Assembly (NCBI GenBank): GCA_030698885.1
Contig: JAUYLN010000019.1
Location: 62,001 to 126,000 of the forward strand
Direction: 5' to 3'
Length of the DNA: 64,000 nt
Origin: a bacterium
GTDB lineage: Bacteria > Patescibacteriota > Minisyncoccia > 2-02-FULL-40-12 > IGHO2-01-FULL-4-A
In this document: positions 1 to 64,000 of the stretch, piece by piece
Position numbering within the stretch: position 1 is the first letter of the stretch
How the letters are laid out: each line of letters begins with the position of its first letter
The notes under the pieces: model-generated
Told to the model about the DNA's origin: nothing
Seen by the model: the letters and a program-made list of their open reading frames with translations, nothing else
The model's database searches: none
Translations under genes and position numbers: made by a program

Positions 1-1
1 A

Positions 2-727
2 TCGGGATATTCAACCCAAATGGAAAAAGCGATTAAAGAATTTAGAAAAAAATTTGGAGAATTCCAGCTTGTAGCCGGCAACATAGGGACATCCGAACAG
101 GCCCGCGGCATAATTGAGTTTTCTGAAGGAGGAATTGATGGCTTAAAGATTGGACTTGGACCGGGCGGGGTATGCACGACCAGGATGAACACCGGCATTG
201 GTGTAATACAGTTTTATGCCGTTTTAGAAATTTACTGGGGTTTGATATTTAAATACGGATACAAACCCGAGAACATTCCTCCACTTTGTGCTGATGGAAA
301 CATCCGCTGCGGAGCCGATGTCTCACACGCGCTTATGGCGGGGTCTGATTCAATTATGGGAGGAACAATATTCTCCGCCACTAAAGAGACTCCCGGCATG
401 CCCTATCCTAAAGAAGACGGGGAATATAAGAAGATGAGGGGCATGGCCTCGACCGAAGCGTTAGCTGAAAGATATGAAGCAGAAGGATTTGACGATCCAA
501 TGGGTGAGGCTCTCAAAAAAAGCCCCGAGGGAATGGAAAGGGAAGTTAAAATTAAAGGCTCCGTAGAAAATATAATTAACAAACTAAACGGCGGCCTAAG
601 GTCTTTTATAAGCCATCGGGGAGCGCTGTCACTTGAAGAAGCCAAGCATAATTTTAACCCGTTCTGCCAAGAATATGGATTCACCATTTTAAAAGAGTCT
701 GGAATAAAAGAATCTTATGAAAGATAG
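2..727 (+). CDS. IMP dehydrogenase / GMP reductase family protein, 3' part
   Basis: This is the C-terminal part of a (beta/alpha)8-barrel enzyme of the IMPDH/GMPR family, which acts on IMP or GMP in guanine nucleotide synthesis in the cytoplasm. The frame is open from base 2, so the gene begins outside the window; the ATG at 20 is internal. Visible signatures are the catalytic-loop motif GPGGVCTTR with the active-site Cys, the phosphate-binding stretch CADGNIRCGAD followed by IMGGTIFSATKETPG, the flap motif KKMRGMAS, and a late EGM. The EGM and the following GGLRSFISHRGA favour IMP dehydrogenase over GMP reductase, but the upstream half is needed to decide. A hairpin terminator follows directly. 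Confidence 0.85.
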   Translation, partial: SGYSTQMEKAIKEFRKKFGEFQLVAGNIGTSEQARGIIEFSEGGIDGLKIGLGPGGVCTTRMNTGIGVIQFYAVLEIYWGLIFKYGYKPENIPPLCADGNIRCGADVSHALMAGSDSIMGGTIFSATKETPGMPYPKEDGEYKKMRGMASTEALAERYEAEGFDDPMGEALKKSPEGMEREVKIKGSVENIINKLNGGLRSFISHRGALSLEEAKHNFNPFCQEYGFTILKESGIKESYER

Positions 728-755
728 CCCGTCACATTGACGGGTTTTTATTTTT
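728..755 (+). terminator. Rho-independent terminator after the IMPDH-family gene
   Basis: A 7-bp stem CCCGTCA/TGACGGG with a 3-nt loop is followed by a T-rich run. It starts one base after the stop codon. Confidence 0.85.
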
Positions 756-791
756 GGGTTAATATACTAATGGTCACAGGAGGAGGGTACA

Positions 792-1532
792 TTGCCGATA
801 TTCTTAGAAAGGCCGAGGGAGCTCAAAAGAGTTGTTTTAAAAATTAGCGGGGAGTGCATCAGGCATGAGAGAGGTTTCGTTGTTGACTATCAGTCTGTTA
901 CAAAGATAGCGACAGAAATTTTCAAAGCTAAGGATAATACCCATTGCCAGATTGCAGTAGTAACGGGAGGATTCATAGACAGCGCCCTCCTTGAAAATGC
1001 AGGGGTATCGCGCCAATCCGCCGACGAAGTCGGTATTATTTCCACCATCTCGGCTTCAGTCCTTCTAGCCTCAGCTCTTGCCAGAATAGCCGGCAACGAG
1101 AAGGTCAGAATAGCAAGCTCTCCAGGAATCAGAGGTATAGCTGAAGAATATAACTCTCATAAAACATCGCACCACCTTTCAAGCAGACGTGTCGTAATAA
1201 TTGCAGGCGGAACCGGAAATCCACGAAGTTCCACCGACTATGCAGCTGTCCTGCGAGCATTTGAGCTAAGCGCCGAAATGGTTCTAAAGGGCACATTGGT
1301 CCGGGGCATAATGGATAAAGACCCCCGGTCACACGACGATCCAAATCTAATAGATCGCCTGTCTTACAAAGAATTTTTGGGGAATGATTATCCTCTGATG
1401 GATCCTCCGGCCGTATCAGAAGCCATGAAAGAGAACATGCCCATACGAATTTTTGACATATTCAAGCCGGGTAATCTTCTAGAAATTATCCGAAATCAGA
1501 ATCAAGATATCGGCTCCCTTATCTGCTCCTAA
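792..1532 (+). CDS. pyrH: UMP kinase
   Basis: Phosphorylates UMP to UDP (amino acid kinase fold, hexameric bacterial type). Seen: N-terminal RVVLKISGE, an internal AGGTGNPRSSTDYAA motif, then LKGT, GIMDKDPR and the C-terminal MDPPAVSEAM..MPIRIFDIFKPGNL pattern typical of PyrH. The 246-aa length fits. The start is TTG at 792, chosen because a strong AGGAGG site lies about 8 nt upstream and no ATG fits. The usual GGGNIFRG loop reads TGGFIDSALLE, so the protein is divergent. The gene stands alone between two terminators, not in the usual pyrH-frr pair. Confidence 0.88.
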   Translation: MPIFLERPRELKRVVLKISGECIRHERGFVVDYQSVTKIATEIFKAKDNTHCQIAVVTGGFIDSALLENAGVSRQSADEVGIISTISASVLLASALARIAGNEKVRIASSPGIRGIAEEYNSHKTSHHLSSRRVVIIAGGTGNPRSSTDYAAVLRAFELSAEMVLKGTLVRGIMDKDPRSHDDPNLIDRLSYKEFLGNDYPLMDPPAVSEAMKENMPIRIFDIFKPGNLLEIIRNQNQDIGSLICS

Positions 1533-1573
1533 GTAACTAGAGCATCCCTCATATAGCATAAGTGCGGGGCTTA

Positions 1574-1645
1574 CCCGGAAGTGCAATCTCGCTTTTTGTT
1601 TAGCCGAAAGGCCTGCGAGATTTCTACTTCCGGGCTTTTCTTTTT
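1574..1645 (+). terminator. Long terminator hairpin of the GGAAGTGNA/TCTACTTCC type
   Basis: A two-tier stem, CCCGGAAGT/ACTTCCGGG and AATCTCGC/GCGAGATT, is separated by an asymmetric internal loop and followed by CTTTTCTTTTTG. It lies between pyrH and tRNA-Asp. The lower stem and internal loop recur at 55101-55193 with a different upper stem. Confidence 0.7.
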
Positions 1646-1674
1646 GTTAAGAATCCTATAGAATAAACAACATT

Positions 1675-1752
1675 GCGGTGGTAGCTTAGCTGGTTTAAAG
1701 CGCTGCCCTGTCACGGCAGAGATCGTGGGTTCAAATCCCATCCACCGCGCCA
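1675..1752 (+). tRNA. tRNA-Asp (GTC)
   Basis: A full cloverleaf can be drawn: acceptor GCGGTGG/CCACCGC, anticodon stem CTGCC/GGCAG with loop CTGTCAC (anticodon GTC), and T-arm with loop GTTCAAAT. Discriminator G and an encoded CCA follow. tRNA-Asp is a queuosine substrate, which is notable because a queuosine-precursor transporter lies downstream. Confidence 0.97.
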
Positions 1753-1789
1753 ATAATTAAAAACTGCCCTGCGGTAGTTTTTGATTATT
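1753..1789 (+). terminator. AT-rich terminator hairpin after tRNA-Asp
   Basis: The inverted repeat AATAATTAAAAACTGCC/GGTAGTTTTTGATTATT has a CTGC loop and a T-run inside the 3' arm. A hairpin with the same loop lies after tRNA-Leu at 57197-57236. Confidence 0.7.
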
Positions 1790-1802
1790 ACTGGTCTGAT
1801 TA

Positions 1803-1914
1803 GATGGGACTTGAACGGCCGGAGCGAATGTGCTCACAGCAGTGAACACCGTGAGGCCTGGCCCTGAAGCAGAATTTTACGACGGTAAAATTCTGACTGA
1901 AGGCAAATCCCATC
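1803..1914 (+). ncRNA. tRNA-adjacent structured element, copy 1
   Basis: An ~112-nt element closed by a 7-bp stem GATGGGA/TCCCATC. It contains a small hairpin (GTGCTCAC..GTGAACAC) and an 11-bp hairpin CAGAATTTTAC/GTAAAATTCTG. Conserved single-stranded blocks are TTGAACGGCCGGA, GTGAGGCC and GAAGGC. It aligns over its whole length with copy 2 at 57060-57174 (minus strand), and stem bases change in compensating ways. Its 3' tail through 1924 nearly repeats the 3' end of the upstream tRNA-Asp, while its 5' end resembles the complement of a tRNA T-arm. It ends 1-2 nt before the ATG of the downstream transporter gene, so it could be a 5' leader, a small RNA or a tRNA-targeting element. Its identity is unknown to me. 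Confidence 0.65.
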
Positions 1915-1925
1915 CACTGCGCCCT

Positions 1926-2621
1926 ATGGAAACAGAACCCCGGGCTGATATTGCCCAGAACAGCAAATATTTTTTATACATAGCTATTTTTTTTGTCACA
2001 GTTTTGGTGGTATCAAACACCGTTGCGGTTAAACTTTTACAAATCGGCCCCCTGGTGCTTTCCGGCGCAACTCTAATATTCCCCATCAGCTACATCTTCG
2101 GGGATATTCTAACCGAAGTTTACGGCTACAGGGCTTCAAGAAAAATAATCTGGTCCGGATTCACGGCTTTGATTTTTATGTCTTTTATATACTGGCTGGT
2201 TCAAATGCTACCCGCACCGGCTTTCTGGGAAGGCCAAGGGGCTTATGAAACAATATTGGGCTCTGTGCCGAGGATTGTGCTCGGTTCCATAGTCGCGTAT
2301 TTTGCCGGCGAGTTCAGTAACTCATATGTCCTGTCCAGGATGAAAGTGCGCATGAACGGCAAGCATCTATGGGCACGCACGATAGGCTCAACCGTGGTCG
2401 GCGAAGGCGTGGATAGTGCTATTTTTGCAACCATAGCTTTCGCCGGAACACTGCCTGTGAATGCTCTGCTTAGTTTGATAATTTCTATCTATCTTTTTAA
2501 AGTTGCTTACGAGGTCGCCATAACTCCCCTTACTTATGTTATTGTAAATAAACTCAAAAAAGCAGAAGGGGTTGATGTATACGACAAAAATATAAGTTAC
2601 AACCCTTTTAAGTCAGGATAG
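1926..2621 (+). CDS. yhhQ: Queuosine precursor transporter, YhhQ/DUF165 family
   Basis: An integral membrane protein predicted to import a queuosine precursor (preQ0/preQ1 type) for tRNA modification. The sequence shows about six hydrophobic segments and the family signatures SNTVAVKLLQIGPLVLSGA, FPISYIFGDILTEVYGYR and the late TIGSTVVGEGVDSAIF. The reading frame is open upstream to a TTG at 1830, but those codons fall inside the structured element. The ATG at 1926 gives the normal ~231-aa length. The structured element and tRNA-Asp upstream are worth noting, because queuosine is placed in GUN-anticodon tRNAs including Asp; whether the element regulates this gene is inference. Confidence 0.85.
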   Translation: METEPRADIAQNSKYFLYIAIFFVTVLVVSNTVAVKLLQIGPLVLSGATLIFPISYIFGDILTEVYGYRASRKIIWSGFTALIFMSFIYWLVQMLPAPAFWEGQGAYETILGSVPRIVLGSIVAYFAGEFSNSYVLSRMKVRMNGKHLWARTIGSTVVGEGVDSAIFATIAFAGTLPVNALLSLIISIYLFKVAYEVAITPLTYVIVNKLKKAEGVDVYDKNISYNPFKSG

Positions 2622-2817
2622 TATGTCAATGGAACTTCTGCATGCGGGCCATAAATTATTATTGGCCTGCGCACCCTTCGGGTTTGCTTAATTTCATCGT
2701 TGAAAAACTCCGTTTCAGACTCACCATATTACAATATGGCTCGTCTGATACTCATTTTTCGCCTTGGACTTAAGCAAATGCAAAAGTTCTAAAAAAAATT
2801 TTAATATTCAAAATATA
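2622..2817. other. Intergenic hairpins before the PheRS gene
   Basis: Two nested inverted repeats: TGCGGGCCA/TGGCCTGCGCA near 2640-2675, and a larger imperfect palindrome about 2685-2780 closed by TTTGCTTAA/TTAAGCAAA with CACCATATT/ATATGG at its tip. No clear promoter or ribosome-binding site was seen. Confidence 0.4.
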
Positions 2818-3954
2818 ATGGCAAACATAAAAATAGATACAACTGAACAGGAAAAAATAGTTTCTTCTTTATCCGATAAAAAAGACGCGGAAAGTCTTCG
2901 CATGAAACGCTTTTTGGAAATGCCGGATTTATCAAGAACTCCCGGCAACCCCATAAATGAGCTCGCAAAAAAAATTGTGGAGCTTCCCGAATTCAAAGAT
3001 TTTGACATTATTGAAACCCCGGAAATAGTAAGGGCGGATGTCAGTTTTGATTTATTTAATTTCCCGCCGGACCATCCGGCCAGAAGCAAGTCAGATACTT
3101 ATTATATAGATGAGCACATTCTACGCACCCACACCACAATAATGTGGTACTACTACCTGCAAAATTCAAAAATTAAAAATCAAATATCAAAATTGGAACC
3201 TGTTGGCTCGCTCTCATACGGCAAGGTTTATAGAAAAGATGAAATAGACAGGCACCATATGAATGTTTTCCATCAAATGGACGGCTGGTATTTAATGCCA
3301 CGTAAACATAAAGTTATCGGCATTGAAGACCTGCAGAATGTCCTCATTAAAATAGCTCAGGCAATTTTCGGCAAAAATATAAAATATCGTTTTAATAAAG
3401 ACACGTTCCCATACACCGACCCTAGCATCGAGATGGAGATTGAGGTTAACAATAAGTGGGTTGAGGTTTTGGGCAGTGGAGTAGTCAGAGGTTCTGTGCT
3501 CAAAAACTTAGGCGTTGATCCTGAAATATATAACGGCTGGGCCTTCGGTTTTGGACTTGAGCGCCTTGCCATCATAAGCATGGAACTTCCTGATATCAGA
3601 CTACTTTGGTCAGAAGATCCAAGAATAAAAAAACAATTAAAGCTAGGCGCCGCCTTTAAAGAAGTGAGCAAATATCCTCCCATTACCCGCGATATTTCGT
3701 TTATAGTTGAAAAAAGTTTTGTGCCGAATAATTATTTTGACTTAATCCGCGATTTAGGCGGGGACCTGGTGGAAGAAGTTCAGCTTATTGATAAATACGA
3801 AGACGACAAAAAATTCGGACCGGATAAAATTAGCTACACCTATAGGGTTGTTTACCGAAGCATGGATCGCACCCTTACGGCAGAAGGAGTAGATAAAATA
3901 AATGACGAAGTTTATAAGCAAACAAAAGAACAGTTTGGTGCGGAATTAAGATAA
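2818..3954 (+). CDS. Phenylalanyl-tRNA synthetase, one-chain form (catalytic core fused to FDX-ACB)
   Basis: Charges tRNA-Phe. Residues ~60-275 are the class II catalytic core: LRTHTT, motif 2 region GKVYRKDEIDRHH..FHQMDG, and motif 3 GWAFGFGLERLAI. Residues ~285-378 are a ferredoxin-fold anticodon-binding domain (KYPPITRDISF ... SMDRTLTAEGV ... FGAELR), which in ordinary bacteria sits at the end of PheT. This is the layout of the mitochondrial monomeric enzyme. No pheT lies in the window. The start is taken as ATG 2818; an in-frame TTG at 2764 would add 18 unlikely residues. A stretch of low-complexity DNA (3163-3200, KIKNQISK) matches an intergenic repeat and is inserted before motif 2. Confidence 0.85.
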   Translation: MANIKIDTTEQEKIVSSLSDKKDAESLRMKRFLEMPDLSRTPGNPINELAKKIVELPEFKDFDIIETPEIVRADVSFDLFNFPPDHPARSKSDTYYIDEHILRTHTTIMWYYYLQNSKIKNQISKLEPVGSLSYGKVYRKDEIDRHHMNVFHQMDGWYLMPRKHKVIGIEDLQNVLIKIAQAIFGKNIKYRFNKDTFPYTDPSIEMEIEVNNKWVEVLGSGVVRGSVLKNLGVDPEIYNGWAFGFGLERLAIISMELPDIRLLWSEDPRIKKQLKLGAAFKEVSKYPPITRDISFIVEKSFVPNNYFDLIRDLGGDLVEEVQLIDKYEDDKKFGPDKISYTYRVVYRSMDRTLTAEGVDKINDEVYKQTKEQFGAELR

Positions 3955-3979
3955 TCTACCAATTACCAATCAAATCACC

Positions 3980-3999
3980 CCTGCCTGCCGGCAGGCAGG
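3980..3999. repeat. Perfect 20-bp palindrome
   Basis: CCTGCCTGCCGGCAGGCAGG. Identical copies lie at 18075-18094, 24160-24179 and 52912-52931; diverged copies occur inside gatA and metG. Confidence 0.9.
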
Positions 4000-4042
4000 A
4001 ATATACGAATTTGTCTGCATGTAGACACTAATTCGTCAACGG

Positions 4043-4127
4043 TTTTACGGTTTCGCAGCCCGTATGGTTATACGCATGACGTGATACTTTTTGCCACGAT
4101 ACGGGCGGCGATTAACATATAACGTAT
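4043..4127 (+). repeat. Nested ~85-bp structured repeat, copy A
   Basis: Matches 22751-22837 in reverse orientation over both flanks (TTTTACGGTTTCGCAGCCCG ... CCACGATACGGGC). Its core GCCCGTAT/ATACGGGC can form a hairpin. The centres of the two copies differ. Confidence 0.75.
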
Positions 4128-4165
4128 GACGAGTATTAGTATCAAATTAGTAATTAGTAGATGAC

Positions 4166-4636
4166 ATGGAAAAACCTAAGATATTGGCAAAAGATAACTA
4201 TTTAGCCATGATACAAAACAGCATCGGAACAGAAATGTTCCGAAATTTTTATATGGCAATAGACAGTCAAAAGATAGACATCCTAAAAAATGGACTGCTG
4301 TCTTGCGCTGTTTTTGTTTCAAGTATTCTGTATCTCAACAAAATGATATCAGGACTCCATGCCACAGTTGATTCAACCAAAAAAGATATAGAAAAAAGTG
4401 GGTGGAAGAAAGTTGAGAATCCGAAAGTAGGAGATGTATTAATCTGGGAAGCAATGAAATGGCCGGGAAACGATACCGCCAACAAACATATCGGCTTTTA
4501 TATCAGTAACGACGAAGCTATAAGCAATGACTCTTTTGGCGGCTCTCCTAAAAAGCACCATCTTACTTATGGCATCAAAGATGGCAAGCCCGTTAGAAAA
4601 ATAGAGGATATTTATAGATACGAGTTTTCCATCTAA
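4166..4636 (+). CDS. NlpC/P60- or CHAP-like cysteine hydrolase, putative
   Basis: A 156-aa protein without signal peptide. The arrangement LSCAVFVSS (Cys47), GDVLIWEA, then KHIGFYISND (His108) matches the Cys-His layout of the papain-like NlpC/P60/CHAP superfamily that cleaves peptidoglycan peptides or amides. The N-terminal third is helical and unlike a typical NlpC leader. It starts at the ATG right after the intergenic repeat, with no Shine-Dalgarno site. Assignment rests on the motif pattern only; the substrate and export route are unknown. Confidence 0.6.
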   Translation: MEKPKILAKDNYLAMIQNSIGTEMFRNFYMAIDSQKIDILKNGLLSCAVFVSSILYLNKMISGLHATVDSTKKDIEKSGWKKVENPKVGDVLIWEAMKWPGNDTANKHIGFYISNDEAISNDSFGGSPKKHHLTYGIKDGKPVRKIEDIYRYEFSI

Positions 4637-4665
4637 AAATACCGGAAAAACAGGTTTTTTTAGTG

Positions 4666-4694
4666 TTGTGCTGTGACCTATATTTTGGTATAAT
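4666..4694 (+). promoter_or_regulatory. Sigma-70-type promoter for gyrB
   Basis: TTGTGC, 17-nt spacer, TATAAT. The predicted start site is about 50 nt upstream of the gyrB ATG. Confidence 0.75.
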
Positions 4695-4697
4695 TAA

Positions 4698-6872
<2,175 letters not shown>

Positions 6873-6938
6873 TCTGGATTCTTGATGTCTTGCCAGTGGA
6901 CTATTGTCTATAGTCTCTGGGCTATAAACTGTTCAGAT

Positions 6939-6968
6939 TTGACTGTCAATTATGAATTATGCTATACT
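6939..6968 (+). promoter_or_regulatory. Promoter for secE-nusG-rplK
   Basis: TTGACT, 18-nt spacer, TATACT with an extended TGC just before the -10. A small GC hairpin (ATCCC/GGGAT) lies downstream at ~6980-6997, before the intergenic repeat. Confidence 0.8.
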
Positions 6969-7006
6969 GGGAAATATCAAATCCCTGCGGGGATTTTAAA
7001 ATACTA

Positions 7007-7102
7007 TAATCTACCAATTACCAATAAAGTCACGAATATACCAATTGAATTTCATACTGGCATATTAGTATCTTGGTATAAAATTAGTAATTAGCAGACA
7101 AG
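7007..7102. repeat. Intergenic palindromic repeat before secE
   Basis: Ends are TAATCTACCAATTACC and TAGTAATTAGCAGACA, again directly before the next ATG. Confidence 0.75.
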
Positions 7103-7282
7103 ATGGATAAAGTAATATCATTTTTCAAAGATGTAAAATTAGAGCTTTCCAGGGTAAATTGGCCCACCAAACAACAAACCGCAAAATACACGGTAGTCGT
7201 TATAGCTGTGAGCTTGGCCATAGCCGGATTCCTGGGAGGCCTGGATGCTATATTTCAGTACGTGCTAAATAAGATAATATAA
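7103..7282 (+). CDS. secE: Preprotein translocase subunit SecE
   Basis: A 59-aa single-span subunit of the SecYEG channel. The reading begins MDKVISFFKDVKLELSRVNW, with the conserved ELSRVNWPT amphipathic motif, followed by one transmembrane helix (~residues 28-50). Size and topology are those of minimal SecE, and position directly before nusG is the classic bacterial order. No Shine-Dalgarno site; the ATG follows the intergenic repeat. Confidence 0.93.
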   Translation: MDKVISFFKDVKLELSRVNWPTKQQTAKYTVVVIAVSLAIAGFLGGLDAIFQYVLNKII

Positions 7283-7364
7283 TCTACCAATTACAAATAA
7301 AATCACTAATATACTAATAGGAAATGGATTAGTATATTAGTACAAAATTAGTAATTAGTAGATG
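7281..7364. repeat. Intergenic palindromic repeat between secE and nusG
   Basis: Begins on the secE stop codon (TAATCTACCAATTAC) and ends TAGTAATTAGTAGATGAA directly before the nusG ATG. Confidence 0.8.
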
Positions 7365-7366
7365 AA

Positions 7367-7912
7367 ATGCCTAAACAGATAGAAACAAAAGAAAAGAAGT
7401 GGTATGCCATTCATACCTATTCAGGATATGAAGACAATGTAACTCACAACCTCAAGCAAAGGGTTGAGTCTTTAGGTTACGAAGATAAGATATTCAGCGT
7501 TCTTGTCCCTAAAGAGAAGAAGATAAAAATAAAGGGCGGAAAAAGAGTAACTGTTGAAGAAAAAATATATCCGGGCTACGTACTTGTTGAAATGATAGTA
7601 AGTGATGATTCATGGTATGTTGTCAGAAACACCCCGAACGTAACCGGATTCATCGGAGCCGGCACAACCCCAACCCCTCTGTCCAGCGAAGAAGTAGAGA
7701 CTCTAATGAAAAGAATGGGCGTTGATGAACCGAAATACAAATTTGACATTGAGATAGGGGATACTGTAAAAGTAACAGACGGACCGTTTAAAGACTTTGA
7801 CGGCAGAGTGTCAGAAATTGATACCGAAAGAGGTCGGGTGAAAGTACTGGTTACAATGTTCGGCAGAGAAACCCCCGTAGAACTGGATTTTCTGCAGGTG
7901 AAGAAAATTTAG
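7367..7912 (+). CDS. nusG: Transcription termination/antitermination protein NusG
   Basis: Binds RNA polymerase and couples it to Rho or the ribosome. NGN domain (KKWYAIHTYSGYEDNV ... KIYPGYVLVEM ... WYVVRNTPNVTGFIG) is followed by a KOW domain (GDTVKVTDGPFKDFDGRVSEID). The 181-aa length is standard. It follows secE, and rplK comes next, as in most bacteria. Confidence 0.97.
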   Translation: MPKQIETKEKKWYAIHTYSGYEDNVTHNLKQRVESLGYEDKIFSVLVPKEKKIKIKGGKRVTVEEKIYPGYVLVEMIVSDDSWYVVRNTPNVTGFIGAGTTPTPLSSEEVETLMKRMGVDEPKYKFDIEIGDTVKVTDGPFKDFDGRVSEIDTERGRVKVLVTMFGRETPVELDFLQVKKI

Positions 7913-7917
7913 TTATA

Positions 7918-8081
7918 AGAACATCGATTCCAATTGATATCTCGGCAGATTTATCGGCTGCAAGCCTCTGGCTTGGCCGATCTGCCGAACGTAAAATTAC
8001 TCCAAAGAAGCAAATCTCTCGGAAGCAATAGGATAGGCACTTCTTTACCGCAATTTTACTGATATCAATTTGAACCTTCGA
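7918..8081 (+). ncRNA. Three-way-junction leader between nusG and rplK
   Basis: A ~160-nt foldable region. The closing stem is AATTGATATC/GATATCAATT. Arm 1 is TCGGCAGAT/ATCTGCCGA extended by CGGC/GCCG and AAGCC/GGCTT. Arm 2 is GTAAAATT/AATTTTAC extended by AAAGAAG/CTTCTTT. It ends just before the rplK ATG. It could be a ribosomal-protein-binding leader or another intergenic palindromic element; I see no match to a leader I know. Confidence 0.5.
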
Positions 8082-8085
8082 CGAG

Positions 8086-8508
8086 ATGGCTAAAAAAATC
8101 AAAACAATTATAAAACTTCAGGTGGTAGGCGGTAAGGCAACGCCGGCGCCTCCTGTCGGAACCGCACTCGGACCTCATGGATTGAACATCCAGGAATTTG
8201 TCGTTAAATTTAATGACGCTACCAAAGAAAAAGTGGGCCAAGTTACGCCGGTTGAGATAACGGTTTATGAAGACAGGAGTTTTGATTTTAAACTTAAAAC
8301 TCCTCCGGCTGCATTCCTCTTAAGACAGGCCGCGGGCATTGAGAAAGGTTCCGGCGAACCGAACAAGAGCAAGGTAGGCAAGGTCACCAAAGAACAGGTC
8401 CGCCAAATCGCCGAACAAAAAATGGAAGATTTAAACGCCAACGACATTGACGCCGCTATGAAAATAGTAGCCGGCACCGCCCGCTCTATGGGCATTGAAG
8501 TCAAGTAG
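8086..8508 (+). CDS. rplK: 50S ribosomal protein L11 (uL11)
   Basis: A component of the GTPase-associated centre. Conserved [34 protein letters not shown], the [12 protein letters not shown] segment and the C-terminal [16 protein letters not shown] are all present; length 140 aa is normal. The next gene is not rplA, although rplK-rplA is the usual order. The stop is followed by a low-complexity stretch and a terminator. Confidence 0.97.
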
Positions 8509-8740
8509 GGAATAACTGAGCGAGAGCGAAGGAATACTGAGGCCAAGAGGCCGAACGTATAGAGGTGAAATGAGTACTTCATTCTTCAGCATAAACTCCG
8601 ACGACCGAACGAGAGCAAGCGACTGAACGTGAGTAAAGAAGTACTGAGCGAAGCACCGCGAACGTGGGAGTACTGAGTTCAGAAGAACGAATGTACGGAA
8701 TGCTGACGCAGTAGCGGAAGCGTGAAGTAAACAGATTGCC
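8509..8740. other. Gene-free, repeat-like stretch after rplK
   Basis: Contains many short imperfect direct repeats of the type ACTGAGCGAGAGCGAAGGA and ACTGAACGTGAG. No convincing ORF or RNA gene was seen. Confidence 0.4.
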
Positions 8741-8778
8741 CCAATAAAAAAACTGTCTGAAGACAGGTTTTTTATTGG
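8741..8778 (+). terminator. Terminator after rplK region
   Basis: CCAATAAAAAAACTGTCT/AGACAGGTTTTTTATTGG is a near-perfect stem with a 2-nt loop. Confidence 0.85.
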
Positions 8779-8798
8779 ATAACTTAATCCAAAAATCA

Positions 8799-8827
8799 TT
8801 GACAATACGTATATAATATGATAATAT
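8799..8827 (+). promoter_or_regulatory. Promoter for the 8878 secreted-protein gene
   Basis: TTGACA, 17-nt spacer, TAATAT. This is a consensus-like -35 with a UTR of ~45 nt containing GGAGG. Confidence 0.8.
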
Positions 8828-8877
8828 TATAGTAACCTGTGCCGAAAGCACATTAAAAACAAGGATACGGAGGCGTC

Positions 8878-9633
8878 ATGCAAAAGATTAACTTTTTGGT
8901 AGTTTTGGGCTTGCTTTTGGCTCTCACCGGCCAAGCATTTGCCCAGGAAGAATTAAAAACAATGACTGTCAAGCTCGCGACAAACGAGACCTATACGATC
9001 CTCAATTTCGCGACTCAACGACCTACAACCAAGGTCGTTCCCGGCTCCCTGGTCACGCTCTTTTCGGAAAATCCATTGGAAAAGGAGTGTAACGATCTTT
9101 CATTCAGCTTTACTGACAAGTACAGCTTCGTTGCTGAGGGGTATATGCTCTATTGCTGGCAGCGATTAATCCATGTGCTGGTGCCTAATAACATTAGCGG
9201 CTCACGGGTGGAATTGCGGATCATATCCCAAAATATACCGAGCGAGCCGATCACGGCTGAGCTAGTCTCACATGACCCGAAGATTATCGTCATCGACCGA
9301 GCCCTCTTCTACGAGGACGGACTTGTTGAACATCAGGACGGTCATCTAGTCAGTCGCGCAAGGCCAGCGCGTCCTGGAGAAACTCTGAACGTCTACATGA
9401 CAGGTCTTGGACATCCTTTGGAATTCGTACTGGCGACGGTTGGTGGCATTGATGTCCAGATCATTGACGCCGGCAAAGCGCCCGGCCACTACGGAGGATG
9501 GGGGTTTGACAGGGTTGTACTGAGGGTGCCGAACAGCATCACAGGCGACCTACCCCTAATCGTAAGCTCCGGACCGCTGAACAGGCAGATCCAAAGCAAT
9601 AGAGTACGGCTCTTTGTCCGCCAACCAGAATAG
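8878..9633 (+). CDS. Secreted protein with a TIGR03437-like C-terminal domain
   Basis: A 251-aa exported protein: residues 1-22 form a signal peptide ending AQAFA-like (TGQAFAQEE). The C-terminal half (~155-250) has the pattern VYMTGLGHP ... GGIDVQIIDAGKAPGHYGGWG ... VVLRVPNSITGDLPLIVSS. It resembles the Ig-like TIGR03437 domain common in secreted acidobacterial proteins. Function unknown. It has its own consensus promoter, a good GGAGG site and a terminator, and looks richer in GC than its neighbours, which fits acquisition by transfer (inference). Confidence 0.65.
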   Translation: MQKINFLVVLGLLLALTGQAFAQEELKTMTVKLATNETYTILNFATQRPTTKVVPGSLVTLFSENPLEKECNDLSFSFTDKYSFVAEGYMLYCWQRLIHVLVPNNISGSRVELRIISQNIPSEPITAELVSHDPKIIVIDRALFYEDGLVEHQDGHLVSRARPARPGETLNVYMTGLGHPLEFVLATVGGIDVQIIDAGKAPGHYGGWGFDRVVLRVPNSITGDLPLIVSSGPLNRQIQSNRVRLFVRQPE

Positions 9634-9774
9634 AAATCCTGCCTGATGTCACATGCATTACGCTACACGCAAAAAGATCACGATGCCCATCAGACACGGC
9701 TACATGAGTGACTTGCTGGCAAGATCATCATGTTCGGCTTATAATAGTTCTTTGGCAGTTCTTTAGCCATTCTG

Positions 9775-9808
9775 CCCCCCCGCGCAAGCGTGGGGGGATT
9801 TCTTTTTC
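9775..9808 (+). terminator. Terminator of the 8878 gene
   Basis: Stem CCCCCCGCG/CGTGGGGGG with a CAAG loop, followed by ATTTCTTTTT. Confidence 0.85.
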
Positions 9809-9892
9809 AAGAAGTAAATTTTTGAAAAGTCTCGCTCCGCTAACCTATGGGGCGAGCCGAGCCGCAAGCTAATCCAAGAATCATTGACCCCG

Positions 9893-9968
9893 CACCTTTT
9901 GTGGAACATGTGGATTTCTGTTCCGGCTCTGTTGAGCCGAGGACTATCCCACAAAAGGTGCGGGGTTG
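9893..9968. repeat. Inverted repeat overlapping a -35 box
   Basis: Arms of about 19 bp (TTGACCCCGCACCTTTTGTGG and its complement) flank a ~35-nt centre. The right arm ends in the TTGACA of the next promoter. The motif CCACAAAAGGTG recurs at about 34010. Confidence 0.75.
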
Positions 9969-9994
9969 ACACATATCTTCATAAATAATATATA
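9966..9994 (+). promoter_or_regulatory. Promoter for the 10042 gene
   Basis: TTGACA, 17-nt spacer, TATATA (or TATACT with a 19-nt spacer). The -35 box is part of the inverted repeat, so the repeat may be an operator (inference). Confidence 0.7.
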
Positions 9995-10041
9995 CTAATT
10001 AGCTTCACTTCATATCAGCAGCTTAAAAAGGAGAGGAAGAC

Positions 10042-10665
10042 GTGAAAAAAGGACAGATTTTTGTTATTTTTGCCTTATTTTTTAGCTTTTTCAGCCAAGT
10101 AGCCAATGCCCAGGGTAACGTGGCCATATTATTTGGGGGTTCATTTCCTGTCGGCCAATTAAAAGACCTTGACGGTATGAAGGCCGATGGAGCCCTTTTT
10201 CCCGGCCTTGAGGCTCGTTTTAATGAGAATGGCCGGGTCTCTTTCGGCGCTTCATACCAAAAATGGAAGCTGAAGCAAGACCCGATTCAAGTTTCATTTC
10301 CCGTCTCTAGAAATGGAAATCAGGAGTTTGTAACCTGGGATGAGTCTGCCAGCGCCAAAGGCAATGTTATGTTTGCAACCATCTATATAAACCTTATCAC
10401 CCGGGGCAAAGTCCGTCCGTTTGTCGGCGGGGGCCCTGGCGTGGGCATGTTTCGAACATCCACTCACATACGAAATGTTATGGATGTCGTCCCGCCTTTT
10501 TTTGAAAAAGCCGGAGACCAAAAAATATCAAAAAAAGAAACAAGGATTATGGCTAAAGGCATAGCCGGCCTGAACTTTTATCCGGCTAAGCATTTTGTTC
10601 TTTCTGTTAGTGGCGGATACATAAACGGTCCTGCTGTCAGCCTGGGCATCGGGACTACATTCTAG
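10042..10665 (+). CDS. Secreted beta-barrel-like protein, unknown function
   Basis: A 207-aa protein with a signal peptide (residues 1-23, ending QVANAQ). The mature part is rich in alternating glycine/aromatic strands (NVAILFGGSFPVGQL, VSFGASYQKW, VRPFVGGGPGVGMF, FVLSVSGGYINGP). It ends SLGIGTTF with a terminal Phe, as small outer-membrane barrels do. The start is GTG with AGGAG upstream. CPR bacteria are thought to lack an outer membrane, so a barrel would be unexpected; it may instead be a soluble beta-sandwich or a transferred gene. Confidence 0.5.
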   Translation: MKKGQIFVIFALFFSFFSQVANAQGNVAILFGGSFPVGQLKDLDGMKADGALFPGLEARFNENGRVSFGASYQKWKLKQDPIQVSFPVSRNGNQEFVTWDESASAKGNVMFATIYINLITRGKVRPFVGGGPGVGMFRTSTHIRNVMDVVPPFFEKAGDQKISKKETRIMAKGIAGLNFYPAKHFVLSVSGGYINGPAVSLGIGTTF

Positions 10666-10733
10666 TCTGCCAAATTTCAAATCGCTCCGCAGCACGTTCA
10701 CACTGTTGCGTTCAGTACTTTGTCGCCTGCGCT

Positions 10734-10773
10734 CCGCAGCTTTTCTAACAAAGAAAGGCTGCGGATTTTTTTT
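10734..10773 (+). terminator. Terminator of the 10042 gene
   Basis: CCGCAGCTTTTCT/AGAAAGGCTGCGG stem with an AACAA loop, followed by eight T. Confidence 0.85.
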
Positions 10774-10863
10774 AGGATTTCACAAAAATTTCAACTTTTT
10801 GTATGAGGTGGGTTATTGAGTATCTTGATGATTTAATGTTGATAATTATTCTGTTGTGTCTGC

Positions 10864-10869
10864 TATAAT
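10864..10869 (+). promoter_or_regulatory. Extended -10 box for the 10879 operon
   Basis: TGC-TATAAT lies 9 nt before the ATG. The predicted transcript would have a leader of about 2-3 nt. Confidence 0.6.
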
Positions 10870-10878
10870 TAAATTAAC

Positions 10879-11379
10879 ATGTCCAAACGGGTTTTATCTT
10901 TTCTTTTGATTACTCTTGTTTTACTTATTGTTGCCGTAAGTTACTATTTTTTTATTTTTTCACGCAAACCGCAGGTTGATATAAACAAGTTTAGCGGCTA
11001 CGTTGTCTCTATAAAAAATACTGAGATTACCCTTCATGGCGCATTTTCCGGACCTGGTATCATTCCGGAAGATTTAATGTTCGTACAAAATTTCTCATTC
11101 AAGACAGATAAAGATACCCAATTCAAAAAAGCAGATATCCGCTGGCCAACATGGGAAGAGCTTGCGACCCAGGGCACTTCCGGCAGTTTTAAAATACAAG
11201 ACCTGCCTCGTACCGTTGGGGATGGCTCCTTTGATGATTTGACTAGCTTATTCTCATTAAACGCCTCCGCGTCAATATATATGGAGGTAGATTTTTCTTC
11301 TTCAATATACAAATCAAAAAATCCGATAGCCTCATCTGTCTTTTATCAGCTTATGGGCATACTCTCACCAAATCCATGA
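10879..11379 (+). CDS. Membrane-anchored protein, unknown function
   Basis: A 166-aa protein with one N-terminal transmembrane helix (residues ~5-28) and an extracytoplasmic remainder. No family was recognised. It overlaps the start of the adhesin gene by 4 bp (ATGA), so the two are almost certainly co-translated; a role in handling or anchoring that surface protein is inference. Confidence 0.7.
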   Translation: MSKRVLSFLLITLVLLIVAVSYYFFIFSRKPQVDINKFSGYVVSIKNTEITLHGAFSGPGIIPEDLMFVQNFSFKTDKDTQFKKADIRWPTWEELATQGTSGSFKIQDLPRTVGDGSFDDLTSLFSLNASASIYMEVDFSSSIYKSKNPIASSVFYQLMGILSPNP

Positions 11380-13868
11380 ACAAACTTATCATTACTAAAA
11401 AAATAGGCCCCATTTTACTTCTGGCTGTAACTATACTTTTTTTAGCAGCCGTTGCGGTACTCGCCGGAACAGATACGCTTTCTACTGGTACGTATTATTG
11501 TATACGACATGGATTTAAAGAAAAAGCGGATTGCGGAGTTTATACTGATTATTTTCCACGTACCGACTATAGTAGCGTGACAGTTGGTTATTCTATAAGG
11601 GGACATCGGCACGGAACCTCCGAAATCAGAGCGGCCGTCTGTCTTTATGAAAATGGAGGCGGACAGTGCGACTGGTTTCAATGTACGGGTAGTGCCTGCG
11701 GACCTGAATATGGAGGCCAACATCCATATAATTTATACAAAAGTGGGTCTATCACCATCACCGGCGACCCCAACACGCCAGACACCTGGAACGTAAATCG
11801 TTATGGCATGGTAGAAGATGCCGAGGTATCAATAGACATCAACGGTACGGCTACATATCCTAGCAAGGGCACAATTTCTGCCAATCCTAACCCGATTCAG
11901 GTTTGTCCTCCGGATACTAATGGCTCCACGACAATATCCGGTTCTGCTAATACCGACTGGGAAATACGCCTAAATAGTCCGACGGGGACTCTTTGGATTT
12001 CTAGCTTGCAAGATAGCTTTTCAGAGCCTACCGGCGATTGGATTACAAATGGCATGACCTTTTATTTATTGGAGCAAGAAACATCTGCAGTTCTGGATAC
12101 GGTAACCGTAAATCATACCTCCACTGGGTGCATCACCCACACCCTCACTGTGAACTCGTCCGGGACATCAGGGGTGGCTATCACCAGCAGCAATGCCACC
12201 TATTCAGGCACTACTAACTATTCAAAATCGGGGATAGCTAATAACACAACCTTCTCCTTGACTGCTCCTTCTACTTCGGGAGGCCGGAACTTCTCAGACT
12301 GGACAGGATGCAATAGCGTCAGCGGCACTACCTGTAACGTGACCATGATTGATGACAGGACGGTTACGGCTAATTATGAGGCTACTAACACCCACACCCT
12401 CACTGTGAACTCGTCCGGGACATCAGGGGTGGCTATCACCAGCAGCAATGCCACCTATTCAGGCACTACTAACTATTCAAAATCGGGGATAGCTAATAAC
12501 ACAACCTTCTCCTTGACTGCTCCCTGGGTATCCGACGAAGCTAATTTCTTAAGCTGGAGTGGTTGTTCAAGCGCAAGCGGAACAATATGCAATGTGACCA
12601 TCACCGCTAACAGAGTAGTAACGGCTAATTATGAAGCACCCGCCACCTACTCCCTCACCGTCAACTCTTCCGGTGCATCAGGTGTTGCCATTACAAGCAC
12701 TGATGCCAATTATGCAGGTACCACTAACTATTCCAGAACCGGAATTGCCTATAACACAACCTTCTCCTTGACTGCTCCTTCTACTTCGGGAGGCCGGAAC
12801 TTCTCAAGTTGGACGGGATGTTCGTTCTTCACCGGCACCACCTGTAGTGTAACCATGACAGGCTCGCAGACAGTGACGGCGAATTATGCCACCCCCACCC
12901 TCTTTGTTGACCTAACCGCAGCCACAGATAGTTCTACCTGGCAGAATTCATTAAGCGGTTCAGCGCCATTGAATGGTATTGATTTAAGAGCAGTAGTAAC
13001 CGGTACAGCCACAGGAACCATAAATTATACTTTCTACTGTAACCGTTCTGATAGCGGGACTAATATAACCCTAGGCTGGGACGCTAAGTTTGACAGTGTT
13101 AATACAAATCCCGAAACAGTAAACGACCTATGCAACTATTCCTCTCCGGGCACATACACTGCCAAGGTTATAGTTGAAAGAGGAACAGCTCTTCCGGATG
13201 AAGAAAGACTTACCATAACCCTGACTAATACGCCTCCTACGGCAAGCAATGTTACAGTGGCACAGCCGAATTACTGTTTTTTTGGGCCGTCTAGATCTAT
13301 CATTAGCTGGTCATATTCTGACCCCGACGGTAATCCGCAATCTGCTTACCAAGTTCAAATTATAAGGGTAAGCGATGGCGCGGTCATATATGACTCCGGG
13401 AAACAAGCATCAAATACAGCATCCCATGCGGTTTCACCCCCGGGAATATTTCCTCCTGGAACTTTAAGCTACGCCACAACCTACAGGGCCCAAGTTTGGG
13501 TATGGGACTCAACAGATTCCCAGTCATCTCCGGCTAATTCTCCTTCCTGGGCCACTCCTGCTCATGCCTATCCGGACGTTGACTTTAGCTGGTCGCCGTT
13601 CAATCCGTCGGTTAATCAAACCGTTCAATTCATTGATGAAACTGTATTTTCTGACGGTTCATCTGACGCTTCCAGACAGTGGCTATGGAATTTTGGCGAT
13701 GGCGCAACCTCCACACTAAAAAATCCTACCCATACCTATGGTGCCGAAAATATATTCAATGTTGTTCTGACTGCAACCGACGCCAGCGGATTTCAATGCA
13801 ATAGCGGAATACTTGTCGGCGCAAGTGGTGTTATACCCATATGGATAGAAGTGGCGCCCAAGAAATAG
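11376..13868 (+). CDS. Large surface adhesin-like repeat protein A
   Basis: An 830-aa exported protein. A signal/TM segment (~8-30) leads to an N-terminal region, then three InlB-B-like repeats (~254-335, 339-421, 424-505) each reading LTVNSSG.SGVAI ... NFSxWTGC ... TVTANY. An Ig-like module (~508-618), an Fn3-like module (~619-731), a PKD domain (~732-808, WNFGDG) and a short tail IPIWIEVAPKK follow. Two repeat units share 135 bp of identical DNA (12134-12268 and 12389-12523). Closely related modules occur in proteins B and C. Likely role: attachment to host cells or surfaces (inference). Confidence 0.75.
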   Translation: MNKLIITKKIGPILLLAVTILFLAAVAVLAGTDTLSTGTYYCIRHGFKEKADCGVYTDYFPRTDYSSVTVGYSIRGHRHGTSEIRAAVCLYENGGGQCDWFQCTGSACGPEYGGQHPYNLYKSGSITITGDPNTPDTWNVNRYGMVEDAEVSIDINGTATYPSKGTISANPNPIQVCPPDTNGSTTISGSANTDWEIRLNSPTGTLWISSLQDSFSEPTGDWITNGMTFYLLEQETSAVLDTVTVNHTSTGCITHTLTVNSSGTSGVAITSSNATYSGTTNYSKSGIANNTTFSLTAPSTSGGRNFSDWTGCNSVSGTTCNVTMIDDRTVTANYEATNTHTLTVNSSGTSGVAITSSNATYSGTTNYSKSGIANNTTFSLTAPWVSDEANFLSWSGCSSASGTICNVTITANRVVTANYEAPATYSLTVNSSGASGVAITSTDANYAGTTNYSRTGIAYNTTFSLTAPSTSGGRNFSSWTGCSFFTGTTCSVTMTGSQTVTANYATPTLFVDLTAATDSSTWQNSLSGSAPLNGIDLRAVVTGTATGTINYTFYCNRSDSGTNITLGWDAKFDSVNTNPETVNDLCNYSSPGTYTAKVIVERGTALPDEERLTITLTNTPPTASNVTVAQPNYCFFGPSRSIISWSYSDPDGNPQSAYQVQIIRVSDGAVIYDSGKQASNTASHAVSPPGIFPPGTLSYATTYRAQVWVWDSTDSQSSPANSPSWATPAHAYPDVDFSWSPFNPSVNQTVQFIDETVFSDGSSDASRQWLWNFGDGATSTLKNPTHTYGAENIFNVVLTATDASGFQCNSGILVGASGVIPIWIEVAPKK
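12134..12268. repeat. 135-bp perfect direct repeat, first copy
   Basis: Identical to 12389-12523, a 255-bp offset that equals one protein repeat unit. This points to recent in-frame duplication or gene conversion. Confidence 0.9.
12389..12523. repeat. 135-bp perfect direct repeat, second copy
   Basis: Identical to 12134-12268; the identity stops abruptly inside the unit. Confidence 0.9.
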
Positions 13869-14037
13869 AAAGAAGCGGTAACTGGTAATCAGCAATTATT
13901 AATCCCGATGATTCTGTCAGAATTACCAGTTCTTAGTTACTAGTTACTGACTGCACAGTTACTAGTTACTGATTACCTATTTTACCTGTCCACAAGGTGG
14001 TAAACGACAACAGCTTATTATTGTATAATAAAATCAC
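13869..14037. repeat. Intergenic TTACCAGTTAC-type repeats
   Basis: Multiple TACCAGTTAC/GTAACTGGTA units plus TCCCGATGATTCTGTCAG. The same units occur inside ligA (29000-29072) and gatA (35350-35385). Confidence 0.7.
14024..14029 (+). promoter_or_regulatory. -10 box for the 14038 gene
   Basis: TATAAT lies 8 nt before the ATG, implying a nearly leaderless mRNA. Confidence 0.55.
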
Positions 14038-14556
14038 ATGGAAATTTCTAAAAAAGTTAGTTTCGTGAAACCTATTTTATTTGTCACGATAGCAATGATT
14101 GCTCTCGGAGCTATTTTATTCTTCTCATATGGTGTCGGGCGAAAAACACCGTATCAGCCCGTCGCCGACAATGGCCAGAATAATCCCGCTATCCTAGTCT
14201 CTGAAAACCCCGAAAGCATAATAGATAATGAATTTGTCATCACAAACACCGGCCTTGGCCTTCAGTCCTCCAATCTTTATTTCAAAAAAGGCAACCTGCT
14301 TTCTCTAGGCGAAGAAGGCGTCACTCGGTTTGCCGCAAGGTACGATAGTGCTCTATCTTACGAAGAAACCAAGACTAACATCAAATCCATCCTCACCCAA
14401 AATAGCGTCGCCTACGAAGAAACTCTTTACGAAAACTCTACCGGCTACACCGGCATCATGACTCACAATGGCAAGACGGCCAGCTTCACTATTGGCGTTG
14501 CCGACTCTACTGAAATAGAGCCCGTGTTTATGACGATATTTTACGAATCCCGATAG
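14038..14556 (+). CDS. Membrane-anchored protein, unknown function
   Basis: A 172-aa protein with one N-terminal transmembrane helix (~11-33) and a soluble outer domain of ~140 residues. No family was recognised. It sits between two adhesin genes, like the 10879 protein before adhesin A, so it may serve the same process (inference). Confidence 0.65.
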   Translation: MEISKKVSFVKPILFVTIAMIALGAILFFSYGVGRKTPYQPVADNGQNNPAILVSENPESIIDNEFVITNTGLGLQSSNLYFKKGNLLSLGEEGVTRFAARYDSALSYEETKTNIKSILTQNSVAYEETLYENSTGYTGIMTHNGKTASFTIGVADSTEIEPVFMTIFYESR

Positions 14557-14653
14557 AGATAAACTAAATTTTTGTACACTACATAAACTTATTCAGCACC
14601 ATCAAGTTGTAAAACCGTCCCTATCTCTAATGGGACGAATCACTCTAGAGATT

Positions 14654-17600
14654 ATGCCTAAATTTTATTACAAATTATTTATCTTCTTCACCATAGCTCT
14701 TGGCATATTTTTGTTTGCAGGAAAAGCAGAGGCGCAGACCCTTAGTCTGCTTGACACAACTTGTACTTGGCAGGACGCTGGTCACGTCACGCTTCGGTTC
14801 AGACTTGAACCCAGGCCTGCGGCCGTATCTACAATTCAAATGGTTGAATATTACTTCAATAACTCCAAACCAAACCAGTATTCTCCTACAGCACAATACC
14901 TTGACAACTTATCTCATATTACCTGGGTAGATTATTTAGGTAGTGCTTACGGGCTTCAATTTATTAGTCGACCTCAGGTATTTGTTGGAGGAATTCTCTA
15001 TTGGTCGTCCGATACCTGGCAAGTAGAATTTTGCAATTCCAGCGACCCTAATCCGGACCCTGGCGATCCACCCCCCGCCACCTACTCCCTCACCGTTAAC
15101 TCCTCCGGCGTATCGGGAGTTGCCATCACAAGCAGTAATGCTAATTATGCAGGAACCACTAACTATTCAAGAACCGGAATTGCCTATAACACCACCTTCT
15201 CCCTGACTGCTCCTTCTACTTCGGGAGGCCGGAACTTCTCAAGTTGGACGGGATGTTCATTCTTCAGCGGCACCACCTGTAGCGTGACTATGACAGGCTC
15301 ACAGACTGTGACTGCGAATTATGTTACGCCCACCTACGCCCTCACCGTCAACTCATCCGGAGCGTCTGGTGTATCAATCTCAAGCTCTACCGGACATAGC
15401 GGAACCACTAACTACACCCGCACCGGGATAACTTCCGGTACCAATACGGTTCTGACTGCACCTTCAACTTCAGGCGGCCAGAATTTCTCAAGCTGGACAG
15501 GATGTTCAAGCACAAGCGGTACTACATGTAACAGAACCATGGATACCAACAGGACAGTGACGGCGAATTACAGTACGCCAATACCGCCCCAGCCAACAGG
15601 ACTATCTTCAAGCTGTAACGCCAGTGGCACTTCAGTTACCCTAAATTGGAATTCAGCATCCGGCGCAACTTCGTATAGTTTGAGAGTTGACAATACAACC
15701 AATAATACCAGCAGTTGTGGAAGCGGTTGGTATTGTTCTGATCCGCCAGATAAACTTGTTAATAATTACACCTCTACTACTTATACGACATCCGTTACGC
15801 CGGGAAATCTATACAACTGGTGGGTGCATAGTGTTAATAGTTCTGGCGCCAGCTCTGCAGCTAGTGCCTCTTTTACTTGTAATCCATCCACCTACACCCT
15901 CACCGTCAACTCTTCCGGCGCATCAGGAGTGGCTATCACCGGCAGTAATTCTACATATTCAGGCACTACCAACTATTCAAAGACGGGGATTGCTAATAAC
16001 ACCTCATTCTCATTGACTGCACCGGCTACATCAGGCGGACAGAACTTCTCAAGCTGGAGCGGATGCAATAGCGTAAGCTCAAGGACATGTAATATTACTA
16101 TGACTGCGGGAAGGACGGTGACGGCGAATTATAGTACTCCCAGCACTTATTCCTTCTCTCGTACTCCATCATCATTAACCTATTCTGCCACTCAGAACGG
16201 CCCAGTGCCTTCTTCAAAAACAGTTACCGTTACCAACACCGGCAATCAGACTTTAAACTTCACTGCCTCAGACAACCAAAGCTGGATGAGTATTTCGCCG
16301 ACTACCTTCTCTTTATCACCCGGAACAAATCGTGTAGTAACAGTATCTATCTCTACTACGGCCCTGTCTCCATCCACATACAATGGCACGGTCACATTCT
16401 CTGCGCCTAATGTTTCAAATCAAACTACAAGCGTGGCATATTCGGTATCTTCATTGCCTACGGTAAACGTATCTTTGTCCGCTAGCCCAAATGCCGGTAC
16501 TAGCAGTATAAACTCCACATTGAGCGCGAGTGTATCCGGTACGGCTACGGGTACTATTAATTACAGCTTCTGGTGGAATTGCACCAGCACATCAAATAGC
16601 GTATCCACTACCAGCGGCTCTTGCGGCTCCCTGCCTTCACCGGCAAGTGGAAGCTGTGCTTCGAGCTCGGTGGGATACAAATGCAACGCGGTAACGACTA
16701 CAAATCCTTCGGGCGTCACCCATACATATTCAACCGGTTCATATACGGCTAAAGTAATCGTGGAAAGGGGAAGTGCAGTACCGGATCAGGCGACAACAGG
16801 AATTAATGTCTCGACCGCCTCCACCTACACCCTCACCGTCAACTCCTCCGGCGCATCAGGAGTGGCTATCACCGGCAGTAATTCTACATATTCAGGCACT
16901 ACCAACTATTCAAAGACGGGGATTGCTAATAACACCTCATTCTCATTGACTGCACCTTCTACTTCAGGCGGTCAGGACTTCTCAAGCTGGACTGGATGCA
17001 ATAGCGTAAGCGGAACGACCTGTAGTGTAACCATCACCGCAGCTAGGACGGTGACGGCGAGTTATACTGCCCCAACCCTCTTTGTTGACCTAACCGCAGC
17101 CACAGACAGTTCTACCTGGCAGAATTCATTAAGCGGCTCCGCACCATTGAATGGCATTGATTTAAGGGCAGTAGTGACTGGCACGGCTACAGAAACCATG
17201 AACTATACCTTCTACTGCAATCGTTCTGATAGCGGGACTAATATAACCCTAGGCTGGGATGCCAAGTTTGACAGTGTTAATAATAATCCGGAGATAGTAA
17301 ACGACCTATGCAATTATTCCTCTCCCGGCACATATACTGCCAAGGTTATAGTTGAAAGAGGAACAGCTCCTCCGGCCGAAGAAAGGGTTACTATAACTCT
17401 GACTAATACGCCTCCGACTGCAAGCAATGTTACAGTGGCACAGCCTAATTACTGCTTTGAAGGAAATCCCGGCCCAAGAAAAAACTCTTACCGAATTAGC
17501 TGGTCTTACGGCGACGCGGACGGAAATCCTCAATCTGCTTACCAGGTTCAACTGCTAACATCTGGTGGCACTATCGTCTATGACTCCGGGAAAAAAACCT

Positions 17601-18049
17601 CATCGGCAACTTCTCATTTTCCAGATATAGGCTCCGGCTTTCTTAATTACGGCACAACCTACAGCGCAAGGGTCTGGGTATGGGATTCTCTTAACGCCCA
17701 GTCGTCTCCAACTAATTCTCCTTCCTGGACCACCCCTGCTCACGCCTATCCGGACGTTGACTTTAGCTGGTCGCCATTCAATCCGTCGGTTAATCAAACG
17801 GTTCAATTCACTGATGAGACTGTATTCTCTGACGGTTCGTCTGATCCTCTCAGAACATGGTCTTGGACATTTGGTGACGGAGGTATCTCCGGCCTAAAAA
17901 ATCCTACCCATACCTATGGCACAGAAAGTATATTCAACGTTATTTTGACTGTAACCGATGCCAGTAATTTTCAATGTAATAGCGGAATAAAACCTGTAGA
18001 TGTCAGCGGAACCATACCTATCTGGACAGAAGTGGCGCCGAAGGAATAA
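14654..18049 (+). CDS. Large surface adhesin-like repeat protein B
   Basis: About 1131 aa from ATG 14654, chosen because it places a clear signal peptide (to GKAEAQT) at the N-terminus; an ATG at 14630 adds 8 residues. Modules in order: N-terminal domain, two InlB-B-like repeats, an Fn3-like domain, another repeat, an Ig-like stretch with MSISPTTFSLSPG, a second Ig-like region, a further repeat, then the same Ig/Fn3/PKD block and IPIWTEVAPKE tail as protein A. DNA of the C-terminal block is close to that of protein A, indicating paralogy by duplication. It is Ser/Thr-rich and probably an adhesin or glycosylated surface fibre. Confidence 0.75.
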   Translation: MPKFYYKLFIFFTIALGIFLFAGKAEAQTLSLLDTTCTWQDAGHVTLRFRLEPRPAAVSTIQMVEYYFNNSKPNQYSPTAQYLDNLSHITWVDYLGSAYGLQFISRPQVFVGGILYWSSDTWQVEFCNSSDPNPDPGDPPPATYSLTVNSSGVSGVAITSSNANYAGTTNYSRTGIAYNTTFSLTAPSTSGGRNFSSWTGCSFFSGTTCSVTMTGSQTVTANYVTPTYALTVNSSGASGVSISSSTGHSGTTNYTRTGITSGTNTVLTAPSTSGGQNFSSWTGCSSTSGTTCNRTMDTNRTVTANYSTPIPPQPTGLSSSCNASGTSVTLNWNSASGATSYSLRVDNTTNNTSSCGSGWYCSDPPDKLVNNYTSTTYTTSVTPGNLYNWWVHSVNSSGASSAASASFTCNPSTYTLTVNSSGASGVAITGSNSTYSGTTNYSKTGIANNTSFSLTAPATSGGQNFSSWSGCNSVSSRTCNITMTAGRTVTANYSTPSTYSFSRTPSSLTYSATQNGPVPSSKTVTVTNTGNQTLNFTASDNQSWMSISPTTFSLSPGTNRVVTVSISTTALSPSTYNGTVTFSAPNVSNQTTSVAYSVSSLPTVNVSLSASPNAGTSSINSTLSASVSGTATGTINYSFWWNCTSTSNSVSTTSGSCGSLPSPASGSCASSSVGYKCNAVTTTNPSGVTHTYSTGSYTAKVIVERGSAVPDQATTGINVSTASTYTLTVNSSGASGVAITGSNSTYSGTTNYSKTGIANNTSFSLTAPSTSGGQDFSSWTGCNSVSGTTCSVTITAARTVTASYTAPTLFVDLTAATDSSTWQNSLSGSAPLNGIDLRAVVTGTATETMNYTFYCNRSDSGTNITLGWDAKFDSVNNNPEIVNDLCNYSSPGTYTAKVIVERGTAPPAEERVTITLTNTPPTASNVTVAQPNYCFEGNPGPRKNSYRISWSYGDADGNPQSAYQVQLLTSGGTIVYDSGKKTSSATSHFPDIGSGFLNYGTTYSARVWVWDSLNAQSSPTNSPSWTTPAHAYPDVDFSWSPFNPSVNQTVQFTDETVFSDGSSDPLRTWSWTFGDGGISGLKNPTHTYGTESIFNVILTVTDASNFQCNSGIKPVDVSGTIPIWTEVAPKE

Positions 18050-18110
18050 TCTACTAATTACTAATCAAGCCACTCCTGCCTGCCGGCAGGCAGGAATATA
18101 CTAATAAAAA
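18047..18110. repeat. Intergenic repeat after adhesin B, with 20-bp palindrome
   Basis: Starts on the stop codon (TAATCTACTAATTACTA) and contains the perfect 20-bp palindrome at 18075-18094. Confidence 0.75.
18075..18094. repeat. Perfect 20-bp palindrome
   Basis: Identical to the copies at 3980-3999, 24160-24179 and 52912-52931. Confidence 0.9.
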
Positions 18111-18120
18111 CAGATAGGAC

Positions 18121-18165
18121 AAAACGTCAAAAACTCCCCAAGTCGGAGTTTTTGACGTTTTGGGG
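18121..18165 (+). terminator. Terminator between adhesin B and the pilus locus
   Basis: AAAACGTCAAAAACTCC/GGAGTTTTTGACGTTTT is a 17-bp stem with T-runs in the 3' arm. Confidence 0.8.
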
Positions 18166-18198
18166 TTTTATGTTGATAACAAAAGATGGCCAGTAAGC

Positions 18199-18204
18199 TA
18201 TAAT
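18199..18204 (+). promoter_or_regulatory. -10 box of the pilus locus, leaderless
   Basis: TATAAT, then exactly 6 nt, then the GTG start at 18211. A possible TTGATA lies ~20 nt upstream of the -10. Confidence 0.65.
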
Positions 18205-18210
18205 TATATT

Positions 18211-18756
18211 GTGGCAGAAAATAACATACAGCTTCTTCCGGCAACAAGGAAAGAAGTTAGAATAAAAAAACCTATTTCAATTAAAGGCTTGGTTTTTCCT
18301 GCTTTAATACTAATGGCAGTTTTAACTGCTTATTTTGGTTTAACATTCTATAAAAACTCAATCCTTAATAAAATATCTTCAATAGACCAGGAAATAATTT
18401 CCATAGAGAATGACCGTGATAAAGAGTTGGAAAAAGAATTGTTGGCAATAGATAAACAGCTTGCAACAGTTAATTCTGTAATAGCTAACCACATAACATG
18501 GACGAAAGGTTTTGATAGGTTTCAGTCGTTAATAAACCCCCAGGTTCAGGTAAAATCGTTTTCGGCAAATACCACAATCGGCAAGATAACTTTTAGTGCC
18601 GTGGCGACTAATTATACAACGGTCGCCAAACAGATAGCAGCATTTTTCTCCGAAGAAACATTTAAAAAAGTTGATGTCGGTAAAATAGGCCTTTTGCAAA
18701 CTGACCAGGTGGAATTCTCTGCTGAAATAACTTTTGACAATCCGTTTTTGAAATAA
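18211..18756 (+). CDS. Type IV pilus assembly PilN-like protein
   Basis: A 181-aa bitopic protein: a short cytoplasmic tail (KEVRIKKPISIKG), one TM helix (~27-48), a coiled coil (~52-95), then a small alpha/beta domain. This is the topology of PilN in the inner-membrane alignment complex, and it precedes a PilO-like gene 3 bp downstream. The start is GTG 18211, chosen for its leaderless promoter; a TTG at 18160 would lie in the terminator. Sequence similarity to PilN is not obvious by eye, so the call rests on topology and context. Confidence 0.65.
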   Translation: MAENNIQLLPATRKEVRIKKPISIKGLVFPALILMAVLTAYFGLTFYKNSILNKISSIDQEIISIENDRDKELEKELLAIDKQLATVNSVIANHITWTKGFDRFQSLINPQVQVKSFSANTTIGKITFSAVATNYTTVAKQIAAFFSEETFKKVDVGKIGLLQTDQVEFSAEITFDNPFLK

Positions 18757-18759
18757 AAT

Positions 18760-19314
18760 ATGTTAAAAAACCTACTACCAGCTTTAATAATAGGCAGTGC
18801 CGCATTTGCTGTTTTTGTATTGATTCTACCTGCATATGACGACATAAAGACTCTTAATCAAGAAGCTGACAGAAGGCAGGCGCTGTTAGAATCCAGGCAA
18901 AATTCTTTGCAAAAGTTTTTAGCATTAGACAGGCAGTACAAAGAACGCAAAGAGGACATAGACAAAATATCGGTCTTACTCCCAACCATAAGCCAGACCG
19001 ATCAGGTCGTTTCCAGTGTTGAACAAATTGCCGCTCAATCGGGTATGCAGCTGCTTGAGATAACTACGGCGACATCTCTAGTGAGAGGAACATCACATAA
19101 TACACTGTCAATAGGTCTGCAATTATTAGGCAGTTACGGTTCTTTCCTTAATTTCTTAAAGCTTGCAGAACAAAACTTACGAATATATGACCTAACGGAA
19201 GCGGTAATCGGCCAATCTGAGTCAAGTCAGGCAGGCCTCTTAAGCTTTAGTATTAAAATAAATGCTTACTTCTTAGAAAACACCGGCACGTCCAATCTGT
19301 CTTCCGGTCAATAA
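18760..19314 (+). CDS. Type IV pilus assembly PilO-like protein
   Basis: A 184-aa protein with an N-terminal TM helix (~6-27), a coiled coil (~28-70, DDIKTLNQEADRRQ) and a C-terminal ferredoxin-like domain with VVSSVEQIAAQSGMQLLEI and SYGSFLNFLKLAEQNLRIYDL. That last segment is typical of PilO, where YxxFxxFLxxLE-like helices are conserved. It pairs with the PilN-like gene just upstream in the alignment complex that links the pilus motor to the envelope. Confidence 0.75.
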   Translation: MLKNLLPALIIGSAAFAVFVLILPAYDDIKTLNQEADRRQALLESRQNSLQKFLALDRQYKERKEDIDKISVLLPTISQTDQVVSSVEQIAAQSGMQLLEITTATSLVRGTSHNTLSIGLQLLGSYGSFLNFLKLAEQNLRIYDLTEAVIGQSESSQAGLLSFSIKINAYFLENTGTSNLSSGQ

Positions 19315-19375
19315 ATAACCTGATAATACCTGGCAGCCAAATTCAGCCCAAAAACAAAGCTAGAATTAGGGCAAG

Positions 19376-19678
19376 ATGACTGTCAGCCAAAATAAAATGC
19401 CCCTGCGTTCAACAGGACAAAGCAATGTAACAGCATACTTGTTTATTTTTATAGGTATAGTCGCCGGCTATTTGTTTTACTCCCAGACACTTCAAGACAG
19501 AGTGCTTGAGGTGGCTCCACTGCCAATACGAGAAGGCGACAGCCTGGACCAGCTAAAAGATAAGTCTTTTGATTTTTCAGTTTTTGACAATGTTGAATAT
19601 AGAAATTTACGCTTATTCGGTGAGGTTCCGGTTAATCCGGGCGTAACAGGAAGGATAGATATATTTGCACCATTCTAA
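19376..19678 (+). CDS. Small membrane protein in the pilus locus
   Basis: A 100-aa protein with one TM helix (~20-37) and a short outer domain ending GRIDIFAPF. It lies where pilP would lie in proteobacterial loci, but no lipobox or PilP sequence is visible. It is probably a CPR-specific pilus accessory protein. Confidence 0.6.
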   Translation: MTVSQNKMPLRSTGQSNVTAYLFIFIGIVAGYLFYSQTLQDRVLEVAPLPIREGDSLDQLKDKSFDFSVFDNVEYRNLRLFGEVPVNPGVTGRIDIFAPF

Positions 19679-19782
19679 TTTGAGCCATAAAGCCATAAAG
19701 CTATACAGCTATAAAGCTAGCCAGCACAATCTTAGGACTAGTTAAGAGCTCTACGGCTTAAGGCTCTACGGCTTACAGCTCT
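19679..19782. repeat. Short direct repeats before pilB
   Basis: Units such as AGCCATAAAGC / AGCTATAAAGC and CTCTACGGCTTA(A/C) are repeated two to three times in both orientations. Confidence 0.5.
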
Positions 19783-21567
19783 ATTCCGTACAAACGTCCT
19801 CAGCTTTTAATTGAAGAGCTCCTAAAAAGAAACCTGGTAGCACAGGATAGGCTTGATGAACTTGAACAAACAGCCTTAGGAGCAGGCAAAGACATAGGCG
19901 AGATACTCGTTCAGAATAATGCCATAACTGATAAACAGCTTGCCGGATTAAAATCTGAAATCTATAAGCTACCGTTGGTTGACCTCACTTCGGTTGAAAT
20001 AAAAAAAGACATTGCTCAGATAATTTCACCCGAAGTAATTGATTTTTATCAGATAATCCCCTTCGCTAAAGACGGTGAGGTTCTTAAGGTTGCAGTAATC
20101 AACCCTGAAGACATTGATGCCCTGGAAGCTTTAAAGTTTATTGCCGCAGATAAAAATTTAATTCCTGAAAAATATGTAATAACTTATAAAGATTTTGATG
20201 AGTTAAATCGTGGGCTAAGACCGCTATCCAAAGAGGTAGGAAAAGCTCTTGAGTCTTTTGCCGAAGAATTGCAGAAGAAGGAGCTGGACATCAGTGAAAA
20301 AGGCGGTCTTGAAGAAATAACAGTGGATGCGCCGGTAAGCCGCATCGTGGCAACTGTCATCAGGCACGCCGTTGAAACAAGGGCATCCGATATTCACATT
20401 GAACCTTTTGAAGACAGCATACGGTTAAGGTTCAGAATAGACGGCGTTATGCAGCCCATGCTTTCTTTACCAAGGAACCTTCTCGCACCCATAATAACCA
20501 GGATAAAGATACTGTCCGAAATGAAGATAGACGAAACTAGAGTTCCTCAGGACGGCAGGTTTTCTACTAAGCTAAACGACAGAAAGATAGATTTTCGTGT
20601 TTCAACTTTACCGACAAGAAATGGTGAGAAGGGTGTATTGAGAATTCTGGATCCATTGGTGGGGGACATCAACCTGATTCAACTGGGACTGGAAGGAAGG
20701 TCTCTGAAGCTGGTTAGGGAGAGCATAGCCAAGCCTTTTGGTTCTATTTTAATAACCGGTCCCACCGGTTCCGGTAAGTCAACTACTCTTGCGGCAATAT
20801 TGAGAGAGATAAACGATGAAGGGGTAAACATAATAACGCTTGAGGATCCTATTGAGTATTATGTTGAGGGCGTTAATCAATCTCAAATCCATGAAGAGAT
20901 AGGCTACACCTTCGCTTCCGGTTTGCGTCATATTTTAAGACAGGACCCCGACATAATAATGGTAGGAGAAATAAGAGATGCAGAAACTGCCGGCCTTGCG
21001 GTTCAGTCGGCATTAACCGGTCATTTGGTATTATCCACCCTTCATACCAATGACACCATCGGCATAATACCTCGCTTAATAAATATGTCTGTTGAGCCTT
21101 ATTTGATAGCACCTACGTTGAACCTTGGCGTAGCGCAAAGGCTTCTAAGAAAACTCTGTGATAACTGCAAGGTAAAAGATAAGGCCAATGTCGCTGAAGA
21201 GGCTCTTATTAAAAAAGAGCTTAGTCTTATACCCGCGGAAGCCGTAAAAGACCTGCCGAAAAGTGATTTTGCAATATTCAGACCGGGAGAAGGATGCAAT
21301 GAATGTGGAGGAAAGACCTACAAAGGCAGGGTTGCAATTTTTGAAACACTGGAGGTAACTGACCAGCTTGAAAGAATAATCTTAGGACAGCTTTCTGAAC
21401 AAAAACTTAGAGAAGAGGCAAAACGTCAAGGCATGCTAACAATGTTTCAGGATGGTATAATAAAAGTGCTTCATGGCGTGTCTTCCCTTGAAGAATTATT
21501 TACTGTGGCCCAAGAAGAGGGGGAGACAGAACAGTCAGAACAAAAAGAAGAACAAATTAAAAATTAA
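19783..21567 (+). CDS. pilB: Type IV pilus extension ATPase PilB
   Basis: A GspE/PilB secretion ATPase that powers pilus polymerisation at the inner membrane. The frame encodes a full MshEN-type N-terminal domain (QLLIEELLKRN ... GEILVQNNAITDKQLAGL) upstream of any ATG, GTG or TTG that fits. The previous in-frame stop is at 19759. An ATT at 19783 is the most plausible start, so translation initiation is non-standard or the start is misread. The core has Walker A GPTGSGKSTT, Asp box, Walker B DPDIIMVGEIRDAETA and a C-terminal Cys cluster (CDNC ... CNECGG). About 594 aa. Confidence 0.92.
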   Translation: MPYKRPQLLIEELLKRNLVAQDRLDELEQTALGAGKDIGEILVQNNAITDKQLAGLKSEIYKLPLVDLTSVEIKKDIAQIISPEVIDFYQIIPFAKDGEVLKVAVINPEDIDALEALKFIAADKNLIPEKYVITYKDFDELNRGLRPLSKEVGKALESFAEELQKKELDISEKGGLEEITVDAPVSRIVATVIRHAVETRASDIHIEPFEDSIRLRFRIDGVMQPMLSLPRNLLAPIITRIKILSEMKIDETRVPQDGRFSTKLNDRKIDFRVSTLPTRNGEKGVLRILDPLVGDINLIQLGLEGRSLKLVRESIAKPFGSILITGPTGSGKSTTLAAILREINDEGVNIITLEDPIEYYVEGVNQSQIHEEIGYTFASGLRHILRQDPDIIMVGEIRDAETAGLAVQSALTGHLVLSTLHTNDTIGIIPRLINMSVEPYLIAPTLNLGVAQRLLRKLCDNCKVKDKANVAEEALIKKELSLIPAEAVKDLPKSDFAIFRPGEGCNECGGKTYKGRVAIFETLEVTDQLERIILGQLSEQKLREEAKRQGMLTMFQDGIIKVLHGVSSLEELFTVAQEEGETEQSEQKEEQIKN

Positions 21568-21630
21568 ATATCAAATATCAAAATTGTGAATTTTTTGATT
21601 TTTGATTTTTAATATTTGATATTAAATAAT
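21568..21630. repeat. AT-rich inverted repeat between pilB and pilT
   Basis: AAATATCAAATATCAAAATT pairs with AATATTTGATATT-type sequence. The same unit occurs inside the PheRS gene (3163-3200). Confidence 0.6.
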
Positions 21631-22707
21631 ATGCCGGATAATTATCAGAAACAGATAGATGACTTGCTTTTGGAAACAGCCCAGAAAAACGGGTCTGATT
21701 TGCACTTGTCCCCCGGTTATTATCCTACCGTTAGGATTGACGGCAGACTCATACCGCTTACAGAAAGGAAAGTTCTTGATAGCCAGAATCTAAACAGTAT
21801 GATTTTAAGCCTTTTAAAGCAGGACCAAAGAGACAGATTCACAATGGAAAAAGAAATAGACTTTACTTACGAGCTAAGTCAGGGATTCCGCTTCAGGACA
21901 AACTTTTATTTAACAAGGGGTAAGCTGGCGGCTGCTTTTCGTTTAATACCCGAAGAAATCAAAACAGTGGAACAGCTTAATCTGCCTCCCATACTTAAAA
22001 TATTCAGCAAACTGTCTCAGGGATTCGTTCTGGTGGTCGGTCCTAACGGTCACGGAAAAACAACCACTCTGGCCGCACTGATTAATGAGATAAACCACGA
22101 CAGAGCCGAAAAAATAGTTACGATAGAGGACCCCATAGAATATGTCTTTGTTCCGGAAAAATGCATCATAGACCAGAGAGAACTTGGCGGCGACACACTG
22201 TCATTCGGTAAAGCATTACGGTCAACATTCCGTGAAAACGTAAATGTAATAATGGTAGGCGAGATGAGGGATTATGAAACCATGAGTGCCGCCGTGACAG
22301 CAGCCGAAACAGGACACTTAGTATTTGGCACCTTGCATACAAATAATGCAGCTCAAACTATTCAGAGAATCGTTGATACTTTTCCGCCGTCCCAACAGCC
22401 CCAGGTTATAGCTCAACTTGCAAATACTATTTCAGGTATCGTATCTCAAAGATTGGTACCCGGTATAAAAGGCGGGTTAATTCCGGCCGTAGAAGTGCTT
22501 ATAGCAAACCCGGCCGTCAGAACCCTGATTAGAGAACGAAAGTTCCAGCAATTGAATCTTGTCATAGACACAAGCTTTGAAGCCGGCATGATATCTCTCA
22601 ACAGATATCTGGCTAATCTGGTTAAGAATAAGCAAGTATCAAAAGAACAGGCGGAATTCTTCTCCCAAAACCCGGAAGAGTTCAGAGAATTAATGAAAAG
22701 CTACTAA
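21631..22707 (+). CDS. pilT: Type IV pilus retraction ATPase PilT
   Basis: A hexameric ATPase that depolymerises the pilus (twitching, DNA uptake). Seen: N-terminal GSDLHLSPGYYPTVRIDG, Walker A GPNGHGKTTT, Asp box TIEDPIEYVF, Walker B NVIMVGEMRD and His box TGHLVFGTLHTNNA. The length is ~358 aa from ATG 21631, the usual PilT size. The Walker A Ser of PilT (GxTGSGKST) is His here. An in-frame TTG at 21616 is less likely. It lies between pilB and pilC, so extension and retraction motors are co-transcribed. Confidence 0.93.
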   Translation: MPDNYQKQIDDLLLETAQKNGSDLHLSPGYYPTVRIDGRLIPLTERKVLDSQNLNSMILSLLKQDQRDRFTMEKEIDFTYELSQGFRFRTNFYLTRGKLAAAFRLIPEEIKTVEQLNLPPILKIFSKLSQGFVLVVGPNGHGKTTTLAALINEINHDRAEKIVTIEDPIEYVFVPEKCIIDQRELGGDTLSFGKALRSTFRENVNVIMVGEMRDYETMSAAVTAAETGHLVFGTLHTNNAAQTIQRIVDTFPPSQQPQVIAQLANTISGIVSQRLVPGIKGGLIPAVEVLIANPAVRTLIRERKFQQLNLVIDTSFEAGMISLNRYLANLVKNKQVSKEQAEFFSQNPEEFRELMKSY

Positions 22708-22858
22708 TCTACGAATTACTAATCAAATCACTAATATACTAATACCCGCTATACGTTTTATGTTAATCGTTGCCCGTATCGTGGCGAGACGTATAACGTT
22801 ATACGTATAACCATACGGGCTGCGAAACCGTAAAAAAAATTAGTAATTAGTAGACGAC
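22705..22858. repeat. Stop-to-start intergenic repeat between pilT and pilC, with nested element
   Basis: Ends are TAATCTACGAATTACTA, on the pilT stop, and TAGTAATTAGTAGACGAC, directly before the pilC ATG. Confidence 0.8.
22751..22837 (-). repeat. Nested ~85-bp structured repeat, copy B
   Basis: The reverse complement matches 4043-4127. The hairpin core and both flanks are conserved; the central ATACGTATAACG-type part differs. Confidence 0.75.
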
Positions 22859-24067
22859 ATGGAGTTTATATACCAAGCCAGAAATAAAGAAGGGCAGATG
22901 GTGGAGGGTAAAATAGAAGCCCCCTCCGAAGATACTGCTGTAAATTTTTTACACCAAAAAGAATTGGTAGTTTTAAGTCTTGATCTGGCGCAGGCCGGAC
23001 TTTTTGAAGTTGACATCAGCCATCTTTTTGAGAAGCCCAATAGAAAAGATGTCGTTATCTTCACCCGTCAGCTGGCCACCCTTATAGACGCGGACGTGCC
23101 GTTAGTTGACGGCCTGCGAACAATTGGCAGACAGACCGAGAAAGTTTCTTTTCAAAAGGTAGTAAATACAATCGCAAGTTCAATTGAAGGTGGTGCCTCT
23201 CTTTCTGTTGCAGTATCAGAATTTAATGATATTTTTTCTAATTTTTATGTAAGCCTGGTAAGAGCTGGTGAAGTTTCCGGCAAGCTTCAGGAAACATTGT
23301 CTTATTTGGCAGATTATCTTGAGAGAAGCGCGACACTAACATCCAAGATAAGGGGCGCCCTGTCTTATCCCGCCTTTGTTCTTTTTGGTTTGACTGTAGT
23401 CACAATCATTATGATGACAACAGTCTTGCCTCAACTGCTTGCTATACTTGAAGAAGCAGGCGTCCAGGATTTACCCCTGACTACACGGGTAATAATTGCT
23501 ACGACCAGTTTTTTTAACCAATTTATCCTGATAATCCTATTCTTCTTGGTTATTGCGGGAATAGCATTGTATAACTATATAAAAACGGCGGAAGGAAAGG
23601 AGTGGCTTGATAACATAAAAATAAAAGTTCCGAAGCTGGGAAGTATCGTTAAAAATTTTTATCTTGCCAGATTTGCTGAAACCCTCTCAACGCTTATAAA
23701 AGCGGGGGTGCCAATCTTAAGCGCCCTTGAGGTTACGTCTGATGTTATGGGAAATGTGATATATAAAGATTACCTTCTTGAGGCCAGAGATAACGTCAAA
23801 AGTGGTGGCACGATATCGGAAGTCCTGCAAAAATATAAAGAATTTCCGGCGCTGGTAACATCCATGCTATCAATAGGCGAACGGACCGGCAGAACCGACT
23901 TTATGTTGGAAAACATATTTAAATTTTATAAAAACGAGACTGAAAATAGCCTTCAAAATATATCCCAGCTTCTTGAGCCGGTACTCATAATGATACTCGG
24001 TATCGCTGTAGGATTATTGGTATCAGGTATCCTCTTGCCAATATATAGCTTAGTCGGAACGTCGTAA
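22859..24067 (+). CDS. pilC: Type IV pilus inner-membrane platform protein PilC
   Basis: A T2SSF-family polytopic protein that couples the motors to pilin assembly. Two repeated T2SSF domains (~40-165 with FTRQLATLIDADVPLVDGL; ~245-370 with FAETLSTLIKAGVPILSAL) and three TM helices (~165-190, ~215-240, ~375-398) are seen. The 402-aa length is typical. It starts right after the intergenic repeat and has no Shine-Dalgarno site. Confidence 0.95.
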   Translation: MEFIYQARNKEGQMVEGKIEAPSEDTAVNFLHQKELVVLSLDLAQAGLFEVDISHLFEKPNRKDVVIFTRQLATLIDADVPLVDGLRTIGRQTEKVSFQKVVNTIASSIEGGASLSVAVSEFNDIFSNFYVSLVRAGEVSGKLQETLSYLADYLERSATLTSKIRGALSYPAFVLFGLTVVTIIMMTTVLPQLLAILEEAGVQDLPLTTRVIIATTSFFNQFILIILFFLVIAGIALYNYIKTAEGKEWLDNIKIKVPKLGSIVKNFYLARFAETLSTLIKAGVPILSALEVTSDVMGNVIYKDYLLEARDNVKSGGTISEVLQKYKEFPALVTSMLSIGERTGRTDFMLENIFKFYKNETENSLQNISQLLEPVLIMILGIAVGLLVSGILLPIYSLVGTS

Positions 24068-24208
24068 TCTACTAATTACTAATTTTATACGAATATACCA
24101 ATCTATCTTTTATTAGTATATTCGTGATTTTATTCGTATATTAGTAGATTAAGTATATTCCTGCCTGCCGGCAGGCAGGAATATACTTAATTGGTAATTG
24201 GTAGATTG
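24065..24208. repeat. Compound palindromic repeat after pilC
   Basis: Several nested inverted repeats of the CTACTAATTAC family plus the 20-bp palindrome at 24160-24179, itself flanked by AAGTATATT/AATATACTT. Confidence 0.75.
24160..24179. repeat. Perfect 20-bp palindrome
   Basis: One of four identical copies in the window. Confidence 0.9.
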
Positions 24209-24227
24209 CCCATTGTTGATATCTTGT

Positions 24228-24257
24228 TTGCTTATATCTGACCCGAAAGACTATAAT
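24228..24257 (+). promoter_or_regulatory. Promoter for the major prepilin gene
   Basis: TTGCTT, 18-nt spacer, TATAAT. The UTR is ~100 nt, longer than for other genes here. Confidence 0.6.
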
Positions 24258-24363
24258 GGTATTATAAATTAATGATTTTGTTATTTAATTAACTTAGACA
24301 TAGCATTTTATAGTTGGCCTACCAGCCAAACATAGAATACTCATTGTCAAATGTTCCCCAGTT

Positions 24364-24969
24364 GTGTCAATACTCAACAGCATAAAGGGTCTGTTTGTCC
24401 CAACTTCAAACAGAAAAAACCCTAGCGAAGGTTTTACTTTGGTCGAATTATTAGTCGTTATTGCCATCATCGGTATTTTGGCAACTTTGTTATTGCTTCA
24501 ATTGACAGTCGCCCGAGGCAAAGCTAGAGATGTTAAGAGAATTTCTGATATCAATCAGATGAGAACATCTGTAGAGCTCTATTTTGATGATAATGCTCAA
24601 TATCCTGATACCAATAATTTTGGCACCTTGCCTAGCTTTTCTCCTACATATATTAACCAGATACCTCAAGACCCCTTGGCAGTCTCCGGATGTACCGCTG
24701 GCGTATACAACGGCACAGACGTTGGCTCTCAGTCCTGCTATGGCTATACCTGGCACCCCACCACATCCGCACCCACCAGATTTCAACTATGGGCCGAACT
24801 TGAACAGTGGACCGCCGCTCTTGGCTCTGATGCTGACATCAACTCTTTATCCGGAGGTACGTGGCCTGGGGTAGGTGGTGGCGCTAACATCAATGGCACC
24901 CTTGACGCCTCCTCAGGTTGCAGCAACACAGTTGTAAGGGACTGTGTGTACGACCAGGGGACTAACTAG
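24364..24969 (+). CDS. Type IV prepilin, probable major pilin
   Basis: A 201-aa prepilin. The leader ends at EG|FTLVELLVVIAIIGILATLLL, the class III signal with the N-methylated Phe and Glu5, followed by the long hydrophobic helix. A C-terminal globular domain carries several Cys (GCTAG ... SCYGYTW ... GCSNTVVRDC) that could form disulfides, and GARGKARD-like repeats after the helix. The start is GTG 24364. The next gene is the prepilin peptidase. The leader before the cleavage site is long (~23 residues). Confidence 0.9.
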   Translation: MSILNSIKGLFVPTSNRKNPSEGFTLVELLVVIAIIGILATLLLLQLTVARGKARDVKRISDINQMRTSVELYFDDNAQYPDTNNFGTLPSFSPTYINQIPQDPLAVSGCTAGVYNGTDVGSQSCYGYTWHPTTSAPTRFQLWAELEQWTAALGSDADINSLSGGTWPGVGGGANINGTLDASSGCSNTVVRDCVYDQGTN

Positions 24970-24979
24970 ATATAATTGA

Positions 24980-25789
24980 GTGCACTACTCAATAATCCTC
25001 ATCCTTGGTTTAGTCGTAGGCAGTTTCATAAACGTACTAATTTATAGAATTCCTCGCGATATAGGATTCATTTCGGGCAGGTCATCCTGCCCGAAATGCA
25101 ATAAAAAAATACCTTGGTACGGTTTAATACCATTATTCAGCTTCATTTGGCTTAATAGAAAATGTCTTTACTGTAAAAATCCTATAAGCTGGATATATCC
25201 TCTGATAGAGCTTTCGTCCGGAATAGTGTTTATGTTGGTAGCCATACTGCTGTTTAATCCTTTTTCCGGTTATGGGTTAGTTCCTTGGCTCTTTTACTCA
25301 ATGTTTATAGCGCTGATGCTCGCCTTATTTGTCATAGATTTTAGGCATATGATATTGCCTGATTCTATATTACTGGCGATACTGTCATTTTTTACTTTAT
25401 ACATTCTTGCAATTAACTTTTTGGGCATAACAGACGGTATTCAGCTGGGCATAGGTATTACAGGCAGATTGCTGGGAATCGGCATTATAAGCGGTCCCTT
25501 GTTTCTTCTTTGGTTTTTTTCCAGAGGTCAAGCTATCGGCTTCGGTGATATAAAATTACTGGCCTTGCTGGGCTTAATATTCGGATTAAAAGGGGTTCTG
25601 ACGGTCTTCTACTTATCATTGGTTAGCGGAGCAATAGCTGGTATAATTATAATTGCCCTGGGAAAGGGTGGCGCTAAAACCAAAATACCGTTTGGAACTT
25701 TCATAACAGCATCTGCTTCAATCTACCTGTTTGTTTGGCAAAAAGCGCTTTTCTATCTTAACGACATATTTTTAAAAGCTTTTACTTAA
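24980..25789 (+). CDS. pilD: Prepilin peptidase / N-methyltransferase PilD
   Basis: A membrane aspartyl protease that cleaves and methylates prepilins. The N-terminal SFINVLIYRIP and two CxxC pairs (SCPKC, CLYCK) mark the methylase part. The catalytic Asp residues are in FVIDFRHMILPD and GFGDIKLLALLG. About eight TM segments; 269 aa is standard. GTG start 10 bp after the prepilin gene. Confidence 0.95.
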   Translation: MHYSIILILGLVVGSFINVLIYRIPRDIGFISGRSSCPKCNKKIPWYGLIPLFSFIWLNRKCLYCKNPISWIYPLIELSSGIVFMLVAILLFNPFSGYGLVPWLFYSMFIALMLALFVIDFRHMILPDSILLAILSFFTLYILAINFLGITDGIQLGIGITGRLLGIGIISGPLFLLWFFSRGQAIGFGDIKLLALLGLIFGLKGVLTVFYLSLVSGAIAGIIIIALGKGGAKTKIPFGTFITASASIYLFVWQKALFYLNDIFLKAFT

Positions 25790-26233
25790 TTGACCCACAA
25801 AACACCCCACATGGCGGATAGTCAAAAAATACTTGGCATAATCACTGTCTCGGTTTTGGTGTTACTAATTCTGTATTTTGGAAGCAGCGGCCTGACGCGA
25901 AATATCGGCAAACAACCCAGTGGCGTATCCGGAGATAATTCTACTATGGTATTTTATTTTGATGACGGCCGAAAAAGAACCTTTGAAGGCCCCGTCTCGG
26001 AAAACATGACTATTCTTCTTGCTCTTTTGGCTTCAGAGGACGGGGGGCGCATAAATTTACGTTATAGCCTGGATAAAAACGAAGCTATTGTGCTTAATTC
26101 CATAGACGGCCACATTAATAACATGGGAGATAAAAACTGGAGTTTTTATTTAAATGGTGAAAAAATATCAACTTCAGATATTAATAGGGTGGGCATAAAT
26201 GCAGGCGACTTAATTGAAGCAAGGTATGAATAG
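25790..26233 (+). CDS. Membrane-anchored DUF4430-like protein
   Basis: A 147-aa protein with one TM helix (~14-32) and an outer domain ending NWSFYLNGEKIS ... INAGDLIEARYE. This matches the W-x-FYxNG..GD.I.xxY pattern of DUF4430 (transcobalamin C-terminal-like beta-grasp) domains. The start is either the TTG touching the pilD stop (25790) or ATG 25811. It overlaps the next prepilin gene, so it belongs to the pilus operon. Confidence 0.6.
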   Translation: MTHKTPHMADSQKILGIITVSVLVLLILYFGSSGLTRNIGKQPSGVSGDNSTMVFYFDDGRKRTFEGPVSENMTILLALLASEDGGRINLRYSLDKNEAIVLNSIDGHINNMGDKNWSFYLNGEKISTSDINRVGINAGDLIEARYE

Positions 26234-26780
26234 AGACTTTGGGTTTTCACTAATTGAAGTGCTGGTAGTTACTACCGTTATAGCCGTTGTGTCAACGGTT
26301 TTAATTTTAAATTTCAGACCATCTACCACCAATGAAGCATCCTTCAACAGAGCGGCTTCATTGGTGGTAGCTGATTTTCGTAAAACCCAGTCAGAGGCTT
26401 CTTCTTTGGTGTTATATGGGGGACAGCCGGCCTGTGGCTATGGCATTCATTACGTAGACAAATCTACTTATATAGTTTACGCCGGCCTAACATCCGGAGG
26501 CGCTTCTTGCGCCTCAAGCTCAAGAGGCTATCAGTCTTCCATTGATGCAACAGTGGAGACTAAAAAATTAATAAACGATAAGTTAGAATTTAGAAGCTCT
26601 TTTAAGGATATATTTTTTGAGCCTCCGGATCCAAAAACTTATCTCCAGAATGATGCCTCCCCGGGTGCCAATCCTGAAACTATTACTATAATAGAAAAAG
26701 GGGGCAACAACTGTACTCAGGCCAAATGTATATATATAGATATTTATACTTCGGGTAGAATAGAAATTAGAACCCAATAA
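26226..26780 (+). CDS. Minor prepilin, GspH-like
   Basis: Prepilin signal G|FSLIEVLVVTTVIAVVSTVLI near the N-terminus, then a helix and a C-terminal domain with a Cys pair (CGYGIHY ... CASSSRGY). 184 aa. Its ATG overlaps the stop of the upstream gene (ATGAATAG). Probably a minor pilin that primes pilus assembly. Confidence 0.85.
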   Translation: MNRDFGFSLIEVLVVTTVIAVVSTVLILNFRPSTTNEASFNRAASLVVADFRKTQSEASSLVLYGGQPACGYGIHYVDKSTYIVYAGLTSGGASCASSSRGYQSSIDATVETKKLINDKLEFRSSFKDIFFEPPDPKTYLQNDASPGANPETITIIEKGGNNCTQAKCIYIDIYTSGRIEIRTQ

Positions 26781-26804
26781 AAATTTAACTGGAGATAACA
26801 CTTC

Positions 26805-26900
26805 AATTTTAAATTATAAATTTAAAATTCTAAATGAAATTAAAGATTTTAAAATTTAAAAATGAAAAATTAAAATTCCGCGAAGCGGTGGGGTTCACCC
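26805..26900. repeat. AT-rich repeat reaching into a minor-pilin leader
   Basis: An AT-rich block of AATTTTAAATT-type units with CCGCGAAGCGG at its 3' end. Almost the same ~95 bp occurs at 27372-27470. The 3' half encodes the prepilin leader (MKLKILKFKN). Confidence 0.75.
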
Positions 26901-27376
26901 TTATCGAGGTTATGGTGTCTTTGTTTGTTATCGGGACATCCATGACTGCTATTTTATTTATTTTTTCAACCAGCATCAACAGCGCCACAACTGTTAAAAA
27001 CAATACGGTAGCTGCGGCCTTAGCCCAGGAGGGGGCGGAGATTATGAATAATCTAAGAAACGAAGACTGGATAAACTCAAGAGCATTCGGCTCATTCGGC
27101 AACCCCGGGGGAGTGTTAGCTGACGGCCAGTATCGGGTTCAGTGGAACTCCTCCCAAACACTAACGCTTTCTTCTAATCCTTTTTTGAGGCTGGATAGCA
27201 ATACGGGTATATATAGTTACGATATGGGTAATGACACTCTATTTAAAAGAGCTATTGCCATTGAAACGGTGGTCCCTGATATCCAGAAACGGATAACTAT
27301 AACCATGACCTGGGCTGACAACAGGGGCAACACTAAAACCCTGACAGCAGAGTCACATCTTTTTAACTGGCGCTAA
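26834..27376 (+). CDS. Minor prepilin, PilV/GspI-like
   Basis: 180 aa: basic leader MKLKILKFKNEKLKFREAV, cleavage motif G|FTLIEVMVSLFVIGTSM, then AALAQEGAEIMNNLRNEDWI, a segment typical of PilV-like minor pilins. Leader codons lie in a DNA repeat shared with the next gene. Confidence 0.85.
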   Translation: MKLKILKFKNEKLKFREAVGFTLIEVMVSLFVIGTSMTAILFIFSTSINSATTVKNNTVAAALAQEGAEIMNNLRNEDWINSRAFGSFGNPGGVLADGQYRVQWNSSQTLTLSSNPFLRLDSNTGIYSYDMGNDTLFKRAIAIETVVPDIQKRITITMTWADNRGNTKTLTAESHLFNWR

Positions 27377-27470
27377 TACTTCAATTTTAAATTATAAATT
27401 TAAAGTTTTAAGTGAAATTAAAAATTTTAAAATTTAAAAATAAAAATTTTAAATTCCGCGAAGCGGCGGG
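27372..27470. repeat. Second copy of the AT-rich leader repeat
   Basis: Matches 26805-26900. It covers the intergenic space, start codon and prepilin leader of the following gene. Confidence 0.75.
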
Positions 27471-27969
27471 GTTTACTTTGGTTGAGATGATAGTGGCAAT
27501 ATTTGCTTTTGGTATATTAATTACTATGGTTGCGGCGGGATTTGTTCAGTCTTTAAAAATACAAAGAAGGGCATTTAATATCCAGAAAGTTCAGGAGGAT
27601 ATGAATTTTGTTTTAGAATTTATTGCGAGAGAAACAAGAGTTGGAGAGATTACAAACAGCATCTTTAATCCATCCTGCCCGGATACAACGCCCACGCCGG
27701 TACTGTGCATAGACCATCCTGTCAACGGCACTATAATATATTCACTTTCTAATAATGCCGTCCACAGAAGCGTTAATGGCGTGGATACCGTTTTAAGTTC
27801 AAACAATGTTGAGTTTACCAGATTTGGCTTCTACATACAGGGGGCTACCATTGGAGACGACCTCCAGCCCAGAACCACCGTTGTGGCATCGGCCAGAAGT
27901 AAGGATACCACCGAACAAATAACAATAGACGCTCAGACAACAGTTTCCCAAAGATTATTAAGCGACTAG
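27412..27969 (+). CDS. Minor prepilin, PilW/GspJ-like
   Basis: 185 aa: leader almost identical to that of the previous gene, then G|FTLVEMIVAIFAFGILITM, the prepilin helix, and a beta-rich C-terminal domain. GTG start at 27412 inside the repeat. Position after PilV-like and before PilX-like genes matches minor-pilin order. Confidence 0.85.
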   Translation: MKLKILKFKNKNFKFREAAGFTLVEMIVAIFAFGILITMVAAGFVQSLKIQRRAFNIQKVQEDMNFVLEFIARETRVGEITNSIFNPSCPDTTPTPVLCIDHPVNGTIIYSLSNNAVHRSVNGVDTVLSSNNVEFTRFGFYIQGATIGDDLQPRTTVVASARSKDTTEQITIDAQTTVSQRLLSD

Positions 27970-28042
27970 CCTCAGTATTAAGCAATAAGTATTATGTATT
28001 AAGCATTAGTTCATATCCTTAATACAGGATACTTAATACATA

Positions 28043-28429
28043 ATGCCGGCACAAAATCTGTTTAACACAATACCCCTAATGGATAAGCACGAATATATAT
28101 ATAAGCATAAGCCTCATAGCAAGGGTTCAGCCCTCGTGCTATCGGTTTTGATAGTTAATACTCTTCTATCTATGGCGATAGTACTTACTTTGATATTCGT
28201 GCCGAAAATAAAAGTCTCAACAAATATTAAAAATTCCGTCAGCGCAATTTATGCTGCTGATTCCGGCATAGAATACTGCCTCTACGTGAATCGTGTTGAT
28301 TCGGTCAGTGCTCCTACACTTAACAATGGTGCGACATACACCGTAATTCCATCTGATTGCTCGACCACAACCATAAGAGCAATAGGAGAAAAGGATGGCA
28401 CAACGCGAAGCCTGGAAGTAACTTTCTAG
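28043..28429 (+). CDS. PilX-like minor pilus protein
   Basis: 128 aa: KGSALVLSVLIVNTLLSMAIVL is a PilX-type helix without the usual Glu5, followed by YAADSGIEYCLY, the AADSGxE motif of PilX/GspK-like components. The real start may be ATG 28043 or ATG 28079. It closes the pilus locus. Confidence 0.75.
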   Translation: MPAQNLFNTIPLMDKHEYIYKHKPHSKGSALVLSVLIVNTLLSMAIVLTLIFVPKIKVSTNIKNSVSAIYAADSGIEYCLYVNRVDSVSAPTLNNGATYTVIPSDCSTTTIRAIGEKDGTTRSLEVTF

Positions 28430-28518
28430 CAAACAAACTAGGGCACTTTATTTACTGGCCGTAAAAGGCTTTTTTTAATTGAAAAAATACCCTAAAAATG
28501 ATTTAATTTGCTTATAAC

Positions 28519-30564
28519 ATGGTAAAGCAGGAAGCGAAAAAACGCCTGGACAAGCTCAAAGGCCTCATCAATAAATACCGGCATAGCCGGCTTGTTTTAG
28601 ATAAAACCATAGCTGACGAACAGGTAGAAGATTCACTCAAAAAAGAGCTTTTTGATATTGAGCAGGAGTTTCCGGATTTGGTTACCTCTGATTCTCCAAG
28701 CCAAAGAGTAGGCGGTGAACCCCTGAGAGAATTTAAAAAAGTTAAACACCCAGAAAGAATGCTCTCTTTCAATGATGTTTTTAATAATAAAGACATTACT
28801 GATTGGGAAAACAGATTAAAGAGAATAGATCCAAGGGCTACCGAAGGAGGATTCTACTGCGAGCTCAAACTGGATGGTCTGGCCATAGAACTTATTTATG
28901 AAAATGGAGTTTTAAAAACAGGTGCAACTAGGGGAAACGGCACGGTCGGCGAAGACGTAACCCATAACTTAAAAACGATTGAAGCCATCCCACTGTCGTT
29001 ACCAGTTACCAGCCCCGACGCCTTTGGGTCGGGGTCCCGACAGAATCGTCGGGATTACCAGTTACCAGTTACCTTGGTCGTCCGAGGCGAAGTTTTTATT
29101 AATAAAAAAGACTTTGAAAAAATAAACAAAAGTCAGGACAAAGCTAACAATAAAATATACGCAAACCCAAGAAATCTCGCTGCCGGCTCAATAAGACAGC
29201 TGGACCCTAAGTTAACCGCTGAAAGGCACTTAGATTCATTCGCATATTCATTACTAACAGATTTAGGGCAAACAAAACATGAAGATGAACATGAGATACT
29301 TAAAAAAATAGGATTCAGAACAAATACCCACAATAAATTCTGTAAAAATCTAGAAGAAGTCCAAAAATTCAGAGACTACTGGGAGAAGCACCGCGAAAAA
29401 CTGCCGTATGAAATTGACGGTGTAGTGGTCATTGTGAACGACAATAGAATATTCAAGAAGCTGGGCATAGTCGGAAAAGCTCCGCGGGGAGCCGTGGCAT
29501 ACAAATTCTCTCCCAGACGCTCCACAACAACGATAAAAGATATCATCATCGGCGTAGGCCGAACGGGAACGCTTACTCCCGTGGCAGTCCTTGAGCCGGT
29601 TGAGATAGGAGGTACTATGGTGTCCCGGGCGACACTGCATAACGAAGATGAAATAAAGCGCCTTGGCATTAAAATAGGCGATACAGTGGTGGTAGAAAGG
29701 GCGGGGGACGTGATTCCTGATATCAAGCAAGTTTTAACGGAACTTCGCACAGGCAAAGAAAAGTCTTTTCATTTTCCTACTAAATGTCCGTCATGCAATG
29801 AACCCGTAAAAAGGCTTGAGGGCGAGGTGGCTTACAAATGCGTTAATAAAAATTGTCCTGCCATAAAAAGAGAGGGGATGTATCATTTTATTTCAAGGTC
29901 TGCGATGGATATGGATGGCATCGGCCCTAAAATAATTGACCAGCTTATGGATTCGGGCCTGATAAAAGACTCCGCCGATTTATACGGCTTAACCAAAGAA
30001 GACCTGCTTAACTTGGAAAGATTTGCCGAAAAATCAGCCGATAATGCTATCTCTGCTATCCAATCAAAAAAGACCGTGTCATTGGACAGATTTATTTATG
30101 CCCTTGGCATACCCCATGTCGGTTCTGAAACCGCGGTGGATTTAGCCAGAAAATTCGGCACCCTTGAAAAATTATCTAAAACCGATAAAGAAGAGCTGGA
30201 GGCTATCAAAGATATTGGAGCCACGGTGGCAGAAAGTATTTATGACTGGTTTAATAACGGCTATAATCAAAATCTTATTAAAAAGCTAAACTCTGCCGGC
30301 ATAAAAATCCTGAAGCAGGAGAGTTCGCAAAAATCTTCAAAGCTTAAGGGGATGACGTTTGTATTTACGGGTACCCTTGAAACTATCGCCCGCGAGCAAG
30401 GAGAGGAGATGGTCCGTGAACATGGGGGCGACACTTCATCATCAGTGTCTAAAGAAACTAGTTATGTTGTGGCGGGGGAGAATGCGGGGTCAAAGTTGGA
30501 TAAGGCAAATAAATTAGGAGTGAAAATTATTGATGAAAAGGAATTTTTGAAGATAGTTTCTTGA
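28519..30564 (+). CDS. ligA: NAD-dependent DNA ligase
   Basis: Seals nicks using NAD+. The domain Ia start, adenylation motif CELKLDGLAIEL (Lys ~117), OB fold, Cys4 zinc finger (CPSC ... CVNKNC, ~423-445), HhH repeats (AMDMDGIGPKIIDQL, ALGIPHVGSETA) and C-terminal BRCT (~604-681, GMTFVFTGTL) are all present. Residues ~159-184 (LPVTSPDAFGSGSRQNRRD) come from an inserted palindromic repeat that also occurs between genes. No Shine-Dalgarno site. Confidence 0.97.
   Translation: MVKQEAKKRLDKLKGLINKYRHSRLVLDKTIADEQVEDSLKKELFDIEQEFPDLVTSDSPSQRVGGEPLREFKKVKHPERMLSFNDVFNNKDITDWENRLKRIDPRATEGGFYCELKLDGLAIELIYENGVLKTGATRGNGTVGEDVTHNLKTIEAIPLSLPVTSPDAFGSGSRQNRRDYQLPVTLVVRGEVFINKKDFEKINKSQDKANNKIYANPRNLAAGSIRQLDPKLTAERHLDSFAYSLLTDLGQTKHEDEHEILKKIGFRTNTHNKFCKNLEEVQKFRDYWEKHREKLPYEIDGVVVIVNDNRIFKKLGIVGKAPRGAVAYKFSPRRSTTTIKDIIIGVGRTGTLTPVAVLEPVEIGGTMVSRATLHNEDEIKRLGIKIGDTVVVERAGDVIPDIKQVLTELRTGKEKSFHFPTKCPSCNEPVKRLEGEVAYKCVNKNCPAIKREGMYHFISRSAMDMDGIGPKIIDQLMDSGLIKDSADLYGLTKEDLLNLERFAEKSADNAISAIQSKKTVSLDRFIYALGIPHVGSETAVDLARKFGTLEKLSKTDKEELEAIKDIGATVAESIYDWFNNGYNQNLIKKLNSAGIKILKQESSQKSSKLKGMTFVFTGTLETIAREQGEEMVREHGGDTSSSVSKETSYVVAGENAGSKLDKANKLGVKIIDEKEFLKIVS
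29000..29072. repeat. Palindromic repeat inserted in frame in ligA
   Basis: TTACCAGTTACC units flank two hairpins, CCCCGAC/GTCGGGG and TCCCGAC/GTCGGGA. The same parts lie in the non-coding region 13869-13985. Confidence 0.8.
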
Positions 30565-30683
30565 TTATAATCAGTAAGCTTTTTACTGGCACGCCGTAAT
30601 TTTCTGGTGAAAATTCGCCTATATCTCGCTACGGTCTAGCTCCGATATGCCATTAAAAAGCTCACTGATTATAATTTTATTTT
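30563..30683 (+). terminator. Large terminator hairpin after ligA
   Basis: GATTATAATCAGT/ACTGATTATAAT plus AAGCTTTTTA/TAAAAAGCT form a ~120-nt stem-loop ending in TTTTATTTT. Confidence 0.7.
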
Positions 30684-30824
30684 CCGCTATTTCTTAGGAG
30701 AGAGGGGGAGGTGAGGAAATAGGATTGTCCCAACTCGTTGTGGTCGGAACCACTATGTGATCAAACGGCTAAACGACAACAGTCGTTGAGCCGTTTGATA
30801 TTGAAATCTCTAGGTCGTATATTC
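30684..30824. other. Gene-free spacer between ligA and the cassette operon terminator
   Basis: Contains an 18-bp hairpin near 30759-30799 (ATCAAACGGCTAAACGAC and its complement, AACA loop). No gene seen. Confidence 0.5.
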
Positions 30825-30866
30825 AAAAAAAAACACCCGCCAGAGGTCTTGCGACATGGCGGGGTT
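30825..30866 (-). terminator. Terminator of the cassette operon
   Basis: Read on the minus strand: CCCGCCA/TGGCGGG stem followed by TGTTTTTTTTT, ~50 nt after the last stop. This confirms minus-strand transcription of the array. Confidence 0.85.
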
Positions 30867-30915
30867 TCATCTTTAACGGTAGATGATGACCGGTTAGGGT
30901 TAGAGGAGAACTATA

Positions 30916-31431
30916 CTACCAGTTGGGCCTGGTGGGCCAGTAGGGCACCCACTCTGACTTTTCAGCCAGGTGAATGTAATCACACCCATTCTCCATCCAG
31001 TCGGCCCTGTGGGGACACTCCTCCGGCGAAGAGCATGTGTAACTATGCCCCGCCTGTTTGTAGATGAGCGTCCCTGGAGGCGTAATGTCTCTACACCCTC
31101 CCCTGACCCACAGATAGCCGGAGATCTCCCTGACCTCGACATTCTGCCCGGCCGGTGCCAAGGTCTTTCCCCGAGGAATCGCGAAAAACTCCTCATAGGT
31201 TGACCCGTGGCTGTCGTAGCCGGTAAAGACAGCTACCTGATAACCGTCTGGCGGTTCCGGTATGGGCGCCCCGGTGCAAAGTTCATTCCCGTACCTGTAG
31301 GTCGGGCGGGCTTGTGCCATAACTACGGCAACAAGACTCGCACGCGCCGACTTCTCGGTGGGATAGAACTCACCACTCACGGCGTTGCATGACTCACACC
31401 CTCCTACCGCAAAGCTAATTTCTGGAATCAT
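30916..31431 (-). CDS. Cassette operon gene 5, unknown protein
   Basis: A 171-aa soluble protein, the last of five cassette genes. It is rich in Cys (GGCESCNAVSG, GNELCTG, RGGCRDI, YTCSSPEECPHR, ENGCDYI) and aromatic residues, which suggests metal binding or disulfides. No signal peptide and no recognised family. The start MIPEIS (31431) is chosen because GGGAG lies just upstream; the frame stays open through the repeated leader to 31521, but those residues come from the repeat. Confidence 0.7.
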   Translation of the reverse strand: MIPEISFAVGGCESCNAVSGEFYPTEKSARASLVAVVMAQARPTYRYGNELCTGAPIPEPPDGYQVAVFTGYDSHGSTYEEFFAIPRGKTLAPAGQNVEVREISGYLWVRGGCRDITPPGTLIYKQAGHSYTCSSPEECPHRADWMENGCDYIHLAEKSEWVPYWPTRPNW

Positions 31432-31446
31432 CTCAATCTCCCTGTT

Positions 31447-31628
31447 CCACACCTGCCATTTCTGGTCAGGATTTACTGGAAACATAACTTTTCGAAATAA
31501 CTTTGGAATTGCTTCCACCAAAGTATTCTCTTTTGAAAATATTTTGGTGGAGGCCCGATCAAATTACGATCGGGCTTTTTAAGAACATACTTGCACCTCC
31601 TTTGTGTGGACCTCTTTACGGCTGGTCA
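31447..31628 (-). promoter_or_regulatory. Cassette leader repeat U1 (before gene 5)
   Basis: A full ~180-bp unit. In transcript order: CTGACCAG box, AAAGGAGGTG site, 9-codon minicistron (ATG 31588, stop 31559-31561), hairpin A (GCCCGATC/GATCGGGC), hairpin B (16-bp stem closed by CCACC/GGTGG with an AAAA loop), a conserved ATTCCAAAGTT tail, a second CTGACCAG box, and the gene's own SD. Confidence 0.85.
31559..31588 (-). CDS. Leader minicistron in U1 (9 codons)
   Basis: MFLKSPIVI followed by TGA, with the very strong AAAGGAGGTG site 5 nt upstream. Identical copies are in U3 and U4. The codons overlap hairpin A, so translation would unfold it. Whether it is translated is not shown. Confidence 0.5.
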   Translation of the reverse strand: MFLKSPIVI

Positions 31629-31639
31629 AGCCGCGCAGA

Positions 31640-32047
31640 TTATGCGGACTTGGCCATCGTGAGCAACCCCCTCTCCAAAGCCTCTTGGATTGAAGGACAA
31701 CCGTAGTCGACGGCGTATTGGCACATCATGATATTATTCATAACGTCCGATACAATCTTTTCGTCAGACCCTTCCACTATTACAGCAATGGTATCTGGCT
31801 TTCTGCCGTAATGACAGGTGTAATTTATTTCAACATTCACCCTGTCAGATTCAAGCTTATCTATCTGACTAAAACCAGAGCTTGCATCTCCGACGCAGTA
31901 TTCATTAGTGCTTCTGCACCTGGAGTAGAGGTGCCTTACAGCTTCCTCGGCAAGCAATTTTACCTGGGAAGAGAAGGAGGCAGTTCCATTCAGACCTTTC
32001 ATGGTCTTTGTCTTTTTCGTGCTAGCAACGATGATCGTCTTTTCCAT
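31640..32047 (-). CDS. Cassette operon gene 4, unknown protein
   Basis: A 135-aa soluble protein from MEKTIIVAS (32047), with GAGGGG just upstream. It shows a mixed alpha/beta pattern and several Cys (RCRSTNEYC, NYTCHYG, MMCQYAVDYGC). No family recognised. It stops with TAA 15 bp before the next leader repeat. Confidence 0.7.
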   Translation of the reverse strand: MEKTIIVASTKKTKTMKGLNGTASFSSQVKLLAEEAVRHLYSRCRSTNEYCVGDASSGFSQIDKLESDRVNVEINYTCHYGRKPDTIAVIVEGSDEKIVSDVMNNIMMCQYAVDYGCPSIQEALERGLLTMAKSA

Positions 32048-32061
32048 TTTGAACCCCTCAT

Positions 32062-32187
32062 CCACACCTGCCATTTCTGGTCAGGATTTACTGGAAAATA
32101 ACTTTTCTTGAAAAGAACTTTGGAATTACTTCCACCAAAGTATTCTCTTTTGAAAATATTTTGGTGGAGGCCGAACTTTCGTTCGGC
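32062..32187 (-). promoter_or_regulatory. Cassette leader repeat U2 (before gene 4), variant
   Basis: Hairpin B and the downstream tail match U1/U3. The upstream part is different: no minicistron, and hairpin A is replaced by GCCGAAC/GTTCGGC with a GAAA loop at the same place. This is sequence change with structure kept. Confidence 0.8.
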
Positions 32188-32214
32188 ACCTGCGTGGCAG
32201 GATTTTGAAATGTA

Positions 32215-32691
32215 CTAGGATTTCTTGGGGTGAGATGGCGACCCCAGGGGAGTCAGGGGCCTAATAGTACTGGTTGGTATGCCCGGACTCGCCAAAGTTT
32301 GAGTGACTTCTGATTCGGAAAGTGTAGACGAATCACTGCGCTTCGTCTCTATCCTTGGAGTGTTAGCGAGCAGAAGAGTTTTCGCCCTTTTTGCCCACGC
32401 CTCCAGTTCGGCCCTGCGGACGCTGTAGATTGTCCACTTATTGTAACTGTAAGGGTCCACGTATTTTCTCGAGAACACGCTTACTGTCTCGGGACGGGCA
32501 TTTCGAATCGCCTCTCTTTTTTCTACCGTCATGTATCCAAGGTATCGACGGAGAACGTAGTCAAGGCGCGCGTATTCACGCTTGCCGTTGTGATCAAACA
32601 CAACATGCATGCGGATGACCCACGGCGTTTCTCCATAACCGTTGGTCCACTCCTTACTTTCCTCCACATCAATAACCTTTGCGGTAATCAT
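32215..32691 (-). CDS. Cassette operon gene 3, unknown protein
   Basis: A 158-aa protein starting MITAKVIDVEES (32691) after GGGGAGATTCGAG. The first ~110 residues are an alpha/beta domain with many charged residues and Tyr/Arg (YARLDYVLRRYLGYMTVEKRE). The last ~40 are Ser/Thr/Pro-rich and probably disordered (SPGIPTSTIRPLTPLGSPS). No family recognised. Confidence 0.7.
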   Translation of the reverse strand: MITAKVIDVEESKEWTNGYGETPWVIRMHVVFDHNGKREYARLDYVLRRYLGYMTVEKREAIRNARPETVSVFSRKYVDPYSYNKWTIYSVRRAELEAWAKRAKTLLLANTPRIETKRSDSSTLSESEVTQTLASPGIPTSTIRPLTPLGSPSHPKKS

Positions 32692-32709
32692 CTCTCGAAT
32701 CTCCCCATT

Positions 32710-32893
32710 CCACACCTGCCATTTCTGGTCAGGATTTACTGGAAAATAACTTTTCTTGAAAAGAACTTTGGAATTTCTCCCACCAAAGTATTCTCTTTTG
32801 AAAATATTTTGGTGGAGGCCCGATCAAATTACGATCGGGCTTTTTAAGAACATACTTGCACCTCCTTTGTGTGGACCTCTTTACGGCTGGTCA
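32710..32893 (-). promoter_or_regulatory. Cassette leader repeat U3 (before gene 3)
   Basis: A full unit, nearly identical to U1, with minicistron ATG at 32853 and stop at 32824-32826. The TGA stop of upstream gene 2 (32891-32893) lies within the CTGACCAG box at the unit's edge. Confidence 0.85.
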
Positions 32894-33244
32894 GGCTGTT
32901 TGCCACTCTGGAGGTTTGACACTCCCGTGGCTGATTCGTGCGCAGTCCGAGGAAATGAGTCGGAACTTTTCCTCATACTCTTCCGACTTCACCCCACACT
33001 TCTCCAAAAGGGCTAGGCTGGAAGCGTACTCTGCATGCTTCTGTCTTAGGATACTCAACTGCTGATTCATCGGCCCCAAGACACTCGCTGTCGGACACAT
33101 GTTTTCCAGCACGGCTTTAGCAGCTTCCACCCCCTTGAGCTCGCGCTGAACGATGCTCTGGTGGTGCTGGTTCTTCTTGATGTAGAGAATAGCTTTCAGC
33201 ACTTTGACAAGTCCTTCGGCGTACATAACTTGAGCGATGAACAT
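32891..33244 (-). CDS. Cassette operon gene 2, unknown protein
   Basis: A 117-aa, mainly helical protein (KVLKAILYIKKNQHHQSIVQ, NQQLSILRQKHAEYASSLALLEKCG), possibly a four-helix bundle. The start MFIAQVMYAEG (33244) follows GAGGAGATTCGAATT. Its stop codon is supplied by the leader repeat. No family recognised. Confidence 0.7.
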   Translation of the reverse strand: MFIAQVMYAEGLVKVLKAILYIKKNQHHQSIVQRELKGVEAAKAVLENMCPTASVLGPMNQQLSILRQKHAEYASSLALLEKCGVKSEEYEEKFRLISSDCARISHGSVKPPEWQTA

Positions 33245-33275
33245 AATTCGAATCTCCTCTTCTGAGTTCACTTGT

Positions 33276-33415
33276 GATATTGAAAGAACTTGGAATTTCT
33301 CCCACCAAAGTATTCTCTTTTGAAAATATTTTGGTGGAGGCCCGATCAAATTACGATCGGGCTTTTTAAGAACATACTTGCACCTCCTTTAGGTGGACCT
33401 CTTTACGGCTGGTCA
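33276..33415 (-). promoter_or_regulatory. Cassette leader repeat U4 (before gene 2)
   Basis: Minicistron (33346-33375), hairpin A and hairpin B as in U1/U3. Its downstream tail ends TTCTTTCAATATC instead of the longer U1-U3 tail, a feature shared only with U5. Gene 1's TGA lies in its edge box. Confidence 0.85.
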
Positions 33416-33718
33416 GGCCGACGCAATCTGCTGCGTGAGGAATTGTTGGGCCTCAGCAATAGCCCCCTCTATCAACTCCTTTATGGTATCGGCAAACATA
33501 TAGCCGAGAAAGATGCCTCTGTTTTCTGCCTCTTTGCTGGAGATGCCAAACGGGTATCTTTCTTTAGGTATCGTCAGGGGGGCAGAATAGGTGTAAAGCA
33601 CAGCAATGCCGCTTCCCGGCTTATACACCTCTGCCTTGAAAGTACAGAAATCTTCAACTCTTTCTTCCCACACCACTATGCTTAAGTAGACATCGAATCC
33701 GTCTTTTTCAATTTTCAT
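33413..33718 (-). CDS. Cassette operon gene 1, unknown protein
   Basis: A 101-aa protein, promoter-proximal. A beta-rich N-terminal half (YLSIVVWEERVEDFCTFKAEVY) and a helical end (FADTIKELIEGAIAEAQQFLTQ) suggest a small alpha+beta fold. The start is MKIEKDGFDV (33718) with AAGAGG upstream; the longer frame to 33793 covers leader sequence. No family recognised. Confidence 0.7.
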   Translation of the reverse strand: MKIEKDGFDVYLSIVVWEERVEDFCTFKAEVYKPGSGIAVLYTYSAPLTIPKERYPFGISSKEAENRGIFLGYMFADTIKELIEGAIAEAQQFLTQQIASA

Positions 33719-33749
33719 AGAAACCTCTTTGCGTATCATGCTCGCCAGC

Positions 33750-33831
33750 GATATTGAAAAGAACTTTGGAATTACTTCCACCGGAACATTCAAATCTTGA
33801 ATACTCTGGTGGAAGGGGATTTGATACTCCC
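33750..33831 (-). promoter_or_regulatory. Cassette leader U5 in the operon's 5' UTR
   Basis: Hairpin A position is held by GGGA/TCCC. Hairpin B is again a 16-bp stem closed by CCACC/GGTGG but with different paired bases (ends TTCAA/TTGAA) and a 3-nt loop. The tail TTCTTTTCAATATC matches U4. Confidence 0.8.
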
Positions 33832-33849
33832 TTTTCTAATTATGTTATA

Positions 33850-33878
33850 AGTATAGCATAAAATAGGTGTTAAGTCAA
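33850..33878 (-). promoter_or_regulatory. Promoter of the cassette operon
   Basis: On the minus strand: TTGACT, 17-nt spacer, TATACT preceded by TGC (extended -10). The predicted start is near 33843, giving a ~125-nt 5' UTR that contains U5. Confidence 0.85.
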
Positions 33879-33913
33879 GATGCCGAAAAACAAGGATTTT
33901 ATAAGCAAACTTG

Positions 33914-33960
33914 GCCCAAAAGAACGCCTAAATCACTGATTTAGGCGTTCTTTTGGGCTT
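33914..33960. terminator. Perfect 22-bp palindromic hairpin
   Basis: GCCCAAAAGAACGCCTAAAT and its complement form a perfect stem with TCA/TGA at the tip. No strong T-run on either side. It insulates the cassette operon from the upstream gene. Confidence 0.6.
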
Positions 33961-34025
33961 GGATATTCCATCTCCAAGCTCAAAGAGAAGGCCTGGAGAC
34001 AACAAATTCCACAAAAGGTGTGGGA

Positions 34026-34056
34026 TAAAAAAACCAGCCCCGTTTGACGGGGCTGG
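34026..34056 (-). terminator. Terminator of the 34805 gene
   Basis: On the minus strand: CCAGCCCC/GGGGCTGG followed by seven T. Confidence 0.85.
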
Positions 34057-34079
34057 AGCCTCGTTTGACGGGGCCGTTT

Positions 34080-34805
34080 CTACTTGTTTTTAAAAAGCTT
34101 ACCAAGATTGCTTAAATCAGGATGCTTATAGGTTCCGTCTACCATCTTGAAAACTCTTTTATCAACAAAAAACTTGTTTATAATCTCTCTTAAATTGCTC
34201 CATCGCCAAATATCGGGCAGGCCGTCTTTATGATTAAGGTTAGACCTTACCAATCTTCCCTCGTGCTGAAAAAGAGTTACGAATTTCTCGTCGGGCGGAG
34301 TTTTTACCGCATACTCTGAAAAACCGCATACGATACATAATCTGCGCCCATAATACCAGTCGTCGCGATCATAAGAATAGGAACCCTCGTATCCGGAGTG
34401 ACCGAATACAAACGGGTGAAGGCATATCTTCTGAAAGTCCTTCTTTAGGCTGTCTATTTCTCCCTTAAGTTCTCCCAGCTTTTTCACGCTTATATTCTCG
34501 TCGTTGCTGTCGGCAATTTTTTGAATTATCATCTTGCGTAACCTCATGACTTCTTTTGAAGGCTCTCTGCGCGCCAAGAGAGCTTCCTTAAAAAGAGATA
34601 TCTTTAATGTTGCATCATTTTTCTCATTATCTAATTTTTTCTGTTGTTCATTTAACACCCGGACTTGCTTATTTATTTCTGCCTGTTCTTCTGCTATATT
34701 TTTCATTTTTAATTCCGCTTCTTCTATATTTTTTGTTAATGTGCCCATCTTAATATCTTCAATTCTTTCTTGAATCTCCTGCTCTTGAGCTTGAGCTGGC
34801 TGCAT
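34080..34805 (-). CDS. Coiled-coil protein with a C-terminal Cys/His domain, unknown
   Basis: 241 aa. Residues ~10-125 form a long coiled coil (EEAELKMKNIAEEQAEINKQ). Residues ~127-165 hold CLHPFVFGHSG ... LCIVCGFSE, a likely zinc-binding Cys/His set, with an aromatic Tyr/Asp-rich loop between. No signal peptide. GGAAGGAG upstream gives a strong ribosome-binding site, as in the cassette genes, but it has its own terminator. Confidence 0.65.
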   Translation of the reverse strand: MQPAQAQEQEIQERIEDIKMGTLTKNIEEAELKMKNIAEEQAEINKQVRVLNEQQKKLDNEKNDATLKISLFKEALLARREPSKEVMRLRKMIIQKIADSNDENISVKKLGELKGEIDSLKKDFQKICLHPFVFGHSGYEGSYSYDRDDWYYGRRLCIVCGFSEYAVKTPPDEKFVTLFQHEGRLVRSNLNHKDGLPDIWRWSNLREIINKFFVDKRVFKMVDGTYKHPDLSNLGKLFKNK

Positions 34806-34863
34806 CGCGTATTTCTCCTTCCAATAATATACCCACTAGCCAAGGCTAAGGCAAGCTCACCGC

Positions 34864-34893
34864 TTGGAATCTTTGGATTTTTTGTGCTAATTT
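34864..34893 (+). promoter_or_regulatory. Promoter of gatC, leaderless
   Basis: TTGGAA, 18-nt spacer, extended TGC-TAATTT, then exactly 6 nt to the ATG. Confidence 0.65.
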
Positions 34894-34899
34894 AAGCTT

Positions 34900-35208
34900 A
34901 TGGTAGACATCACAAAAACAACCGTTAACACCATCGCCAATCTCGCCAGAATTGAACTGACTGAAAAGGAGGAAGAAAAAATGGCCAAAGAACTTGGGTC
35001 AATTTTAAGCTATATTGATAAACTAAAGGAAGTGGACACGTCAAACGTAGAAGCAGACGCGAGCCCGCATCATGGTCTGATTAATCATCTGCGAAAAGAT
35101 GATAAGTCCAGCCACAATGCCGGCGACAACACAGAAAAATTACTGGCTCAAGCCCCCGAAACAAAAGACGGCTTCGTTAAAGTTCCGAGTATTTTAGAAA
35201 AAAAATGA
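34900..35208 (+). CDS. gatC: Asp-tRNA(Asn)/Glu-tRNA(Gln) amidotransferase subunit C
   Basis: A 102-aa subunit of GatCAB, which converts misacylated Glu-tRNA(Gln) or Asp-tRNA(Asn). Typical VNTIANLARIELTEKEEEKM and ILSYIDKLKEVDTSNVE motifs. It overlaps gatA by 4 bp (ATGA). gatB is not in the window. Confidence 0.93.
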   Translation: MVDITKTTVNTIANLARIELTEKEEEKMAKELGSILSYIDKLKEVDTSNVEADASPHHGLINHLRKDDKSSHNAGDNTEKLLAQAPETKDGFVKVPSILEKK

Positions 35209-36680
35209 TAGAAAATCTAACAATTAAATCTACAAAAAGGGGTCTTGAAAAAGGCGATTTTTCAGCTGAAGAACTTTTTAATCATTACCACCGCAGGATA
35301 AACGAACACAATAAAAACCTGAATGCTTATCTCTCAGTATTCAAACCTATTACTGATTACCAGTTACCAGTTACCAGTTACGAATTATCCGGCATCCCGT
35401 GCGCCATCAAAGATAATATTTTAATTGAAGGTGAGAAATGCACCGTGGCTTCTAAAATACTTGAAAATTATACTGCAACTTATGATGCCGGCGTTATAAC
35501 AAAACTAAAGCAAGCCGGAGTAAGTTTTCTTGGTAAAACCAATATGGATGAGTTCGCCATGGGTGCATCCGGAGAAAATTCAGCATTCGGCCCGACAAAA
35601 AACCCACACGACCTCTCGTGCGTAGCCGGAGGCTCCTCAAGCGGTTCAGCTGCGGCTGTTGCCGGTGATTTAGCTATATTCGCTTTGGGTTCTGACACCG
35701 GGGGCTCAATAAGATGCCCGGCTTCTTACTGCGGAGTCGTCGGCCTTAAACCGACTTACGGCAGAGTCTCAAGAAGCGGCGTTATAGCCATGGCCTCAAG
35801 CCTTGACCAGGTAGGACCCATAACTAAAACTGTTGAGGATGCGGCCCTAGTGCTGAATGCTATTTCCGGACATGATAAGCTGGACGCAACATCTTCAAAA
35901 AAAGAGATACCTAACTATACTGCCGGCCTCAATAAACCGTTGAGTGGCCTGAAGGTGGGTATTCCAAAAGAATTTTTTAGAGAAGGGCTGGATGAAAACG
36001 TAGAAAAACTAGTGCTAAAAACTATCGCAAAGCTGGAATCACTCGGGGCTCATGTAGACCATGTTAATCTTCCACATCTGGAATACGGCATAGCCGTTTA
36101 TTATATCATCGTGCCTTCAGAGGTTTCTGCTAATCTGGCCCGATATGACGGGATAAGATACCCACAAAAAATCACAAATCACAAATCACCTGCCTACGCC
36201 GAGGCTTCGGCAGGCAGGCAAATCACAAAATTATTGGAAACTTATACAAAAACTAGGGCGGGAGGATTTGGACCGGAAGTCAAAAGAAGAATAATGCTCG
36301 GCACCTATGCGCTGTCTTCGGGATATTATGATGCTTACTACAAAAAAGCCCAACAGGTTAGAACTATCATTCGCCGAGATTTTGATAATATTTTTGAAAA
36401 CTTTGATATCATAGTAGGACCTACTATGCCGACTCCCGCATTTAAAATAGGCGGAAGATCCGAAGACCCTCTGGCAATGTACCTATCAGATATCTTTACT
36501 GCTCCCGTTAATCTGGCGGGTTTGCCGGCAATATCTATACCGTGCGGACTAATAAATACTGACGATAATAAAAAGCTGCCGGTAGGATTTCAGATAATCG
36601 GCAAACATTTTGATGAGGAAACGCTGTTAAGAGTTGGGCATCAACTAGAACAAACCGGCATAAGAGAACAGGAACCTTAA
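35205..36680 (+). CDS. gatA: Asp-tRNA(Asn)/Glu-tRNA(Gln) amidotransferase subunit A
   Basis: An amidase-signature enzyme that releases ammonia from glutamine for GatB. The Lys-Ser-Ser triad is visible: PCAIKDN (Lys ~69), GGSSSGSAAAV (~142) and GSDTGGSIRCPA (Ser ~167). 491 aa is normal length plus two inserts from dispersed repeats: TDYQLPVTSY (~50-60), and SPAYAEASAGRQ (~325-340), the latter a diverged copy of the 20-bp palindrome. Both lie outside the catalytic core. Confidence 0.96.
   Translation: MIENLTIKSTKRGLEKGDFSAEELFNHYHRRINEHNKNLNAYLSVFKPITDYQLPVTSYELSGIPCAIKDNILIEGEKCTVASKILENYTATYDAGVITKLKQAGVSFLGKTNMDEFAMGASGENSAFGPTKNPHDLSCVAGGSSSGSAAAVAGDLAIFALGSDTGGSIRCPASYCGVVGLKPTYGRVSRSGVIAMASSLDQVGPITKTVEDAALVLNAISGHDKLDATSSKKEIPNYTAGLNKPLSGLKVGIPKEFFREGLDENVEKLVLKTIAKLESLGAHVDHVNLPHLEYGIAVYYIIVPSEVSANLARYDGIRYPQKITNHKSPAYAEASAGRQITKLLETYTKTRAGGFGPEVKRRIMLGTYALSSGYYDAYYKKAQQVRTIIRRDFDNIFENFDIIVGPTMPTPAFKIGGRSEDPLAMYLSDIFTAPVNLAGLPAISIPCGLINTDDNKKLPVGFQIIGKHFDEETLLRVGHQLEQTGIREQEP
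36172..36225. repeat. Dispersed repeat inserted in frame in gatA
   Basis: ATCACAAATCACAAATC followed by CCTGCCTACGCCGAGGCTTCGGCAGGCAGG-type sequence (written across 36190-36219). The CACAAATCACAAA unit also lies in leuS (~48478). Confidence 0.75.
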
Positions 36681-36837
36681 ACCATTCAACGCATACAAAC
36701 ATAAAAGCATTTAAGCATACGAGCATAGGTGCTTAGATGTTAAAATGTTTACATGCTTATATCTTGCTACATTCAACACATACAAACATTTGAACATCTA
36801 AACATATAAACATAGAAGAAATAGACTAAGTGCTTAA
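36681..36837. repeat. AT-rich inverted repeats between gatA and the HEPN-like gene
   Basis: Repeated ACATACAAACAT / ATGTTTATATGTTT units in both orientations; no other signal seen. Confidence 0.5.
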
Positions 36838-37479
36838 ATGTTTATATGTTTAAATTTTTTCATGCTAGTCATCGCTCCGACAATTAAACCCGTATCGGAA
36901 ACCTTGGGCTCAACCTCAAGGGGCTTTGGCTTTAATCAGGAAACAGGACCCCAGACAGCTCAATTCATTGGAAATACCATAGACTATTTTAGGAATTTTG
37001 ATTATGTAAATGCCCTGTCTATCACAAAAATAATAGCGATAGTCATAACATTCATTTTTATAGCTATTTTGGGCTACATATTCTATAGAGTGCAGGGATT
37101 GATAAAAATGCGCGCCAAACAGGCCGCAGAATCTTTAAATCCGCCTGCAAGCGCTGTGAGCGCATATGATGCGCGATGGGAAGAAATAAAAAATCATGCA
37201 AACTCATTCAATACGGCTGAATGGAAATTGGCGGTAATAGAAGCCGACAAGCTTGTTGACACAGCCCTCAAAGCTGCCGGATTCCCTGGAGAAACCATGG
37301 GAGAGATGCTTACCCTTATAAAATCCGAACAATTGCCCGAGATAGGAAACCTCTGGGAAGCGCATAAATTAAGGAACCTACTGGTTCACGACCCCTCATA
37401 TGAAATGCGCCACAATGATGCCATAGCTGCCGTAGAAGTATTTGAAAGAATTATAAGAGAAGTAGGCGGACTGAAATAA
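36838..37479 (+). CDS. Membrane-anchored HEPN-like protein
   Basis: 213 aa. A TM helix (~61-84) is followed by a helical domain (~110-213) containing AHKLRNLLVHDP. The R-x4-H motif (Arg179, His184) is the signature of HEPN nucleases and nucleotide-binding proteins. Whether it is catalytic is unknown; many HEPN domains are toxins or defence RNases, others are structural. N-terminal start could be ATG 36838 or ATG 36862. No antitoxin-like partner is visible next to it. Confidence 0.6.
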   Translation: MFICLNFFMLVIAPTIKPVSETLGSTSRGFGFNQETGPQTAQFIGNTIDYFRNFDYVNALSITKIIAIVITFIFIAILGYIFYRVQGLIKMRAKQAAESLNPPASAVSAYDARWEEIKNHANSFNTAEWKLAVIEADKLVDTALKAAGFPGETMGEMLTLIKSEQLPEIGNLWEAHKLRNLLVHDPSYEMRHNDAIAAVEVFERIIREVGGLK

Positions 37480-37517
37480 TGTGCATAACTTGACGAAGAC
37501 TACGCAAAATATAGTGT

Positions 37518-37523
37518 TATACT
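37518..37523 (+). promoter_or_regulatory. Extended -10 box, leaderless
   Basis: TGT-TATACT, then exactly 6 nt to ATG 37530. Confidence 0.65.
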
Positions 37524-37529
37524 AGAACT

Positions 37530-37955
37530 ATGAGCAAAGATGATATCCGACCTAAAATAATATTACCTATCATAGTTTTGCTTGCTATAGCTCTTCTGTT
37601 TTTATTTTGGTACAGGCCTGATTTGGGATCTGACAGAGTGTCTGTACCTTCAAGTTTGATACTTGGCAAAAAGCTTGATGTCCAAGCTAATCTTAACTTT
37701 CCCGACCCGCAAAAAATTGACTTCGTCCAATACAGAACCTCTCAGTCCATAGAACAACTGGCAGAATTTTACAGAAACAGATTTGCATCTGACGGTTTTT
37801 CTTTAAATAGGGATTTGAATACAAGCGAAACATCTTACGTACTGAATGCATCTAAAAATAATCTAATTGTAAATGTCTCCATATTTGTAAATGACCGACA
37901 GACAGTAGATCTTGAGAGAACTACTGTCGGCGTATTATATTGGCTAAATCAATAA
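37530..37955 (+). CDS. Membrane-anchored protein, unknown function
   Basis: 141 aa with one TM helix (~11-28) and a small outer domain (QSIEQLAEFYRNRFASDGFSL resembles lipoprotein-like alpha/beta domains). It overlaps the start of adhesin C by 16 bp, repeating the 'small anchored protein + adhesin' pairing seen at 10879/11376 and 14038/14654. Confidence 0.65.
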   Translation: MSKDDIRPKIILPIIVLLAIALLFLFWYRPDLGSDRVSVPSSLILGKKLDVQANLNFPDPQKIDFVQYRTSQSIEQLAEFYRNRFASDGFSLNRDLNTSETSYVLNASKNNLIVNVSIFVNDRQTVDLERTTVGVLYWLNQ

Positions 37956-40327
37956 CTAAAAACCATAAGCTGGTATTTTTAATATTGCTACTAATTTCTG
38001 TTTTGGCAGTCTCTTTTGTATTAACGCCTGGAGATAGCTTGGCCGATGTTGCATGTGGCACGGGAGATACCTGCAATGTAACCGGTCAATCATCAGGTGA
38101 TTTATGCCGGGAAGAAATTCAAATATGCCTGAAAGGCCCAGAATGGACCGATGGAGTTTTTGGCACAAGTGGCATAATGTTTCTTGGCGGGGACGATGAG
38201 GTGTCAATAAACTCAACCTGGAAAAACACTTTATCCTCATTTACTGTCAGTATCTGGCTTAACCCATCTGACATTACATCTAGCGAGGTATTGGTAACCG
38301 GAATCAACGGTCATAGCGCAGGTTACTATGGGCCTGGCTTCGCCACATCTGGCTCAAGACTTCGTTTTTATGCAATTACCGGAGGCGTATATCAAAATTA
38401 TTATACTCCAACAGGAATCATAACCGCTAATCAGTGGCACCATGCAGTTGCTACTTTCAACTCATCTAATAATTTTTCAGAAATATACATAGATGGGGTT
38501 CGGCGTGCAACCCATACATTTGGTCCGGGAGGATTATCCGGAGGAACAGCTCCTACCGTCCTTGGAAGATATTCACCGTATTATAGTTACAGCTTTGAAG
38601 GCAAGCTTGATGAGTTCAGGATTTACAATAGGGTTCTAAATTCTGCTGAAATCAACCAGCTCTATAACAACCAGAATGTTTCCTCCGGTCTATTGGGAAA
38701 TTTTAGGATGGACGAAAATTCGGGTACTACTACAGCCGATTCAAGCGGAAACGGAAATATTGGATATCTTCTACCCCAGCCTTTGCCTTCTGATGTCTGG
38801 AGTATGTGGGAATGCTACAACACCACGAATAGCGGTCAATGCGAGGTTAGTGGTGACTCCTGCACATTTTCCGAATGCGGAAATTGCCAGATAATTGCTT
38901 CGGGAGCATGCACAGACTCTCCACCGGACACTACATCTTGTCCTTTTGAGGCCCAGCCGGGCAGAATTATAGTTGACCTTGCCGGTAGCAGTGTGTTAGC
39001 TAACACTCCTGGAAGAGAAACCGACGGACCATTTAGCGCTAACATACCTCCCGGAAATTATAAGGTTTGGCTTGCGTCTCATGACGATAGTCATCCCAGC
39101 GGGGGCACTCAACCAGAAGAAATGTTTTACTTGAATCTATTTGATAGCCTAGGTTCAATTGTTGCCGTAACAAATCCTATAAGCGACCTGCCAGACGATG
39201 CCACAGCTAAATCAGAAATAGTTAATGAGAATCTGACTATATCAGAAACCATAACGGAGGTAACCGTGAATCATGCCGCCTTTCCAAGCACTAACGTAAA
39301 TAGTACTGGAGGGCCTTGCGCTGCCTTTGATAATATTGATCTGTCCGTTGACCTAAGCGCGAATCCAAGCTCCGGCATCTATCCTTTAGATTCCGTACTT
39401 ACCGCAACCGTAACCACCTCCGCTACTGACACTATAAACTATAGCTTCTGGTGGGACTGCTCATATTCCAATTCAGATATCGCCGGTGCCAGTTCTCAAT
39501 GCGGAGCGTTAACCGCACCGCCGGCCGGTGAATGCCTGGAAACTCCCGGCATAGGATACAAATGCGATGGAATCAGTGCAACAACCCAGGCCACACCAAG
39601 CCACACGTATGCCTCTACCTCAAATGCTAAAGTTATAGTTGAGCAGGGTTTTTCAGCTTCTGTGTCCGATGCAGAAATAGTTACAGTAATAAACAACAAC
39701 CCGACAATTAATTCAGTAACAATTGATGAGCCGGACTATTGCCTTACCGGTCCTTCAGGCACTCAAATAATATGGGACTATTTTGATCCTGACGGCAATC
39801 CTCAAGGACACTACCAAGTGCAAATAGCAGAGGGCCCTTCTTACGATTTTAACAATCCCGCGGTGGATAGCCTCAAAACAGAAGACCTGTCAGGAAACAC
39901 ATTTAATTATTACCCGCCGGCTGGTTCTCTAAATTTTGGAAGCAGTTTCAAGGCAAGAGTAAAAACCTGGGATTCCGGTGATTTAGAATCTCCCTGGGTT
40001 GAATCATCTATCTGGCCTACGTCAGAGCATGCCTACCCTGAAGTTGATTTCAGCTTTGCTCCGTCTCTTCCCGAAATTGGTCAGACCGTTCAATTCGTTG
40101 ATGGCACTCAGTTCTTTGATGGTGGAGGTACCCGAACCTGGAACTGGGATTTTGACGATAGCACATTCTCAAATAGTCAGAACCCGACTCATGTATTCAT
40201 CGTAGATAATCTCTATAATGTAACTCTCACGGCTACCGATTCTGACGGCTTATTCTGCTCTCTAACCAAAGCCGTACTTGTTGGCAAAAAATTGCCCAGA
40301 TGGATAGAAATCGGTCCCAAGGATTGA
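37940..40327 (+). CDS. Surface protein C with LamG and PKD domains
   Basis: 795 aa. Signal peptide (~8-36), then a LamG/concanavalin-like domain (~50-240: FTVSIWLNPSD, NQWHHAVATFN, LDEFRIYNRVLNSAEI). Cys-rich linkers, Ig-like and Fn3-like modules and a C-terminal PKD (WNWDFDDS) follow, ending LPRWIEIGPKD. The last three modules are related to proteins A and B, and the tail shares the P-x-W-x-E-x-x-PK pattern. TTG start at 37940, inside the previous gene. Confidence 0.75.
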   Translation: MAKSITKNHKLVFLILLLISVLAVSFVLTPGDSLADVACGTGDTCNVTGQSSGDLCREEIQICLKGPEWTDGVFGTSGIMFLGGDDEVSINSTWKNTLSSFTVSIWLNPSDITSSEVLVTGINGHSAGYYGPGFATSGSRLRFYAITGGVYQNYYTPTGIITANQWHHAVATFNSSNNFSEIYIDGVRRATHTFGPGGLSGGTAPTVLGRYSPYYSYSFEGKLDEFRIYNRVLNSAEINQLYNNQNVSSGLLGNFRMDENSGTTTADSSGNGNIGYLLPQPLPSDVWSMWECYNTTNSGQCEVSGDSCTFSECGNCQIIASGACTDSPPDTTSCPFEAQPGRIIVDLAGSSVLANTPGRETDGPFSANIPPGNYKVWLASHDDSHPSGGTQPEEMFYLNLFDSLGSIVAVTNPISDLPDDATAKSEIVNENLTISETITEVTVNHAAFPSTNVNSTGGPCAAFDNIDLSVDLSANPSSGIYPLDSVLTATVTTSATDTINYSFWWDCSYSNSDIAGASSQCGALTAPPAGECLETPGIGYKCDGISATTQATPSHTYASTSNAKVIVEQGFSASVSDAEIVTVINNNPTINSVTIDEPDYCLTGPSGTQIIWDYFDPDGNPQGHYQVQIAEGPSYDFNNPAVDSLKTEDLSGNTFNYYPPAGSLNFGSSFKARVKTWDSGDLESPWVESSIWPTSEHAYPEVDFSFAPSLPEIGQTVQFVDGTQFFDGGGTRTWNWDFDDSTFSNSQNPTHVFIVDNLYNVTLTATDSDGLFCSLTKAVLVGKKLPRWIEIGPKD

Positions 40328-40351
40328 TGTACCTACACAGAGACACCCCCG

Positions 40352-40390
40352 ACAAAAGGCACCCTTACAGTTGTGAAGGTGCTCTTTTGT
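40352..40390 (+). terminator. Terminator after surface protein C
   Basis: ACAAAAGGCACC/GGTGCTCTTTTGT stem with a ~14-nt loop. Confidence 0.6.
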
Positions 40391-40430
40391 ATCCGCAAGA
40401 GTGAAGTTTGTTATTTATGGCTAATTGTGT

Positions 40431-40436
40431 TATTTT
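40431..40436 (+). promoter_or_regulatory. Extended -10 box for the M16 peptidase gene, leaderless
   Basis: TGT-TATTTT, then exactly 6 nt to ATG 40443. Confidence 0.6.
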
Positions 40437-40442
40437 AAGGCC

Positions 40443-41732
40443 ATGCATAATCCTGAAAAACCGATGAAACTATTTACCTATCCTAACGGTCTACGGCTCA
40501 TAACTACGCCTCTGGATAGCACTAAGACCGTAACGGTTCTGGTTTTAGTGGGTACCGGCTCAAGATATGAGACTAAAGAGATAAATGGCATCTCCCATTT
40601 TCTTGAGCATATGATGTTCAAAGGCACAACGAAAAGGCCGGGCGCTCTTGATATCAGCCAGGAGCTTGATTCTATAGGCGCAGACTACAATGCTTTCACC
40701 AGCAAAGAGTACACGGGCTATTATATAAAAGCATCCTCAGACAAATTAGACTTGGCACTGGACTTAATATCGGATATTTTTCAAAACTCCAGATTTGATG
40801 CCATAGAGATAGAAAAAGAGAAGGGTGTTATTATTGAGGAAATAAATATGTATTTGGACCAGCCGAGCCGTCACGTGCACGACTTATTTGATGAGCTCCT
40901 CTATGGTAATCAGCCCATGGGCTGGAATATAGCCGGCGAAAAAGAAATAATCAAAAAATTAACCAGAGATAATATAGCGGATTATTTCAACACTCATTAT
41001 TTTGCCGAAAATACTGTGGTATCTGTCGGCGGGAGCATCAATCCCGAAGAAGTTAAAGAAAGAGTAGCCAAATATTTTAACGGGATTAGGCAACATACGA
41101 AGCTTAACTCAAAGTCAACTGATGACTCGCAAAGCAAGCCGGGGCTTAAAATATTTAATAAAAAAACTGACCAAACTCATTTTAAACTGGGCGTAAGAGC
41201 TTATGATATGTTTAGCCATAAGCTTGAGGCTTTGGATCTTATATCTGTTATTCTCGGGGGAAACATGAGCTCCCGCCTGTTCGTTGAAGTTAGGGAAAAA
41301 AGAGGGTTGGCTTATAGAATACGTACATCTGCCGATGCATTTTTAGATGTTGGAAGTTTGGATACTTACGCGGGAATAGATAATGCCAGATTTACCGAAG
41401 CTCTGAAAATTATCTTAACTGAATACAAAAAATTAGCTGAAGAACAAGTACCCGAGAAAGAGCTCCAGAAAGCCAAAGACTACATACGAGGAACTACATT
41501 GATAGGCCTTGAATCTTCAGATGATGTAGCAATGTTTTATGGCGACCAAGAACTCCTAAAGAATAAAATGGAGACTCCCGAAGAAAAGCTGGCCAAAATA
41601 GACACTGTGACCGCGGAAGATATCCAAAAGGTGTCCCGGGAGATATTCACCCCCAACAAACTTAATCTTGCCATCATAGGCGAAGTAGACAATAAAGAAG
41701 AAGAGCTTAGGGAAATTCTCAACTCATGGTAA
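40443..41732 (+). CDS. M16 family zinc peptidase
   Basis: Processing-peptidase/pitrilysin fold, 429 aa. The inverted zinc motif HFLEH (His52-His56) and the downstream EEINMY glutamate region are present, as is the C-terminal substrate-gripping GLAYRIRTS and GLESSDDVAMFYG. Single-chain homologues act as dimers on small peptides. The start is ATG 40443, supported by its leaderless promoter; an in-frame TTG at 40425 overlaps that promoter. Confidence 0.9.
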   Translation: MHNPEKPMKLFTYPNGLRLITTPLDSTKTVTVLVLVGTGSRYETKEINGISHFLEHMMFKGTTKRPGALDISQELDSIGADYNAFTSKEYTGYYIKASSDKLDLALDLISDIFQNSRFDAIEIEKEKGVIIEEINMYLDQPSRHVHDLFDELLYGNQPMGWNIAGEKEIIKKLTRDNIADYFNTHYFAENTVVSVGGSINPEEVKERVAKYFNGIRQHTKLNSKSTDDSQSKPGLKIFNKKTDQTHFKLGVRAYDMFSHKLEALDLISVILGGNMSSRLFVEVREKRGLAYRIRTSADAFLDVGSLDTYAGIDNARFTEALKIILTEYKKLAEEQVPEKELQKAKDYIRGTTLIGLESSDDVAMFYGDQELLKNKMETPEEKLAKIDTVTAEDIQKVSREIFTPNKLNLAIIGEVDNKEEELREILNSW

Positions 41733-41815
41733 AATGAATATGCCTATCGACTAGCGACTATAGGTAATGGCCTTAGTCAATAAACTATAGTCCATAAGCG
41801 TATCGGCATCATCTT

Positions 41816-42898
41816 CTGAACAACGACCGCCCTGTCACAATCAATGCCTCTTCAATATTCAAGATTATATTCATAGTCTTATTTTTTGTTTTTCTATATT
41901 ATGTCAGGGATGTCTTAATAATATTGGCCTTCTCTATAGTTATCGCATCGGGCATAAATCCTTTTGCTGAATGGCTTGAGAAAAAAAAGCTCCCAAGACT
42001 TTTGGGCGTTTTATTGCTTTATCTGGCTGTTTTTGGCATAGCTGCTTTTATTTTATCTCTGGTAGTGCCGATAATCTCCGTGGAAATAAATAACTTAACA
42101 GAAACTCTTCCCAAACTATTTGAAAGCATCTCGGGAGCCCTGGAAAAAGCCCAGAGAACAAGCACGGCCGGTTATTTTGATTTTATAAGCGAGATACAAA
42201 ACTTGCTTGATGCTTTTTCTCAATTCCTTCATGTCTCTTCTCAGTCTACTGCAAGTTTCATTGTCAGTATTTTTGGAGGTATTCTATCTTTTGTTGCCGT
42301 CATCATACTTTCTTTTTATCTTTCGGCAATGAAGGGTGGGATAGTCAGCTTCGTAGAATCAATCTTGCCCCAAAACCAGGAAGATTATGTCATCAACCTA
42401 ATTAGAAGGTCAGAAAAAAAAGTCGGCCGGTGGCTACAGGGACAGCTTCTTTTGGCCTTAACGGTTGGTCTTATGGTTTTTGTCGGACTATCATTTTTGA
42501 ATATAAAATTTGCCCTATTGCTGGGTATAGCCGCCATGATATTAGAAGTAATACCAATGGTCGGTCCGGTGATAGCAGCCGTACCGGCTGTAATTCTGGC
42601 TGGCATCCAGGATCCTATTCTCGGACTATGGGTAGTAATCTTTTATGTGGTCATTCAGCAGATAGAAAACCATATTTTAGCACCATTGATATTAGGCAAA
42701 GCAACGGGCCTAAACCCCGTAACCGTCATCACGGCCCTACTCATAGGGGGTAAGTTGGCCGGGGTGCTCGGCTTTATTCTTGCCGTGCCGGTAGCCGTGG
42801 TTATAGTTGAAATAATAGAAGATATGGCAAAAAGAAAAGGAGAGCATAAGATCATACCCCAAGATGATGAGCACGTGGCAATACCTACAATAAAATAA
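41816..42898 (+). CDS. AI-2E family transporter (PerM-like permease)
   Basis: A polytopic membrane protein with about eight TM helices. Family signatures are ASGINPFAEWLEKKKLPR, GRWLQGQLLLALTVGLM, the PMVGPVIAAVPA motif and the late NHILAPLILGKATGLNPV. Its substrate is uncertain; members are described as Na+/H+ antiporters or exporters. The reading frame continues upstream of the first TTG (41924) with the expected first TM helix (SSIFKIIFIVLFFVFLYYV) but has no ATG, GTG or TTG; CTG 41816 is the best candidate start. Confidence 0.85.
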   Translation: MNNDRPVTINASSIFKIIFIVLFFVFLYYVRDVLIILAFSIVIASGINPFAEWLEKKKLPRLLGVLLLYLAVFGIAAFILSLVVPIISVEINNLTETLPKLFESISGALEKAQRTSTAGYFDFISEIQNLLDAFSQFLHVSSQSTASFIVSIFGGILSFVAVIILSFYLSAMKGGIVSFVESILPQNQEDYVINLIRRSEKKVGRWLQGQLLLALTVGLMVFVGLSFLNIKFALLLGIAAMILEVIPMVGPVIAAVPAVILAGIQDPILGLWVVIFYVVIQQIENHILAPLILGKATGLNPVTVITALLIGGKLAGVLGFILAVPVAVVIVEIIEDMAKRKGEHKIIPQDDEHVAIPTIK

Positions 42899-43033
42899 GA
42901 GGGCTAAGAAATCTTAGCAAGTATTTCTAAATCCTAAATCCTAATTTCTAATTTCTAAACAATGTCTAAAATCAAATGACAAAAGTTTAGGAATTCGGTT
43001 TTAAGATTTGGGATTTATTTAGTAATTAACAAC

Positions 43034-43744
43034 ATGACATTATATATAGTGGCGACACCAATCGGAAACTTGAAAGATATTACGCTTCGCGCCCTAGAGA
43101 TATTGAAGGGCGTTGATTTAATATTGGCCGAAGATACAAGAGTTACCAGAAAACTTCTTGACCATTACGAAATAAAAGTGCCCCTGGAAAGCTACCATCA
43201 GCACACCCCGATACCATCCGCCTCCGGCGGAGCTACGGGGCAAGGCGACCTTACAAAATTTAATAGAATTTTAGATACGCTAAAAAACGGCAAGAATATT
43301 GCCCTGGTCACAGATGCGGGAACGCCGGGAATTAACGACCCTGGAGGATTACTTATTGAAAAGATATTAGAAATCGCCCCCGAAACAAATATTATCCCCA
43401 TTCCCGGACCAAATGCCGCTATCACGGCTCTAAGCGCTTCCGGCATTAATGCTGATAAATTTTTATTCTTGGGCTATCCGCCTCACAAAAAAGGCAGGCA
43501 GACTCTTTTTAAAAAAATTGCCGAGTCCGAATATCCGGTCGTGCTTTATGAATCAACTCATCGCATAATGCGCACCTTGCAGGAATTGGCGGAATTTGAT
43601 GAAATAAAAGAGCGCAAACTGATTGTAGCCCGTGAATTAACCAAACAATTTGAAACAATTTACCGGGGTACTATCAACGAAATACTGCCCCAAATTGAAA
43701 AGGAAAGTAGGGGAGAATTCGTAATAATTATAAATGCCAAATAA
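43034..43744 (+). CDS. rsmI: 16S rRNA (cytidine1402-2'-O)-methyltransferase
   Basis: A tetrapyrrole-methylase fold enzyme. LYIVATPIGNLKDITLRAL, AEDTRVTRKLLDHY, LVTDAGTPGINDPG and IPGPNAAITALSASG are all diagnostic. Residues ~58-68 (SASGGATGQ) look like an in-frame repeat insertion (CCGCCTCCGGCGGAG, 43217-43231). It overlaps metG by 11 bp. Confidence 0.95.
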   Translation: MTLYIVATPIGNLKDITLRALEILKGVDLILAEDTRVTRKLLDHYEIKVPLESYHQHTPIPSASGGATGQGDLTKFNRILDTLKNGKNIALVTDAGTPGINDPGGLLIEKILEIAPETNIIPIPGPNAAITALSASGINADKFLFLGYPPHKKGRQTLFKKIAESEYPVVLYESTHRIMRTLQELAEFDEIKERKLIVARELTKQFETIYRGTINEILPQIEKESRGEFVIIINAK

Positions 43745-45257
43745 ATTCTACATCACAACGTCTATAGCTTATGTAAATTCTAAGCCTCATATTGGCTATG
43801 CCTTAGAATTGCTTCAAGCTGATGTCCTGGCTCGCTACCACCGTCTTGTCGGCAATGAGGTTTTTTTCCTTACCGGCACAGACGAACATGGCGCTAAGAT
43901 AGCAAAAGCCGCGGAATCTGCCGGCAAAGAGCCTCGCGAATTTACTGATGAAATATCAGCTGAATTCGTTAAGCTTACAAAAAAACTTAATATCTCAAAT
44001 GATGATTTCATCAGAACCAGTGATGCCGAAAAACACTGGCCGGGAGTTTTTAAAATATGGAAAGCGCTAAAAGAAAAAGGCGATTTATACAAAGATACTT
44101 ATGAAGGCCTTTACTGCGTGGGGCATGAGGCGTTTATTAAAAAATCCGATCTTAACAAAGACGGTCTTTGTCCTGACCATAAAACTGAACCGGAAAAAAT
44201 AAAAGAAGAGAATTACTTTTTTAAGCTTAAAGGTTATAAAAAAGACCTCCAAAAAATATATGAAGATGGCCATATAAAGATATTTCCCGAAACAAGAAAA
44301 AATGAAGTCCTGTCCATGCTTAAAGATTCAGAGGACATAAGTTTTTCAAGGCCGAGAAAAGATTTAAAGTGGGGAATCCCCGTTCCGGATGATGATGAGC
44401 ACACAATATATGTCTGGTCTGATGCTCTGACCAACTACTTGTCAGCGATAGGATACGGTAAGGACGCTGACTGGCAAAAATGGTGGCCGGCAGATGCTCA
44501 TGTGATAGGCAAGGATATTCTGCGATTTCATGCGATAATTTGGCCGGCAATGCTTTTGTCGGCAGGACTGGAACTTCCTAAATCCCTTGCCGTTCATGGA
44601 CACATAACCGTTGATGGCGAGAAAATGTCAAAAACCGTAGGCAATATTATTGACCCCTTTGAACTTGTTGAAAAATATGGCATTGACCCGGTCAGATACT
44701 TCCTGCTCCGTGAAATCCCATCAACTGAAGACGGTGATTTCTCATACAAAAAACTTGAAGACAGATACAATGGCGACTTGGCAAATAATCTTGGCAATTT
44801 GGTCAGCCGGACTGCGAAACTTATAGAAACCCGCGCCAATGGCGAAATTAACTTTGAAGAAAAATTCATAGACCAGGAAGCGCACAGAAAAGTTAATGAG
44901 GCCACAGAAGCCTACAAAAAAGCGCTGGATAGCTTTAAACTGCACGAGGCCCTGGGTGCTGTCTGGGATTTATTATCTTATGCAAATTCGTTCATAGATC
45001 TTCATAAGCCATGGGCGGCAGACGAGGACTCGGAAGACTTGATGCTTACTCTTACCACAGTTTTGGGAATCATTTTAAATGCCACTTGGTTCATTAAACC
45101 TTTCATACCTGAAACCGCCGAAAAGATATTTGAGGCTTTTGGGGCGGACCTGCCTGCCGAAGCCTCGGCGCAGATGGGTGATAAATACGAAACCTGGGTT
45201 GGCCGGAAGTTTACGGTTCAAAAAACAGAGCCGCTATTCCCGCGGATTTCAAATTAA
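43734..45257 (+). CDS. metG: Methionyl-tRNA synthetase
   Basis: Class I synthetase, 507 aa: HIGH-type motif HIGYALE (~18), a zinc-knuckle remnant CVGHEAF ... LCPDH, the KMSKT motif (~297) and a helical anticodon-binding domain. No C-terminal EMAP-like tRNA-binding domain. Residues ~474-482 (LPAEASAQM) derive from a diverged copy of the 20-bp palindrome inserted in frame. Start ATG overlaps the rsmI end. Confidence 0.96.
   Translation: MPNKFYITTSIAYVNSKPHIGYALELLQADVLARYHRLVGNEVFFLTGTDEHGAKIAKAAESAGKEPREFTDEISAEFVKLTKKLNISNDDFIRTSDAEKHWPGVFKIWKALKEKGDLYKDTYEGLYCVGHEAFIKKSDLNKDGLCPDHKTEPEKIKEENYFFKLKGYKKDLQKIYEDGHIKIFPETRKNEVLSMLKDSEDISFSRPRKDLKWGIPVPDDDEHTIYVWSDALTNYLSAIGYGKDADWQKWWPADAHVIGKDILRFHAIIWPAMLLSAGLELPKSLAVHGHITVDGEKMSKTVGNIIDPFELVEKYGIDPVRYFLLREIPSTEDGDFSYKKLEDRYNGDLANNLGNLVSRTAKLIETRANGEINFEEKFIDQEAHRKVNEATEAYKKALDSFKLHEALGAVWDLLSYANSFIDLHKPWAADEDSEDLMLTLTTVLGIILNATWFIKPFIPETAEKIFEAFGADLPAEASAQMGDKYETWVGRKFTVQKTEPLFPRISN
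45150..45178. repeat. Diverged palindrome inserted in frame in metG
   Basis: CCTGCCTGCCGAAGCCTCGGC-type sequence (45152-45172), related to the gatA insert and to the intergenic 20-bp palindrome. Confidence 0.65.
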
Positions 45258-45332
45258 CAATTTAACATTCTAACAATTTAACATTCTCCTTCTGATTTTG
45301 TTTAATTGTTTAATTGCTAAGTTGTTTAGTTG

Positions 45333-46124
45333 ATGTACGATTCTCATTGCCATCCACAATTTCCTCAATATGATATTGACCACGAAGAGATGGTCAAGCG
45401 TGCCTTGGACGGCGGGGTTAAAATGATTTGCGTCGGTACTGATTTGGAAATGTCACAAAAAGCAGTTGAATTGGCGGAAAGATATGATGGTATTTGGGCG
45501 AGCGCGGGATTACATCCGACAGAGGTAAGTTTTAAATTTTCAATTTTAAATTTTAAAGAATTGATTGATCACCCAAAAGTTATAGCAATTGGTGAAGTGG
45601 GGTTAGATTATTACAGAACCTCGGAAAAAGACAAGCAGGAAAAACAAAAAGAAGTCTTGATTGAATTTCTTAATTTGGCAATTGAAAAACAGAAGCCGAT
45701 TATCATTCATTCACGAGACGCAGGCAGGGGCAGCTTAGGTAAGGTTCATTCTGACATGCTAGACATCCTTAATACTTACTACGTAATACATGCTACAAAT
45801 CGCGGTGGCGTAGCGCATTCATTTACGGGCACAGCCGAAGAAGCCAATAAATATATTAATATGGGTTTCTACATAGGCCTAAATGGAATTATAACTTTTA
45901 CCGACCAATACAATGAGACCGTAATCAATACCCCGCTTGATAAAATACTTCTTGAAACTGATGCACCGTTTCTGGCCCCGGTACCAAACAGGGGAAAGCG
46001 CAACGAACCGCTTTGGGTGAAACATGTTGCAGAGCACATAGCTAAGCTTAGAAATATTTCAGTTGAAGAAGTTATTGACCAAACCACAAAAAATACAGAA
46101 AAATTATTTAAACTAAATGCCTAA
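45333..46124 (+). CDS. tatD: TatD family metal-dependent DNase/hydrolase
   Basis: A TIM-barrel amidohydrolase: MYDSHCHPQF at the start, GEVGLDYYR, IIHSRDA, HSFTG and ETDAPFLAP supply the metal ligands. The FKFSILNFKEL segment (~66-76) is encoded by an AATTTTAAATTTT-type repeat, and a further insert follows HSRDA. Start ATG 45333. It overlaps leuS by 8 bp. Confidence 0.92.
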   Translation: MYDSHCHPQFPQYDIDHEEMVKRALDGGVKMICVGTDLEMSQKAVELAERYDGIWASAGLHPTEVSFKFSILNFKELIDHPKVIAIGEVGLDYYRTSEKDKQEKQKEVLIEFLNLAIEKQKPIIIHSRDAGRGSLGKVHSDMLDILNTYYVIHATNRGGVAHSFTGTAEEANKYINMGFYIGLNGIITFTDQYNETVINTPLDKILLETDAPFLAPVPNRGKRNEPLWVKHVAEHIAKLRNISVEEVIDQTTKNTEKLFKLNA

Positions 46125-48999
46125 ATATAATCCAAAGTCCATAGAAAAATATTGGCAGAACGTCTGGGAAAAAGACAAGCTTTACCGTGCTAAAGATAAA
46201 TCTAAAAAACCTAAATACTACCAGCTTGAGACATTTCCTTACCCTTCCGCAGCCGGACTTCATGTCGGTCATCCTAAGGGCTACATCGCCGAAGATATTC
46301 ACGCCAGATATATGCGAATGAACGGTCATGAAGTTATGTACACCATGGGCTGGGATGCTTTTGGCTTGCCGACCGAAAACTACGCCATCAAAGTTAGTAA
46401 AAGCCCGCAGGAAGTAGCCGAAGCCAATATCAAAAACTTTAAACGCCAACTTCAGATGTTCGGCCTATCTTATGATTGGGACAGAGAAATAGATACCTCA
46501 AGTCTCGAATATTATAAATGGACACAATGGCTGTTCATTGAGCTTTTTAAAGCAGGCCTGGCATATCGCAAAAATGCAAAGGTTAACTGGTGTCCTAAAG
46601 ACCAGACTGTTTTGGCAAATGAACAGGTTGTTGACGGCAAATGCGAGAGGTGCGGCTCCGAAGTTATTCAAAAAGAAATGGAACAATGGTTTTTTAAAAT
46701 AACCGACTACGCCGACCGCCTGCTTGATGAACTTAAAGGATTAGACTGGCCAGAAGCAACTATCAAAAGGCAAGCCGATTGGATAGGCCGTTCCGAAGGA
46801 GCACTTATTAAATTCTCAATTTTAAATTCTAAATCTTCAATTGAGGTATTTACGACAAGACCAGATACTTTATTTGGCGCAACTTACATGGTTCTGGCAC
46901 CCGAGCATGATTTGGTTCAGATACTAAGACCTCAAATAAAAAATTGGTCGGAAATTGAAAAATATATTGAACAATCCAAGAAAAAAACAGAGCTTCAGCG
47001 AAAAGAAGAAGAAAAAGACAAGACAGGAATTGAAATGAAAGGCATCAAGGCCGTAAATCCTGCTACCAAGGAAGAAATGCCTATATGGATTGCGGATTAC
47101 GTGCTCATGGGTTACGGCACCGGAGCAATCATGGCCGTACCCGCGCATGATGAAAGAGATTTTGAATTCGCTAAAAAATTCAATCTACCAATAGAAGAAG
47201 TCGTAGTACCAAATATTATTGACCAGAAAAATCCTCCCGTACAAGGTAAGAAAATAGTTGAGAGAAAAAATATTCACGCCATAGTCAGAGATCCTAAAAC
47301 CGACAAGTACCTTGCCTTAAAATGGAAAAAGTTTAATTGGACAACATTCCCTATGGGAGGAGTAGAGGAGGGAGAGAATGTAGTTGATGCGGCCATGCGA
47401 GAGGTGAGAGAAGAAACAGGTTTTGTGAATTTAAAACTTAAAGAAGTTATAACCGGACAAGTGCGTGCCGAGTATTTTGCTGCCCACAAAGACCAAAATA
47501 GAGTAGCCCTTACCACAGCTGTAGTTTTTGATTTGGTTAATCATGAACAAAACGATATTAGCCAGGAAGAAAAAGATAGTCACGAAATAATATGGCTTGA
47601 AAAATCAAAACTAAACTATGAGCATATGACCCATGCCGAGATTGGCCACTGGAGTAAAAGAATGGGCTCTTCCTTTTTTACATATATAGACAGGGGGGTT
47701 TTAATAAATTCTGGTAAATTTGATGGCATGGATTCGGAAAAAGCCAAATGGGAGATTACTAAATTTGTAGGCGGAAAAAGACAGACCCAATATAGATTAC
47801 ATGATTGGTCTGTTTCAAGACAAAGATACTGGGGAGTTCCGATACCAATGCTTTACTGCAAAAATTGTGGCATCGTGCCGGTATCGGAAAGAGAATTGCC
47901 GATAGTTTTGCCGAAGCTTGAAGACTACAGACCAAAAGGCAAGCCACCACTGGCCGGTTCGGATGACTTTATGAATACCACCTGCCCGAAATGCAAAGGA
48001 GAAGCCAAAAGAGACCCCGAAACTTTGGATACCTTTGTGGACTCTTCGTGGTATTACTTACGCTATACTGATCCTAATAATGGACGGCATATTTTTGATA
48101 AAAACAAAGCAGAGCATTGGATGCCCGTTGACTTATATGTGATTGGAGCAGAACATACAGTTTTGCATCTTCTATATTCTCGATTTATAACTAAATTCTT
48201 AAATGACAAAGGATTTATAAATTTCAACGAGCCGTTTAAAAAAATACGCCATGTCGGATTAATCATGGGCGAAGACGGCCAGAAAATGTCCAAGAGCCGA
48301 GGCAACGTGGTAAACCCGGACGAACTTGTTAACGCAGTGGGTGCGGATACAGCCAGAATATATGAAATGTTCATGGGACCGTTTGAAGACAGCCAGCCCT
48401 GGGACACGAAAAGCATAATAGGAGTGCACAGGTTTTTGAATAGATTTTATAATCTCTTCAAAAACAATTTACAAAACACAAATCACAAAACACAAGCAGA
48501 TTCCAAATCTCAAACCGCAAATTCCAGCCTGGACCATGTTCTGCACAAAACTATTAAAAAAGTAGGTGAAGACATTAAAGAGCTTCGTTTCAATACTGCC
48601 GTCAGCGAACTCATGAAATTACTCAACGAATTTGAGAAAAATTCTGATAATTTAAAATTAAAAATTAAAAATTTAAAATTGTTTCTAGTAATTTTGGCTC
48701 CCTTTGCTCCGCATTTAACAGAAGAAATATGGATGAACGTTCTGGGCAACAAAAAATCTATACATCTCCAAAAATGGCCGGAATATAATCCTAATTTAGT
48801 TAAAGAAAAAAGCGTTGATTTTATAATCCAGGTAAACGGCCGATTTAGAGATTCTATTCAACTGCCCTTTGATTCCCCACAGGAAACTGTAATGAATTTT
48901 GTTCTAAAAAGCGAGCGGATCAAAAGCTATGTCCCGGACCAAAAAGAAATTAAAAAGGTAATATTTGTAGCAAACAAACTCATAAACTTAGTCATATAG
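46117..48999 (+). CDS. leuS: Leucyl-tRNA synthetase with an inserted Nudix domain
   Basis: 960 aa. HVGH (~48) and KMSKS (~723) mark the class I core; the CP1 editing domain shows TRPDTLFGATYM and GTGAIMAVPAHDERDFEFA. Right after that editing motif, residues ~366-520 are a complete Nudix hydrolase domain with box GGVEEGENVVDAAMREVREE followed by TGF. The LeuRS sequence then resumes at RGVLINSGKFDGM. Repeat-derived stretches occur at ~230, ~787-805 and ~845-857 (KLKIKNLKL). The Nudix box has the REVREETG catalytic core intact. Its substrate is unknown; a link to aminoacyl-adenylate or nucleotide clean-up is inference. Confidence 0.95.
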   Translation: MPKYNPKSIEKYWQNVWEKDKLYRAKDKSKKPKYYQLETFPYPSAAGLHVGHPKGYIAEDIHARYMRMNGHEVMYTMGWDAFGLPTENYAIKVSKSPQEVAEANIKNFKRQLQMFGLSYDWDREIDTSSLEYYKWTQWLFIELFKAGLAYRKNAKVNWCPKDQTVLANEQVVDGKCERCGSEVIQKEMEQWFFKITDYADRLLDELKGLDWPEATIKRQADWIGRSEGALIKFSILNSKSSIEVFTTRPDTLFGATYMVLAPEHDLVQILRPQIKNWSEIEKYIEQSKKKTELQRKEEEKDKTGIEMKGIKAVNPATKEEMPIWIADYVLMGYGTGAIMAVPAHDERDFEFAKKFNLPIEEVVVPNIIDQKNPPVQGKKIVERKNIHAIVRDPKTDKYLALKWKKFNWTTFPMGGVEEGENVVDAAMREVREETGFVNLKLKEVITGQVRAEYFAAHKDQNRVALTTAVVFDLVNHEQNDISQEEKDSHEIIWLEKSKLNYEHMTHAEIGHWSKRMGSSFFTYIDRGVLINSGKFDGMDSEKAKWEITKFVGGKRQTQYRLHDWSVSRQRYWGVPIPMLYCKNCGIVPVSERELPIVLPKLEDYRPKGKPPLAGSDDFMNTTCPKCKGEAKRDPETLDTFVDSSWYYLRYTDPNNGRHIFDKNKAEHWMPVDLYVIGAEHTVLHLLYSRFITKFLNDKGFINFNEPFKKIRHVGLIMGEDGQKMSKSRGNVVNPDELVNAVGADTARIYEMFMGPFEDSQPWDTKSIIGVHRFLNRFYNLFKNNLQNTNHKTQADSKSQTANSSLDHVLHKTIKKVGEDIKELRFNTAVSELMKLLNEFEKNSDNLKLKIKNLKLFLVILAPFAPHLTEEIWMNVLGNKKSIHLQKWPEYNPNLVKEKSVDFIIQVNGRFRDSIQLPFDSPQETVMNFVLKSERIKSYVPDQKEIKKVIFVANKLINLVI

Positions 49000-49119
49000 T
49001 CTACCAATTACTGATCAAGTCACTAATATACTTAATCTACCAATTACGAATAAAATCACCAATACACTAATAAAAAAGTAGATTAGTATATTCGTAAATA
49101 ATTAGTAATTAGTAGGTGA
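48997..49119. repeat. Intergenic palindromic repeat after leuS
   Basis: Starts on the leuS stop (TAGTCTACCAATTAC) and ends TAATTAGTAATTAGTAGGTGAC. Two left-end units are in tandem. Confidence 0.75.
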
Positions 49120-49190
49120 CGCAACCTTTTTGCTTAAATTACGTCTTATTTAACTTAGCGGTAATATTGGTTTGTATTATAAGCTTAGAT

Positions 49191-49196
49191 TATAAT
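49191..49196 (+). promoter_or_regulatory. -10 box of the sigma-factor gene, leaderless
   Basis: TATAAT, then exactly 6 nt to ATG 49203; a TTGGTT lies about 18 nt upstream of the -10. Confidence 0.7.
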
Positions 49197-49202
49197 TAAG
49201 GC

Positions 49203-49748
49203 ATGGCAACGTCAGCCAACCAAAAGGATTTCGAGCAGATAGTTTTAACCTATCAACGCGATATTGTTAACTTTCATTACCGCTTCACGGGTAATCGTTT
49301 TGAAGCTGAAGATCTTGCTCAGGAGACATTCATTAAGGCATACAAAAAAATTCACACATTAAAAGAACCTGAGAAATTAAAAAGTTGGCTATTCCACATA
49401 GCTCGGAATAGCGCGGTGGATTTTTTCCGTAAAAACAGAAACAGGGCCATACCGGTTGACCATGATGTTCTGGCAAGCTTAGCCAGCATGGATGCTCCGA
49501 ACTATGAAAAGCTGGTAGAAGAAACTAATATGAGTAAAGAGATAAAGAACTGCGTCAACCTCCTTGAGGCCGACGAGAAACTGCTCATAAATTTACTCTA
49601 CTATCACGATTTTTCTTACAAACAAATAGCAAAAATGCTCAACATAAATCAGAATACACTAAAAAGCAGGCTAAGGAGAGCAAGAATGTCCTTGCTTGAT
49701 ATAATAAGGAATAAGGGGTTAGCCGAAGAGTTTGCTTCACTAATCTAA
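49203..49748 (+). CDS. ECF-type RNA polymerase sigma factor
   Basis: 181 aa. Region 2 (YQRDIVNFHYRFTGNRFEAEDLAQETF, written in part: AEDLAQETFIKAYK) and region 4 (DFSYKQIAKMLNINQNTLKS) match sigma-24/RpoE-like factors. The next gene encodes a small two-TM protein with a cytoplasmic N-terminus, as expected for an anti-sigma factor. Confidence 0.9.
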   Translation: MATSANQKDFEQIVLTYQRDIVNFHYRFTGNRFEAEDLAQETFIKAYKKIHTLKEPEKLKSWLFHIARNSAVDFFRKNRNRAIPVDHDVLASLASMDAPNYEKLVEETNMSKEIKNCVNLLEADEKLLINLLYYHDFSYKQIAKMLNINQNTLKSRLRRARMSLLDIIRNKGLAEEFASLI

Positions 49749-49786
49749 AACCAGTTAACGCAAATTTGGAGCCTGTGCTCTAAGCT

Positions 49787-50176
49787 ATGGATAAAAAATT
49801 ATACGATAAAAATATGGATAACTTTTTTAAATATCACCTGCAGCGAACCGGCTCGGGCTTGTATTCAATAGCACCCACGGATGACTTCACAAAAAAGATT
49901 ATGGATGAGGTGGCAAAAATAGAAAAAGGCAGGATTTTAACATCCCGTATTTTTGTTATAATTTTAAGCCTTTCTCCTTTCTCAGCCAGAATTATCTGGG
50001 ACTATCTTCGTGGTGATTATTTCTCGGTCTCTTCCATGCCTTTCGGCAAATATCTTTATGTCAGCTATCATCTTTTTATGTCTACCGCATCAATATACCT
50101 CATGCTTATGGCGGGCGTAATTATTGCCGGCTACACGATTACGAAAACAATAAGGCAGGTTGGAATATCAAGCTAA
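49787..50176 (+). CDS. Two-TM membrane protein, possible anti-sigma factor
   Basis: 129 aa: a ~50-residue cytoplasmic N-terminus and two TM helices (~52-72, ~93-117). No zinc (HxxxCxxC) anti-sigma motif is visible, so the role is inferred only from its place 38 bp after the ECF sigma gene. Confidence 0.5.
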   Translation: MDKKLYDKNMDNFFKYHLQRTGSGLYSIAPTDDFTKKIMDEVAKIEKGRILTSRIFVIILSLSPFSARIIWDYLRGDYFSVSSMPFGKYLYVSYHLFMSTASIYLMLMAGVIIAGYTITKTIRQVGISS

Positions 50177-50366
50177 AAATAATAAATTGTCTAATGAACC
50201 CGGAATCTGACCGGTTTTTTTGTCATTAATCCAGCCGAGGATCTCCGCTGGATTAAAATTTTAAAACCGCCAGCACCGATAATGCGTCAAGTGGATTGAG
50301 GCGGCTATCCGGGATTATAATAAAAGAACCAAAGAACATTAAAAAATTAAAGCTCTGAGGTGAGAA
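50177..50366. other. Intergenic hairpins before the HAD gene
   Basis: AATCCAGC/GCTGGATT stem followed by AAAATTTTA near 50226-50265, a likely terminator, and a TATAAT near 50318 that could serve the next gene. Confidence 0.4.
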
Positions 50367-50996
50367 ATGCCAAAGCTAGTCTTAGATTTTGACAGAACAC
50401 TTTTTGATACCTGGCAATTTACAACAGCAATGAAAGAAATATTCAAAGTGTACGGCAGTATAAACATCCCGATTACGGCCTCCTATGATAAGTATGGGAA
50501 CTTCATTATTGATAATCACCTGGCGTTAGTACCGACAAAAGCGAAAAGAAAAAAAGTCAAAGCGCATATTAGAAAATTATTTGATGATGCCGGCAGGTTT
50601 GTCTTTCAAGATGCCTGGGATTTTCTTGAATCAACATACCAGGACAATGAGTTAGTACTTCTTACACAGGGAGAAACGCAATACCAATGCCGGAAGGTTT
50701 ATTTAGCCCTTGATGATCATACTAATTTGTTTAAAAAGATAATCATAGCCGAGAACTCTAAAACAAGCTATTTCAGGGAGATCTCCGAAGCTAACCCCCG
50801 GCATGAAATATTCTTTATTGATGATAAGTCTGCACAACTGGAAGCTGCTAAAAAAATACTTCATCAGATATACACGGTTCATATAGTAAGAAGAGAGTTA
50901 CCCTGCAGAGGCAAATCTGATGCTTTTGTGCCAGACTTTAAAGTCGGGAGCCTAACCGAAGTTCTTGCCATCATTTCACCAAGGAAAAAAATATGA
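50367..50996 (+). CDS. HAD-like hydrolase
   Basis: 209 aa: motif I LVLDFDRTLFDT (Asp7, Asp9), motif II LLTQGE, and motif IV FFIDDKSAQLEAA fit the haloacid dehalogenase phosphatase superfamily. Substrate unknown. GAGGTGAG upstream gives a good ribosome-binding site. It overlaps the next gene by 4 bp. Confidence 0.75.
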   Translation: MPKLVLDFDRTLFDTWQFTTAMKEIFKVYGSINIPITASYDKYGNFIIDNHLALVPTKAKRKKVKAHIRKLFDDAGRFVFQDAWDFLESTYQDNELVLLTQGETQYQCRKVYLALDDHTNLFKKIIIAENSKTSYFREISEANPRHEIFFIDDKSAQLEAAKKILHQIYTVHIVRRELPCRGKSDAFVPDFKVGSLTEVLAIISPRKKI

Positions 50997-52006
50997 ATAA
51001 AAAATCAGTAGTTGTTATAGGTGGAGGAACAGGCGTTTATGCTGTCCTGACATCTCTTAAAAATAAGGGGGTGGATTTGTCCGCCATAGTTTCTATGTGC
51101 GATGACGGCGGCTCAACCGGAAAACTACGTGATGACTACGGGACGCTGCCCCCCGGTGATATAAGGAGATCTTTAATTGCTCTGTCTTCTGCGGACAAAG
51201 ACCTTCGCAAACTTTTTAAGTACAGGTTTGAGAATGGCCATTTTAAAGGCCATAGTTTTGGCAACCTATTTTTAACAGCCTGTGAAATGTCGGAAGGAAA
51301 CTTCAAAAATGCAATCAAAATGGCTTCACGAGTTCTGAATGTTCAGGGTAAAGTAATACCTGTTACCCTGACTAAGGTTACACTATGTGGCCAACTAGGA
51401 AATGGTGCTGTGGTGCGCGGAGAAACTAATATTGATATCCCCAAGCATAATCCTGATGAAAAAATAGTCAGATTATTTACTGAGCCTAAGGCCAGAGCCA
51501 ACCCCGAAGCATTATCGGCAATAAGAACGGCTGATGTCCTGATAGTCGGTCCGGGAGATCTTAAAACAAGTATCTTGCCGAATTTTCTGATGAAGGGACT
51601 GCCTGAAGCTATCAGCAGATCAAGGGCAAAAAAAATATATGTCTGCAACTTGATGACCAAATATGGGGAAACTAATAATTATACAGCTGCAGACTTTATA
51701 AATGAGGTTGAAGACTATATCGGACCATTGGATTTTATTATCGTAAATACAAAACGACCCGATAAAGAACGCTTGAGAAAATATGCCGACGAAAAATCCA
51801 TACCGGTCACAATACCCTCTGATTTTTACCACACAGGATTGATAAAAAATAATGTTATGACGATAAGAGGATATATACGTCACGACCACAAGAAATTAGC
51901 TAAGGCTTTAATGAGAATAATAGCTCTTGATTCAGCGGCCACTCTCTCTCATAATCTTCCCAAGCTACGCTCGGGCGCAATATATATTGACAATCCCAGT
52001 AGCTAG
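50993..52006 (+). CDS. yvcK: YvcK/CofD-like (gluconeogenesis factor) protein
   Basis: 337 aa with VVVIGGGTGVYAVLTSLK, SMCDDGGSTGKLRDDYG, PPGDIRRSLIALS and LIVGPGDLKTSILPNFL, all typical of YvcK, a UDP-sugar-binding protein needed for normal cell-wall growth in Firmicutes. Overlaps the HAD gene by ATGA. Confidence 0.93.
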   Translation: MNKKSVVVIGGGTGVYAVLTSLKNKGVDLSAIVSMCDDGGSTGKLRDDYGTLPPGDIRRSLIALSSADKDLRKLFKYRFENGHFKGHSFGNLFLTACEMSEGNFKNAIKMASRVLNVQGKVIPVTLTKVTLCGQLGNGAVVRGETNIDIPKHNPDEKIVRLFTEPKARANPEALSAIRTADVLIVGPGDLKTSILPNFLMKGLPEAISRSRAKKIYVCNLMTKYGETNNYTAADFINEVEDYIGPLDFIIVNTKRPDKERLRKYADEKSIPVTIPSDFYHTGLIKNNVMTIRGYIRHDHKKLAKALMRIIALDSAATLSHNLPKLRSGAIYIDNPSS

Positions 52007-52036
52007 AGCTTGCCTGGAAATCCTCTTTCGTCGCGA

Positions 52037-52137
52037 AATTGCAGAATTTTGAGCGAGGCACCCCGGCGGAAAACGAAGCATACTTATTGATACGGTGAGT
52101 TTGAGCCGTTGGGTGTCATAGCCGAAATTCTGCAATT
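52037..52137 (+). ncRNA. Structured intergenic element, ~100 nt
   Basis: A 13-bp closing stem AATTGCAGAATTT/AAATTCTGCAATT, an inner GGCACCC/GGGTGTC stem and a CGGC/GCCG arm with AAAACGAAGCATAC in the loop region. It lies between yvcK and tsaC, before a terminator. It resembles a multi-stem RNA rather than a simple terminator; identity unknown. Confidence 0.45.
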
Positions 52138-52172
52138 GCAGCAGAATATGGGGTTTTTGGACAAGTTCTAGA

Positions 52173-52200
52173 CCCGCTTGAAAAAGCGGGCTTTTTCTTC
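52173..52200 (+). terminator. Terminator before tsaC
   Basis: CCCGCTT/AAGCGGG with a GAAA loop followed by CTTTTTCTT. Confidence 0.85.
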
Positions 52201-52220
52201 TAGTATGGCAGGATAGCGGG

Positions 52221-52865
52221 ATGAAAACGATAAAAATAGACCTCAAAAACAATTATGACATTGCCATAGAAAAAGCTGCTAAAGTCCTTGAAAAAGGTGG
52301 GACTATCGTTTTTCCGACCGAAACAGTTTATGGCCTTGGAGCTAATGCCCTGAACGAGTCGGCTGTTGAACAGGTTTTTAATATCAAGCGAAGGCCACCA
52401 TCTAAGCCGGTGCCAATAGTTGCCCGCAACCTGACGTGGGTAAAAGAGCTTGCCTATATTCATCCCAAGCTTGAGAAACCTCTTGGCCAAATATGGCCGA
52501 GTGCAACAACCGTTATTTTACCTAAACGTGATATCATACCATGGATTACTACGGCGAAACAAAACAGCATCGGAATCAGAGTTCCTGAATATGCATTTAT
52601 AAACAAACTGCTGGCAAAATTCGGCTATCCTCTAACTGCAACATCGGCAAATATCTCCGGCATGCCCGCTACCGGTAATATTGATGACATCAAAAAAATG
52701 TTCGGCCCGGATTCGGTCTGGCGGCCTGATTTAATAATTGATGCCGGAAATCTTCCACCGAACCAACCATCCACAATTTTAGACCTGACTACAATAAGAC
52801 CACGAATAACCCGGGTGGGAGCAGTAAAGCCGGAAGAGCTAATGAGGATACTGGGCGTTCAATAA
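52221..52865 (+). CDS. tsaC: Threonylcarbamoyl-AMP synthase (YrdC/TsaC/Sua5 family)
   Basis: Makes threonylcarbamoyl-adenylate for the t6A37 modification of tRNA. 214 aa, with GGTIVFPTETVYGLGANA, the KRRPPSKPVPI nucleotide-binding motif and TATSANISG. No C-terminal Sua5 domain, so it is the short TsaC form. Confidence 0.93.
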   Translation: MKTIKIDLKNNYDIAIEKAAKVLEKGGTIVFPTETVYGLGANALNESAVEQVFNIKRRPPSKPVPIVARNLTWVKELAYIHPKLEKPLGQIWPSATTVILPKRDIIPWITTAKQNSIGIRVPEYAFINKLLAKFGYPLTATSANISGMPATGNIDDIKKMFGPDSVWRPDLIIDAGNLPPNQPSTILDLTTIRPRITRVGAVKPEELMRILGVQ

Positions 52866-52964
52866 TTTTAAGTTTTAAATTTTAAATTTTAAAAATTTAG
52901 GTTTGCTTTAACCTGCCTGCCGGCAGGCAGGAATTTACAAATTAAAATTTAAAATTTTAATACT
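52866..52964. repeat. AT-rich repeats and 20-bp palindrome before glyA
   Basis: TTTTAAATTTTAAATTTTAA-type units on both sides of the perfect palindrome 52912-52931. Confidence 0.7.
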
Positions 52965-54137
52965 GTGTCTATAAAACAATTAATTAAAAAAGAATCTGCC
53001 CGCCAGAAGAAGGTTATTAACCTTATTCCTTCAGAAAACTACGTATCCAAAGATATCTTGGCTGCTTTGGGTTCCCCGCTAACCAATAAATATGCCGAGG
53101 GCAAATCTCATCAGAGATATTATTTTGGAAATAAAATTGTTGACGAGATAGAGGATGAGGTAAAAAAATTAGCTCTTAAGATTTTTAAACTATCCGATAA
53201 AAAATGGGGTGTGAATGTTCAACCCTATTCGGGCAGCATTGCCAATCTTGCCGCATATCTTGGCTCAGTCGGTCCTAACGCAAAAATACTTGCCATGTCG
53301 CTTGAGCATGGTGGGCACCTAACTCACGGCCACAAGGTTAGCTGGACGGGCAAACTTTTTAAATTTGAGCATTACGGGGTCGGCAAGGATGGCTGGCTTG
53401 ATTATGATGAAATAGAAAAGATTACCCAAAAATTTAAGCCAACCCTAGTAATATGCGGAGCAACAGCTTACCCAAGAAAATTAGATTTCAAAAAATTCAG
53501 GAAAATCGCCGATTCGGTAGTTCATCCTGAGCAGGGCCGAAGGACACTTCTTTTGGCGGATATTTCGCATATTGCCGGACTTGTTGCCGGAGGAGCACAT
53601 CCTTCTCCATTCCCTTATGCTGACATCGTAACCTCTACTACTCAAAAAACCTTGCGTGGTCCTCGGGGCGCTTTTATAATTGCACGAAAAGAGCTGTCAG
53701 ATAATATAGATAAAGCAGTTTTCCCCGGACTTCAGGGCGGACCACATCTGCATACTATTGCCGGAATGGGTGTAGCTTTTGAAGAAGCTCTCCGGCCAGG
53801 CTTTAAAAATTACGCCAGGCAAGTGGTTAAAAATGCAAAAGCATTAGCATCAGAACTTAAAAAACTCGGTTTTCAAATTATCACAGACGGAACCGATAAT
53901 CATCTTTTACTCGCCGATGTTACCCCGTTTGGTTTAACCGGAAAACAAGCAGGGGAGTTGCTTGAAAAAAATAATATTATAGTCAACAAAAATATGATCC
54001 CAAATGACCCTCGCAAGCCATGGGACCCGTCAGGAATACGCCTTGGCACTCCGGCCGTTACCACGCAAGGAATGAGAGAAAAGGACATGGCTCGTATAGC
54101 AAAACAAATTTTGAAAATTTTAAATTTTAAATTTTAA
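52965..54137 (+). CDS. glyA: Serine hydroxymethyltransferase
   Basis: A PLP enzyme that interconverts serine and glycine with tetrahydrofolate. N-terminal SENYVSKDILAALGS, NKYAEGKSHQRYY and the PLP-lysine motif STTQKTLRGPRG (Lys ~229) are clear. GTG start. The SVVHPEQGRRTLL segment (~185-197) comes from an in-frame repeat insertion (53518-53545). Next to folD, its folate-pathway partner. Confidence 0.95.
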   Translation: MSIKQLIKKESARQKKVINLIPSENYVSKDILAALGSPLTNKYAEGKSHQRYYFGNKIVDEIEDEVKKLALKIFKLSDKKWGVNVQPYSGSIANLAAYLGSVGPNAKILAMSLEHGGHLTHGHKVSWTGKLFKFEHYGVGKDGWLDYDEIEKITQKFKPTLVICGATAYPRKLDFKKFRKIADSVVHPEQGRRTLLLADISHIAGLVAGGAHPSPFPYADIVTSTTQKTLRGPRGAFIIARKELSDNIDKAVFPGLQGGPHLHTIAGMGVAFEEALRPGFKNYARQVVKNAKALASELKKLGFQIITDGTDNHLLLADVTPFGLTGKQAGELLEKNNIIVNKNMIPNDPRKPWDPSGIRLGTPAVTTQGMREKDMARIAKQILKILNFKF

Positions 54138-54166
54138 ATTACTGATTCTAATTGAGATGTGTTTTT

Positions 54167-54994
54167 ATGATTAAAGTTGAGGGTAAAAAAATAGCGCAAA
54201 AAATGCTGGCAGAAATAGCCGGCAAAGTGGGGAATCCAAGACAACCGCTTATCCTTGCGGCTGTCTTAGTGGGGGACATAAACAATGCCCGCAAGTTCTT
54301 GGAAGTTAAGAAAAAAGCTGCAGAAAATATTGGCATTGGCTTTAATATACACGAATTCCCGGAGGATATAAGTCAAAATGAACTTGAAGATAGGCTAAAG
54401 ATAATATCTGCTGATACAAAAAATAATGGAATTATTATTGAATTACCTTTACCAAAACATTTAAACCAACAAAAACTTCTTGATTTGATACCACCCGATA
54501 GAGATCCCGACGTGTTATCTTCCAAGGCCCAAGAACTATTTTATAATAATGAGTCCTTAATATTGCCTCCGGCAGTTGAAGCCACTAAACAAATTTTTGA
54601 TGAATATGGCATTGAATTAAAAAATAAGAATGCTGCAGTTTTCGGTCAGGGCATACTGGTCGGCAAACCTATTGGCCATTGGCTAAGAATGCAAGGCACA
54701 GGGGTTAACATAATAGATGAGTTTACACCTGAACCGGAAAAAATATCGATTGATGCTGATGTAATTATTTCCGGCGTAGGTCATCCTAATTTAATAATGC
54801 CTGATATGGTGAAAGATAAGGTCATATTGATTGATTTTGGCTTTAACCAAGCTGACGGTGGCATAGTGGGAGATGCTTCAATGGAAACTACTCAAAAAAC
54901 ATCTCTATTCACGCCTGTACCGGGAGGTGTCGGACCAATTGTGGTGGCCGCCGTTTTAAAAAACTTAATTATCCTTTATCAAAGTAATGAATAA
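54167..54994 (+). CDS. folD: Methylene-THF dehydrogenase / methenyl-THF cyclohydrolase
   Basis: Bifunctional one-carbon enzyme, ~275 aa from ATG 54167. GIIIELPLPKHLNQQKLLDLI, PDRDPDVL, the Rossmann segment AVFGQGILVGKPIG and the PVPGGVGPIVVAAVLKN end match FolD. It is divergent: the catalytic Tyr of Y-x3-K is replaced around KFLEVKKKA, and the GRS of the NADP loop is GQG. Activity may be altered. Confidence 0.88.
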   Translation: MIKVEGKKIAQKMLAEIAGKVGNPRQPLILAAVLVGDINNARKFLEVKKKAAENIGIGFNIHEFPEDISQNELEDRLKIISADTKNNGIIIELPLPKHLNQQKLLDLIPPDRDPDVLSSKAQELFYNNESLILPPAVEATKQIFDEYGIELKNKNAAVFGQGILVGKPIGHWLRMQGTGVNIIDEFTPEPEKISIDADVIISGVGHPNLIMPDMVKDKVILIDFGFNQADGGIVGDASMETTQKTSLFTPVPGGVGPIVVAAVLKNLIILYQSNE

Positions 54995-55011
54995 TGCTGC
55001 CTCTTTTTTTC

Positions 55012-55072
55012 TTTCTTCTATCCCTAATTCGCACGCCTGCCCGCCTCTGGAGGGAATTAGGGATAGAAGAAA
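55012..55072. terminator. Long hairpin after folD
   Basis: TTTCTTCTATCCCTAATTC and its perfect 19-bp complement with a ~23-nt loop. Confidence 0.7.
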
Positions 55073-55100
55073 TTTATAATTTGTGCTGTTGTAAAATAAA

Positions 55101-55193
55101 ACCAGGAAGTGAATTTTTGAATTGCCTTCGCGGCCCGAGTCTATTCTCCGTCAACTAACGGAGAATAGACCTTTCAAAAATCTACTTCCTGGT
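55101..55193 (+). ncRNA. Second GGAAGTGNA/TCTACTTCC hairpin
   Basis: A three-tier hairpin: ACCAGGAAGT/ACTTCCTGGT, AATTTTTGAA/TTTCAAAAAT and TCTATTCTCCGT/ACGGAGAATAGA. The lower stem and asymmetric loop match the pyrH terminator at 1574-1645. It lies between convergent folD and the M48 gene. Confidence 0.55.
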
Positions 55194-55251
55194 AAAACCC
55201 CTTCTGCGAGATTCTAATCCTTAATACTGTCTACTTAATACTTACTACTTG

Positions 55252-56307
55252 TTACCTTCTCTTCAGTACCGGTCTGTCGTCTTCTTCAGTTTTATCGTCC
55301 TCCGGACTCTCCGGAGTTTCGTCGGAATTAATTACGCCCGCATCCTTTTTTCTTAAGGTTGGCTTACCCTGGTCAGGCTTGGATTTTTTATAACCGACCA
55401 GACTGCCTAGCCTGGATTTTATATCAATAAACTCAGAGCTACTGGATACATACTCTGTTTTTGCCGTAAGAAATTCGATAATATTTTGTGTTTTCTTTAC
55501 ACGGCTTGAGTTTGGCGGATGACTTGAGAACACCCTAGAAAGAGTTCCCTGTTTTCTTTTTTCCATTGCAGATAACTTTTCAAAGATGCTCGGCATGGCC
55601 GTCGGGTCGTAACCGGCTTTCCATAAATATTGAAGCCCAAGCTCGTCGGCCTCCTCTTCATAAGCTCTGGAAAACTTCAGAAACGTCATGGGGATAGCCA
55701 TGCCAGCTGCCTGGCGTATGCCATATCCGGTCCAGCCTCCCATGAATATCAACGGTATCATGGCTATGTTCGCTATCCGCCCCTTAGTAGCCTGACGGGT
55801 GCCGTGCCTTGCTGCAACGTGGGCAATTTCATGAGCCATAACACCGGCCAGTTCCGCTTCGTCGTCCACTGTTAAAATTAAGCCTGAATTAACAAAAAAG
55901 AATCCGCCCGGAAGAGCAAAGGCATTTATCTCTTCCATGTCCAAAACTTTAATGGTAAAAGGAACTACCGCATCTGAATTTCTTACCAGGTTCTGACCTA
56001 TCCGATTTACATATTCGCTGATAACCGGGTCTTCAATCATTCTTGCACTTTTTTCAATATCCTGGGCTATCATTTTACCAAGCGCGATTTCTTTCTCCAT
56101 TGAATAGAAATCTACGCCTTTTTCTTCCAATTTTCTGTTGCCTATCTCTTCAAAGTCAGGGTGTTTGCCGGGATATTTTTTGGAGCCGGTCTTCTGACTT
56201 GAACTTTGAGATACAGGTGGAGAAGCATCGTTTGTCTGGCTCTTGGCCGCGGATGGCTGAAGAATAAAAATAGATGTCAACGCTATTACTATCATCTTAT
56301 TTATCAT
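55252..56307 (-). CDS. Secreted M48 family zinc metalloprotease
   Basis: 351 aa with a signal peptide (1-22), the zinc motif HEIAH (159-163) and the third ligand in EEEADELG (~218). The core GFFFVNSGLILTVDDEAELAGV and SHPPNSSRV match the BepA/LoiP-like M48 group that degrades misfolded envelope proteins. A charged, low-complexity tail follows. GGAGGAG precedes the start, which overlaps the end of the upstream gene. The type is common in outer-membrane bacteria, so transfer is possible (inference). Confidence 0.88.
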   Translation of the reverse strand: MINKMIVIALTSIFILQPSAAKSQTNDASPPVSQSSSQKTGSKKYPGKHPDFEEIGNRKLEEKGVDFYSMEKEIALGKMIAQDIEKSARMIEDPVISEYVNRIGQNLVRNSDAVVPFTIKVLDMEEINAFALPGGFFFVNSGLILTVDDEAELAGVMAHEIAHVAARHGTRQATKGRIANIAMIPLIFMGGWTGYGIRQAAGMAIPMTFLKFSRAYEEEADELGLQYLWKAGYDPTAMPSIFEKLSAMEKRKQGTLSRVFSSHPPNSSRVKKTQNIIEFLTAKTEYVSSSSEFIDIKSRLGSLVGYKKSKPDQGKPTLRKKDAGVINSDETPESPEDDKTEEDDRPVLKRR

Positions 56308-56938
56308 TACTCCTCCTTTTTTTAATACGCTCTGAAATCTCCGTGGCTTCTTTAATACTCAGGCTGTCAGGATAGTCATTTTTTACCTTATCAAAATATT
56401 TATCATCACCGGTCAGAATAGCTAACTGACAAAGTGCTATAGCCACAGCCGGTTCTCCCGAGCTAATTCCTTCCGGGATGCTAAAATAAATATTTTGGTA
56501 ATCACCATCTATAACGCTTAAAAGGTAAATGAGCATCTCCGCTTTGCATGCCATATAAAAATTCTTTATTTCCTGTGACATTTTTGAGCTTATGGCTGAA
56601 TCTTCTGTATAAAACATAACTCTTCTGATATACAGTTCCGCAAAAAGAATCTTAACCTCCGGTAAGAAATGGCTATCCGGGTTATTTTTTATAAACTCTT
56701 GGAGGTCTGCGAATACGGACGGATAAATTTCATATAAATATTCTCCGACGCTCTTGCCCACATCATCATCGGAACTTCTGAGAGACGCATTTTTTATTTT
56801 GAGCATTATTAATATAATGTTTGAAAAATCTCTGTATCTTTTTTCCTGAACAGGATTAAATTTTGGCTTAAATTCATCGGCTGCAAAGAGAGGAATAGTC
56901 ATCGCCAAAAACATCCAAGAGGCCAGTATTTTTTTCAT
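56297..56938 (-). CDS. Secreted helical protein, unknown function
   Basis: 213 aa. Signal peptide (1-19, ending LFAAD) then an all-helical, TPR-like domain (EYLYEIYPSVFADLQEFIKN ... FLPEVKILFAELYIRR). GAGGTG precedes the ATG. It overlaps the M48 protease gene by 11 bp, so the two are one operon. Confidence 0.65.
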   Translation of the reverse strand: MKKILASWMFLAMTIPLFAADEFKPKFNPVQEKRYRDFSNIILIMLKIKNASLRSSDDDVGKSVGEYLYEIYPSVFADLQEFIKNNPDSHFLPEVKILFAELYIRRVMFYTEDSAISSKMSQEIKNFYMACKAEMLIYLLSVIDGDYQNIYFSIPEGISSGEPAVAIALCQLAILTGDDKYFDKVKNDYPDSLSIKEATEISERIKKRRSNDK

Positions 56939-57011
56939 TTTTTCACCTCACTAACCGATTTTTAAAGTGCTCCAATCTCTATGCATGAGGATAACTCAAT
57001 TGCCTCAAAAT

Positions 57012-57045
57012 AGCAAAAAGCGACACCTAGGTGTCGCTTTTTGCT
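57012..57045. terminator. Bidirectional terminator next to the tRNA-like element
   Basis: AGCAAAAAGCGACACC and its complement make a perfect 16-bp stem with T-runs on both strands. Confidence 0.85.
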
Positions 57046-57059
57046 ATTACAGTGCTGGA

Positions 57060-57174
57060 GGTGGGACTCGCCTTCGGTCATAAATTTTATCGGTCATAAA
57101 ATTTATGCCTCAGGACCGGGCCTCACCGTCCCTCGTGCTCTCGAGACATTGGTTCCGGCCGTTCAACTCCCACC
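57060..57174 (-). ncRNA. tRNA-adjacent structured element, copy 2
   Basis: Minus-strand homologue of 1803-1914. Closing stem GGTGGGA/TCCCACC, conserved TTGAACGGCCGGA, GGTGAGGCC, CCTGAGG and CGAAGGC, and a 12-bp arm CATAAATTTTAT/ATAAAATTTATG that replaces the 11-bp arm of copy 1. It follows tRNA-Cys, tRNA-Leu and a hairpin, and is followed by a terminator, which suggests an independent RNA. Its 5' end is nearly complementary to the 3' part of tRNA-Leu. Confidence 0.65.
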
Positions 57175-57196
57175 ACCACAAATCAATAACTTAGAA

Positions 57197-57236
57197 ATTA
57201 ACACAAAACAGTCCGCAGGGACTGTTTTGTGTTAAT
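57197..57236 (-). terminator. Terminator after tRNA-Leu
   Basis: An 18-bp stem (ATTAACACAAAACAGTCC and complement) with a 4-nt loop. Confidence 0.75.
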
Positions 57237-57240
57237 TAAG

Positions 57241-57324
57241 TACCGGTGGTGGGAGTTGAACCCACAATCCCTTACGGGCGACGCATCTTAAGTGCGTTGC
57301 GTATGCCAATTCCGCCACACCGGC
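57241..57324 (-). tRNA. tRNA-Leu (TAA)
   Basis: Class II cloverleaf with a long variable arm. Acceptor GCCGGTG/CACCGGT, anticodon stem ACGCA/TGCGT with loop CTTAAGA (anticodon TAA), T-loop GTTCAACT. Discriminator A, no encoded CCA. Confidence 0.95.
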
Positions 57325-57337
57325 ATAATTTAAAGAC

Positions 57338-57412
<75 letters not shown>

Positions 57413-57413
57413 A

Positions 57414-57746
57414 CTACTTTTCTATTTTATCAAGAAGTTCTTCTACGCGTGAAGCATGCTCTTCGGTTCTATCAATTTCAAATCTAATTTTCGGCACCTT
57501 GCGCATGATGAGCCGTCTATTGAGCCTCTGCTGGATATCGTAAATCTTGTCTTTCAAGCTTCCAAGTGCTGAGTCTATTTTATCTTCTGGAAAAACAGAT
57601 ACTCTGACATTTGCATGTTCTAAGGTAGGGGATACATCAACCCCGATAACTGTTATCAACATGTCGTCCTCAAAATCAACCTCCTCTTTTATAATAAGGC
57701 CCAGTTCTTCCTTCAATAATTCATTAACCCTTTTTAGTCTGTCCAT
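57414..57746 (-). CDS. rbfA: Ribosome-binding factor A
   Basis: 30S maturation factor, 110 aa, KH-like fold: RVNELLKEELGLIIKEEVDF, ITVIGVDVSPTLEHANVRVSVFP and LRRL-type QQRLNRRLIMRKVPKIRFEID are typical. It follows infB on the same strand, the common infB-rbfA order, and ends 2 bp before tRNA-Cys. Confidence 0.94.
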   Translation of the reverse strand: MDRLKRVNELLKEELGLIIKEEVDFEDDMLITVIGVDVSPTLEHANVRVSVFPEDKIDSALGSLKDKIYDIQQRLNRRLIMRKVPKIRFEIDRTEEHASRVEELLDKIEK

Positions 57747-57900
57747 TAAAATCCTAAATCCTAAGCTCTAAATCATAAACAAATTATAAGAACCAAATCA
57801 TAAATTATAAACGTTTAGAGCATTAGATATTAGGATTTGGATATTGTTTAGAATTTAGGGTTTAGAGATTAGAGTTTGGATTAATATATTAGTATCGCAG
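57747..57900. repeat. AT-rich repeats between rbfA and infB
   Basis: CCTAAATCCTAAGC-type and ATAAATTATAAAC units in both orientations, resembling those at 42920-43030. Confidence 0.45.
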
Positions 57901-59445
57901 CTATAAGCTCCTCTTTATCTCCTCCTCCTCATATATCTGCAGGACATCGCCCTCTTGAATAAAAATGGGTCTTATCTGTTCTTTGGGCAGGTCTATTCTC
58001 ATTCCACACTCAAGGCCTTCCGCTACTTCTGCCACGTCCGCCTTATTATGCTGAAGCTGGCCCAGCCGGCCGGTAAGTACCGCGGAACCATTTCTGACTA
58101 TGTCTACAGTGGCACCTCTTACGGCTTTGCCCGATGTTATTTTTCCTCCCACTACTTGAGATTTGGCATCTTTTTTAAAAACTGCCAGAACTTTGAGCTT
58201 ACCCAGGTCTGTCCTTTTTATTTCCGGCTCAAGCAATTCCGACATTATACTTCTTACTTCTTCTATCAGTCCGTAAATAATATTGAATGTTTTAATTGAA
58301 ACACCGTTTCTTTCAGCAAGATTAGCGGCAGAACCATCAATTGCGACATTAAACCCTATGACAGCAGCTTGACCGGCAACCGCTTTCCGCACATCGTTAT
58401 CACCAACGTTGCCTACGCCGTAGAATACAACCCTGTAGCCGACTTCTTCTGAATGGATAGTTTTCATAGCATGGTCTAATGCCTCAAGAGAACTCTGTGT
58501 ATCGGCTTTCAATACGATATTAGATATTTTTTTATTTGTGACCTCGGGCCCCGATTCAACCTGAAATATAACCGCGGGACCAATGTTGGAATTGGCGACA
58601 GAAACAGCTTCCGCTTCTTTTGCGCTTTTATATGTTTTAAATTGCTCGCCGACTTTTGGAGGATTGCTCCAGCCAAGCGCTACAACCGGCTGTGAAGAAA
58701 TAGCTGTATCAACACGCTTACCGCTAAAATCCTCCAGCAGTTTCACCCTGGCTAATCCCGAACCTGCAACAACCCAATCTCCAACGGATAATTCTCCTTC
58801 ACGAACCAAAAGCGTAGCCACCATGCCTCTTTGTTTATCAAGGTGGACTTCTATCACGGTGCCTTCGGCGAGCCCCTCCATTCTTGATTTTAGGTCTTCC
58901 ACCTCCGCTATCAGAAGTATCATCTCAAGTAGTTCATCTATGCCTTGGCCTGTTTTTGCGGACAGCTCAACCACAGGCACCTTGCCTCCATAATCTTCAA
59001 CCAAAACCTCCTGCTCGGCTAAACCCTGACGAACTGCCTGTGCGTTGGCGCCTTGCGAATCTATTTTATTTATGGCCACTACAAAAGGGGTCTTTGTTTC
59101 TTTAAGTATTTCTATGACCTCTTTAGTTTGCGGTTTAACGCCTTCGTCAGCAGCAACCACCATGACGGCAACATCAGCAACCTTGGCTCCACGCGACCTT
59201 ATGGCAGAAAACGCCTCGTGTCCGGGTGTATCAAGAAAGGTTATTTTTTTACCGTTGTGTTCTGCCTGATATGCTCCGATGTGTTGTGTTATTCCTCCGG
59301 CTTCACCCTGTGCTACCTTGGCCTGTCTTATCTTATCCAGGATACTTGTTTTACCGTGATCAACATGCCCCAAAACGACCACCACGGGCGGTCGGGGGCT
59401 AGTTTGTAGTTTGTCGTTTGTAGTTTGTAGTTTGGCAACAGACAT
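57901..59445 (-). CDS. infB: Translation initiation factor IF-2, short form
   Basis: 514 aa. The GTPase domain starts almost at once: G1 GHVDHGKT (26-33), switch [19 protein letters not shown] and NKID, followed by domains II, III and IV. The long N-terminal region of most bacterial IF-2 is missing, as is usual in CPR. Residues 4-15 ([12 protein letters not shown]) come from a CAAACTACAAACGACAAACT-type repeat at the 5' end. Confidence 0.96.
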
Positions 59446-59493
59446 CTGAAAATTCTAGCATTTTTATTGATTTTTCGCAATTAATCTTAATAA

Positions 59494-59525
59494 AAGGTCG
59501 GCCCCGCCATGGCGGGGCCGACCTT
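59494..59525 (-). terminator. GC-rich terminator between the Clp gene and infB
   Basis: AAGGTCGGCCCCGCC and its complement form a 15-bp stem; the minus-strand side is followed by TTTTATT. Confidence 0.75.
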
Positions 59526-59573
59526 CCTTCTTCCTAACCTCCGCCCCCAGGTGAGATTGAGAAAAGGAAAAGA

Positions 59574-59767
59574 CTCCAATGATTTAAATTTTTGCGGCTT
59601 CGGACTGTGCTATTGCAAACAAATTGTAATTTTTGAAATTTTCCGTGATAAAACAATTGGGATATAGCGTAGCGGAAGGGTACCGATTTTTTATCTAGGA
59701 AAATGAAAAAATTATAATATTGTTTGCCGGCACAGTACGGCAAAGCAAGAAATTGAAATCATTGGAG
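59574..59767. ncRNA. Large structured intergenic element overlapping the Clp stop codon
   Basis: About 190 nt closed by CTCCAATGATTT/AAATCATTGGAG, with inner ACTGTGC/GCACAGT, GCAAACAA/TTGTTTGC and AATTGT/ACAATT pairings. The closing stem includes the Clp TGA stop. Identity and strand unknown. Confidence 0.4.
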
Positions 59768-62320
59768 CTCCGCAACTTCCAACTCAAATTCCTTCCCTTT
59801 TTCAATCTCACCGCCCAAAATCTTTTTGGCTATGAGGTTCTCTACCTTATCCTGAACCGCTCTTTGCATGGGCCTTGCCCCGAACTGGGGATCAAAACCT
59901 ATCTTGGCAAGATAGTCCGCCAACACATCAGATGGTTTAAACTCATAACCCTGCTCAGCCAACCGCCCGGCTAACTCACCGAGCAATAATTTGGCGATTT
60001 GTTTAACCTGTTCCTGGGACAGGGGATGAAACACCACAACCTCATCAAACCGGTTTAAAAATTCCGGCCTAAAATTTCCTTCACCAAGCAGCACCTCAAT
60101 AACTTTTTCTTTTTCTGCAGAAGGATCCGTGCCTTCTTTGACTTGTTTTCTGATAAAGTCCGCTCCGGCATTAGATGTCGCAATAATAATATTTTGCTCA
60201 AAACTTACTTTTTTACCGAAAGCATCGGTCAAGCGCCCCTCATCAAAAACCTGTAGAAAAATATTTAAAATATCTTTGTGAGCTTTTTCTAGCTCGTCTA
60301 ACAAAATAAGGGAAAAAGGGTTATCGCGAACTTGGGTCACGAACTGTCCCGGCTCATTCATCCTCAAAGAGCCCAGAAATCTATCCAACGACTCAACGTC
60401 CTGATATTCCGACATATCAAAACGTATCATCTTGTCTTTGGAGCCGAAATAAACTTCTGCCAATATTTTTGAAGTTAAGGTTTTGCCAACTCCGGTCGGT
60501 CCGACAAACAGGAAGATTCCGGCAGGCCTGCCTCTTTTGGCCAACCCCGCCCGCAACCGCCTCATAGTTGAGGCCACCACTTCTACCGCCCGCTCCTGGC
60601 CGACTATTTTCTTATGCATCAACCCTTCGAGATTGGCTAATTTTTCTTTTTCCTCTCCGGCAACGGGACCAAGGGGAATATCAGTCTTTTGACTTATGAC
60701 CACATTTACTTCTTTTACCGTTATTACTCTTTGCCTGTTGGATATAGCATAAGACACGGTTTCAGAAAGGAGGTCCAGGGCTTTTTCAGGAAAAGGAGAA
60801 CTTCTTATAAATTTATCCGCCCCGCCGACTATCGCCTTTATTGCTCCGTATGTAACCAGAACTCCGGTCCTTCTTTCAACCAGCGGAACCGCCTCTTGAA
60901 CTATTTTTATGGTTTGCTCAATATCAGTCTCCTCCACATTGACCCTCTCAAAAACCTGAGCTACATCTCCACGGCTTTCAATGAACTTATGAAAGTCAGC
61001 CGGATTGGTAGTAGAGATTAGCTGTACGCCGCCTGATTTAAGAAATGGTACTAGTATCTCGCTTATATCTACTCTGCCTATTCCGTCTTTAGCGCCGATA
61101 AAATTGTGGAAATTTTCAATTACTAAAATAACATTCCCGGCCTTAACTGATTCACTAAGAACATTAGCCAGGATATTCTGAATCTTAGCCGGTTCTTCAG
61201 ATGCAACAGATGACAAATTCAGTTCAAAAACTTTCTTGTAATTTAACGGGGGCAGGGTTTTACCCCGATTAACTAACCTGACAAAATCTTCAACGACATT
61301 GCGCTTGCCGACTCCTTCTTCTCCTACAAGCAAAACGTTGTTCTTGCCGGGCCGGGCCAGAATTTGTTCCATTCTTCTGATTTCTTTATCCCGGCTATAA
61401 AGCTGAAAGGGTAGGGCCTCCAGCTCAAGGTTACCGGACATATCTATGGCGAAATTTTCCAGATGCCATGCATAACCGAAGGTCCAATCTTTGCCGATAG
61501 GGGACTTACGAATCAAACTGTCCATACTCCAAAATCTTCTGACATGTTCGCGATATCCATTTATCTTTTCGTACCACAGTCCAATTTCCTTTAAATCATT
61601 TTGATCAAGACCGATACTGACAATTAGCCTTTTAAAAATATCATCGTGATTAAAAAGAGCCGCTAGAATATCAAACGGCGTTATCTTGTCGCTTTCATGT
61701 TCCTGCCTAAAAACCTCGGCTTCTTCAATGAGTTTCGTCAGACTATTAGATAGGCCTGCAGCTCCGCCGAAAAATATCATCCTTCCGGAATTTGATTTAA
61801 GGCCCTCCATCTTTTGAATACTGTCTTTAACGTCCTTAGGGTTAACCCCTATCCTCATAAAAGCCTCACTGAGGGCATCGCTATCTAAGGCTCCGAAAAG
61901 CAAGCTACGGCTGGACAATTCTTCTTCACCGGAAAGATGTGATATTGAGAGCGCGTCGGCAAAAATATTAGCCGAATCAAAATCTAAAATTTCAGCAACA
62001 TTCTCGTTGCTCCTGCTTTTTGTTTGTTTAAGATGGGACTCGCCGAATATTTCCAGAAACAGCACCGAAAAACCGGCCGGTAGAAATATTAAAACCAGTC
62101 CGTTAAAAAGCTCCCGCCTGGCAACAAGCCAGGAAGCCGCATCAAGCTCAGATGCCAGATAACTAAAACCAAAAGCCATTAAAGCCGCTCCGCCGACAAC
62201 AAAGCATAGCGTCTTAACAAGCCTCAGAAGGCCGGCAGGTAATACCCGGTAGAAATAGACGGCCCTATAAATTTGTGCAGATTTTAGATTGAAATACATT
62301 GCTCGCTTCGCTCGCATCAT
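59759..62320 (-). CDS. Membrane-anchored ClpC-like AAA+ ATPase
   Basis: 853 aa. Two TM helices (~33-53, ~70-92) precede a double Clp-N-like region (~115-250) and two AAA+ modules. D2 is intact (Walker A GPTGVGKT 607-614, Walker B LILLDELEKAH ~672). D1 looks degenerate: Walker A GEEGVGKR (333-340) has Arg for Thr, and Walker B reads VILVIENFHNF, lacking the catalytic Glu. The C-terminal Clp D2-small domain is present. It likely unfolds membrane-proximal substrates; no clpP is nearby. The start could also be ATG 62299; the ATG at 62320 adjoins the intergenic repeat. Confidence 0.88.
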   Translation of the reverse strand: MMRAKRAMYFNLKSAQIYRAVYFYRVLPAGLLRLVKTLCFVVGGAALMAFGFSYLASELDAASWLVARRELFNGLVLIFLPAGFSVLFLEIFGESHLKQTKSRSNENVAEILDFDSANIFADALSISHLSGEEELSSRSLLFGALDSDALSEAFMRIGVNPKDVKDSIQKMEGLKSNSGRMIFFGGAAGLSNSLTKLIEEAEVFRQEHESDKITPFDILAALFNHDDIFKRLIVSIGLDQNDLKEIGLWYEKINGYREHVRRFWSMDSLIRKSPIGKDWTFGYAWHLENFAIDMSGNLELEALPFQLYSRDKEIRRMEQILARPGKNNVLLVGEEGVGKRNVVEDFVRLVNRGKTLPPLNYKKVFELNLSSVASEEPAKIQNILANVLSESVKAGNVILVIENFHNFIGAKDGIGRVDISEILVPFLKSGGVQLISTTNPADFHKFIESRGDVAQVFERVNVEETDIEQTIKIVQEAVPLVERRTGVLVTYGAIKAIVGGADKFIRSSPFPEKALDLLSETVSYAISNRQRVITVKEVNVVISQKTDIPLGPVAGEEKEKLANLEGLMHKKIVGQERAVEVVASTMRRLRAGLAKRGRPAGIFLFVGPTGVGKTLTSKILAEVYFGSKDKMIRFDMSEYQDVESLDRFLGSLRMNEPGQFVTQVRDNPFSLILLDELEKAHKDILNIFLQVFDEGRLTDAFGKKVSFEQNIIIATSNAGADFIRKQVKEGTDPSAEKEKVIEVLLGEGNFRPEFLNRFDEVVVFHPLSQEQVKQIAKLLLGELAGRLAEQGYEFKPSDVLADYLAKIGFDPQFGARPMQRAVQDKVENLIAKKILGGEIEKGKEFELEVAELQ

Positions 62321-62408
62321 CTACTAATTACCAATTTTATACGAATATACTAATCCATTTCTTTTCCCTTATTAGTATATTAGTGACTTAATTGGTAATT
62401 GGTAGATT
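62321..62408. repeat. Intergenic palindromic repeat between two minus-strand genes
   Basis: Ends CATCTACTAATTACCAATT and AATTGGTAATTGGTAGATTA; the left end abuts the Clp start on the minus strand. Confidence 0.8.
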
Positions 62409-62411
62409 ATA

Positions 62412-62789
62412 TTAAAAAATTAAGCCCAGTCCCTGGATAACAGAATAAGCCAGCAGTATCGGCCAGACTATCCATATCATCAGCAGCAATATAAAACCGA
62501 CAAAAACTATAACTTCCGCTATTATTCCCGAAAGTATTATGAGGACTCGGACAAAAGCAGCCAAGATTCTTATATAGATATCGGCAAAAAAATTACCGGC
62601 CATTGAGCCGAAAGTCCTGTCTCCGCCGACGTCAGACGGCTGGCGCCTGTGCCAGGGTGCAAAAAGAGTTTTCAGATGTCTGACAATCAAAAACCTGTGC
62701 CAAATAGAGCGGGCATAGTTAATCATGATACCCCAGATTTGACCCGGAGCAGCATAGTAATGCCAGATAAAATATTCAATCGCTAACAT
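62412..62789 (-). CDS. Membrane protein, unknown function
   Basis: ~125 aa from MLAIEYFIWHYY (62789), with two or three hydrophobic segments, the last (~75-115) very long. The RHLKTLFAPWHRRQPSD loop is distinctive. It precedes the membrane Clp gene on the same strand, so the two may work together. The start is chosen because TATAAT-like sequence lies 4-7 nt upstream (leaderless); the frame is open to 62882. Confidence 0.6.
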   Translation of the reverse strand: MLAIEYFIWHYYAAPGQIWGIMINYARSIWHRFLIVRHLKTLFAPWHRRQPSDVGGDRTFGSMAGNFFADIYIRILAAFVRVLIILSGIIAEVIVFVGFILLLMIWIVWPILLAYSVIQGLGLIF

Positions 62790-62886
62790 TAATATTATAA
62801 TATCATATTGCCGGCTATTTTTGACTATTACTGCAGGGCGTAGAGCTCGGGTTACTATCACATTGAGAGCCTCAAACGACAAGAGC

Positions 62887-62915
62887 TTGAACTCTGCGCT
62901 CCTTAGTACTATATT
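62887..62915 (+). promoter_or_regulatory. Promoter for the 62956 gene
   Basis: TTGAAC, 17-nt spacer, TATATT. Confidence 0.65.
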
Positions 62916-62955
62916 TTGAATAATCTTTAAAAAGTTTTAAATATGGAGAGACCGC

Positions 62956-63582
62956 ATGGAAGACCCCTCTGAAAATCCTGATTTTATTAATGGAATAGAT
63001 GAACTGACCGAAATGTTTACTGAATTCCTTGAAAAGAGGGAAGAAGAAATTAATGAAATTACTAAAGAGATATTATTGAAAACCGGATACAAGGTGGACA
63101 TAGCCATGGTCTATACATGGAACCCTGCGGAGCCGGATGATATTGAAGCTGTTACAACCGAAAAAAATAACGTATTGCCAAAAGAATTTGACCAAAAAGA
63201 TATTCAACTGCTGAAAGAAATGAATATCACGCTTGAAGATGAAGATCCTGCCCGGCCTGTCCCGGATAAAGAGCCCGGGCAAATCAATGCCAATAAGAAA
63301 ACCTCCCCATCTAAAATGCCTGAAATAAATCTGTCTGAGCTGGTTTCACAGCTTAGTATAAAAAAACGGGCCGGATTGATTTCACTTATTAATGCCGACC
63401 CCATCCTAAAAAAATACGAAATAAAGTTCAACAAGAACAGTGTTGCCATTAATAATAATTTTGCTTTTCTAAATGAACTTCAAAGAATAATAGACTTAGC
63501 GAAGCAGGATACAGAGCCCCGCCAGTCTGTTAAAATAATTTTGTCTACATTTTTAGCACAGTTAGGCTTAAATTCTGGATAA
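62956..63582 (+). CDS. Acidic protein, unknown function
   Basis: 208 aa, soluble, with an acidic helical N-terminal half (ELTEMFTEFLEKREEEINEI), a Pro/Lys linker (~100-120) and a helical C-terminal domain. No family recognised. GGAGAG lies before the ATG. It precedes a secreted protein gene by 11 bp, so they are probably co-transcribed. Confidence 0.6.
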   Translation: MEDPSENPDFINGIDELTEMFTEFLEKREEEINEITKEILLKTGYKVDIAMVYTWNPAEPDDIEAVTTEKNNVLPKEFDQKDIQLLKEMNITLEDEDPARPVPDKEPGQINANKKTSPSKMPEINLSELVSQLSIKKRAGLISLINADPILKKYEIKFNKNSVAINNNFAFLNELQRIIDLAKQDTEPRQSVKIILSTFLAQLGLNSG

Positions 63583-63593
63583 GGAGTTAAAAG

Positions 63594-64000
63594 ATGCTAA
63601 AGCTGATAACAGGTATACTGTTCTTAACACTCATAGCTTACGGTGCAAACCCCTTAGCGGGAAATAGGCGGCGGCTCATAGATTCAAACGAGCGGGCAGA
63701 TGCATTAAACATTAGCCAAATTTCAGATGAAAATATAAGCTACTTCAAAAGACATGACCTGGTAGTAAAAATTCCTGATAAAACTGCTTCGTTTTATCTA
63801 GACCCCGGGCATGTTCTAAAACAATTTAGATATGCGAGACCGTGGACTGTCGCATATCTGATAGAGCTGGCGAGCGAATACTACGCTCAATTTAATAAGC
63901 CCTTAAGGGTTACTTCGGCCCTAAGAACCGTTCAACATCAGAGACGCCTGATGAGAAGGAACAGAAATGCTTCGCCGGCTAAAGGCAGCTGGGCCTCGCT
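63594..64000 (+). CDS. Secreted protein, DUF5715/M15-like, 5' part
   Basis: At least 135 residues, cut by the window end. Signal peptide (1-23), then IPDKTASFYLDPGHVL and LRVTSALRTVQHQRRLMRR. The last stretch resembles the region before the zinc site in M15-like or DUF5715 proteins described from acidobacteria. GGAG precedes the ATG by 7 nt. The zinc ligands would lie beyond the window, so the call is tentative. Confidence 0.55.
   Translation, partial: MLKLITGILFLTLIAYGANPLAGNRRRLIDSNERADALNISQISDENISYFKRHDLVVKIPDKTASFYLDPGHVLKQFRYARPWTVAYLIELASEYYAQFNKPLRVTSALRTVQHQRRLMRRNRNASPAKGSWAS

Follow-up and report, generated by a model that had tools for sequence, protein, structure and literature searches.

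Tandem small genes behind a covarying two-hairpin mRNA leader in chromosomes of Patescibacteria-like bacteria

Results

In the window (i.e., the whole 64,000-nucleotide stretch of bacterial DNA analysed here), five mutually unrelated small ORFs with no assigned function occupy positions 30916-33718 of the minus strand, and each of them is headed by a leader that extends from the preceding stop codon as far as the ribosome binding site (RBS) and ATG, these leaders being related to one another. The two-hairpin leader was found in 40 of the 368 genomes of the class, where it lies in a fixed orientation before small ORFs, and the genes that accompany it differ at shared loci. We propose, with a probability of roughly 0.55, that such loci are arrays in which small accessory genes, themselves exchangeable, are expressed from one constant and structured mRNA leader; the exchange and the role of the leader are what we infer. 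On balance, the window unit appears to belong to a family of chromosomal small-gene arrays with a sparse distribution, in host bacteria that are tiny and probably symbiotic.

The array and its chromosomal site

Features of the array and of its site are collected in Table 1. As stated in the initial annotation, the five ORFs are unrelated (shuffle z < 1.1 for all pairs except ORF3/ORF4, with z 4.6, for which BLASTP gives no alignment) and GC-richer than the window (0.46-0.58 against 0.42); cargo and flanks differ likewise (GC 0.515 vs 0.447, p 6e-5). None of the five proteins matched a Pfam, NCBIfam, PHROG or PADLOC family, PDB searches with ORF5 and ORF3 gave no convincing match, and their single-sequence structure models (pLDDT 49 and 53, respectively) are not interpretable. 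ORF2 has a homologue in genome G252, from a different family of the same phylum (E 6.7e-12), with conserved MF..QVM.AEGLV and SHGSVKPPEW motifs; this homologue has other neighbours and sits in a similar array without the leader. Weak protein matches at L047-L049 and L055-L057 were rejected on inspection.

The terminator reported at the end of the array was confirmed by eye, the terminator scan having overlooked it because its loop is long. The promoter claimed at the other end exists as a sequence match, but such matches are no commoner in the window than expected by chance (5 vs 5.1). The ligA-gatC neighbourhood is present in most genomes of the order with a gap of variable size, and in the sister genus (G001) gatC directly follows ligA with no insert, so that the site of the window is empty there.

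Table 1. Positions of the array, its leaders and its flanks in the window
Feature	Position	Strand	Description
ligA, left flank of insertion site	28519-30564	+	ligA-gatC neighbourhood
Intrinsic terminator closing the array	30825-30866	-	CCCGCCA...TGGCGGG, then T run
ORF5	30916-31431	-	171 aa, Cys-rich, GC 0.58
Leader U4	31432-31639	-	5' module, H1, H2, box, H3, RBS; covariance-model match 31488-31577
H3 in U4	31452-31470	-	further copy
ORF4	31640-32047	-	135 aa
Leader U3	32048-32214	-	H0 CCTGCCACGCAGG, different H1 GCCGAAC-GAAA-GTTCGGC, H2, box, H3, RBS; covariance-model match 32105-32189
H3 in U3	32067-32085	-	further copy
ORF3	32215-32691	-	158 aa; no family match
Leader U2	32692-32893	-	5' module, H1, H2, GTTCTTT box, H3, RBS; covariance-model match 32753-32842
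H3 in U2	32715-32733	-	CCTGACCAGAAATGGCAGG, bulged A, GAAA loop
ORF2	32891-33244	-	117 aa; homologue in G252
Leader U1	33245-33415	-	5' module (AGGAGG + 9-codon mini-ORF), H1, H2, GTTC box, RBS; covariance-model match 33277-33364; repeats D2/D3
Putative mini-ORF MFLKSPIVI in U1	33346-33375	-	after perfect AGGAGG, runs into H1; read from sequence
ORF1	33413-33718	-	101 aa; stop codon inside TGACCAG box
Leader U0 of ORF1	33719-33840	-	weak H1, hairpin H2, GTTCTTT box, RBS; covariance-model match 33751-33834
Putative sigma-70-type promoter	33850-33878	-	TTGACT-17-TATACT, TG before second hexamer; consensus match only
gatC (then gatA), right flank of insertion site	34900-35208	+	

The leader units in the window

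The repeated units are real, with D1 at 98% identity over 112 nt, D2 at 97 and 93% over 137 nt and D3 in five copies. They are mosaic on both sides, since one 5' module is common to U1, U2 and U4 (U3 has another) and one 3' module is common to U2, U3 and U4 (U0 and U1 have another). The putative mini-ORF with its AGGAGG recurs in U2 and U4. AGGAGG upstream of H1 is found in the window leaders and at two loci described below (L124/L127), but is not general, being present in 15 of 69 leaders compared with 13% in the background. U0 scores 63 bits with the covariance model R2, and its H2 displays two-sided changes relative to the other units. H3 covaries with the leaders of genome G681 (CCTGACTAGAAATAGCAGG, CTTGACTGGAAACGGCAAG), and U3 is alignable with the third leader of that genome from H0 to the RBS at 76% identity.

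The window contains 8 occurrences of the box CTGACCAG, 5 of them within the array, against 0.86 expected. The initial annotation placed it at each edge of the units, which holds for U2 and inexactly for U4 (CTTGACCAG), whereas U1 has it only at the 5' edge, U3 only at the 3' edge and U0 at neither; a box-bounded unit is thus not a general feature. Moreover, the two boxes are not equivalent: ORF1 and ORF2 take their TGA stop from the 5' box, as previously noticed for two genes, and the 3' box makes up the 5' side of a hairpin with a GAAA loop.

Unrelated ORFs between near-identical imperfect palindromes of ~140-200 bp are also the layout of sedentary chromosomal integrons, which raises the possibility of an integron or CALIN-like array whose attC-type sites are served by an integrase in trans. 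We consider this scarcely credible, and rejected the window array as an integron (no attC core pair, no integron integrase). Indeed, the GTTRRRY/RYYYAAC pair is absent from U0-U4 on both strands, the repeat covaries as RNA and includes the RBS region, and the sole tyrosine recombinase of the genome (Phage_integrase; counted in an assembly ~95% complete) is of Xer type, lies on another contig and reaches 128 bits vs an integron-integrase cut-off of 265. Note that an IntI in the genome is not a requirement for CALIN. Both absences, of R-boxes and of an integrase, had been reported initially; of the cassette array proposed there, constant leaders with differing cargo remain, but not integron-like cassettes.

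Leader family and RNA structure

Searches by BLAST or pattern in the genome itself, its family and order, GTDB contigs and viral contigs returned only this array or chance matches. The BLASTN search recommended initially would find no relatives, which emerge only with a covariance model. The model was built from the five window leaders and run on the 368 genomes at E<=1e-3, its E-values resting on a short calibration. About 20 genomes carry at least 2 matches, commonly 300-1800 nt apart on the same strand, and the copies are often in tandem and co-oriented with small orphan ORFs. Terminator-like false positives occur among the weak single matches, and two low-scoring ones (L120, L133) were dropped; R2 gave zero matches in six unrelated genomes, a small negative control. 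In Rfam 15, no family matched at the gathering threshold; only tRNAs were found in the window, and chance-level matches in the array region.

The leaders share a common plan, in which H1 (a GC-rich hairpin of free sequence) is directly followed by the long H2 (5'-CYAYCAAAG...UUUGRURG), then AG; the 3' part holds a GUUCUUU box, present in roughly half the copies (30 of the 69 leaders with high scores), a GAAA-loop H3 in some groups, the RBS and the start codon. Two-sided changes affect 24 of the 25 base pairs of the leader, with 209 two-sided cells observed vs 58 in shuffled and 18-54 in slid controls, in an alignment (A5) that had been fitted to the covariance model; in an alignment not fitted to it, 14 of the 19 H2 pairs still show such changes. 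On the leader strand, G-U outnumbers A-C (62 vs 14, and 21 vs 4 at one pair position that the model omits), and therefore the leader-strand RNA folds and its pairing is selected. An ORF led by a Shine-Dalgarno sequence lies at most 110 nt downstream on the same strand for 40 of 66 leaders, against 9 of 66 on the opposite strand and 18% of random positions. With covariation beyond the shuffle and slide controls and a fixed orientation before the RBS and ORF, the leader fits a new structured cis-acting RNA.

Leaders resemble each other more within one array than between genomes (83-96% identity for U1-U4 of the window, 88% in L119, 82% in L135 and 82% in L131). Such near-identical copies, together with the palindromic core, would also be expected of a mobile or amplified repeat (REP/MITE-like) inserting after stop codons and co-opted as a 5' UTR. 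This origin is improbable, as the copies share a single orientation with respect to the gene and are associated with a downstream RBS and ORF, all copies of the window genome are confined to one array, the excess of G-U over A-C points to selection on RNA pairing, and inspection of the array surroundings revealed no transposase.

Differing cargo at shared loci

In G583 and G424, two genomes from a single genus (loci L124/L127), flanks that are ~81% identical enclose a 162-bp leader region that is 89% identical, and the genes on both sides of this region are unrelated. Similarly, three genomes (G549/G520/G467, loci L176/L179/L129) carry unrelated cargo at the same PfkB/transketolase-flanked site, and L116 and L137 align over 996 bp (84% identity) up to a point inside the leader, beyond which the cargo differs. 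Changed cargo at the same locus, the comparison initially called for, is therefore seen in other genomes. Common cargo families are also reordered (F3-B in L119, B-F3 in L121 and L126). The leader keeps to its locus in L124/L127; a few recurrent cargo families have some members with a detected leader and others without, and some array ORFs have no detectable leader. Recurrent cargo is under protein-level selection (dN/dS 0.15-0.46 for unsaturated pairs). A TrmB-type regulator flanks several arrays.

The initial annotation had set against a cassette system an ordinary operon with duplicated UTRs, whose leader would occur only here and whose genes would always stay together. The locus is not of this kind, because the leader family, recognised by its structure, is present in many genomes and the cargo differs between common flanks in other genomes; the ORF2 homologue, too, has different neighbours.

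Alternatively, the leader may be a conserved cis-regulatory RNA (riboswitch-like, or a protein or small-RNA site at the GUUCUUU box) that governs a regulon of accessory genes, the cargo differences being ordinary gain and loss at hotspots in which the leader has no part. The strong covariation with its RNA-strand bias, the fixed position before the RBS and ORF, the frequency of GUUCUUU and the TrmB-type regulator beside several arrays are all consistent with regulation. However, the sequences of H1 and of the H2 loop are free, no sequence-conserved pocket as in a ligand aptamer was seen, near-identical leaders within one array precede unrelated genes, and the leader is kept at L124/L127 while the genes on both sides differ. 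We thus regard this regulatory reading as unlikely, though it deserves serious consideration.

Discussion

In the preferred explanation, i.e., exchangeable genes behind a constant leader, the leader would provide the untranslated part of a gene, and the coding sequence behind it would be interchangeable. The leader would stay at a fixed chromosomal site, where the downstream genes, and in some cases the upstream ones too, would be replaced, acquired, lost or rearranged, most probably through homologous recombination in which leaders and flanks act as short homologies. The comparisons of arrays caught no exchange event directly and showed no linked recombinase or mobile intermediate, and differences of this kind could also arise at hotspots through ordinary gene turnover. 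As for the molecular role, we tentatively prefer that of an intercistronic insulator, in which the upstream message would be closed at its 3' end by H1 and the downstream message capped at its 5' end by H2, and any inserted ORF would thereby be expressed independently of its neighbours. More speculatively, and with some doubt on our part, the arrays may represent integrase-free gene capture, in which an RNA leader serves as both expression module and homology anchor for exchanging small genes in very small genomes, a functional convergence on integrons via mRNA architecture and without a dedicated DNA recombination site.

Our results add a covarying RNA leader without Rfam match, with a covariance model ready for use, and provide a handle on the origin, clustering and expression of the many unexplained small genes of reduced-genome (Patescibacteria-like) bacteria.

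Comparison with known systems

No description of the leader or of its layout was found in open-licence papers, in agreement with the initial annotation, which knew of no described system built this way. The SAS and extended SAS of Cluster K mycobacteriophages are inverted-repeat elements that immediately precede the start codons of numerous small genes, most of them unknown; the stop codon of the upstream gene can fall inside the element, a 13-bp core lies at the RBS, the inverted repeats were reported not to support RNA pairing, and extended SAS stay with their own gene family (PMC3203893). Our leader is alike as a repeated element with inverted repeats before small-gene starts that may hold the upstream stop. 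In contrast, it resides in a bacterial chromosome and not in phage, its hairpins covary as RNA and it appears not to stay with a gene; no SAS core of the GGGATAGGAGCCC type was found at the RBS of the listed leaders, whose RBS sequences differ from array to array. The resemblance to these phages, in which repeated start-associated sequences precede small orphan genes (PMC3203893), might suggest that early-gene modules from phages or plasmids became stranded in the chromosome. Such an origin is very improbable: leader patterns and the shared cargo families F3 and F24 returned no relative from viral contigs, nothing in phage records matched ORF5, F3 or F24, nothing in plasmid records or viral contigs matched ORF2, and the arrays sit between core genes.

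Sedentary chromosomal integrons and CALIN (PMC9024848) likewise hold tandem unrelated small genes with near-identical imperfect palindromes between them, and cargo that varies and recurs reordered. The leader arrays differ in lacking attC core sites and an integron integrase, and their repeat is an RNA-folding 5' leader with an RBS; if exchange through leaders is true, they would be a second, RNA-leader-based answer to the problem that integrons solve. Finally, the structured 5'-UTR motifs of Rfam are, like this leader, widespread covarying RNAs upstream of genes that are detected by covariance models, but the leader matches none of the Rfam 15 families at the gathering threshold, heads several unrelated tandem genes per operon and has cargo that differs at shared loci.

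Leader structure and distribution

The leaders described here constitute a new RNA family, which occurs in arrays and remains constant while the genes behind it (the cargo) vary. In the source genome (957 kb, 38 contigs, 94.6% complete; probably of Patescibacteria/CPR type, judging by its size and gene content), the array lies on the minus strand of the ligA-gatC interval and comprises five small ORFs of 101–171 aa. Their leaders (U0–U4) run from the previous stop codon to the RBS, with the exception of that of ORF1, which starts near the promoter. The five ORFs are mutually unrelated in pairwise protein comparison, as the initial annotation had stated, and family-library searches returned no family match for any of them. 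The leaders, reported as nearly identical in sequence or structure, share modules in mosaic fashion: hairpin H2 is common to all five, the 5′ module has one version in U1, U2 and U4 and another in U3, and the 3′ module has one version in U2, U3 and U4 and another in U0 and U1.

Features of the array and its surroundings (window positions)
Feature	Position	Strand	Remark
Weak match to model R1	26298-26393	-	22.6 bits, outside the array; probably chance
ligA	28519-30564	+	array flank
ORF1–ORF5	30916-33718	-	cargo of U0–U4, respectively
Mini-ORF	33346-33375		perfect AGGAGG, then nine codons (MFLKSPIVI) entering hairpin H1; same in U2 and U4
Candidate promoter	33850-33878	-	
Inverted repeat	33914-33958		perfect, 22 bp, 1-nt loop; lies between the 241-aa gene and the candidate promoter, close to the latter on its upstream side
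241-aa gene	34080-34805		distant homologues elsewhere in genomes G004 and G035
gatC	34900-35208	+	array flank

The BLASTN-type search proposed for finding leader relatives was unproductive, DNA searches matching the window array only. A covariance model of the five window leaders (R1) gave significant matches elsewhere in the class, many of them tandem, and the matched loci, once fetched and rescanned, yielded 33 strong leaders. The refined model (R2) matched 40 of 368 class genomes at E ≤ 1e-3; the distribution is patchy, and at this threshold the window's family has no match in its seven other genomes. In a phylum-wide sample, R2 matched 8 of 323 genomes; six of these eight lie outside the class, and only one of the six (G224) has tandem matches. 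Six unrelated genomes gave no match. No Rfam family matches the leader.

The closest leaders, in genome G681, align with U3 from H0 (CCTGCYAYGCAGG) through H1 (GCCGAAC..GTTCGGC), H2, the GTTCTTT box and H3 to the RBS. H3 covaries between window U3 and the G681 leaders (CCTGACCAGAAATGGCAGG, CCTGACTAGAAATAGCAGG, CTTGACTGGAAACGGCAAG), and the G681 cargo, including a TauD-family dioxygenase gene, is unrelated to that of the window. An AGGAGG similar to the window's precedes H1 at loci L124 and L127 and is not family-wide.

Two-sided changes were found in 24 of 25 pairs of the model-fitted alignment (209 such cells, versus 58 in shuffles and 18–54 in slid controls). Since this alignment was fitted to the model, covariation was retested on 12 leaders aligned with MAFFT; RNAalifold recovered H2 from this alignment, and 14 of its 19 pairs show two-sided changes. 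Moreover, G-U pairs exceeded A-C pairs on the leader strand (62 versus 14; 21 versus 4 at a pair position omitted from the model), indicating that RNA of this strand folds.

Genes behind the leaders

Among 66 high-scoring leaders that do not lie near a sequence end, 40 have an SD-led ORF (45 codons or more) at most 110 nt downstream on the same strand and 9 have one on the opposite strand; the figure for random positions is 18%. In a broader leader set, the median ORF, ~82 aa long, begins 42 nt past the leader. Cargo is richer in GC than flanking long genes (0.515 versus 0.447; Wilcoxon p 6e-5, 30 loci), and recurrent cargo families are real proteins, given their dN/dS of 0.15–0.46 where synonymous sites are unsaturated.

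Of the five array proteins, ORF2 is the only one with a convincing relative (E 6.7e-12), found in G252, from another family. This relative lies beside a TrmB-family regulator in a different GC-rich operon of small ORFs, has other neighbours and lacks a window-type leader. A TrmB-family gene (F1) repeatedly adjoins GC-rich small-ORF arrays (L119, L173, L118, L123, L140 and L046, the last in G252 and without a window-type leader); it could regulate the arrays or simply mark a permissive site. A very small basic protein (F2; 43–52 aa, RIPLPxxTGG...KGGKYRR-like) recurs across many arrays (L118, L119, L121, L123, L132), often without its own detected leader.

Same site, different cargo

Comparison of the same locus across genomes, proposed initially for sister strains, showed gatC directly after ligA in G001 at the window's site, and differing cargo at shared sites of other genomes. 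At L124 and L127, from one genus, upstream and downstream flanks are ~81% identical and a 162-bp leader-containing segment between them is 89% identical, while neither the genes before this segment nor those after it (74 aa versus 130 and 61 aa) are related. A 51-nt stretch of the L124 leader also matches the second L127 leader exactly, suggesting conversion between leaders. Three further loci (L176, L179, L129) are flanked alike by genes for a PfkB-family kinase and a transketolase-like protein (the latter so named from reading the sequence, not from a family search), and carry unrelated cargo of 63, 71 + 85 and 133 aa, respectively. Within one genome, L116 and L137 share 996 bp at 84% identity that stops inside the leader, beyond which cargo differs. 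Cargo order also varies among arrays with shared families (F3-B in L119, B-F3 in L121 and L126, F3-C in L173), several of which adjoin a TrmB-type regulator gene.

The ligA-gatC gap is an insertion hotspot; in three genomes of the order (G015, G016, G034; L084, L085, L087) it holds a reverse transcriptase gene (RVT_1 tested in L085 and L087). Genes beside these reverse transcriptases have W/N/D-rich stretches and, by eye, resemble diversity-generating retroelements.

We infer that the leaders take part in cargo exchange through short homology and would insulate each cistron; the main rival reading is a simple cis-regulatory RNA controlling a group of genes with rapid turnover. H1 is followed by H2 with almost no spacer, an order that would place a 3′-end hairpin of the upstream message against a 5′-end hairpin of the downstream one, and we therefore favour a putative role in insulation or processing rather than as a ligand switch.

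Comparison with known systems

The window array does not qualify as an integron, on core sites or on integrase, in agreement with the initial annotation, which had seen no integrase and no attC R-box. We file the arrays as tandem structured-leader gene arrays, not as a categorically new class, since their exchange mechanism is only inferred. The nearest analogue is the SAS/ESAS of Cluster K mycobacteriophages (PMC3203893), which belong to a phage replicon, for which RNA pairing is unsupported and which stay with gene families; the leader arrays differ from them in the first two respects and may differ in the third.

Follow-up and report, generated by a model that had tools for sequence, protein, structure and literature searches.

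A covarying double hairpin and a boxA-like motif precede the genes of orphan-gene arrays in Paceibacteria-class genomes

Why would a bacterium place the same folded element in front of each of several small orphan genes? The question is raised by an array in the window, the whole stretch of 64,000 nucleotides of contig JAUYLN010000019.1 that was analysed here. The host bacteria are ultra-small and mostly uncultured. On the minus strand, each of five orphan genes is preceded by a pair of adjacent hairpins (A then B, in units U1 to U5), and the array is bounded by a sigma70-type promoter and a terminator. The order within a unit is A, B, an optional third helix C, a GUUCUUU motif, a Shine-Dalgarno site and the gene. 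The features are as follows.

30565 to 34899, no strand: ligA-gatC interval containing the whole array; absent or much shorter in seven family relatives
33850 to 33878, minus: sigma70-type promoter predicted from sequence, TTGACT, 17 nt, TATACT, with TG before the -10
33815 to 33831, minus: U5 hairpin A (GGGA/TCCC), starting ~10 nt downstream of the predicted transcription start
33776 to 33814, minus: U5 hairpin B, diverged copy, pairing kept
33758 to 33764, minus: U5 boxA-like motif GTTCTTT
33413 to 33718, minus: cassette gene 5, orphan ORF, 101 aa
33340 to 33362, minus: U4 hairpin A
33300 to 33339, minus: U4 hairpin B
33283 to 33289, minus: U4 boxA-like motif GTTCTTT
32891 to 33244, minus: cassette gene 4, orphan ORF, 117 aa
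32818 to 32840, minus: U3 hairpin A
32778 to 32817, minus: U3 hairpin B
32760 to 32766, minus: U3 boxA-like motif GTTCTTT
32215 to 32691, minus: cassette gene 3, orphan ORF, 158 aa
32170 to 32187, minus: U2 hairpin A (GCCGAAC/GTTCGGC)
32130 to 32169, minus: U2 hairpin B
32112 to 32118, minus: U2 boxA-like motif GTTCTTT
31640 to 32047, minus: cassette gene 2, orphan ORF, 135 aa
31553 to 31575, minus: U1 hairpin A
31513 to 31552, minus: U1 hairpin B
31495 to 31501, minus: U1 motif variant GTTATTT
30916 to 31431, minus: cassette gene 1, orphan ORF, 171 aa
30825 to 30863, minus: intrinsic-terminator-like hairpin CCCGCCA...TGGCGGG, then TG and nine T; putative transcription-unit end, recognised by reading the sequence, as its loop exceeds the limit of the terminator scan

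The original prediction had placed five double hairpins before these cassette genes, and all five were located where it put them, with hairpin A as it described: GCCCGATC/GATCGGGC in U1, U3 and U4, and the stems listed above in U2 and U5. Its 16-bp hairpin B in all five units holds for U1 to U4, with one A-C mismatch, but not for U5, which has 18 pairs; there, as had been claimed, paired positions have changed with pairing kept and the loop is different. Since U1, U3 and U4 share a 137-nt repeat of 93-100% identity and are thus near copies of one another, only hairpin A of U2 and the U5 unit are informative within the window. The boxA-like motif starts at 33764, 33289, 32766, 32118 and 31501 on the minus strand, and a Shine-Dalgarno-like site lies upstream of each of the five cassette ATGs. 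Both of these parts 3' of B are left out of the units as drawn in the original prediction, which also did not name GUUCUUU, helix C, the promoter, the terminator or the insertion between ligA and gatC.

Is the element confined to this genome? A covariance-model search, proposed with the original prediction, identified 35 stretches of Paceibacteria-class genomes that together hold 92 non-overlapping units. The model had been seeded with three real matches (G044, G019 and G035) obtained by plain blastn against 58 relatives; its other matches were mostly short and due to chance. In the window's own genome the matches of model R1 at E<=0.01 are the five units and their antisense shadows only; a weaker match at 26316-26391 lies inside another ORF.

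These units allow the suggested test of covariation in a larger alignment. In the initial alignment of nine units 11 of 24 pairs are double-changed, against 6.4±1.4 in shuffles (0/500); with 33 units this rises to 19 of 24 pairs and 109 double-changed cells, where shuffles gave 26.8±4.1 (0/500) and slid controls no more than 22 cells; and in 59 units outside the training set 23 of 24 pairs have changed on both sides with pairing kept, all these counts coming from alignments fitted to the model and sequences selected by it, with shuffles that ignore shared descent. G.U pairs outnumber C.A by 258 to 52 across the units, therefore the gene-sense strand is the folded strand. A strong Shine-Dalgarno site with an ATG or GTG start follows within 220 nt in 46 of the 92 units on the sense strand and in 3 on the antisense. 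The claim that structure is conserved over sequence, and that this argues for an RNA function, is thus borne out by covariation, transcript strand and gene-leader position, and we consider an RNA-level function of A+B well supported. A neutral origin, in which the hairpins spread through recent copying, would fit U1, U3 and U4, which are near identical. The homologues elsewhere are not identical, however, and the covariation in the 33-unit and 59-unit alignments, together with motif conservation across families, refutes this idea short of an alignment artefact, leaving it exceedingly improbable.

In each of the 35 loci, of which 27 hold more than one unit, the units share one strand, and 50 of the 64 cassette ORFs have no match in any other locus. 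By comparison with the seven family relatives, the array in the window is inserted between ligA and gatC, and the best reading of such punctuated arrays is that they are horizontally acquired arrays of orphan genes. Could the hairpins then be DNA recombination sites, similar to the attC sites of integrons? Such sites too lie between small, unrelated genes as imperfect hairpins whose tips vary, folding as single-stranded DNA substrates; the tip of hairpin B, which varies across the unit alignment, would correspond to the attC terminal structure, and a constant leader before otherwise unrelated genes and the insertion itself would also fit. The strand asymmetry alone does not exclude such sites, because G.T pairs also form in single-stranded DNA. 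However, integron attC sites carry the core boxes RYYYAAC and GTTRRRY at the base of the stem, and when these were looked for in A+B the conserved stem base was found to be CUCCCACC/GGUGGGAG. The units also lie 5' of genes and after a promoter, and a Pfam scan of the six ORFs of the island found no recombinase among them. Shine-Dalgarno coupling, promoter placement and the exchange with hammerheads described below suit an RNA better, and we regard recombination sites as quite improbable.

A second conserved feature follows the hairpins. Of the 92 units, 46 have GTTCTTT in the 160 nt that follow B, compared with a mean of 0.9 and a maximum of 5 in shuffles; the other 46 lack the exact heptamer in this interval. 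Inside the arrays the motif is found 75 times in sense and 8 times in antisense in 68.7 kb, compared with 135 occurrences on both strands in 358 kb outside. Where the motif occurs without a unit found by the model, the upstream RNA is strongly folded (n=24, median z -3.25), in contrast to control leaders (n=57, median z -0.26, p 8e-8). Every base of the heptamer is specific, G1 and C4 included, so it is not merely a U-run. This bears on the proposal that B, or C, with a U-rich tract is an intrinsic attenuator, at which transcription would stop or pause ahead of each gene. Such a device would account for the roughly ten units in which GUUCUUU directly follows B, but it is very improbable given the conservation of G1 and C4 and the gap between B and the motif, which is 8 nt or more in most units and reaches about 150.

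The heptamer has a known counterpart. Passages in PMC5725501 give the boxA consensus as GYTCTTTAANA, whose first seven letters, the core heptamer GYTCTTT, are matched by GUUCUUU; downstream of it our sequences are A-rich only, compared with the full 11-mer. The same passages report boxA upstream of single mRNAs, e.g. suhB, and parts of PMC10250234 describe rrn leaders in which a hairpin is followed by boxA, the order seen here. Do the units then serve antitermination, with A+B and/or the boxA-like site modifying RNA polymerase to read through the array without any cutting, as do HK022 put and the rrn and lambda nut sites? The put RNA, as portrayed in passages of PMC9378689, is ~70 nt long with two stem-loops, one copy lying just after a promoter; A+B is also ~70 nt with adjacent stem-loops (0 nt spacer in 90 of 92 units), and U5 directly follows the promoter. 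This likeness is one of architecture, and put belongs to a lambdoid phage, whereas A+B is on a bacterial chromosome, before every gene and followed by a boxA-like motif.

NusB, which with S10 binds boxA in rrn and nut leaders, was found in 24 of 25 genomes. These leaders differ from the present tag, which is repeated before each array gene and has two covarying hairpins of fixed design. The own rRNA leader of the genome has GAACTTTCAAAA instead of an exact GTTCTTT, so our guess that it would share a common boxA was not borne out; among 19 rRNA leaders the match to the motif is only weak, with a shuffle fraction of 0.21 on average and near 0.01 in two of them. The Rho RNA-binding domain was found in none of the 25 genomes, while 9 of 14 control genomes were positive. 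A classical anti-Rho role is therefore absent, and we reject anti-Rho antitermination as the main role. Read-through would also need fewer sites than one per gene, and it leaves the hammerhead exchange without explanation; antitermination of some kind thus seems to us rather unlikely.

What is this exchange? In some arrays the A+B slot is taken by type III hammerhead ribozymes, which also occur in arrays holding A+B units. A search of 383 genomes with RF00008 at E<=0.001 gave 19 matches, spread over 17 genomes; the family's own cut-off was reached in none of the 383 (best 46.4 vs 48.5 bits). In 9 of the 19 GUUCUUU follows within 15 nt. One match (L115:3509-3562, E 2.1e-7) aligns a CUGAUGA...GAAA core and three stems to the hammerhead, and the core was seen by pattern in most other hammerhead loci. 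A hammerhead core is absent from A+B itself, which matches no Rfam 15 family at gathering score, the window yielding tRNAs only; the array region searched at E<=5 gave only chance-like matches. To our knowledge, the roles of natural hammerheads in bacteria are mostly unclear. Because they substitute in the same slot, a processing or 5'-end-forming role is favoured among the functions originally suggested, which had also included translation control and mRNA stability.

Translation control, possibly as a ligand-sensing leader, would rest on competition for GGGAG between helix C and the base of B, by which access to the downstream start region would be switched. Helix C shares the base of hairpin B and excludes its lowest pairs, its duplex passes a permutation test (-7.33 vs -5.32±0.30 kcal/mol, 0/2000), and a strong Shine-Dalgarno site lies downstream in about half of the units. 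That said, about ten units have the motif directly after B and no helix C; the downstream genes are unrelated, which argues against a common ligand; and the unit alignment has no conserved unpaired pocket. We think such a switch improbable.

Our best explanation, offered tentatively, is that A+B is a cis-acting element of mRNA leaders that punctuates a polycistronic message, a processing module joined to a boxA-like site. Each gene would carry its own module of stacked hairpins A and B, often helix C, the boxA-like GUUCUUU, a Shine-Dalgarno site and the ORF. The module would fold as RNA polymerase passes, and the message would be cut at or beside it: RNase III would act on the long helix B, and a hammerhead, where one fills the slot, would cleave itself. 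A separate mRNA, its 5' end structured and protected, would thereby arise for each small gene, and the boxA-like site would bind NusB-S10 as in rRNA leaders. The structure, its strand and position, the motif, the hammerhead exchange and the gene content of the genomes are observations, from which we infer cleavage at A+B, protein binding at GUUCUUU and an effect on expression, as well as the exact mechanism of the A+B units. The early mRNAs of phage T7 have RNase III processing hairpins between genes, likewise long helices within a polycistronic message; A+B differs as a stacked double hairpin with conserved G.U pairs, and its cleavage is putative. RNase III was found in 23 of the 25 genomes, G332 having units and no RNase III match, and in all 23 genomes with both genes it lies within about 0.7 kb of NusB.

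The replacement of the tag by a hammerhead in some genomes suggests a shared way of splitting a long message into single-gene messages. A bolder version, possible though on the doubtful side, is that Rho-less Paceibacteria have in these arrays a mobile expression system for orphan genes, where any captured gene obtains its own mRNA through a constant tag of RNA (either the double hairpin or a hammerhead, with the boxA-like site); the double hairpin would then be a new class of RNA, functionally interchangeable with a self-cleaving ribozyme. In one of the largest groups of uncultured bacteria, the units make arrays of unknown genes searchable through an RNA signature, and they offer a way to approach the organisation of long transcripts in bacteria without a detected Rho. 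If the punctuation reading is true, NusB and boxA are at work on the mRNAs of these bacteria, and natural hammerheads gain a definite slot and a testable role, the cutting of polycistronic messages immediately before a boxA-like site.

Some results of the searches concern the limits of the family. Although a promoter was expected before each first-in-locus unit, only 2 of 35 score at least 10, so either most fetched stretches start within longer arrays or the promoters differ. A DNA pattern gave 11 matches in genome contigs, of which two were dropped and nine kept, six of the nine being the records G044, G024 (twice), G019, G038 and G313. The two dropped, Akkermansiaceae L071 and Saprospiraceae L074, lack hairpin A and do not match the model. 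The weak palindromes of G001 (L065), G023 and G020:C7 are unlike A+B and were not counted. In a viral collection the pattern matched a single stretch, within a long ORF and without hairpin A, which is therefore no evidence for phages. Outside the class five genomes have model matches at E<=1e-4, and the one clear case among them on inspection, G556, carries A+B with GTTCTTT 5 nt after it.

The five double hairpins that the original prediction had placed before the cassette genes (units U1 to U5, each an adjacent pair of hairpins A and B) are real and lie where it had put them. Three of the five are recent duplicates, which leaves the window by itself with little to say on covariation. Among 58 relatives searched with blastn, three convincing places turned up, in another family (genomes G044, G019 and G035). 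An alignment of nine units (A3) was the source of a covariance model, R1, which matched 13 of 45 genomes from the order at E ≤ 0.01. Among named genomes the element also turned up, by pattern, in Candidatus Yanofskybacteria, Kaiserbacteria and Zambryskibacteria, and in one Patescibacteria MAG. A further model, R2, was built from 33 units and matched 41 of 383 genomes from the class Paceibacteria at E ≤ 1e-4 (9 of the 41 had supplied training units); in a sample of the phylum 9 of 379 genomes had a match, 4 of these again being class members. The 35 stretches analysed hold 92 non-overlapping units. Our searches of the open-access literature turned up no description of this element.

Across the 92 units, hairpin A has the consensus GGCCGA...TCGGCC with a median of 8 pairs, and hairpin B reads CUCCCACCAAAGUUUU, a variable tip, then GAAGAUUUUGGUGGGAG, with pair-count quartiles of 17, 18 and 24; the spacer between them is absent in 90. 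The predicted covariation holds: 19 of 24 pairs vary on both sides in the 33 training units (109 cells; shuffles 26.8 ± 4.1, slid controls at most 22) and 23 of 24 in the 59 units outside training (296 cells; shuffles 88.7 ± 8.1), in counts whose rows had been picked with a model in which pairing raises the score, and whose shuffles retain shared descent. Counted on the fitted alignment, G.U pairs outnumber C.A pairs (258 vs 52), which fits the gene-sense strand as the folding strand. Independently of model fit, the upstream RNA is strongly folded at 24 sites of the downstream motif not reached through model hits (median z −3.25; in 57 control leaders −0.26; p 8e-8).

Unit orientation is uniform within each of the 35 loci, 27 of which have more than one unit. 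Within 220 nt, 46 of the 92 units have a strong Shine–Dalgarno sequence plus ATG or GTG in sense, vs 3 in antisense. The motif GTTCTTT occurs within 160 nt 3′ of B in 46 of 92 units (mononucleotide shuffles: mean 0.9, maximum 5), and each of its single-base variants is rare there. Inside the arrays (68.7 kb) it is found 75 times in sense vs 8 in antisense; outside them (358 kb) there are 135 occurrences, both strands together. Ten units have it within 4 nt of the end of B. In others a third helix, C, pairs the GGGAG that ends B with the segment just before the motif, with a mean of −7.33 kcal/mol in 35 units vs −5.32 ± 0.30 when partners are swapped between units (0/2000), and −11.67 vs −8.79 ± 0.81 kcal/mol in 12 long-range cases (0/2000). 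Formation of helix C excludes the lowest pairs of B, and vice versa.

By inspecting motif sites that lacked a model hit, we noticed type III hammerhead ribozymes in the same slot. In G332 one stands directly before GUUCUUU (L115:3509-3562; RF00008, 39.1 bits, E 2.1e-7, curated cut-off 48.5). By pattern, another does so in a Zambryskibacteria stretch (L081, about 6330-6410), and a third lies on the minus strand of L128, where exact GTTCTTT is absent behind it. Across the 383 class genomes a search found 19 matches, spread over 17 genomes and none above the RF00008 cut-off, and exact GTTCTTT lies within 15 nt after the core in 9 of the 19 loci. Hammerhead and R2 matches occur together in L160, L162, L163, L159 and L154, the R2 matches being weak in the last three. 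Many of the type III hammerheads of Paceibacteria (L115, L081, L128, L154-L172) directly precede GUUCUUU and some precede a Shine–Dalgarno sequence. For hammerheads in bacteria of the Candidate Phyla Radiation, or in Parcubacteria/Patescibacteria, our searches of the open-access literature returned no paper.

A role acting at the RNA level, in the leader of every gene, is well supported. We tentatively favour, at somewhat below even odds, a punctuation element: the unit, or the hammerhead in its slot, would cause the message to be cut or its 5′ end to be formed before each gene, and a boxA-like GUUCUUU site would accompany this processing module in each leader. The preference draws on the exchange with hammerheads, which points to cutting or 5′-end formation, and on two likenesses. 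One is to rrn leaders, where a stem-loop comes before boxA as in the units (PMC10250234) and the heptamer is similar (PMC5725501); the other is to HK022 putRNA (PMC9378689), of which the 70-nt pair of adjoining stem-loops beside a promoter is reminiscent. Both likenesses would also suit pure antitermination without processing, which we consider less likely and which leaves the hammerhead exchange unexplained.

The boxA consensus given in PMC5725501 is GYTCTTTAANA. The boxA identity of GUUCUUU is not proven, since the rRNA leader of the window's own genome lacks exact GTTCTTT and the match is weak in 19 rRNA leaders. Several rRNA leaders (L134, L136-L153) have a strong hairpin, some with a T-run after it, and then a variant like GTTCCTTGAAAA or GATCTTTGACAA; class leaders may have a boxA consensus of their own. 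NusB is present in 24 of 25 genomes and RNase III in 23, their genes lying within about 0.7 kb on one contig in all 23 genomes with both, and the Rho RNA-binding domain was found in 0 of 25 vs 9 of 14 control genomes. G332 has units yet gave no RNase III match, which counts against RNase III as sole cutter.

Library matches are few among the 58 downstream proteins scanned. They comprise five families of Pfam, eight PHROGs, 27 models of NCBIfam and four of PADLOC, each seen in a single member. Matches in another locus were found for 14 of 64 cassette ORFs. One NCBIfam model is the TIGR-Tas RNA-guided endonuclease (E 5e-42); judging by length, its member is probably the gene at L129:6342-7433 (minus strand), downstream of a unit. 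A gene resembling a TrmB-type regulator, so judged by its sequence, precedes the array in the same orientation at L025:4800-5555, L026:16247-17005 and L027:12333-13079; two of these three genomes are Yanofskybacteria.

In the window's own genome (G000, a 957-kb draft; the window is C6:62001-126000) the array has the following features.

Features of the array in the window
ends 30564: ligA, left neighbour
30863-30825, minus strand: terminator-like hairpin, then TG and nine T, closing the transcription unit as read from sequence
31559-31588, minus strand: nine-codon ORF MFLKSPIVI
32824-32853, minus strand: nine-codon ORF MFLKSPIVI
33346-33375, minus strand: nine-codon ORF MFLKSPIVI
33878-33850, minus strand: one sigma70-type promoter with TG preceding the −10
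starts 34900: gatC, right neighbour

Between ligA and gatC lie five minus-strand ORFs of 101, 117, 158, 135 and 171 aa, with no Pfam match at E ≤ 1 and no homologue in the ORF sets of the remaining loci gathered for this analysis. GC content is 47.9% from 30865 to 33850 vs 42.3% for the whole window. Since ligA and gatC are adjacent in all seven same-family relatives compared (gap about 5 to 70 nt in five, about 0.8 kb in two), the array was either inserted in G000 or lost in the relatives, which gave no covariance-model match at E ≤ 1e-4. Directly after ligA, at the left edge of the presumed insertion, is a 28-bp inverted repeat (30564-30675, 93%, arms 56 nt apart), a possible trace of the array's arrival. 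At 33914-33958, next to the array promoter on its upstream side, lies a perfect inverted repeat of 22 bp that has a 1-nt loop and contains GTTCTTTTGGGC. In U1, U3 and U4 a perfect Shine–Dalgarno sequence (AAAGGAGGTG) and an ATG start MFLKSPIVI, which ends inside hairpin A and may be the remnant of a truncated cassette gene of which three copies were made.
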